Source: Candidatus Hodarchaeota archaeon (lineage in GTDB: Archaea; Asgardarchaeota; Heimdallarchaeia; Hodarchaeales; YT1-039). From it: DNA of 6,943 nt. The notes under the pieces are model-generated. The model saw only the letters and a list, made by a program, of their open reading frames with translations, did no database searches and was not told the DNA's origin. Made by a program: the position numbers and the translations under genes. The DNA lies in NCBI GenBank assembly GCA_016840025.1, contig JAEOTF010000009.1:1-6943 (forward strand), given 5' to 3'. Numbering within the stretch: the first letter of the stretch is position 1; each line of letters begins with the position of its first letter. This document shows positions 1-6,943 of the stretch, piece by piece.

Positions 1-69
1 GGGAATGTCCAAGTTTTTCTGAGTTTTGGGGAACGGCTAAAGAAGTTGTTAGAAAGGAGTTTTGGGTGA
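1..69 (+). CDS. C-terminal end of an unidentified protein (5' truncated by window edge)
   Basis: The frame beginning at base 1 is open for 22 codons and ends at TGA 67-69. The translated tail contains GERLKKLLERSFG, a charged amphipathic stretch typical of a protein C-terminus. The other two forward frames carry stops within the first 70 bases. The stop lies inside the first codons of the next gene (overlap 62-69), an arrangement usual in prokaryotic operons, which supports a real gene end. Too little remains to name a family. It could still be a chance open frame, as only 66 coding bases are visible. Confidence 0.45.
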   Translation, partial: GNVQVFLSFGERLKKLLERSFG

Positions 70-244
70 ATGGAAACCAGAGATCGTGTTATCAAGAAGG
101 AAACTTAAAAAAATTAAAAGCACCCTGTTCCAAATCACGGACATATTCGTGCTGATCGGTATATGGCTCCTCGTCTATCCTTTCAGTTTCATCTTGGTGG
201 CTATTAATGTCACATTAATTCACCGCCGACGGTTTTCAGAGTGA
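62..244 (+). CDS. small single-pass membrane protein, hypothetical
   Basis: This predicted 60-residue protein has a basic N-terminal part (SRRKLKKIK at about 11-19), one long hydrophobic segment at about 28-50 that would cross the membrane once, and a basic tail (HRRRFSE). The start is TTG at 62. AAAGGAG at 53-59 lies just upstream but only 2 nt away, which is unusually close for a ribosome site, so the true start is uncertain; stops upstream in the frame (TAG 50-52) prevent much extension. It overlaps the preceding gene's stop by 8 bp, suggesting translational coupling. I recognise no family. The basic-hydrophobic-basic pattern is sensible for a membrane peptide, but a 60-codon open frame can occur by chance. 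Confidence 0.4.
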   Translation: MGEWKPEIVLSRRKLKKIKSTLFQITDIFVLIGIWLLVYPFSFILVAINVTLIHRRRFSE

Positions 245-267
245 GTACAGCTTCCCTTATCCGCCCC

Positions 268-280
268 AAAAAAAGAAAAA
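268..280 (-). terminator. oligo-T terminator of acs
   Basis: On the - strand this is a run of 12 T interrupted by a single C, starting about 39 bp beyond the acs stop codon. It is the best intrinsic archaeal-type termination signal in the window. With the + strand T runs beside it, the 74 bp gap works as a convergent terminator region. Confidence 0.5.
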
Positions 281-287
281 TCCCCCG

Positions 288-304
288 TTTTTAATCGAAC
301 TTTT
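288..304 (+). terminator. oligo-T tracts ending the left + strand unit
   Basis: Two T runs (288-292 and 301-304) follow the 60-codon gene by 44-60 bp. Archaeal RNA polymerase commonly terminates at oligo-T in the non-template strand without a hairpin, and I see no strong hairpin here. Assignment is by position and composition only. Confidence 0.3.
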
Positions 305-318
305 CTAAAAAGGTTACC

Positions 319-2352
319 TTAGAACTTGATCTCACCCAATTTCTTCCGTTCTTCGATCAAGTCCTCCACGACCTCGGGGTTGGCGAGGGTCATGGTATTC
401 CCGATATCCTGCTGCAGGGCCACCGCGCGGAGGATCCGGCGCATAATCTTACCCGACCGGGTTTTGGGCACCGCGTCCGCAAACATAATCACTTCAGGGT
501 AGACCGCGGGACCAGCCACGGTACGGACGTGTTTTTGAATGTCTTTTTTCAAGTCCTCATTCTGATCCACGCCTGTCATGAGGGAGACATAGGCAAAGAC
601 CGTTGAGCCTTTGAGGGGATGGGGGAAGGGGATAACCGCACTTTCAGCCACCTGGGGATGGGAGTTGATGGCTGCTTCAATCTCCGCGGAGCCGAGGCGA
701 TGACCTGAGACCTTGATCACATCGTCGGACCGACCGAGGATGAAGAAGTAGCCTTCATCGTCGACCAATGCATAGTCCCCGGTGAAGTAATGCCCCTTGA
801 ATTGGGCGAGGTAGGTATTCACGAAGCGGGGATGATCGCCCCAGACGGTGCGCATGAGACCAGGCCAGGGGCGGTCGTAGGCAAAATAGGCTTGGGTGTG
901 GGGCTCGGTGACGTGATTGCCGTCCTCGTCCAATAAGACCGGATTGACCCCGAAGAAGGGGAAGGTGCAGGAGCCGGGCTTCATGGGCGTGATGGCGCCG
1001 AGATTGACCATCATGTAGGAGCCGGTCTCGGTCTGCCAGTAACTATCAACAATGGGTCGACCGACGGGCCGGTCCCCGGTGGAGCCCGCGCCGACCACCG
1101 TCCAATACCAGCGCCACTCGGGCCAGTTACAAACCTCGCCGACGGTGCCGAGCATTTTCAACTTCGAGAGATCCCATTTGGTGACCTCAGCATCGCCAAA
1201 TTTCATGAGGGCGCGAATAGCAGTCGGTGCAGTATAGAAATGGGTGACCCCGAGCTGTTGGCAGAGCTCCCAGAAGCGCCCGGTGTGGGGGTAGGTGGGG
1301 ACACCTTCGTACATCACCGTTATCGCCCCCAAGGCCATCGGGGCATATATTATCTGCGTGTGGCCCGTGATCCACCCGATATCCGCCGTACAATACCATA
1401 CATCCCGCGTCGCGGGTGTTGCGTCCTTCAAATCGAGCAAACAGGAATAATCCCATACATAATAGTTAGTGGACACTCCAAATACTAGATATCCTGCCTG
1501 GGTGTGTACAACACCCTTGGGCTTTCCAGTGGTTCCACTTGTGTAAAGAATGAAGAGCGGATCTTCAGCATCCAAGACTTCCGGTTCACATTCGGTGGAT
1601 TGCTCTTCCATCAATGCCAAGAAATCTACGTCTTTTTCATATTCATAGACCTTTCCACCCGTAAGCTTGATAACCGCGACTTTTTCAATTGATTGGCAGG
1701 TTTCAATAATCCCTTTCAGATTATCTTTCATAGGTCGGTTTCTACCTGCTCGTCTAACTTCATCGGAAACAACTAGGATTTTACAATCGGAGTCATCGAT
1801 TCGATCCTTGACCGAAGCCGCTGAGAACCCACCAAATACAATGGAATGAATCGCTCCGATACGAGCGCATGCAAGCATAACAATGGCGAGCGCGTCGATC
1901 ATTGGTAGCCAAATACAGACCCTATCGCCTTTTTTAACTCCCAAAGCTTTAAAAGCATTGGCAGCCTTACTTACTTCATCTAATAAGGCCTTGTAAGTGT
2001 ATTTCTTGATGGTATCATCTTCCCCCATCCAGATTAAAGCGATTTCATCACCATATCCTTTCTCAACCCACCGATCAAGACAGTTAGCCGAGGTATTGAG
2101 TTTCCCTCCAACAAACCATTTGCCTACAAAGTCATCATAATCACCCGTTGGTGGTTGCCAGACTTTTTCATAAGGGGTAATCCAATCGATCTTTTTAGCT
2201 TCTTCAGCCCAGAATTCTTCAGGATTTTCAACAGATTTCTTCCATTTTGCAAAATAATCGTCCATAGATTTTATTCTAGAGTTTTTAGCCAATTCAGGCA
2301 AAGGATAATACTTTTTTGCCTTTTCTTTCTCTGTTTCTGTTAATTCCGACAT
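319..2352 (-). CDS. acs: acetyl-CoA synthetase, AMP-forming (EC 6.2.1.1)
   Basis: Cytosolic enzyme that activates acetate: acetate + ATP to acetyl-AMP + PPi, then transfer to CoA. At 677 residues it is full length or slightly long for Acs (usually about 630-660). Visible in order are an N-terminal Acs cap (about 30-95), the ATP-binding P-loop YTSGTTGKPKG (270-280), GWITGH (326-331) lining the acyl pocket, YWQTETG (438-444) with the Trp (W439) that restricts the pocket to acetate in characterised Acs, the adenosine-binding TGD (524-526), hinge region GRSDDVIKVSGHR (540-552), and PKTRSGK (629-635) whose final Lys (K635) is the catalytic, acetylation-controlled residue in bacterial Acs. The residue after GE in the usual VGEP motif is Val here (404-407), and residues 301-319 look about ten longer than usual. 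Start ATG 2350-2352 has only weak GGG 8 nt upstream. Base composition changes abruptly near residue 305. Function is confident; acetate specificity is inferred from the pocket residues. Confidence 0.96.
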   Translation of the reverse strand: MSELTETEKEKAKKYYPLPELAKNSRIKSMDDYFAKWKKSVENPEEFWAEEAKKIDWITPYEKVWQPPTGDYDDFVGKWFVGGKLNTSANCLDRWVEKGYGDEIALIWMGEDDTIKKYTYKALLDEVSKAANAFKALGVKKGDRVCIWLPMIDALAIVMLACARIGAIHSIVFGGFSAASVKDRIDDSDCKILVVSDEVRRAGRNRPMKDNLKGIIETCQSIEKVAVIKLTGGKVYEYEKDVDFLALMEEQSTECEPEVLDAEDPLFILYTSGTTGKPKGVVHTQAGYLVFGVSTNYYVWDYSCLLDLKDATPATRDVWYCTADIGWITGHTQIIYAPMALGAITVMYEGVPTYPHTGRFWELCQQLGVTHFYTAPTAIRALMKFGDAEVTKWDLSKLKMLGTVGEVCNWPEWRWYWTVVGAGSTGDRPVGRPIVDSYWQTETGSYMMVNLGAITPMKPGSCTFPFFGVNPVLLDEDGNHVTEPHTQAYFAYDRPWPGLMRTVWGDHPRFVNTYLAQFKGHYFTGDYALVDDEGYFFILGRSDDVIKVSGHRLGSAEIEAAINSHPQVAESAVIPFPHPLKGSTVFAYVSLMTGVDQNEDLKKDIQKHVRTVAGPAVYPEVIMFADAVPKTRSGKIMRRILRAVALQQDIGNTMTLANPEVVEDLIEERKKLGEIKF
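361..1440. other. GC-rich block inside acs (possible recombined segment)
   Basis: Hand-counting each 60-base row gives about 59% GC for 361-1440 (634 of 1080 bases). The rest of the gene at 1441-2340 has about 42% (374 of 900), and 301-360 about 35%. Both edges lie inside the reading frame, which stays intact across them. The right edge coincides with residues about 305-311, where the protein also looks longer than ordinary Acs. Horizontal replacement of the C-terminal half, or a chimeric assembly, would both give this pattern. Confidence 0.65.
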
Positions 2353-2428
2353 ATAATCGCCCTATTTTCGCGTATTTTCCGCATTTGAATTATTTCAACA
2401 AGTACATAACACTCATATTTCAAATTTT

Positions 2429-2440
2429 GTATAATATTAC
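2429..2440 (-). promoter_or_regulatory. candidate TATA box of acs
   Basis: On the - strand the sequence is GTAATATTATAC, preceded by an A-rich stretch that could act as a TFB-recognition element. Transcription starting about 25 bp downstream would leave a leader of roughly 50 bases before the acs ATG. The spacer is so AT-rich that several other TATA-like choices exist, for example around 2413-2420, so this placement is tentative. Confidence 0.25.
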
Positions 2441-2637
2441 ATCGTTTTTTCTTTCCTTTTCTGAAGTGATTTATGATTTAGAACACGATTTCTCTCAATT
2501 TTTTTTCCTCAGCAGTGATTTCCTTATTTTCTGCCATAAAAAATTGTTTCAATACTTTTTTAACATAGAGTGAGAAAAAAGGGCTCATTTTCGCAATTAC
2601 ATGTGCCAGGGATTAACAAATAGTGGTTTAGTTTTAT

Positions 2638-2654
2638 AAAAATGCCTTAAAAAA
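2638..2654 (-). terminator. candidate oligo-T terminator of the Rag-like GTPase gene
   Basis: Read on the - strand, a run of six T (2654-2649) is followed after six bases by five T (2642-2638), about 130 bp beyond the stop codon of the GTPase gene. Two closely spaced T tracts suit archaeal hairpin-free termination. The distance is long and another T6 tract lies at 2580-2575, so the actual end point is uncertain. Confidence 0.25.
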
Positions 2655-2783
2655 GTGCCACATCTCAATAATCAACTTTTGCACTATATTTTGTTATTTG
2701 CTCCGTTTGATAGAATAGCAAACTCTTTAATCATTCACTTCAATAAGTTAGAAACCTATTTTACCCATATTTTACTATTTCAT

Positions 2784-4040
2784 TTATGAAATATCTACAA
2801 AAAAGTTATCAATCCAAGGCGCTATATGTTCCTGTAAATCTGAGAGTAAAGGTTCTTCAATTGCACGAAGATTTCCTGTAACCGTTGCTAAATATAAATC
2901 GCTTTTTGAAGTCTGTAATGGAGAGAAGATTATATACATGAAGGCATCAGGCACCCAAACTGCATAGGTATGAGGTAACTCTGCAAAGGGTTCATAATCG
3001 GGGCTGCGGGGGTTACGAATTAGGGCAGCATGCTCGGTTACTTCTTCAAAAATTCTGGCGTAGATTTTTTCCTTTTCTTTAATACCCATTCGGATGTATT
3101 CGGCGACCGGTAACCCCTTTGATGAAATTAGGAATGCACCACTAATTCCTTGAAGTTCAGGTTTATCGCTATAGAACTGTAATGTATCATTCAAAACTAG
3201 CTGAACAGGACTAACTCTCGAAAGAATGGTAGAAAAAGCCTTAACTAGCGAAAAAATGGAAAAGATAGACGTTTTAAAGAACTCATGTTCAGTATACTCA
3301 TACTCTTTCAGAATTTCCTTAATTTTAATAGTTACAAAAGATGCCGTGCTTTCCATCTCTTTTTTAGCAGTATCGGTGTACTCCTCATCCATCTTATGCA
3401 AATGAATACTAATAAATGGTTTTTCACCCAGTACCTTCAATGTCGCAAGAATTTTAGCAAAATAACTGAAACTTTCAGGAAGACGACTCTGTTTTTGCAC
3501 ATCTATTAAATATATTAGAACCATTGTTCGCGCAAAAAACGACTTAGGATCATTAAAATAGAGATCATGGAATTGTCTTTGCCCCCCAAGATCCCAGATG
3601 TTTAAATTGGCTCCAATAAACTCATATTGTTCAAGAGATGCTCCAAGAGTTGGCCGTGTATCACCAACCGTCTTCATAGCTTGCAAAGATTCAATTGTAG
3701 ACGTTTTTCCTGCTTGGTCAAGTCCGGATATTAAAATACGTTGGGATACAGCTTGATCCTCTCTCTGAAACTCTTTCTCTGCGAAAACAACCAAAATCCT
3801 TGCAGCAGCTTGCCATAAACTTACTTGAGTACTTTTCACATTTCCCTCTGCAATAATGGCCGATAAATCTGCTTTAGCTAACTCTTTGATGGTTTTGATT
3901 CCCTCTCTGCGTAATCTTCCTGCAAAAAAGGGAATTAACCCGTTTATTGCTTCTAGTTCTGCATTTGGAAGTGTTTCTTTCGTTATTTCAGCGTGAAATT
4001 TCTCGGTAATAAGCGGAAGAATGCGATCAGGTAATGTCAA
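2784..4040 (-). CDS. Rag/Gtr-like GTPase with N-terminal helix-hairpin-helix and C-terminal roadblock-like domain
   Basis: A 418-residue three-part protein. Residues about 24-90 resemble a RadA/RNAP-alpha type helix-hairpin-helix module (GRLRREGIKTIKELAKADLS at 41-60). The GTPase domain covers about 100-275: Walker A GLDQAGKTS (106-114), switch I PTLGAS (130-135), switch II WDLGGQ (149-154), G4 HKMD (215-218) and G5 TSI (257-259). G1 is Arf-like, but HKMD in place of NKxD, the TSI motif and the sequence after WDLGGQ match eukaryotic RagA/Gtr1 as I recall it. Residues about 278-418 look like a roadblock/longin-type alpha-beta domain (GAFLISSKGLPVAEY, 301-315), also as in Rag proteins. No membrane segment or lipidation site is seen. 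Start TTG at 4040 follows GGGG at 4050-4053; a stop 24 bp upstream leaves no ATG alternative. It diverges from the operon beginning at 4143. A nutrient-signalling role is not shown; GTP binding is well supported. Confidence 0.92.
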   Translation of the reverse strand: MTLPDRILPLITEKFHAEITKETLPNAELEAINGLIPFFAGRLRREGIKTIKELAKADLSAIIAEGNVKSTQVSLWQAAARILVVFAEKEFQREDQAVSQRILISGLDQAGKTSTIESLQAMKTVGDTRPTLGASLEQYEFIGANLNIWDLGGQRQFHDLYFNDPKSFFARTMVLIYLIDVQKQSRLPESFSYFAKILATLKVLGEKPFISIHLHKMDEEYTDTAKKEMESTASFVTIKIKEILKEYEYTEHEFFKTSIFSIFSLVKAFSTILSRVSPVQLVLNDTLQFYSDKPELQGISGAFLISSKGLPVAEYIRMGIKEKEKIYARIFEEVTEHAALIRNPRSPDYEPFAELPHTYAVWVPDAFMYIIFSPLQTSKSDLYLATVTGNLRAIEEPLLSDLQEHIAPWIDNFFVDIS

Positions 4041-4085
4041 TCTTTTAATCCCCGATACTAGTTAGAATGGTTTTAGAATAATAAT

Positions 4086-4095
4086 TAATATAAAC
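4086..4095. promoter_or_regulatory. shared divergent TATA region between the Rag-like gene and the 4-gene operon
   Basis: The 102 bp between the divergent starts is AT-rich and contains TTAATATAAA. On the - strand it reads TTTATATTAA, ending about 46 bp before the TTG start, consistent with a 20-25 base leader after the usual 25 bp TATA-to-start distance. On the + strand it lies about 48 bp before the ATG at 4143, also suitable. One near-symmetrical element could serve both directions, or two overlapping boxes may exist. No clear operator repeat is visible. Confidence 0.4.
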
Positions 4096-4142
4096 AATAA
4101 CCATATTGCTATCTCGAAGAATTCCAATCTCGTGGTGTAATT

Positions 4143-4586
4143 ATGAAGAAAACTTCGTTAAACACACGAAAATTCGGCCATTTTCCTAATTTTCTCTTAT
4201 TTACTGTTCCTGGAACCATTTTAATCGGTATTTTAATGTTTGTTCAGGACTGGAGTGAGGGTATTGCCCTGAGTGCCCTGATTCTCTGGATTATTTTCAT
4301 TTCTGTTCCGGGTACTTACTTTGGGATAGAATTCTTTGTTATTCTCTTCAAACAAATGTTTGAAACTGCTGTTGATTATGCAGCATTCTTTGTTGCCTTC
4401 ATTGTATCTGCAATAGTCTTTTTTGCAGTTGGGGAGTATGGACTTATGCCCTTTATTTCGGATAACGATGAAAGTCTCTTGGATGAACCTCTTGCGGCAA
4501 TTTTTATCATTCTTGTTCCTGCATTTACTGTTGCCGTTTTTGTAGGTCGATGGTTTAATATACAGCGTTCTGAATCACGTAGATAA
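4143..4586 (+). CDS. multi-pass membrane protein, hypothetical (first gene of GTPase operon)
   Basis: This 147-residue protein has a basic N-terminus (MKKTSLNTRK) and about four hydrophobic segments at roughly 17-34, 45-69 (long, possibly a re-entrant or two short helices), 79-97 and 117-137. A short acidic loop (SDNDESLLDE, 106-115) lies between the last two, and the tail is basic (QRSESRR). By the positive-inside rule both ends would be cytoplasmic and the acidic loop outside. There is no signal peptidase site or known motif, and I do not recognise the family. Only 12 bp separate its stop from the small-GTPase start, so the two are very likely co-transcribed. Since that GTPase has no lipid-anchor cysteine, this protein is a plausible membrane docking partner, but that is inference. 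Start ATG at 4143 has only a weak purine-rich GGTG before it. Confidence 0.85.
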   Translation: MKKTSLNTRKFGHFPNFLLFTVPGTILIGILMFVQDWSEGIALSALILWIIFISVPGTYFGIEFFVILFKQMFETAVDYAAFFVAFIVSAIVFFAVGEYGLMPFISDNDESLLDEPLAAIFIILVPAFTVAVFVGRWFNIQRSESRR

Positions 4587-4598
4587 CTGGTTAAGCTA

Positions 4599-5147
4599 AT
4601 GAGATCCTCCACATCATCTCGTCTTGGGGATTATGCCTTCAAGATCATTACATTAGGTTCCCCTGCAGTAGGAAAAACCTCCTTAATTAGACGATTTGCT
4701 GATAACAAATTTCTGGAAGATTACAAGACAACATTGGGAGTAGATATTACCACAAAAAATATCATCCTTAAAAAAGAAATTTACGTCACTCTCCTATGTG
4801 TCGATCCAGGTGGACAGGACTTTTTTGGAAAATTACGTCCTGTTTATTATCGGGGCGCTCGCGGCGCCGTTATTTTGTTTGATCTTACCCGCCGCTCTAC
4901 GTTTGAGGATTTACATCATTGGAAGGCTGAATTTCAGAGTGAAGTGGGTGAAGATATTCCACTCTCAATCGTAGGGAATAAATCTGATCTTGAACCTCAA
5001 GTTACTGATGAAGAGATAAAAGAAGTAGCAGACTTGTTTAAATGTAAAAAGTGGTATCTTACTTCAGCAAAGACTGGGGCAAACGTAATTAATGTTTATC
5101 ATGATCTTGCTCTCGAAATTCTTTTTGAAAAGGAAAATAACACCTAA
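4599..5147 (+). CDS. Rab/Ras-like small GTPase
   Basis: A 182-residue single-domain GTPase of ordinary Rab/Ras length. G1 is GSPAVGKTS (20-28), G2 YKTTLGVDI (42-50, Thr45 for magnesium), G3 DPGGQ (69-73, catalytic-type Gln73), G4 NKSD (127-130), G5 TSAK (155-158). The Rab-like ring TLGVD after switch I and RPVYYRGA after switch II place it nearest Rab/Ras rather than Arf. Two oddities: the position equal to Ras Gly12 is Pro22, and switch II has PGG where Rab/Ras has TAG, with no Trp before the Asp (VDPGGQ). The tail (FEKENNT) lacks any cysteine, so eukaryotic-style prenylation is not possible. The gene sits between a membrane protein (12 bp upstream) and a MinD-like ATPase (21 bp downstream). 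ATG at 4599 has no clear ribosome site but places the P-loop normally. The cellular target is unknown. Confidence 0.95.
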   Translation: MRSSTSSRLGDYAFKIITLGSPAVGKTSLIRRFADNKFLEDYKTTLGVDITTKNIILKKEIYVTLLCVDPGGQDFFGKLRPVYYRGARGAVILFDLTRRSTFEDLHHWKAEFQSEVGEDIPLSIVGNKSDLEPQVTDEEIKEVADLFKCKKWYLTSAKTGANVINVYHDLALEILFEKENNT

Positions 5148-5168
5148 TTTAATCGGTAGTGTGTCTAG

Positions 5169-5939
5169 TTGCGAAAAATAGTCCTTCACTCATACAAGGG
5201 AGGAACAGGAAAAACAATTCTAAGCGCTAATATTGCTGCTGAGGCCGCTCGACGTGGTTTTAAGGTGGGCTTGTTTGATCTAGACTTTCGTGCTCCTTCT
5301 TTGACAACTTTGTTCAATTATGAGCCAGAATGTTTTCTGAATGATTACTTTAAGGGGACTTTCACTCTTGATGAGATTCTTATCGATGTTTCTTCTGTAT
5401 ATGACTTAAAAGGTCGCTTTTTTATTGCGTTCTCTTCACCCGAGATTCAAGTTATTCGTAAAATGATTGCAAAAAGTGGAACATACCACATTGATATGCT
5501 TAGAGCCTTATTGAGCGCAGTCAGAAAGTTACAGGAAGAAAATAAATTTGACCTCTTGGTTTTCGATTCTTCTCCTGGGATTGAACCATGGAGTGTAAAT
5601 GCTATAATTGCTGCAGATATCACTTTTATTGTGTTGAAACCCAGTTTATTGGATCGAATAGGAACTAAACGAATGTTGATGGGCATCTATCAACAGCTTC
5701 CTAAGGATAAAAGCTTCTATCTGATTTATAACAGATTTATAGCGGGAACCGATGTTAAAAGCATTGGTAATTACCCAGTACAAGCTACGATACCCTGTTA
5801 TTGTGATCATGTTATTGCAGCTGATGAAGAAATCTTTGTCCTAACAAAACCAGATCACCCATTCAGTCAAGACATCAGAAAGCTGGTTGATAATGTCGAT
5901 GAACGGTTTTCCTTACATCCCAAGGAGGAAGTTGCATGA
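5169..5939 (+). CDS. MinD/ParA-family ATPase (deviant Walker A, SIMIBI class)
   Basis: A 256-residue ATPase. The deviant Walker A YKGGTGKT (9-16) carries the signature Lys10 that contacts ATP across the dimer in MinD/ParA proteins, plus Lys15. Switch I is DLDFRAPS (37-44), Walker B-like LLVFDSSPG (129-137), and the adenine-contacting YNR is at 187-189. The family forms ATP-dependent dimers that position division sites, chromosomes, flagella or chemosensory arrays. The Lys10 position and lack of a C-terminal amphipathic membrane helix are visible; the tail after FSQDIRKLVDNVDERF is short and hydrophilic. No basic DNA-binding patch is obvious. CYC at 210-212 sits where relatives usually have PYD-type sequence; this is not the CxxC of Mrp/ApbC iron-sulphur carriers. 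Start TTG at 5169 gives the expected distance to the P-loop. It overlaps the next gene by 4 bp and follows the small GTPase by 21 bp, so a role paired with that GTPase is likely. Confidence 0.93.
   Translation: MRKIVLHSYKGGTGKTILSANIAAEAARRGFKVGLFDLDFRAPSLTTLFNYEPECFLNDYFKGTFTLDEILIDVSSVYDLKGRFFIAFSSPEIQVIRKMIAKSGTYHIDMLRALLSAVRKLQEENKFDLLVFDSSPGIEPWSVNAIIAADITFIVLKPSLLDRIGTKRMLMGIYQQLPKDKSFYLIYNRFIAGTDVKSIGNYPVQATIPCYCDHVIAADEEIFVLTKPDHPFSQDIRKLVDNVDERFSLHPKEEVA
5922..5928 (+). promoter_or_regulatory. strong Shine-Dalgarno for the last operon gene
   Basis: AAGGAGG lies within the final codons of the MinD-like gene, 7 nt before the ATG at 5936. It is the only near-perfect ribosome-binding site in the operon and fixes the start of the downstream gene; with the ATGA overlap it predicts efficient re-initiation. 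Confidence 0.8.
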
Positions 5940-6502
5940 CCCCTCACTCTACTGAAGACACTCAAGTTACTATGATTCTATCATCATTTGATGAAAAAAG
6001 AGGACCTGTGCCACTGGCAATGACAAAAAACTGGATTGAACTTTTCACCGATGATCAATTACTCAATTTAGTCATGTGGGCAGAAGTAAGCGTAGGTGCC
6101 TTCGATAGACGAGCAGGATTGGGTATTAGGGAAAGGAATCTACAAGGACCTCTTCAAATACCTGTGCAACCCAATTTAGTGGGTTTAATTTGGCCATGGA
6201 TGGCACCAGCCCCTGAATCCACCCGTTTGAAACGAGGAAGACTTCATTGCTTGATCTTGATATTCCCAAGAACGTTGATGGCGCGTCTTCTTGAGAAAAT
6301 ACCTATAATTCAGGAATATCTATCCATTAATATTATTACTGAAAGGGGGATTACTCAAGATGAACTGGAAAGCCATACAAATAGAATTGGTAAACTTGTT
6401 TTAGAAGAAGAAGATTATGTTCAACGTGCTCTAGATGTGGCCTTAAATTCAACTTCTAGAAGGAGCACTGATGAAGAGAAGCGCGAAAACCATTCCTTTT
6501 AA
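5936..6502 (+). CDS. uncharacterised 188-residue protein, possibly longin-like
   Basis: I do not recognise this family with confidence. The protein is soluble, with no signal peptide and no clear membrane helix. A predicted beta strand (VTMILSSF, 11-18) is followed by DEKRGPVPLAM (19-29); a strand then a Gly-Pro turn is how several longin/roadblock-fold GTPase regulators begin. Residues 33-50 look helical, a second strand is LHCLILIFP (103-111), and a helical, acidic C-terminal half follows (about 113-170), ending in a charged disordered tail (RRSTDEEKRENHSF). Two Trp in IWPWMAPAP (85-93) are distinctive. Its ATG overlaps the MinD-like gene (ATGA, 5936-5939) and has a strong ribosome site, so co-expression in the operon is secure. 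A regulator or adaptor for the GTPase or ATPase is a guess from context and the weak fold resemblance. Confidence 0.88.
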   Translation: MTPHSTEDTQVTMILSSFDEKRGPVPLAMTKNWIELFTDDQLLNLVMWAEVSVGAFDRRAGLGIRERNLQGPLQIPVQPNLVGLIWPWMAPAPESTRLKRGRLHCLILIFPRTLMARLLEKIPIIQEYLSINIITERGITQDELESHTNRIGKLVLEEEDYVQRALDVALNSTSRRSTDEEKRENHSF

Positions 6503-6509
6503 GGGATGG
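6490..6509 (+). repeat. small inverted repeat over the operon's last stop codon
   Basis: CCATTCCTT and AAGGGATGG face each other around a TT centre, pairing over nine positions with one G-T wobble; in RNA the loop would open to four or more bases. It spans the TAA at 6500-6502. No T tract follows directly, so it is not a classical intrinsic terminator, but it might slow ribosomes, protect the transcript end, or assist termination at the pyrimidine-rich stretch at 6528-6549. Confidence 0.4.
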
Positions 6510-6549
6510 CTGAAGTGCATTAGTTAAATCCTATCTTTCTTACCCTCAG

Positions 6550-6569
6550 GCATAAACCTACCTATATGC
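6550..6569 (+). repeat. candidate subterminal hairpin of the IS left end
   Basis: GCATA (6550-6554) and TATGC (6565-6569) form a 5 bp stem with a 10-base loop, 6 bases beyond a TTAC at 6540-6543. Position fits the single-strand hairpin recognised by TnpA in IS200/IS605 elements. A stem this short is expected by chance in 200 bp, so support comes only from its place. Confidence 0.2.
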
Positions 6570-6701
6570 GCGAAAAGGAAACGAAGGAACGAGTAAAACG
6601 CCCAATAACACCGGTTTCACTTCTAGGCGACTCATGCATTTTCTTATAGAGCATGCCGACGAAATTCTGGTGAGGCGATTTCACTCAGGATTGCCCTTGC
6701 T

Positions 6702-6943
6702 GTGCTTATCCGAAAGGCCTTTAAATTCCGCATTTATCCGAGCAAAGCCCAGCGCACTCTTTTAAATAAAACGTTTGGGTGTTGTCGGTTCATCTACAAT
6801 TCAATGTTAGCAGAACGGCAAGAAGTCTATGAAAAATATAAAGAGGAGCGGGAACCCCTTAAGAGTTATCCGTATAAGACCGAAAAGGACTACAAAAGGG
6901 ACTTCGCGTTTTTGAAAGAAGTGGACTCAATCGCCTTACAACA
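6702..6943 (+). CDS. tnpB: RNA-guided nuclease TnpB, N-terminal part (3' end beyond window)
   Basis: Eighty codons are present before the window ends. The N-terminus is the classic TnpB/OrfB opening: FKFRIYPSKAQRTLLNKTFG (7-26), then CCRFIYNSML and, after a basic helix (QEVYEKYKEER, 40-50), LKEVDSIALQ (71-80) where relatives have a near-identical stretch. TnpB is the RuvC-type nuclease of IS200/IS605 elements that uses a guide RNA from the element's right end and is the ancestor of Cas12; the RuvC and zinc-finger parts would lie to the right and cannot be judged here. Start GTG at 6702 gives MLIRKAFKFRIYP, the usual beginning; no ATG or TTG occurs in frame between it and the stop near 6627. 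There is no clear ribosome site. Whether the gene is intact is unknown. Confidence 0.92.
   Translation, partial: MLIRKAFKFRIYPSKAQRTLLNKTFGCCRFIYNSMLAERQEVYEKYKEEREPLKSYPYKTEKDYKRDFAFLKEVDSIALQ

Follow-up and report, generated by a model that had tools for sequence, protein, structure and literature searches.

Do the Rab-like GTPase and the MinD-type ATPase encoded side by side in this Hodarchaeota DNA work together, and which of the genes around them belong to the same unit? As a sequence-only reading had claimed, the window (the whole stretch of 6,943 nucleotides analysed here) carries four consecutive plus-strand genes at 4143..6502. These encode a 147-residue membrane protein with four predicted transmembrane segments (P1, 4143..4586), a 182-residue Rab-like small GTPase (P2, 4599..5147), a 256-residue ATPase of the ParA/MinD superfamily with a TTG start codon (P3, 5169..5939) and a 188-residue longin-fold protein, the presumed partner of P3 (P4, 5936..6502). 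In the ORF list, P1 and P2 are 12 bp apart, P2 and P3 are 21 bp apart, and P3 and P4 overlap by 4 bp, and little space is left in the inner gaps for promoters. A simple pattern search gave one TATA-like match, TTAATATA at 4085, inside the 102 bp upstream of P1 (4041..4142, plus strand); this region is shared with a divergent minus-strand gene (P5, 2784..4040). Judged by its spacing, P1 to P4 is a putative operon.

P3 was assigned by Pfam match, alignment and tree. PF13614 (AAA_31) matches at 1.1e-14, with 55.1 bits against a cut-off of 27, and PF01656 (CbiA) scores 37.6 against 25.4. The deviant Walker A motif KGGTGKT, including the signature lysine, is invariant across 15 aligned rows, and the family conserves a PC.C motif. 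The best solved matches of the P3-family profile are archaeal MinD-1 (1hyq, 3.7e-17) and the site-determining protein 4v03 (8.5e-17). The description of P3 as MinD-like thus holds for the ParA/MinD superfamily and fails for MinD in the narrow sense, since P3 lies below the NCBIfam cut-offs for minD_bact (45.9 versus 212.9 bits) and minD_arch (37.8 versus 201.75 bits); it also lies below that for ParA_partition (53.8 versus 180 bits). The suggestion that P3 acts through a membrane-bound gradient is unsupported, because the MinD cut-offs are missed by a wide margin and the tail has no clear membrane-targeting character: the alignment shows no long extension past the family's last conserved stretch, which in the last 30 residues is amphipathic (moment up to 0.71) and net hydrophilic in all seven 11-mers sampled. 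A hydrophobic segment at residues 143-161 barely passed the threshold and was taken as a buried strand. The closest relatives of P3 share 76% and 69% identity, and the next about 40%.

P4, which had been proposed as possibly longin-like, adopts a longin fold in its predicted structure, with middling confidence (strands 1-2, a helix, strands 3-5, then helices). The longin match covers about residues 10-160 of the 188. Lst4, a Loki longin and chains of the FLCN-FNIP2, GATOR1 and C9orf72 complexes lead the structural matches. P4 matches no Pfam family (to 0.5) and no NCBIfam family (to 0.1), hence no curated longin model. A winged helix was detected in P4 neither by Pfam nor by our own profile, and its C-terminus is modelled as helices. 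A dedicated family search returned three relatives besides P4, and two weak matches were found in 227 Asgard genomes (4.1e-4 and 8.2e-4). One weak match, at L081, has by eye the look of a two-longin protein.

Relatives of P3 were then surveyed for their neighbours. Of 227 Asgard genomes, 107 contain a match to the P3 profile at 1e-25. The survey covers 80 regions from 54 genomes, several of which contribute more than one region; the regions (counted by hand, like the genomes) were drawn from the 83 top-ranked of at least 150 matching places, and the counts rest on the 80 non-window Asgard ATPase ORFs of the tree set. A longin-profile gene lies directly downstream of the ATPase in 32 of the 80, with gaps between -8 and +13 bp in 24 of the 32, and 30 of the 32 also match a winged-helix profile. 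A longin gene without a winged helix by profile was seen at L220 and at L147, where the partner ends at the contig end. A winged-helix-profile gene lies upstream in 22 cases. In a further eight, the upstream gene looks P4-like by eye, with a winged-helix-like end; the winged-helix profile matches three of these (L205, L208 and L210), the L205 gene being truncated. One ORF (L196) has another upstream gene type, with a winged helix and, by eye, a longin-like front. GTPase fusions account for three ATPases, and the remaining 14 have no partner by the criteria used. The class counted as "other" includes L151, whose longin partner lies 200 bp downstream, and L179, L181 and L171, with a winged-helix match on the opposite strand. 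In another neighbourhood set, one linked family adjoins the ATPase at 74 of 80 loci, and in Bathyarchaeia a winged-helix protein serves as the partner.

Relatives of P3 and of P4 are both listed on contigs of 2508 and 44364 bp from the same sources; judged by these matching lengths, the two genes are probably linked there as well. In a tree of 92 ATPases the window clade has three rows (support 100/100), and its grouping with the longin-partnered Thor/Loki ATPases and those of the P4-like type is weak (83/68). The adjacency of a MinD-type ATPase gene and a longin-fold gene thus recurs in Asgard genomes. The firm gain of this analysis is that the recurrent core of the array is P3-P4, a variant of a widespread archaeal gene pair of MinD-type ATPase and winged-helix protein. 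The Asgard MinD and longin-winged-helix pair shares with the window the adjoining longin gene and differs from it in the winged helix of the partner. Neither a MinD-longin nor a MinD-longin-winged-helix cassette was found described in the titles and abstract openings of the papers that searches of the openly licensed literature returned.

The partners themselves are harder to align. Landmarks of P4 (..GP.., then ..QGPLQIPV or ..RGILQIP.., then ..R..R.G..CL) are shared by the upstream P4-like partners, and a comparison of P4 with this type (A6) gave a weak hhalign match (E 0.019, probability 2%); common descent of the two may be taken as a lead only. No hhalign match was obtained between P4 and the Thor/Loki partner longin (A4), or between A6 and A4. 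The Loki partner is modelled as a longin followed by a winged helix, with a sub-threshold Pfam match to Fuz_longin_1 (6.2e-4). When A4 and A7 were searched by sequence against the PDB, no longin was retrieved. At Foldseek E <= 0.001, P4 has one match and the Loki partner model none; both models are of middling confidence and were built from 4 and 6 sequences. The 414-residue second MinD-like ORFs of L182 and L187 were left out of the tree; a C-terminus that looked longin-like by eye was unsupported by Pfam and PDB sequence searches and was not used.

A deviant Walker A ATPase encoded beside its partner is also the arrangement of the ParA/MinD and adaptor systems (MinDE, ParAB, SegAB, AspA-ParB-ParA of pNOB8, PomXYZ). 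The window differs from them in that the partner has a longin fold, the NCBIfam MinD/ParA cut-offs are missed and a Rab-like GTPase gene stands in line. This likeness raises the alternative that P3-P4 is a ParA system for DNA segregation or linked to transcription, unrelated to membranes or GTPases. Many relatives of P3 do have winged-helix partners, and the archaeal ParA-adaptor systems described in PMC9178275 use a DNA-binding adaptor encoded alongside, for example AspA of pNOB8. The structural matches of the Loki partner include many winged-helix proteins, with AspA and a centromere-binding protein of pNOB8 far down the ranking (ranks 46 and 45; E 0.027). However, no winged helix was detected in P4, so that in the window clade the partner seems to have lost any direct part in DNA binding. 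The usual work of longins, in membrane traffic or in the regulation of GTPases, also speaks against a purely DNA-directed system, and we regard this alternative as unlikely.

We next turn to the GTPase. P2 matches Ras (PF00071) at 1.5e-37 and carries the motifs GSPAVGKT (G1), DPGGQ (G3), NKSD (G4) and SAK (G5), in agreement with its earlier description as Rab/Ras-like. Its best solved match is a Thorarchaeota Rab (7ezb, 4.2e-30), followed by eukaryotic Rabs. It ends in EKENNT and lacks C-terminal prenylation cysteines. Comparison had been drawn with GTPases of the MglA type, and in MglA-MglB of Myxococcus and the archaeal MglAB operons a Ras-superfamily GTPase does lie close to a protein whose fold belongs to the roadblock/longin group, as in the window. 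The comparison did not survive in its specific form: Rabs lead the solved matches of P2, and P4 matches longins above MglB. A GTPase paired with a MinD-type ATPase is likewise found in FlhF-FlhG of bacterial flagella, whose GTPase is SRP-type rather than Ras-like and which has no longin. The Asgard GTPase, roadblock and longin proteins described in PMC10933270 belong to the same fold families and the same phylum, and the small GTPases of MK-D1 are reported there to lack a terminal cysteine, as P2 does. That text places MK-D1 GTPase genes generally outside operons with roadblock, longin and TRAPPC3 genes, and the word "ATPase" is absent from its main text.

An Asgard genome holds some thousands of genes, and P2-like GTPases (E <= 1e-20) were found in 226 of 227 Asgard genomes. 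We estimate that a GTPase gene would adjoin any given Asgard gene by chance in about 1 in 25-50 cases, so that GTPase-MinD adjacency on one contig is unremarkable by itself. For MK-D1, 74 related sequences are given in the available text of PMC10933270. Among the best 120 of 1591 matches, one relative of P2 reaches 69% identity, on a contig of 1271 bp, and the others 52% or less; none of these 120 is listed on a contig of 2508 or 44364 bp. The ten top-scoring Asgard loci for P2 (regions of 3.9-13.5 kb) contain no MinD or longin match by our own profiles. The search of Asgard genomes for co-occurrence and order of the four families thus gave no support for conservation of the four-gene set.

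P1 bears on the same point. It is a membrane protein as proposed, by its ORF and its four hydrophobic segments (residues 16-34, 40-58, 79-97 and 117-135), and has no Pfam match above cut-off. A match to EMP70 (E 0.023, 13.8 bits against 27 needed) was taken as chance. Two weak relatives were found in 227 Asgard genomes, at L083 (7.4e-4) and L084 (8.3e-4), and by eye their neighbours are MutY- and Lrp-like genes. P1 may be an anchor or a passenger.

It is accordingly a real possibility, somewhat below an even chance, that the functional unit is the P3-P4 pair alone and that P1 and P2 came to share its operon by chance, in a genome rich in GTPases. For such a passenger role of P1 and P2 it speaks that P2-like GTPases abound, that the ten best P2 matches in Asgard genomes are without MinD or longin neighbours and that the two weak relatives of P1 lie beside unrelated-looking genes; the linkage of P3 and P4 repeats, and that of P2 and P3 was found nowhere else examined. 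Two observations weigh the other way. The same-strand spacing of P1, P2 and P3 is tight, at 12 and 21 bp, and GTPases fused to or set beside other MinD-type ATPases indicate that a GTPase can belong to such a unit.

These latter cases came from about 754 kb of Asgard MinD-flanking DNA (window excluded), in which one Rab-type profile and a motif pattern, a search that atypical GTPases could escape, gave five GTPase matches. At L195, L197 and L200 a GTPase domain is fused behind the ATPase. Pfam Roc matches the L197 and L200 fusions (3.9e-20 and 1.1e-19), and L195 was matched by our own profile only (5.4e-12); the L200 fusion ORF is complete, and those of L195 and L197 reach contig ends. At L196 a separate Arf/Ras-like GTPase gene lies tail-to-tail with the MinD gene, about 20 bp away, and at L189 a Ras-family GTPase lies 2.3 kb from MinD. 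Two separate GTPases compare with about 13 expected, an estimate from the GTPase density and genome size of MK-D1. By our own profile, none of the 80 surveyed regions has a separate same-strand GTPase gene adjoining MinD.

The three fusions and L196 fall inside one clade of 26 rows (support 100/99), in which the remaining 22 rows are longin-partnered. The fused GTPase would thus occupy the place of the longin partner gene of its relatives, because the fusions nest within a longin-partnered clade. For the same reason, with L196 in that clade as well, GTPase input into these MinD-type ATPases is plausible on comparative grounds, though not proven. The proposed pairing of GTPase and MinD-type ATPase is strengthened by these four cases in one clade, and the adjacency seen in the window is not conserved. 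The link between a Rab-like GTPase and the MinD-longin pair is suggestive.

A mechanism consistent with these results starts from P3 and P4 as a two-gene cassette, in which a ParA/MinD-type ATPase would be served by a dedicated longin-fold partner, as a stripped-down form of the Asgard MinD and longin-winged-helix pair. P3 would be expected to alternate between an ATP-bound dimer and a monomer, with the partner setting the place or time of ATP hydrolysis. In many relatives the partner also carries a winged helix, and what the ATPase there carries or lands on is probably DNA or a complex bound to it. In the window, P4 would control P3 without a DNA-binding part, and the operon would supply P2 and the four-segment P1 instead. 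In the most likely reading, GTP-bound P2 gates P3 by docking on the longin P4, and P1 may offer a site at the membrane. That the partner binds the ATPase is likely. That the longin reads a GTPase is tentative, that this GTPase is P2 is more tentative still, and an anchoring role of P1 is unlikely; P2 and P1 are the weakest links. The explanation as a whole, a P3-P4 cassette gated by P2-GTP through P4 and possibly sited at the membrane by P1, falls slightly short of an even chance. The role of the module in positioning or polarity, as first proposed, is putative.

More broadly, there may be an Asgard class of ParA/MinD-type ATPases steered by Ras-superfamily GTPases through a longin or a Roc-type fusion, of which the window would be a co-transcribed form with Rab-like GTPase, longin, MinD and membrane protein, the winged helix having been exchanged for a membrane site. 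We consider this generalization doubtful. Should these ATPases indeed be under GTPase control, a single module would combine a positioning engine of prokaryotic type with a switch resembling those of eukaryotes. The roles of Asgard Rab- and Rag-like GTPases and longins bear on how membrane traffic arose in eukaryotes. In MK-D1, as presented in the available text of PMC10933270, the gene layout makes GTPases hard to match to regulators. The recurrent pair of MinD-type ATPase and longin (or longin-winged-helix) protein, with GTPase fusions in one clade, provides named and testable partners.

The fold of P4 also directs attention to the divergent P5, a 418-residue GTPase of the Rag/Arf type that carries additional regions at both its N- and C-terminus. 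P5 matches Pfam Gtr1_RagA at 3.9e-24, and its best solved match is a Lokiarchaeal RagA-like GTPase (8yl2, 1.7e-33). The longin fold of P4 is common to eukaryotic Rab and Rag regulators (Lst4, FLCN-FNIP, NPRL2-NPRL3, MON1-CCZ1, FUZ-INTU), but no DENN module after the longin and no winged-helix part was found in P4. The Asgard partners with a winged helix on the longin protein resemble Npr2/3 in this respect; according to the available part of PMC3521125, Npr2 and Npr3 have C-terminal winged helices and longins are related to MglB. P4 could accordingly regulate P5, as the FLCN/Lst4 and NPRL2 longins do Rags, with the MinD-type ATPase as effector arm. Consistent with this are the Lst4, FLCN-FNIP2 and GATOR1 chains among the leading matches of P4, the RagA-like identity of P5 and the common 102-bp region from which P5 and the operon of P4 start. 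We nevertheless consider it improbable, and P5 is a divergent neighbour and at most a putative member of the module whose core is P3-P4.

The window further contains acsA and the beginning of an OrfB gene of the IS605 type (Pfam), and Rfam gave no window match at gathering scores. In Asgard genomes, the regions around the ten top-scoring acsA matches (10-16.5 kb) have no profile match to P5, P1, P4, longin, MinD or GTPase, and the gene order of the window therefore differs from theirs. An Asgard lineage is indicated by the names of the protein matches and by the window acsA product itself, which shares 84% identity over residues 1-677, its whole length, with that of Asgard genome G058.

A GTPase domain is fused to the MinD-type ATPase in three Asgard genome regions (L195, L197 and L200, from genomes G048, G053 and G054), and the fusion protein of L200 is 902 aa long. 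In all three, the gene ahead of the fusion encodes a membrane protein about 220 aa long. By eye, this protein has a Cys-His-Asp pattern resembling that of transglutaminases; a Pfam search with the L195 copy returned no match. Two consecutive MinD-type genes were observed in regions L182 and L187 (G053, G054). The second of the pair encodes a 414-aa protein whose P-loop is degenerate in appearance, and no Pfam match was found for its C-terminal domain when the L182 copy was tested.

In L201, L208, L210, L211 and L215, the ATPase gene has an upstream partner resembling P4, the longin-fold protein of the operon, and the next gene after the ATPase codes for 719-724 aa; in L208 this gene encodes a DUF460 protein (PF04312, 4e-35). 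Among the 80 loci L001-L080, a MobA-like family gene lies near the MinD gene in 43 and an HTH_45 family gene likewise in 43, with Pfam searches covering only the L001 copies.

Divergent from the operon, at 2784-4040 of the window, is the gene for the Rag/Arf-type GTPase P5. This protein carries an extra N-terminal part of about 95 aa, and its C-terminal region has a roadblock/longin-like appearance by eye.

The base composition of acsA (319-2352) shifts along the gene. G+C is ~53-61% in the 3′ half (about 300-1400) and 41-45% over most of the 5′ half, and falls to 28-29% in the intergenic stretch. The encoded protein nevertheless matches an AcsA from an Asgard genome along its full length, at 84%, so acsA is not an obvious chimera. 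At the window end, the start of an IS605-type OrfB gene was detected at 6702-6941 (HTH_OrfB_IS605, 9e-22), and the gene continues past the end.
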